From Oscillospiraceae bacterium (GTDB lineage Bacteria > Bacillota > Clostridia > Oscillospirales > Acutalibacteraceae), in the NCBI GenBank assembly GCA_003499325.1, contig DNIP01000168.1:1-11650 (forward strand): 11,650 bases of DNA, in the 5' to 3' direction. This document shows, piece by piece, positions 1-11,650 of the stretch. The position numbers and the translations under genes were made by a program. How positions within the stretch are numbered: the first letter of the stretch is position 1; the number at the start of each line of letters is the position of its first letter. The notes beneath the pieces were generated by a model. That model was not told the origin of the DNA. It did not search any database and was given only the letters and a program-made list of their open reading frames with translations.

Positions 1-2
1 TG

Positions 3-40
3 CCTTATCTTAATGATATTGCCCGCAAGGGAGCTTTTTT
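3..40. repeat. Right-hand end of a palindromic repeat followed by a T-tract
   Basis: Bases 3-19 match bases 860-876 at 15 of 17 positions (CCTTA..TAATGATAT core). Both copies are followed within about 20 bases by TTTTTT (35-40 and 895-900). This looks like the tail of a second copy of the repeat found downstream of the PAP2 gene, again next to a probable terminator T-tract. The left half lies outside the window, so the pairing cannot be confirmed. Confidence 0.45.
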
Positions 41-70
41 GACTTCTGCACAGAATCTTTACTCTAAATA

Positions 71-100
71 TTGACACCGTTCCGGGTTTTCATATATAAT
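71..100 (+). promoter_or_regulatory. Sigma-A type promoter of the PAP2 gene
   Basis: A perfect -35 TTGACA (71-76) and a perfect -10 TATAAT (95-100) are separated by 18 bp. Transcription would start near 107, giving a leader of about 85 nt before the ATG at 193. Confidence 0.75.
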
Positions 101-192
101 AAAAATGAAAAAGAATTCGGTTGAGATTGCTGTGGGGAAAGCGCATAGATTCTCCCCTCGCAACGACTATTTGAATCATTACGGAGCAAATT

Positions 193-732
193 ATGTTTCA
201 TAAACTGCGTGAGCTGGACAAGCGGGTCGTCAAGCGGATGTCCGAGATCCACCGTCCCGTGCTGGACAGGATCATGGTGCTGTTCACCTACGCCGGAACC
301 GGCGGATTTATCTGGCTGGTCGCCTTTGTGATCCCCTTTCTGATCACACGGCGCTACCGCGAGACCAGCGTGATATTGACCGCGGCGCTGGGCGTGAACT
401 ACCTGATCGGCGAGGTGCTGATCAAGAAATCCGTCGGCCGCGACCGCCCGTCCACATGGATCTCTGACGAAGATATGAAAATCAATAAGCCCAAGGATCA
501 CTCCTTCCCCTCGGGACACAGCGCCTCGTCCTTCTGCGCCTTTACGGTCACGGCATGGTGCTGTCCCCCTTGGATCTGGATCCCTGCGCTGCTGCTGGCG
601 GGCGCGATCGCGTTCTCGCGCATGTACCTGAGGGTGCACTACCTGACCGACGTGCTGGGCGGCATTGTGCTGGGGGTCATCGACGGAAGTCTGGTCACGC
701 TGATCTTCAAGGCGTTCGTCTTCAAGGGTTAA
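193..732 (+). CDS. PAP2-family membrane phosphatase (undecaprenyl-diphosphatase/lipid phosphatase type)
   Basis: A 179-residue integral membrane protein with all three signature motifs of the PAP2 acid phosphatase superfamily. Motif 1 is K79-x5-R85-P86 (KSVGRDRP). Motif 2 is P106-S-G-H109-S. Motif 3 is S142-R143 to H149 and D153 (SRMYLRVHYLTD). H149 should be the nucleophile that forms the phosphohistidine, with H109 as general acid. Hydrophobic segments around residues 33-52, 57-75, 115-140 and 155-175 fit the usual multi-pass fold, with the active site at the outer membrane face. The likely substrate is a lipid (pyro)phosphate such as undecaprenyl diphosphate in cell-wall carrier recycling; the substrate cannot be read from the sequence. 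The start is supported by CGGAG (182-186), 6 nt before the ATG. A consensus promoter lies upstream and a terminator follows the stop, so it appears monocistronic. Confidence 0.9.
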   Translation: MFHKLRELDKRVVKRMSEIHRPVLDRIMVLFTYAGTGGFIWLVAFVIPFLITRRYRETSVILTAALGVNYLIGEVLIKKSVGRDRPSTWISDEDMKINKPKDHSFPSGHSASSFCAFTVTAWCCPPWIWIPALLLAGAIAFSRMYLRVHYLTDVLGGIVLGVIDGSLVTLIFKAFVFKG

Positions 733-738
733 AAGCAA

Positions 739-900
739 ACATCCTGTTGCAAACCCAATGTCATTATGTTAAGGAAATTGTATCTCGCTGACGCTCGGTC
801 AGTTCATGCAATTCCTCAGTCACCATTCGGTGACAGCTCCCTTTACCAAAAGGAGCCTTCCTTAACATAATGATATCGGTTGCAAAACAGGGTGTTTTTT
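739..900 (+). terminator. Probable PAP2 terminator whose loop holds a palindromic repeat
   Basis: ACATCCTGTT (739-748) can pair with AACAGGGTGT (886-895) over 10 bp with one G-T pair. GCAAACC (749-755) continues against GGTTGC (878-883) with a bulge. The right arm runs into TTTTTT at 895-900. This is the layout of an intrinsic terminator, except that about 100 bp of repeat sits between the arms. Terminator function is inferred. Confidence 0.5.
761..873. repeat. Cloverleaf-forming palindromic repeat (MITE/REP-like)
   Basis: The outer arms 761-776 and 858-873 are a perfect 16-bp inverted repeat (TCATTATGTTAAGGAA). Three inner hairpins lie between them. The first is AATTG/CAATT (776-780/809-813), enclosing CTGAC-GCTCG-GTCAG (788-802). 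The second is GTCACC-ATTC-GGTGAC (819-834). The third is GCTCC...GGAGC (836-856). No convincing reading frame is present. Bases 3-19 look like the right end of a second copy, so the element is probably dispersed in this genome. Confidence 0.7.
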
Positions 901-953
901 CTTTGCGGAAATAAAGAACAGTTGAAAATTTTCCGTATTTTTCCGTATGGTAA

Positions 954-984
954 TTGACAAGCGCCATATTACAAATTGTATAAG
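954..984 (+). promoter_or_regulatory. Possible promoter in the AT-rich spacer
   Basis: TTGACA (954-959) is followed by TATAAG (979-984) at a long 19-bp spacing, or by TGTATA (977-982) at 17 bp. If active it would give the 1368 gene a leader of nearly 380 nt, or drive a noncoding transcript. AT-rich DNA yields such matches easily. Confidence 0.3.
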
Positions 985-994
985 AAAATCACCT

Positions 995-1134
995 TTATTC
1001 ACAAAAAGAAGATAGGATAATTCTGTTAAAAAAATTATGGAAAACTATGAAAACTCATAAAAACGCAGGATTTATTAGTCGATTTGAGCCTTTTAAGCCT
1101 TGAGTTATTCCACTTATCCACAGAGTTATCAACA
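995..1134 (+). other. DnaA-box cluster
   Basis: Three 9-mers on one strand resemble the DnaA box TTATNCACA: TTATTCACA (995-1003, exact match), TTATCCACA (1114-1122, the high-affinity form) and TTATCAACA (1126-1134, one mismatch). The last two start 12 bp apart. They lie in the most AT-rich part of the window. Possible roles are an origin-like element, a DnaA titration or regulatory site, or DnaA control of a neighbour. Neither dnaA nor the usual origin neighbours (dnaN, rpmH, rnpA) are in the window. Confidence 0.5.
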
Positions 1135-1367
1135 TTTTTATTGAAAAATACGAATAATACAGAATGTATAATTTCTTTAAATAATTATTATTTGAAAATA
1201 TAAGTCTCCCGTTTCGATCGCTCCGTTGAGGAATAGTGTACAAGGCGGCTTTCATATCATATTACCGACTGCTCATCGCCTTTGAACGTAAAGGATGATC
1301 GGTTGCGATCACAAAGGCTCGGTACGCCGCGCCCTTCGTGATGACGGCTTGATATAGGGGGGATCGT

Positions 1368-1925
1368 ATGGATAAGAGGGCTGTCGCGCTGTCGGAGGCG
1401 GCAGGGTGCGCCGTGATCTACTGCGCCGCCGTGCTGCTGCACTATGTCTATCCGCTGAGCAGGGGCGCCGCGCTGAGCATCGTGTTCGGCTCCGTCAACG
1501 AGAGCGTATGGGAGCACACCAAGATCTTTGCCGCGCCCTATCTCGGCTGGGCGCTGATACAGCTTTGCTGGCTGAGGGTACATTTTCGGCAGTATGTCGT
1601 CTCGAAGGTGATCGGGCTCTACCTGATGGCAGGCATGATCATCGGCGCGTCCTGTCTCCTCTCGCTGTTCACGGAGCAAAACATCTTCTGGCTCGATATC
1701 GCCGTGTCCCTGATCACGGTGATCACGGCGCAGGCGGCGTCCTGCCGTCTGGAGACCGACGAAAATCGGCTGTCGGAATACTTTTTGCCCGCATTGATGC
1801 TGTTGATGCTGTATTACCTGATGTTCTTTTCGTTCACGATTTTCCCGCCGAAAACAGACCTGTTCCGCGACCCTGTCAGCGGCGGATTCGGGATCGTGGA
1901 GAGAATCGCCGAAAAAGAGCGGTGA
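1368..1925 (+). CDS. DUF6512-like multi-pass membrane protein
   Basis: A 185-residue protein of unknown function. It is strongly hydrophobic, with about five membrane-spanning segments near residues 10-30, 54-70, 80-103, 108-125 and 141-163. Between the first two lies a conserved-looking polar stretch, GSVNESVWEHTKI (41-53), which I recognise as the hallmark of a small clostridial membrane family (DUF6512). The assignment is from memory of that motif. The E/H pair there could bind a ligand or metal, but nothing shows this. The C-terminus is short and charged (EKER). The start follows a G-rich ribosome binding site (AGGGGGG, about 1354-1360), 7 nt before the ATG. It stands alone between a long AT-rich spacer and rlmB, so context gives no function. 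Confidence 0.75.
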   Translation: MDKRAVALSEAAGCAVIYCAAVLLHYVYPLSRGAALSIVFGSVNESVWEHTKIFAAPYLGWALIQLCWLRVHFRQYVVSKVIGLYLMAGMIIGASCLLSLFTEQNIFWLDIAVSLITVITAQAASCRLETDENRLSEYFLPALMLLMLYYLMFFSFTIFPPKTDLFRDPVSGGFGIVERIAEKER

Positions 1926-1941
1926 CGATCGTATAATTTCT

Positions 1942-1975
1942 GCTTCATTTTTCGCTTTTATTCTTGCGAAGAAGC
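1942..1975 (+). other. Hairpin downstream of the DUF6512-like gene
   Basis: GCTTC (1942-1946) with TTCGC (1951-1955) pairs to GCGAA-GAAGC (1966-1975), leaving ATTT as an internal bulge. No T-run follows, so it is a poor intrinsic terminator. It may be a 3' end stabiliser or part of the rlmB upstream region. Confidence 0.35.
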
Positions 1976-1993
1976 AAAGCCACCTACTATATA

Positions 1994-2015
1994 TGGTATA
2001 CTGTATTGGTATAAG
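1994..2015 (+). promoter_or_regulatory. Possible extended -10 promoter(s) for rlmB
   Basis: TGG-TATACT (1994-2002) and TGG-TATAAG (2007-2015) both fit the TGN-TATAAT extended -10 pattern. No good -35 hexamer is seen at 17 bp for either. They lie 27-48 bp before the preferred start codon. Confidence 0.35.
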
Positions 2016-2041
2016 TACGATTATGATGTGTAGGTATGCCT

Positions 2042-2797
2042 ATGAATAACGAAAAGAATCAGCCGTATCAGAACGACGAGCTGTTGATCGGGCGCAACCC
2101 TGTTGCCGAAGCGCTCAGCGCGGGACGCTCGATCATCAAGGTGATGGTCGCCAAGGGCAACCAATCGGGCGCCGCGGTGGAGATCACCGCCAAAGCAAAG
2201 AAAGCCGGCATCCCCGTGCAGGAGGTCGAGCGCAAAAAGCTGGACTTCATGACGGGCGGCGCGGCGCATCAGGGGATCGCGGCGCTGTGCGCGATGAAGG
2301 AGTATGCCTCTGTGGAGGACATCCTCTCCCTCGCCGAAGAGCGCGGTGAGCCGCCCTTTATCATCATCCTCGATGAGATCGAGGATCCGCACAACCTGGG
2401 CGCGATCATCCGATCGGCGGAGTGCGTCGGCGCACACGGCGTCATCATCAAGAAACGCCGCAACGCGGGACTGACCTATACCGCCTACAAGGCCTCCGCG
2501 GGCGCGCTCGAATACCTGCCGGTCGCCAGAGTGACCAATATCGCGGACACCATCGACGACCTAAAGCGCCGCAACATCTGGATCTACGGCGCGGACATGA
2601 ACGGCGAGGATTACCGCAAAACCGATTTTAGCGGCGGCGCGGCGCTGGTCATCGGCAACGAGGGCAAGGGAATCTCCCGCCTCGTGCGCGAGAAATGCGA
2701 CGTGATCGTCTCCCTGCCGATGAAGGGCAGGATCAACTCCCTCAACGCCTCGGTAGCCGCAGGCATCCTGATGTACAAGGTAGCTGAAAGCAGATAA
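2042..2797 (+). CDS. rlmB: 23S rRNA (guanosine-2'-O-)-methyltransferase RlmB, SpoU/TrmH family
   Basis: A 251-residue SPOUT methyltransferase. RlmB methylates the 2'-OH of a conserved 23S rRNA guanosine (G2251 in E. coli numbering) using S-adenosylmethionine. The N-terminal substrate-binding domain (about 14-90) starts with the typical LIGRNPVAEAL and carries HQGIAAL. The C-terminal trefoil-knot domain shows all three SpoU motifs. Motif 1 is DEIEDPHNLGAIIRSAE with N118 and catalytic R124. Motif 2 is VIGNEGKGIS with N206 and E207. Motif 3 is LPMKGRINSLNASVAA with S233 and N235. An in-frame ATG at 2036 is only one base after AGG (2032-2034), whereas the ATG at 2042 is 7 bases after it, so 2042 is preferred. 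In many Firmicutes rlmB sits beside cysS and mrnC; here it stands alone. A related tRNA TrmH is less likely given the N-terminal domain. Confidence 0.93.
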   Translation: MNNEKNQPYQNDELLIGRNPVAEALSAGRSIIKVMVAKGNQSGAAVEITAKAKKAGIPVQEVERKKLDFMTGGAAHQGIAALCAMKEYASVEDILSLAEERGEPPFIIILDEIEDPHNLGAIIRSAECVGAHGVIIKKRRNAGLTYTAYKASAGALEYLPVARVTNIADTIDDLKRRNIWIYGADMNGEDYRKTDFSGGAALVIGNEGKGISRLVREKCDVIVSLPMKGRINSLNASVAAGILMYKVAESR

Positions 2798-2804
2798 CAT
2801 ATTG

Positions 2805-2823
2805 GGTTAACGGTGAACGGTGA
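2805..2823 (+). repeat. TTAACGGTGAACGG-type short repeat, single copy
   Basis: GGTTAACGG then TGAACGGTGA lies just after the rlmB stop. The same module occurs several times at 8929-8962 and inverted at 9084-9115. It is a dispersed intergenic repeat; no function can be read. Confidence 0.55.
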
Positions 2824-2849
2824 TCGAAAATGCTGTCGCGTTTTCGATC
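2822..2849 (+). other. Hairpin after rlmB
   Basis: GATCGAAAA (2822-2830) pairs perfectly with TTTTCGATC (2841-2849) around a 10-nt loop. No T-run follows. It may end or stabilise the rlmB transcript, or be the first hairpin of the structured leader that follows. Confidence 0.45.
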
Positions 2850-2855
2850 GATATC

Positions 2856-2883
2856 AAATCGGGTGAGGGCAATATGCCCTCCC
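2856..2883 (+). repeat. Dispersed hairpin repeat, plus-strand copy
   Basis: AAATCGGGTGAGGGC, loop AATAT, then GCCCTCCC. The same 15-nt and 8-nt segments occur on the minus strand at 8987-8963 with a GAA loop. Arms are identical and loops differ, so this is a dispersed family rather than chance. Confidence 0.65.
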
Positions 2884-2888
2884 GCAAC

Positions 2889-2975
2889 TTGCCGTAAGGC
2901 AAACTTCACTCATCACGCGCAGTGCGCACATCACTTTGCTGAAATGCAAAACATCACTGTCACGCCTTGCGTGAC
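2889..2975 (+). repeat. Array of four small hairpins with recurring linkers in the leader of the 2996 gene
   Basis: Four perfect hairpins follow one another: TTGCC-GTAA-GGCAA (2889-2902), GCGC-AGT-GCGC (2917-2927), TTTGC-TGAAAT-GCAAA (2935-2950) and GTCACGC-CTT-GCGTGAC (2959-2975). The stems have unrelated sequences. The linkers are alike: ACTTCACTCATCAC, ACATCAC and ACATCACT. The array ends five bases before the AAGGAG of the next gene, so it would be the 5' leader of that mRNA. Confidence 0.7.
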
Positions 2976-2995
2976 ACATAAAGGAGATGAGAAAC

Positions 2996-5650
2996 ATGAG
3001 TATATTCCGCTGGGACAGAGGAGATAACAAGGATAAATCCGACGGTATCATCGAGCTGCCTGTCGATCATACGGCAGAGGACGAGCTGACCGATATCAAT
3101 GAAGCGGCATACGACTCATCCTCACAGTCTCTCGACAACAAGATGGAGGAGATCTACTCCACAAAAGATAAACAGGTGAAATTCCGCCGCCACCAGCCGC
3201 TCGAGGAAGAAGCGGCGGCACGGCGCAAGGAGGTCACCAAGGACGAGCTGATCCGCGGCAAGCTGGAGTTCAGCATACCCGAGAAGATCAACGCGCCCGA
3301 GGTCAAGCTCGAGCCGGAGCTCGATCCCAACGCCACCATCGCCGAGGATATCATCGAGGACGTGGTGGACGTCAAGAAGCTGCGCAACATCTATGTGCAG
3401 GATATCGACGACATCGACGTCAGCCTCGATCCCGCACAGGCGCCCGAGAAGCCTGAGCATCCCGCGGAGCATCATGAAGCCCGCCCCTCCAAGAAGCCGT
3501 CACAGCCCTACACGCCCTCGGGCGATACGATCGTGGAGACCATCCCCGTGTATCAGCATGAGGAGAGCGTGAATAAGCTCTATCTCAAGGCGGGTCGCTT
3601 CACCGAAGTGGTCGAAAGCGAATACGACGAATATCTCAAATCCACCGACCCCACCATCTCGGGGAATTATCACGCGACCAAGCCGATGGTCAGACCGCAC
3701 CAGAGCCTGCTGTATACCCTCACGCAGATTGCCGCGCGTCACAAGACCGAATCGGCACAGAAGCAGAAAAACAAAGAGATCATGCGCAACAACTTTGACG
3801 AAGAAGCGCCCAAGCCCAAGAAAAAGAAGCGCTCGCGCGTCACAAAGTTCTTCCGTGTGCTGGGCGCCGTCATCTCCTCGGGCATCACCACACCGTCCGA
3901 GGACGAGCAGATGCGCTCGATGGATTACAGCAACAACGAGGACGAGCAGTACATCTTTGACACCATCCGCCAGAATATCAAGCGGCAGCTCACCCATCTG
4001 CTGCTCGCGCTGCTGATCGGCATCGGTATGCTCGGACTGACGATCTGGGAGCGCATGGCAGGCGCGGCGACCGTCGCCGCTAACGGCGCGGGAACCGCCT
4101 TCACCTTCTGCGGGCTGTACCTGATCCTCACCTTTGCGCTGGGACTGGTGGCGCGTCACACCCTGATCGACGGACTGAAACCGTTGGCACGCTTTAAGTT
4201 TAATTGCGGCACCGTGATCTCGCTCGCGTATATCGCGTGCTTTTTACAGTGCCTTGTGTCCCTCTTTACCTGCACCTCCTTTGTCGGAGGCGACCACCAT
4301 CTGTACAGCTTTGTCGTGGCATTCGCGCTGATTCTCAACGCCACGGGCAGACTGCTGATGGCGTTGAGGGTCAAGAGCAACTTTAAATTCATCAGCGCAC
4401 ACTCCCCCGCCTATGCGGCAAAGATATATGACGACGTAGAAACAGCGCGCAGGCTGGTCAGCGGCACGACCTCCTCCAAGGGGATCATCGCCTATCAGCA
4501 TGTCACCCGCTTTTTATCGGACTTTTTGAAAATCTCCTACGCGCCCGACCCGAGTGAGGAGCTCACCGGCAAGATGGCGCCGATCGCGATCATCAGCTCC
4601 CTCGTCGTCACCATCCTCTACGCGATCATCTTCAAGAGCGTGCAGGGCGCGGTATCGGCGCTGACGGTCATGCTGTGCATCGGCATCCCGTTCACGGGTA
4701 TGCTCGCGGGCAACCTGCCCATGCTGCTGTTCAGCCGCAAGATGCTGCGCGAGGACGCGATGGTAGCCGGCTATCCGTCGGTTCGCCAGTTCTGCGACAC
4801 CAACGCCGTCATGTTCAACGCCACCGACCTCTTTCCCAACGGCTCCGTCAAGCTCGAAGAGATGTACCCCCTGCAGCAGTACAGGATCAGCGAGAACCTG
4901 CTGCTTGCCACCGCGGTACTGCGGGAGGCAAATTCGCCCATTGCGCCGGTCTTTGACGAGCTGGTGATGGAATACAACAATGTCCTGCCCTCCGTCGAGA
5001 GCGTCATGTACGAGGACAAGAGCGGCGTGGTCGGCTGGATCAAGGGCGAGCGCATCCTGATCGGCAACATGAAGCTGATGAACCGCTACCACATCACCAT
5101 CCCCACCACCGATATCCCCTTCAAGAAGCGCGGCGGCAATCTCGAGATCGCGTATGTCGCGGTCGCGGGACAAGCGGTCGCGGTGCTGGGACTGTCCTAT
5201 GAAGCGCCGGATCCCCTCAAAACGCAGATCCGGCGCGCCGAAAAAACCGGTCTTTCGTTCATCGTGAGCACCACCGACGCCAACATCACCCCCGAGCTGA
5301 TCGCGACCCGTTACGAGATCTTCTACCGTTCGGTCAAGGTCACTGCGCCGGGCTACTCCAACGTCATCGATGAAGCCACCGAGAAGGTGGAGGAGGCCTC
5401 CCGCGCCTATGTCGCGACGCGCGGCCGCATCGGCTCGCTGGCACGCGCCGTGGGCGGCTGTATCAGCGTCAAGTCCAACATCAGCCTGGGTATCGTCATC
5501 GAGATCTTCGGCATGATACTGGGTATCCTGCTGAGCGCGACCCTCGCGCTGTACGCCTCTGTAGCACGGCTGTCGATCGTCGAGCTGCTGATCTACATCG
5601 GCTTCTGGGTCGCCGCGACCCTTATTGCCGAGCTGGTCAGGCGACCATAA
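2996..5650 (+). CDS. P1-type ATPase-like membrane pseudoenzyme with a long acidic N-terminal tail
   Basis: An 884-residue protein. Residues 1-330 are a charged, mostly acidic, low-complexity cytoplasmic tail ending with a basic patch (KPKKKKRSR, 273-281). Membrane segments follow at about 332-352, 366-388, 405-430, 436-457, 527-548 and 551-579, then a 245-residue cytoplasmic part, then 830-856 and 862-881. The 4+2+2 pattern is that of P1B ATPases. P565 in CIGIP stands where the membrane CPC proline would be. Exactly 43 residues later comes AVMFNATDL, matching VFDKTGT but with the phosphorylated Asp as N608. The N-domain-like KSGVVGWIKGERILIGN (to N691) and hinge DPLK (739-742) are kept, and TTDA (759-762) stands for TGDN. 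P785-G-Y-S replaces PxDK; GDGxND is absent; the 70-residue loop 457-527 has no TGE. It should therefore not pump ions by the normal cycle. A sensory, scaffold or regulatory role is a guess. Start: AAGGAG (2981-2986) is 9 nt before ATG 2996; an ATG at 2987 abuts the ribosome site. Confidence 0.7.
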   Translation: MSIFRWDRGDNKDKSDGIIELPVDHTAEDELTDINEAAYDSSSQSLDNKMEEIYSTKDKQVKFRRHQPLEEEAAARRKEVTKDELIRGKLEFSIPEKINAPEVKLEPELDPNATIAEDIIEDVVDVKKLRNIYVQDIDDIDVSLDPAQAPEKPEHPAEHHEARPSKKPSQPYTPSGDTIVETIPVYQHEESVNKLYLKAGRFTEVVESEYDEYLKSTDPTISGNYHATKPMVRPHQSLLYTLTQIAARHKTESAQKQKNKEIMRNNFDEEAPKPKKKKRSRVTKFFRVLGAVISSGITTPSEDEQMRSMDYSNNEDEQYIFDTIRQNIKRQLTHLLLALLIGIGMLGLTIWERMAGAATVAANGAGTAFTFCGLYLILTFALGLVARHTLIDGLKPLARFKFNCGTVISLAYIACFLQCLVSLFTCTSFVGGDHHLYSFVVAFALILNATGRLLMALRVKSNFKFISAHSPAYAAKIYDDVETARRLVSGTTSSKGIIAYQHVTRFLSDFLKISYAPDPSEELTGKMAPIAIISSLVVTILYAIIFKSVQGAVSALTVMLCIGIPFTGMLAGNLPMLLFSRKMLREDAMVAGYPSVRQFCDTNAVMFNATDLFPNGSVKLEEMYPLQQYRISENLLLATAVLREANSPIAPVFDELVMEYNNVLPSVESVMYEDKSGVVGWIKGERILIGNMKLMNRYHITIPTTDIPFKKRGGNLEIAYVAVAGQAVAVLGLSYEAPDPLKTQIRRAEKTGLSFIVSTTDANITPELIATRYEIFYRSVKVTAPGYSNVIDEATEKVEEASRAYVATRGRIGSLARAVGGCISVKSNISLGIVIEIFGMILGILLSATLALYASVARLSIVELLIYIGFWVAATLIAELVRRP

Positions 5651-5667
5651 GGCACACGTGCCTTTTT
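5649..5667 (+). terminator. Intrinsic terminator overlapping the stop codon of the 2996 gene
   Basis: AAGGCA (5649-5654) pairs with TGCCTT (5659-5664) around CACG, and a five-T run covers 5663-5667. The 5' arm begins inside the TAA stop codon. It separates this gene from rpe. Confidence 0.65.
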
Positions 5668-5750
5668 CCCTTGAAACAAAACGGCTGTATCCCTGTAGGG
5701 GAGCAATCATCGCCGACCTAAACCTGCAATCACAAGTTAAGAACTCGGCG

Positions 5751-5782
5751 CAATTCATGCCGCGGCATGAATTGGCTTCGCC
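5751..5782 (+). repeat. 24-bp perfect palindrome plus adjacent hairpin in the rpe leader
   Basis: Bases 5751-5774 are a perfect palindrome with half-site CAATTCATGCCG. It is followed by GGC-TTC-GCC (5774-5782). The spacer also carries CCTGTAGGGG near 5692, a string I associate with dispersed repeats in gut Clostridia. The palindrome ends 31 bases before AAGGAG of rpe, so it lies in the rpe leader or next to its promoter. Confidence 0.6.
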
Positions 5783-5819
5783 ATGATTTACACTTTGTGC
5801 AAGAAAAGGAGAAAACCAA

Positions 5820-6470
5820 ATGTTAATTGCACCATCCCTGTTATCCTGTGATTTTTCCGTGTTCCGCGACGAGATCGTCCGTATCGATCAAGGCGGCGCG
5901 GATATCATGCACCTCGACGTCATGGACGGTCACTTTGTGCCGAACCTCACCTTTGGCGCGCCGGTCATCAAAAAGCTCAGAAAAGCGACCGAAAAGCCCT
6001 TTGACGTCCACCTGATGATCAGTGAACCGCACCGCTATATCAACGATTTTGCCGACGCGGGCGCGGACATCATCTCCTTCCACACCGAGTCCGACAGCGA
6101 CATTGACGAGACCCTGAAGCTGATCGAGGCGCGCGGGATCAAGCCCGCCCTCGCGATCAAGCCGGGCACCGCGCCCGATATCGTCCTGCCGTATCTCGAC
6201 AGGCTGTACATGGTGCTGGTGATGACGGTGGAGCCGGGCTTCGGCGGACAGAGCTTTATGCCCGATATGATGGAGAAGGTCACCTTCCTCAAAAAAGAGA
6301 TCAAGAGCCGCGGGCTCTCCACCCTGATCGAGGTGGACGGCGGCATCGCCAAGGACACCATCGCCACTGCCGCAAAGGCGGGCGTGGATATCTGCGTCGC
6401 GGGCACGGCGGTATTCGGCGCACCCGACGCGAGGGAAGCGATCGCCGAGCTGCGCGGACTGTGCGAATAA
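5820..6470 (+). CDS. rpe: Ribulose-phosphate 3-epimerase
   Basis: A 216-residue TIM-barrel enzyme of normal length. It interconverts D-ribulose 5-phosphate and D-xylulose 5-phosphate in the cytoplasmic pentose phosphate pathway. The family signatures are all present: APSLLSCDF (4-12), HLDVMDGHFVPN (31-42), DVHLM (62-66), MTVEPGFGGQSF (about 137-148) and EVDGGI (171-176). The metal-binding set is H31, D33, H64 and D173; D33 and D173 are the two catalytic acid/base aspartates. GTAVFG near the C-terminus is the phosphate-binding segment. The start is clear: AAGGAG (5806-5811) lies 8 nt before the ATG. In many Firmicutes rpe follows prpC-prkC-rsgA; here the P-type ATPase-like gene is upstream instead, separated by a terminator and a palindrome, so the two are probably transcribed separately. 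A bidirectional terminator follows. Confidence 0.96.
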   Translation: MLIAPSLLSCDFSVFRDEIVRIDQGGADIMHLDVMDGHFVPNLTFGAPVIKKLRKATEKPFDVHLMISEPHRYINDFADAGADIISFHTESDSDIDETLKLIEARGIKPALAIKPGTAPDIVLPYLDRLYMVLVMTVEPGFGGQSFMPDMMEKVTFLKKEIKSRGLSTLIEVDGGIAKDTIATAAKAGVDICVAGTAVFGAPDAREAIAELRGLCE

Positions 6471-6510
6471 CAAATCAATTTATCATAACACAACCGAAAA
6501 CGGACATAAT

Positions 6511-6543
6511 AAAAAGCAGGAGCCTGAACTCCTGCTTCTTTTT
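6511..6543. terminator. Bidirectional intrinsic terminator between rpe and the lipoprotein gene
   Basis: AAGCAGGAG (6514-6522), loop CCTGAA, then CTCCTGCTT (6529-6537) form a perfect 9-bp stem. A T-rich tract follows on the plus strand (to 6544) and an A-run precedes it (6511-6514), giving a short T-run on the minus strand. It suits the convergent arrangement. Confidence 0.85.
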
Positions 6544-6560
6544 TATAGTTGATGGCGAGA

Positions 6561-6576
6561 GTCGGCTTATGCCGAC
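6561..6576 (-). other. Small hairpin just after the lipoprotein stop
   Basis: GTCGGC (6561-6566), loop TTAT, GCCGAC (6571-6576). On the minus strand it lies 18 bases past the stop of the lipoprotein gene and has no T-run, so it probably protects the 3' end at most. The main terminator is at 6511-6543. Confidence 0.4.
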
Positions 6577-6594
6577 GCTTTCGATGATGGAATC

Positions 6595-7104
6595 TTATTT
6601 GATCTCTTTACCGTCCGCATCATACTCGGTGCGGGTGGCGGTGCCGTCCTCACTATAGGTGGTCACAACGCTCGACGTCACCTTGCCCTGTGCGTCCATC
6701 GTGGTGCGCTTGGTCTCAAAGCCGTTCTCGTTGCGCTCAAATACGACCTGCGTGCTGATTGTGCCGTCTGTCTTATAATGGATCTCCTTGGCGACAAAAT
6801 CATTATCGTCATATTCATAGCCGATCGAGCCCTGCAGCTTGCCGAGCGAATCATAGGTATAGCTGCGCACGACATGACCCTTTTCATCCTTATCGACTTT
6901 CGTGTAGCCGGTTGCCTTGCCCTCGGCGGTGGTAGCGATGGGAGTCGCACCCTCGGGAACCGACGCAGCGCTCTGCGCGCTCGACGCGCTTGACGCGTTA
7001 GAAGAAGTGCTTTCAGCCTTTTTATTTTCCTTGTTACAGCCTGCCATAGCGGCAACAGACAGAATGAGCATCACAGCGAGCAATAACGAAATGATCCGTT
7101 TCAT
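6595..7104 (-). CDS. Small surface lipoprotein with YD/RHS-like repeats
   Basis: A 169-residue predicted lipoprotein. The type II signal peptide is MKRI, a hydrophobic core (4-20) and the lipobox M-A-G-C23; C23 would be lipidated and the protein held at the outer face of the membrane. Residues 24-50 are a Lys/Ser/Ala-rich linker of the kind that spans the cell wall. From about residue 62 to the end, repeats of roughly 20 residues follow the pattern Y-(D/E)-x-x-G-(K/F)-x (YTYDSLGKLQG, YEYDDNDFVAK, FERNENGFETK, TTMDAQGKVTS, TEYDADGKEIK). These resemble YD repeats, which form beta-hairpins. The start at 7104 is chosen because AAGGAG lies 7 nt before it and the signal peptide begins there; an upstream in-frame ATG at 7167 adds a hydrophilic stretch without a ribosome site. 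A strong promoter lies just upstream. The partner or ligand is unknown. Confidence 0.85.
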   Translation of the reverse strand: MKRIISLLLAVMLILSVAAMAGCNKENKKAESTSSNASSASSAQSAASVPEGATPIATTAEGKATGYTKVDKDEKGHVVRSYTYDSLGKLQGSIGYEYDDNDFVAKEIHYKTDGTISTQVVFERNENGFETKRTTMDAQGKVTSSVVTTYSEDGTATRTEYDADGKEIK

Positions 7105-7172
7105 AAAACCTCTCCTTATACATAGCAGCCGTAAAAGCGGCATGCTTTTGTGATCGTGATTTGACATTTGCT

Positions 7173-7200
7173 ATTATAGCACAAATTACGATTTAGTCAA
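7173..7200 (-). promoter_or_regulatory. Promoter of the lipoprotein gene
   Basis: On the minus strand TTGACT (7200-7195) and TATAAT (7178-7173) are separated by 16 bp. The predicted start near 7166 leaves a leader of about 60 nt. The rightward hydrolase gene begins only about 17 bp away. A plus-strand TTGACA at 7161-7166 with a weak -10 AATTAC (7184-7189) could serve that gene, in which case the two promoters overlap. Confidence 0.7.
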
Positions 7201-7216
7201 CACGATGGAGGGTATT

Positions 7217-8329
7217 ATGATCATCAAACCCGATAAAAAGGAATGGCTGCTGCGCTGGCCGATCTCGGATGCACCGCGTCAGACCGCCCTGCAAAGAATT
7301 GCGGCGGAGCATGATTTTCTGCCGCAGAACAGCTGTTTTTTCAGCCCGACAGCCTGCTGTGTCGCGGCGGCGCTGAGCATGAGCGCCGAGGATGAAAAGC
7401 TGTTGCGCGATAATCTGAGCGCCTTGGGCTACGGCGACGTCATCACAGCGGCGTATCAGAATTCCGAGCGCGATAAGGCCGGCATGTGTATCGGGAGCCG
7501 CATCAGGGAAAACCGTTTGCAGGTCGCCGTCGTACTGCGCAGCACCTCGGGCGACGAATGGTACTCCAATTTCGAGGTCGGCTATTCCGCCGAGCACAGC
7601 GGCTTTGCGAAGGCGGCGGACTATGCGGAGCTCAGGCTCGGCGACTATGTATTCACTCACGCCATCGGGATGGAGCCCGAGTTCTTTGTGACAGGCTACA
7701 GCCGCGGCGGCGCCGTCGCCAATATCCTCGCAAAGCGATTATGCGACCGCCATGGGCTGGAGCGCGTCTGCGCCTATACCTTCGCCTCGCCCTCCACCAC
7801 GCTCAGCCGCCGCACCAATCGCTACAACTGCATCTTCAATCTTGTGCGGCAGGAGGATCTGTTCGCCCGCGTGCCGCCGGAGGGCTGGGGCTACACCAAG
7901 TACGGCAAAAACATCTCGCTGTCGGATGCGGGCGATATAGCCGCGCGCTTTCGTCAGCTCACGGGCGAAGATTACATCGGCTTCACCCGTCAGCGACCCG
8001 TGGACAGCTTCATCGGCGCTGTCTATGACCTTGCGCCGAATGTCAATGCCTATTACCGCCGTCGCAGGCAGGTCGGCGACCGCAAGCTGAGTCTCTATGA
8101 ATTCATGATCTCATTCGCGCATATGCTGTCGCGGAACATGGATGACGCCGCCGCGGATATTGTCCTCTCGGCGATGGCGTCTGACTACGCCGATCTGCTC
8201 AACTTTTTGTCGAGCGGGGCTGATCTGAACGACCTGACCGCGCCCGCGAACGGGATCCCGCGGTGCAGTATCGCGGACAGCCACTCCCCCGCCGCCTACA
8301 TGGCTTCTCTGGACAGGGTCTTGGGGTGA
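7217..8329 (+). CDS. Class-3-lipase-like alpha/beta hydrolase (DUF2974/Mbeg-like)
   Basis: A 370-residue hydrolase with no signal peptide, so probably cytoplasmic. The nucleophile elbow is G160-Y-S162-R-G164 followed by GAVANILA, the standard G-x-S-x-G lipase/esterase motif. Before it, AVVLRSTSGDEWYSNF and EHSGFAKAA match the oxyanion-loop and HxGF regions of class 3 lipases, with RST in place of the usual RGT. Afterwards AYTFASPSTT and VRQEDLFARVPPEGWGYTKYG match the segment that carries the acid, pointing to D214. SHSPAAYM near the C-terminus supplies the likely histidine, H356. The substrate (acyl ester or peptide) is not evident. The start at 7217 follows GGAGGG (7207-7212); an in-frame ATG at 7205 overlaps that ribosome site. 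The last 34 bases overlap tail to tail with the MecA-like gene on the other strand. Confidence 0.8.
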   Translation: MIIKPDKKEWLLRWPISDAPRQTALQRIAAEHDFLPQNSCFFSPTACCVAAALSMSAEDEKLLRDNLSALGYGDVITAAYQNSERDKAGMCIGSRIRENRLQVAVVLRSTSGDEWYSNFEVGYSAEHSGFAKAADYAELRLGDYVFTHAIGMEPEFFVTGYSRGGAVANILAKRLCDRHGLERVCAYTFASPSTTLSRRTNRYNCIFNLVRQEDLFARVPPEGWGYTKYGKNISLSDAGDIAARFRQLTGEDYIGFTRQRPVDSFIGAVYDLAPNVNAYYRRRRQVGDRKLSLYEFMISFAHMLSRNMDDAAADIVLSAMASDYADLLNFLSSGADLNDLTAPANGIPRCSIADSHSPAAYMASLDRVLG

Positions 8330-8832
8330 CAACCGTTCAAAAGGATAGCGCCGTGCTCCCGAATCCGTGCGAAAACCGCGTCGCTCACGGGGTACAGCTC
8401 ACCGTATTCACTCAGGCGCGCCGTCATATCCGCCGTCACAGAGCCGCAGGGCAGGAGGATGTACCTGCCCTCATAGGTATAGACGGTATAGCCGCCCTGC
8501 GGTCGCGACTGCCAAAAGTCCAGCATCGCGTCAGCGTCGAAGAACACGCAAAGCTCACGCGCCTGACTGCGCTTGATGCGGAACTTTCTGCGACGCTTGA
8601 CGGTATGCACCGAGATGATCAGCAGACAGCCCTTGTTCGTCGGAAGCGCCTCGATCAGATAGCTCTTGCCGCGGTGATCCAGTCCGCAGATCTCCCCCAC
8701 GCGGCAGAGCAGATCCTTCAGCCCCGACTGTATTTTGTCGGTGCTGCCGTCCAAAGAGAGCGCATACCGCCGCATATCCCCCTCACCGAGGGACACCAAT
8801 ATCGTCTTTTCCCCGATCATCTCAACCGTCAT
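8296..8832 (-). CDS. MecA-like adaptor protein (negative regulator of genetic competence family)
   Basis: A 178-residue protein that I place in the MecA/YpbH family by overall pattern. The N-terminus (MTVEMIGEKTILVSLGEGDMRRYAL) and the segment SYLIEALPTNKGCLLIIS resemble the MecA N-terminal domain, which recruits substrates. A basic linker (KRRRKFRIKRSQ, about 80-91) follows. The second half, ELCVFFDADAMLDFW to ARLSEYGELYP and REHGAILL, resembles the C-terminal domain that binds the ClpC unfoldase. In Bacillus MecA targets ComK and other proteins to ClpCP. This copy is shorter than the roughly 220 residues usual there and lacks the acidic linker. The ATG at 8832 is preferred because GAGG lies 7 nt upstream; a GTG at 8838 is only 1 nt from it. 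The client is unknown, and family membership is moderately sure. Confidence 0.65.
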   Translation of the reverse strand: MTVEMIGEKTILVSLGEGDMRRYALSLDGSTDKIQSGLKDLLCRVGEICGLDHRGKSYLIEALPTNKGCLLIISVHTVKRRRKFRIKRSQARELCVFFDADAMLDFWQSRPQGGYTVYTYEGRYILLPCGSVTADMTARLSEYGELYPVSDAVFARIREHGAILLNGCHPKTLSREAM

Positions 8833-8855
8833 ACGCACACCTCATATCTGAATCC

Positions 8856-8884
8856 ATGATAAAATATCCGCCGTCCGCAAGCAA
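8856..8884 (-). promoter_or_regulatory. Possible promoter of the MecA-like gene
   Basis: On the minus strand TTGCTT (8884-8879) and TATCAT (8861-8856) are 17 bp apart, with a start point about 17 nt before the start codon. Both hexamers depart from consensus. Confidence 0.35.
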
Positions 8885-8928
8885 GTGAAGATTGCTGGAT
8901 GGAAAGCATTGGCATTCTTATCATATGC

Positions 8929-9115
8929 GGTTAACGGTGAATGGTTAACGGAGAACGGTGAAGGGAGGGCTTCGCCCTCACCCGATTTATAAAAACAACA
9001 AACGTCCGACGGCTTACCATAGAGTGACAGACGTTATCTTTCGCAGACATCATATCAATCCAAAACGCGTCGGCGTTTCCCGACACCGTTAACCGTTAAC
9101 TGTTAACCGTTCTCC
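8929..9115. repeat. Repeat-rich spacer with inverted GGTTAACGG arrays at both ends
   Basis: The left side has GGTTAACGGTGAAT (8929-8942), GGTTAACGGAGAAC (8943-8956) and GGTGAAGG (8957-8964). The right side (about 9084-9115) has the same motif inverted: ACCGTTAACCGTTAAC, then TGTTAACCGTTCTCC. Between them are the hairpin repeat at 8963-8987, a stretch without recognisable features (8988-9060), and a hairpin AAACGC-GTCG-GCGTTT (9063-9078). The arrangement resembles a small non-coding mobile or recombinogenic element of about 190 bp. No gene is seen in 8839-9205. Confidence 0.55.
8963..8987 (-). repeat. Dispersed hairpin repeat, minus-strand copy
   Basis: Read on the minus strand this is AAATCGGGTGAGGGC, loop GAA, GCCCTCCC. 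Its arms are identical to those at 2856-2883, with a different loop. It sits inside the GGTTAACGG repeat block. Confidence 0.65.
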
Positions 9116-9124
9116 AAAAAAACA

Positions 9125-9153
9125 TTGACACTCCCTGTCGCATATTGTAATAT
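9125..9153 (+). promoter_or_regulatory. Promoter of the GH13 glucosidase gene
   Basis: TTGACA (9125-9130), a 17-bp spacer, then TAATAT (9148-9153). The start point would be near 9160, giving a leader of about 45 nt. Confidence 0.7.
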
Positions 9154-9154
9154 T

Positions 9155-9173
9155 TTGGTATAGGCAATACCAA
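9155..9173 (+). promoter_or_regulatory. Palindromic operator candidate at the glucosidase start site
   Basis: TTGGTAT (9155-9161), AGGCA, ATACCAA (9167-9173): two perfect 7-bp half-sites around a 5-bp centre, placed across the predicted transcription start. A repressor bound here would block initiation. LacI- or GntR-type sugar regulators use sites of this size, but no regulator gene is in the window. Confidence 0.5.
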
Positions 9174-9205
9174 TCCATCATAACCCAACCATAGGAGTGA
9201 ACGAC

Positions 9206-10765
9206 ATGAGTACAAGCTGGCTGAAAAATTCCGTTTTTTATGAGATCTATCCCCAGAGCTTTTGCGACAGCAACTCGGACGGTATCGGCGATCTGCGCGG
9301 TATCGTGACCAAGCTCGATTATATCAAGAACCTCGGCTGTAACGCGATCTGGATCAACCCGATCTACGATTCGCCGTTCATGGACGCGGGTTACGACGTG
9401 CGCGATTACAAGAAGATCGCCCCGCGCTACGGCACGATGGAAGATTTTGAGCACCTGTTGGAGCAGGCTCATAAGCGCGATATGAAGATCCTGCTCGACC
9501 TCGTGCCCGGACACACCAGCGATACGCACGAGTGGTTCCAAAGCGCTAAGACGGGCTTTCCGACTCCGCACGACGACCGCTACATCTTCACCAAATGCGT
9601 ATGGGACGCGCCCGCGGAATACCGCATGATGTGCGGCGTATGCGAGCGCGACGGCAACTATCTGGTCAATTACTTCTCCTCTCAGCCCGCGCTCAACTAC
9701 GGCTTCTATGAGGTCACCCACCCCGAGTGGCAGTTCTCGTCCGACTCTCCCGAGGCATGGGCGACCGTTGACGCGCTCAAGGATATCATGCGCTTCTGGC
9801 TTAACAAGGGCATCGACGGCTTCCGCGTCGATATGGCGGATTCGCTGGTCAAGAACGACGACGACAAGGTCGCGACCGCCAAGATCTGGCGCAATATCCG
9901 CGAGATGATGGACAGCGACTACCCCGACGCAGTGCTGGTCAGCGAATGGAGCAATCCCCTGCGCGCGATCGTCAACGCGGGCTTCCACGCGGATTTTTAC
10001 CTTGACCATCAGGGCAACGGCTACAACGAGCTGTTCCGCAAAAGAGCCACCCCCGACAGTGATAACCTGAGTGTGTTTGCCGACGGTGCGCACGGCGACA
10101 TCACCGCCTTTTTAGCGGATTATGTGCCCGCCTACCTCTGCTCCAAGGATCACGGCTACATCAGCTTCATCACCAACAACCACGATATGCCCAGAGCGCC
10201 GTTCTACATGAGCGAATGGATGGTACAGCTCAGTCACGCCTTCATCATGACGATGCCGGGCGTGCCCTTCGTCTACTACGGCGACGAGATCGGTATGCGC
10301 TACCGCACCGACCTGATCTCTAAGGAGGGCGGCTTCTCCCGCACAGGCTCGCGCACCCCGATGCAGTGGAACCACGAGAAGAACCTCGGCTTCTCCGATG
10401 CGGACGAGGAGATGCTTTATCTGCCGCTCGACTACAGCGAGGGCTACCCCACCGTCGAGGATCAGATCGGCGTAGGCGGCAGTATCTATGAGAACCTCAA
10501 ATCGCTGATCGCCCTGCGCAAGGCCAATCCCGAGTTGATGAACGAGAGCGATTTTGAGATCGTGTACGCCAGGGAAAAGGAATATCCCTTCGTCTACAAG
10601 AGGGGCAGCTTCACGGCGTTCATCAATCCGAGCGACGAGGACAAGACCATCGAATTCGACGCCGACGGCATGAAGGAATATTACTTCCTCGGCGGCTATG
10701 AGATCGGCGACGACAGTGTCACCATCCGCAGCCGCAGCTTCCTGCTGTTGCGGAACGAGGGATAA
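9206..10765 (+). CDS. GH13 alpha-glucosidase-like enzyme (alpha-amylase superfamily)
   Basis: A 519-residue glycoside hydrolase family 13 protein without a signal peptide, so it should act on imported maltose- or isomaltose-type oligosaccharides. The N-terminus VFYEIYPQSFCDSNSDGIGDLRGI is the start of the TIM barrel as in oligo-1,6-glucosidases and trehalose synthases. Catalytic residues are D209 in GFRVDMA (nucleophile), E247 in LVSEWS (acid/base) and D327 in NNHD (transition-state stabiliser). Two conserved regions deviate: region I is D98-LVPGH103, with Gly where Asn is usual, and region V is Q160-PALN, where QPDLN is usual. These could shift specificity. PFVYYGDEIGM and a beta-sandwich C-terminal domain (about 430-519) complete the fold. 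It is slightly shorter than the roughly 555 residues of typical oligo-1,6-glucosidases. The start is ATG 9206, 8 nt after AGGAG (9193-9197); a GTG at 9197 overlaps that site. The exact substrate is uncertain. Confidence 0.9.
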   Translation: MSTSWLKNSVFYEIYPQSFCDSNSDGIGDLRGIVTKLDYIKNLGCNAIWINPIYDSPFMDAGYDVRDYKKIAPRYGTMEDFEHLLEQAHKRDMKILLDLVPGHTSDTHEWFQSAKTGFPTPHDDRYIFTKCVWDAPAEYRMMCGVCERDGNYLVNYFSSQPALNYGFYEVTHPEWQFSSDSPEAWATVDALKDIMRFWLNKGIDGFRVDMADSLVKNDDDKVATAKIWRNIREMMDSDYPDAVLVSEWSNPLRAIVNAGFHADFYLDHQGNGYNELFRKRATPDSDNLSVFADGAHGDITAFLADYVPAYLCSKDHGYISFITNNHDMPRAPFYMSEWMVQLSHAFIMTMPGVPFVYYGDEIGMRYRTDLISKEGGFSRTGSRTPMQWNHEKNLGFSDADEEMLYLPLDYSEGYPTVEDQIGVGGSIYENLKSLIALRKANPELMNESDFEIVYAREKEYPFVYKRGSFTAFINPSDEDKTIEFDADGMKEYYFLGGYEIGDDSVTIRSRSFLLLRNEG

Positions 10766-10777
10766 TAAGAAAACAAC

Positions 10778-10807
10778 GGGGGCGGTCAATACCGTCCCCC
10801 TGTCTTT
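10778..10807 (+). terminator. Stem-loop after the glucosidase gene, weak terminator or attenuator
   Basis: GGGGGCGGT (10778-10786), loop CAAT, ACCGTCCCC (10791-10799) form a 9-bp stem with one G-T pair. It is followed by the mixed tract CTGTCTTT rather than a clean T-run. The next gene starts at 10820 with no evident promoter in between, so partial read-through into it is likely. Confidence 0.55.
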
Positions 10808-10819
10808 ATGGAGGTATTC

Positions 10820-11377
10820 ATGAAACACACAGGAACCGTTCCGCTCGAGACCGAGCGCCTGATCCTGCGGCGGTTCACATTGAATGACGCACAGCAGGCG
10901 TTCGACAACTGGATGTCGCGTGAGAAGGTCACGCGCTACATGACATGGCAGCCCTACCAGAATGTTGAGGATGTCAAAGGCTACATACAATACGTGATCG
11001 GCACCTATGAGAAGCCCGACGCCTACTATTGGGCGATCGAGGAAAAGAACAGCGGACAGGTCATCGGCAGTATCAGCGTGATATGGCTCAATGAAGAGGT
11101 GGGATCCGCCGAGGTGGGCTACTGTCTGAGCGATGATTATTGGGGCAGAGGAATGATGCCCGAGGCACTCAGTGCCGTCATTCATTATCTTTTTACAGCT
11201 GTCGGTTTGAACCGCATCCAGGCTGGGCATGACGTGAACAATCCGAACTCGGGCAGAGTGATGGAGAAGTGCGGTATGCGGTATGAGGGCACCTTGCGTC
11301 AGGCAGACCGCAATAATCAGGGAGTGTGCGATACCGTATTGCGCGCGATCCTCAAAAATGATTACAATAATCGATGA
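10820..11377 (+). CDS. GNAT-family N-acetyltransferase, RimJ/RimL type
   Basis: A 185-residue acetyl-CoA-dependent acyltransferase. The opening LETERLILRRFTLNDAQQAFDNW (9-31) is the typical RimJ/RimL-like start. WAIEEKNSGQVIGSISV (about 73-89) is the core beta-hairpin. AEVGYCLSDDYWGRGMMPEAL includes the acetyl-CoA pyrophosphate-binding loop at W108-G-R110-G111-M. NRIQAGHDVNNPNSGRVMEKCGMRYEGTLRQ is the C-terminal part with the conserved N-x-x-S-x-R-V-M-E-K-C-G-M segment. Members acetylate ribosomal protein N-termini, antibiotics or small amines, and the target cannot be told from sequence. The start is ATG 10820, 5 nt after GGAGG (10810-10814); an ATG at 10808 overlaps the ribosome site. It lies 54 bp after the glucosidase gene and may share its transcript through the intervening stem-loop. 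No functional link between the two is evident. Confidence 0.9.
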   Translation: MKHTGTVPLETERLILRRFTLNDAQQAFDNWMSREKVTRYMTWQPYQNVEDVKGYIQYVIGTYEKPDAYYWAIEEKNSGQVIGSISVIWLNEEVGSAEVGYCLSDDYWGRGMMPEALSAVIHYLFTAVGLNRIQAGHDVNNPNSGRVMEKCGMRYEGTLRQADRNNQGVCDTVLRAILKNDYNNR

Positions 11378-11383
11378 AACGAT

Positions 11384-11415
11384 AGAGCTTTCCGCCTCGG
11401 AGGGCTCTTCTTATT
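11384..11415 (+). terminator. Terminator of the acetyltransferase gene
   Basis: AGAGCTTTCCG (11384-11394), loop CCT, CGGAGGGCTCT (11398-11408) form an 11-bp stem with two G-T pairs, followed by the T-rich TCTTATT. It begins 7 nt after the stop codon. Confidence 0.7.
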
Positions 11416-11423
11416 GCACCCTC

Positions 11424-11582
11424 ATACTAAGTATCATTAAAACACTTTAACATTTAATGCGATAAATTCCGCATAGCGGTGTTGTCGTCCTTGACATACG
11501 CCAGTATGCCTGCGTCCTCCGCCTTGCTCTGCGAAATTTCTCGCTAACAAATTTGTTAAAGCGTTTAATGGATACTTAGTAT
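11424..11582. mobile_element. 159-bp MITE-like imperfect inverted repeat
   Basis: The ends are perfect 12-bp inverted repeats (ATACTAAGTATC at 11424-11435, its complement at 11571-11582). They extend with few changes to 11452 and 11554 (ATTAAAACACTTTAACA against CATTAAACGCTTTAACA). Homology between the arms continues inward (GCGATAAATTCCGCATAGC against GCGAGAAATTTCGCAGAGC) to a tip CATAC-GCCA-GTATG at about 11497-11510. The whole unit can fold as one long hairpin. It has no reading frame, so any transposase would act in trans. TA dinucleotides at 11425-11426 and 11580-11581 would fit a TA target duplication as in the IS630/mariner group. Confidence 0.65.
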
Positions 11583-11599
11583 AACAAACCACATCAAGG

Positions 11600-11631
11600 G
11601 CTGTCGCGTTCATCTGCGCGACAGCTTTTTT
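11600..11631 (+). terminator. Strong intrinsic terminator near the window end
   Basis: GCTGTCGCG (11600-11608), loop TTCATCTG, CGCGACAGC (11617-11625), then six T (11626-11631). It is a textbook terminator located after the MITE-like element. It may be the original terminator of the acetyltransferase transcript, now displaced by the insertion, or a back-up to the weaker stem at 11384. Confidence 0.85.
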
Positions 11632-11650
11632 GATTTTTTAAAAAATGATG

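Follow-up and report, generated by a model that had tools for sequence, protein, structure and literature searches.

The window analysed here is a stretch of 11,650 nucleotides from an Oscillospiraceae bacterium, whose order we take to be Oscillospirales. A gene on its forward strand at positions 2996 to 5650 encodes a protein of 884 amino acids (plus stop codon) that we call the pseudo-ATPase. The open frame around this gene spans 2987-5650 (+; 887 residues), and the Met at 2996, which is M4 of that frame and is at least 90% conserved among 48 aligned sequences, is the conserved start; this start and the purifying selection described below support the coding assignment. Upstream on the same strand is rlmB (2036-2797), for a 23S rRNA 2'-O-methyltransferase (TIGR00186, 252.2 bits against a cut-off of 160.15). 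Downstream lies rpe (5820-6470, +), for ribulose-phosphate 3-epimerase, which scores above its curated cut-off and whose cluster is the downstream neighbour only in loci of the genus.

The window also contains a gene for a DUF6512 membrane protein (1368-1922, +; E 5.7e-16), whose cluster recurs at 68 loci, none of them at the order level, and one for a MecA-like protein (8299-8838, -; PF05389, E 1.6e-9). An intergenic inverted repeat at 737-897 has 40-base arms that are 80% complementary and 81 bases apart. A second inverted-repeat element, at 11424-11582, has 29-base arms that are 86% complementary. The bacterium's own genome has 64 matches to 11420-11590, with both strands counted, and 16 of these (the element itself included) cover at least 125 of the 171 bases. 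Because it has many copies in its own genome, several of them at contig ends, this element looks like a small mobile repeat.

Homologues of the pseudo-ATPase are present in nearly all genomes of the order. Of 59 related genomes, 57 had a match at E values up to 1e-3 in an initial search; for the genus itself, a strong match came from 34 of 36 genomes, a weak one from one and none from the last. When 147 genomes of the order, including the window's own, were searched with a profile, 142 had a full-length match scoring 257 bits or more, and these cover 85 of the 88 sampled genera. The five genomes with no full-length match are G267, G203, G232, G290 and G255. G203 has a frame with a tail motif that begins immediately downstream of rlmB and runs off the end of the contig; this frame is assigned by its place and motif, as the family profile gave it no score. 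The genus of G290 carries the pseudo-ATPase in three of six genomes. In a sample of the class, the gene occurs in 6/6 genomes of the order and in 0/141 others, where the best score (131.7 bits) falls over a region shared with true P1B ATPases. A sample of the phylum gave 2/2 and 0/147, respectively, with a best outside score of 124 bits; two of these 147 genomes are also in the class sample. The residue counts below refer either to 115 order homologues, from genomes of the order fetched from outside the genus, or to 201 rows of close homologues, which combine 121 database rows (including the window) with 80 genome loci and contain some duplicates.

The pairing with rlmB is almost constant. In 122 of 128 loci, rlmB precedes the pseudo-ATPase on the same strand at a distance of no more than 1.5 kb; in the other six, fewer than 60 bases are available ahead of the open frame. 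Expressed by genome, rlmB is directly upstream in 109 of 115 distinct genomes and the sequence ends there in the other six; 28 of the 142 positive genomes of the order lie outside this count. The gap between the two genes has a median of 21 bases, is at most 100 in 114 of the 122 loci and is negative in 22, where all values are approximate because each gap is measured to the first possible start after the rlmB stop region. A conserved operon extending beyond rlmB was considered and rejected, as no other listed neighbour cluster appears in more than five of the 21 order-level loci. Genomes G232, G290, G255 and G267 also have no RlmB above the cut-off. We dropped a functional reading of this joint absence because completeness alone should leave roughly five of 147 genomes (an approximate figure) without any given locus, and incomplete assembly would give such numbers.

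Two further observations concern the neighbours of this gene pair. In five order-level loci (L096, L103, L108, L111 and L116), an EF-G-like gene follows the pseudo-ATPase, such that two translation-related genes flank it; the identification is based on elongation factor G domains in L096 and on clustering in the other four. A second P-type ATPase pseudoenzyme is encoded just upstream of rlmB in L103 (9554-11761, -) and L110 (4015-6408, +). Like the window's protein, the L103 protein lacks DKTG at the site and GDGxND, and its gene adjoins rlmB, but it belongs to the Mg/Ca-type branch (TIGR01524, E 8.7e-18) rather than to the P1B branch. Among 78 genomes of the order, its clear full-length relatives occur only in family f19 (G053, G254 and G228), and weaker matches near the gene, also in f19, were found in G213 (sequence inspected) and G241 (coordinates only). 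We have therefore set aside the idea that it is a universal partner.

P-type ATPases are pumps, flippases and related active transporters. The pseudo-ATPase protein has no match in Pfam up to E = 1. In NCBIfam it matches the heavy-metal P-type ATPase model TIGR01525 (E 2.1e-10) with 40.1 bits, far from the curated cut-off of 346.25, and among solved structures the copper ATPase 3rfu matches its sequence best (E 1.3e-10). In existing annotations, two family members are called cation transport ATPase; the others are unnamed or listed as hypothetical protein. The relationship is clearer when families are compared. Using hhalign, we aligned the pseudo-ATPase family (98 of 105 rows used) with 26 P1B ATPases, two from the same genome (L001, which heads the set, and L002) and 24 from other genomes of the class; the alignment extends over 627 columns (probability 99.9, E 8.8e-34). 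All 26 targets carry DKTG, TGE and GDGxND. L001 and L002 have a common ancestry with the pseudo-ATPase but, unlike it, both retain these motifs.

The original prediction proposed a 4+2+2 membrane layout of the P1B type, and both the hydropathy scan and the predicted structure bear this out. The 19-residue scan yields eight segments, chosen among overlapping windows with guidance from the predicted structure: four at residues 332-350, 368-386, 406-424 and 439-457, a middle pair at 528-546 and 552-570, and a last pair at 829-847 and 859-877. Residues 716-734 were also flagged, and the model places them in the N-domain. The model and hydropathy together put the first four helices at residues 314-468 (3935-4399); these are presumably equivalent to MA, MB (with an amphipathic platform), M1 and M2, names that we assign by analogy with P1B ATPases. 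They are followed by a shrunken actuator domain (residues 473-518; 4412-4549), which includes the highly conserved KISYAPD and is among the most constrained parts of the gene. M3 and M4 (residues 519-585; 4550-4750), an N-like (nucleotide-binding) domain (residues 616-736; 4841-5203) and M5 and M6 (residues 812-880; 5429-5635) complete the body. The predicted fold is thus that of a P1B ATPase and not an unrelated one.

The same alignment locates what has been lost. P565 (4688-4690), in the CIGIP sequence that replaces CPC, aligns with P390 of L001, the proline of CPC, and N608 faces the phosphorylated Asp (D433). The separation of 43 residues that had been claimed is therefore found in both the window's protein and L001, and it holds in 200/200 close rows that have the proline. 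As predicted, the DKTGT site reads NATDL (NATDLFP; residues 608-614, 4817-4837), TGES is lost with about 50 residues that the alignment leaves unpaired in the actuator domain, GDGxND is lost with about 28 in the P-domain, and Y787 stands opposite the P-domain Lys. Across the order homologues this last position holds E, L, T, R and other residues, and none of the 115 contains GDGxND. In the HP motif the His is replaced by S647 and the Pro is kept as P648; the His is absent in 115/115 order homologues. By contrast, the assignment of DPLK (residues 739-742) as the hinge was incorrect, since the P1B hinge Asp (D565 of L001) instead faces Y735, which is Y in 103/115 order homologues, whereas D739 is D in only 4/115. 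The statement that every catalytic motif is gone holds for DKTGT, TGES and GDGxND but is too broad, in that T759, D761, G677 and G690 remain.

Lacking the phosphorylation site and both catalytic loops (that of the actuator and the Mg-binding GDGxND), this protein should be incapable of a P-type phosphorylation cycle. Pumping is very unlikely because two catalytic loops are gone and not merely one residue, and we strongly infer a non-pumping protein. Its nearest described counterparts are the P1B-1 copper ATPases, CopA (3rfu, 4bbj) and ATP7B (7si7). The pseudo-ATPase has in common with them the eight-helix body, the M4 proline, the fold of the P- and N-domains and the proline-to-site spacing, but it is without DKTGT, TGES, GDGxND, CPC and the HP His, its actuator is cut to about 45 residues, and it has a long N-terminal tail that is predicted to be disordered.

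This tail occupies residues 1-280 (2996-3835), has mixed charge and is mostly modelled at low confidence (pLDDT mostly below 60). It had been described as a 330-residue acidic tail; it proves to be N-terminal and only weakly acidic, with 65 D+E against 50 K+R in residues 1-330. Two short motifs within it are strongly conserved. In MEEIYST (residues 50-56; 3143-3163), six of the seven residues are invariant in 121 rows and Y54 is at least 90% conserved. The region of KAGRFTEVVESEYDEYL (residues 198-214; 3587-3637) has ten invariant columns from A199 to L214 in the same number of rows, and the conserved stretch centres on KAGRF..VVE.EYDEYL in close homologues. Because these short conserved motifs sit in a disordered tail, they suggest docking. 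In other families of homologues, stretches resembling FSxDDILAEF are common near the N terminus, and in the L107 model the stretch forms a short helix (16-22) within a low-confidence region. A less strict scan, confined to the first 200 residues of each open frame, found a DDILAEF-like stretch in 52/116 sequences, the window's protein not being one of these. We also searched 39 genomes for DDILAEF as a DNA pattern and obtained eight matches, of which five lie within family members by coordinates (in G206, G219, G041, C6 of G048, and G045). The remaining three were inspected and look like chance, and the exact pattern revealed no docking motif shared with other proteins in these 39 genomes.

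We consider it probable that the pseudo-ATPase is a membrane pseudoenzyme, descended from a P1B metal ATPase, that acts as a scaffold or sensor and whose tail docks a partner. In this proposal, a P1B-type ancestor would have given rise to a catalytically dead descendant in which the eight-helix membrane body and a well-formed N-domain survive along with a reduced P-domain. The disordered tail would dock a cytosolic partner through its conserved motifs, and the N-domain with the remaining TxDxN pocket would bind a ligand or a protein that sets the conformation of this membrane-anchored protein. Because the gene pairing with rlmB is near-constant, RlmB, or ribosome maturation near the membrane, would be the first candidate partner.

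A related but more doubtful possibility is that the protein is a ligand sensor or transceptor, in which the N-domain and the TxDxN pocket bind a nucleotide or phosphorylated ligand and the membrane body or tail moves and signals; unlike a plain scaffold, such a protein would require a small-molecule ligand. The predicted model shows an intact N-domain fold, and several of its residues are widely kept: G677 is present in 112/115 order homologues, and G690, which lies in GERILIGN (residues 684-691; 5045-5068), in 115/115. N691 also remains in the window's protein. In TTDAN (residues 759-763; 5270-5284), T759 and D761 align with the T and D of TGD, whose Gly is replaced by T760; the T is found in 70/115 order homologues and the D in 111/115. 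Weighing against a ligand of this kind are the replacement of the HP His throughout the order homologues and the first Gly of the GxG motif, which is K675 in the window, although it is still G in 34/115.

We regard it as improbable that the protein forms a passive channel or a lipid conduit, or serves another transporter as a subunit, keeping the P1B membrane path without ATP hydrolysis. The model retains the membrane body, and P565 in M4 is kept in 87/115 order homologues and 200/201 close rows. However, both CPC cysteines are gone in the window's protein (I564-P565-F566), and Cys is rare at these positions elsewhere (5/115 and 3/115 order homologues, respectively). In the gene neighbourhoods, likewise, no listed cluster other than rlmB reaches more than five of the 21 order-level loci.

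The site that aligns with the phosphorylated Asp bears on a third alternative. Invariance of N608 had been proposed as a check, but in the 201 close rows this position is N in 61, S in 57, D in 39, T in 13, K in 11, R in 6, P in 5, E in 5 and other residues in 4. Position 609 is A in 185 and S in 16. We read the variability at 608 as agreeing with a loss of catalysis, though 39 rows keep Asp. Most of the order instead has a pair of acidic residues close to where the first P-domain strand ends: among the 115 order homologues, Asp occupies 608 in 28, 609 in 83 and 611 in 72, with Glu at 611 in a further 28. In the predicted structure of L107, Asp 432 directly follows this strand. An active enzyme with altered chemistry, in which most order homologues would use a DxD at 609/611 in the manner of other HAD proteins, could account for this pattern. 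We think it very improbable, given that the GDGxND loop is absent from all 115 order homologues, that the P-domain Lys is unconserved, and that the window's clade has mostly lost the first Asp of the pair and mostly has neither. Nevertheless, Asp at 608, 609 or both in 101/115 order homologues, together with the mostly kept T and D of TGD, counts against our favoured reading, in that some ligand, Mg or HAD-like chemistry might persist outside the window's clade.

Orthologues with DKTGT at the site, which would mean recent decay, were found in 0/115 order homologues and 0/201 close rows. The only two DKTG matches among the 115 (G199 and G257) are both in the tail; the string in L199, a relative from f19, is at residue 237 of the frame, and its place in the chain sets it apart from the phosphorylation site. 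Nei-Gojobori comparisons of the window's gene with orthologues give dN/dS of 0.05 (L008), 0.12 (L010), 0.10 (L013) and 0.12 (L041), and 0.20-0.30 against six more distant ones (L014, L016, L022, L025, L030 and L031); against L035, synonymous sites are saturated. The gene is thus under purifying selection. A recently decayed or mis-assembled P1B gene, to which nothing but the motif loss points, is ruled out for practical purposes by these ratios and by the full-length homologues throughout the order.

Our favoured explanation, a membrane pseudoenzyme serving as scaffold or sensor, therefore has parts of differing strength. An enzyme fold with catalytic residues lost, as judged from sequence and models, coincides with purifying selection, which is the combination that characterizes a pseudoenzyme. 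The non-pumping role originally proposed is supported by the fold, by the lack of any DKTGT orthologue and by this selection. That the gene is constrained, near-universal in the order and in a fixed pairing points to a real, and probably important, non-pumping job for the protein. We have moderate confidence that this job is that of a scaffold or sensor. A functional link to RlmB is only weakly indicated, as shared expression may be all that the conserved gene order reflects. A literature search that left most subscription journals outside its reach returned neither an inactive or pseudo P-type ATPase nor a link to rlmB; this family is apparently undescribed, for which the search is weak evidence.

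In a tentative and rather unlikely extension, the whole order would rely on a P-type ATPase that no longer transports. Tied to rlmB ever since the order arose, it would serve as a core regulator in the membrane, its ion-pump fold remodelled as a scaffold or sensor linking ribosome maturation to the membrane. If true, there would be a large pseudoenzyme family, near-universal in an order of gut bacteria and encoded in a fixed gene pair. This raises the testable question of how a pump fold is used without pumping, and suggests a hypothesis about a core gene left unnamed or called a hypothetical protein in the sources.
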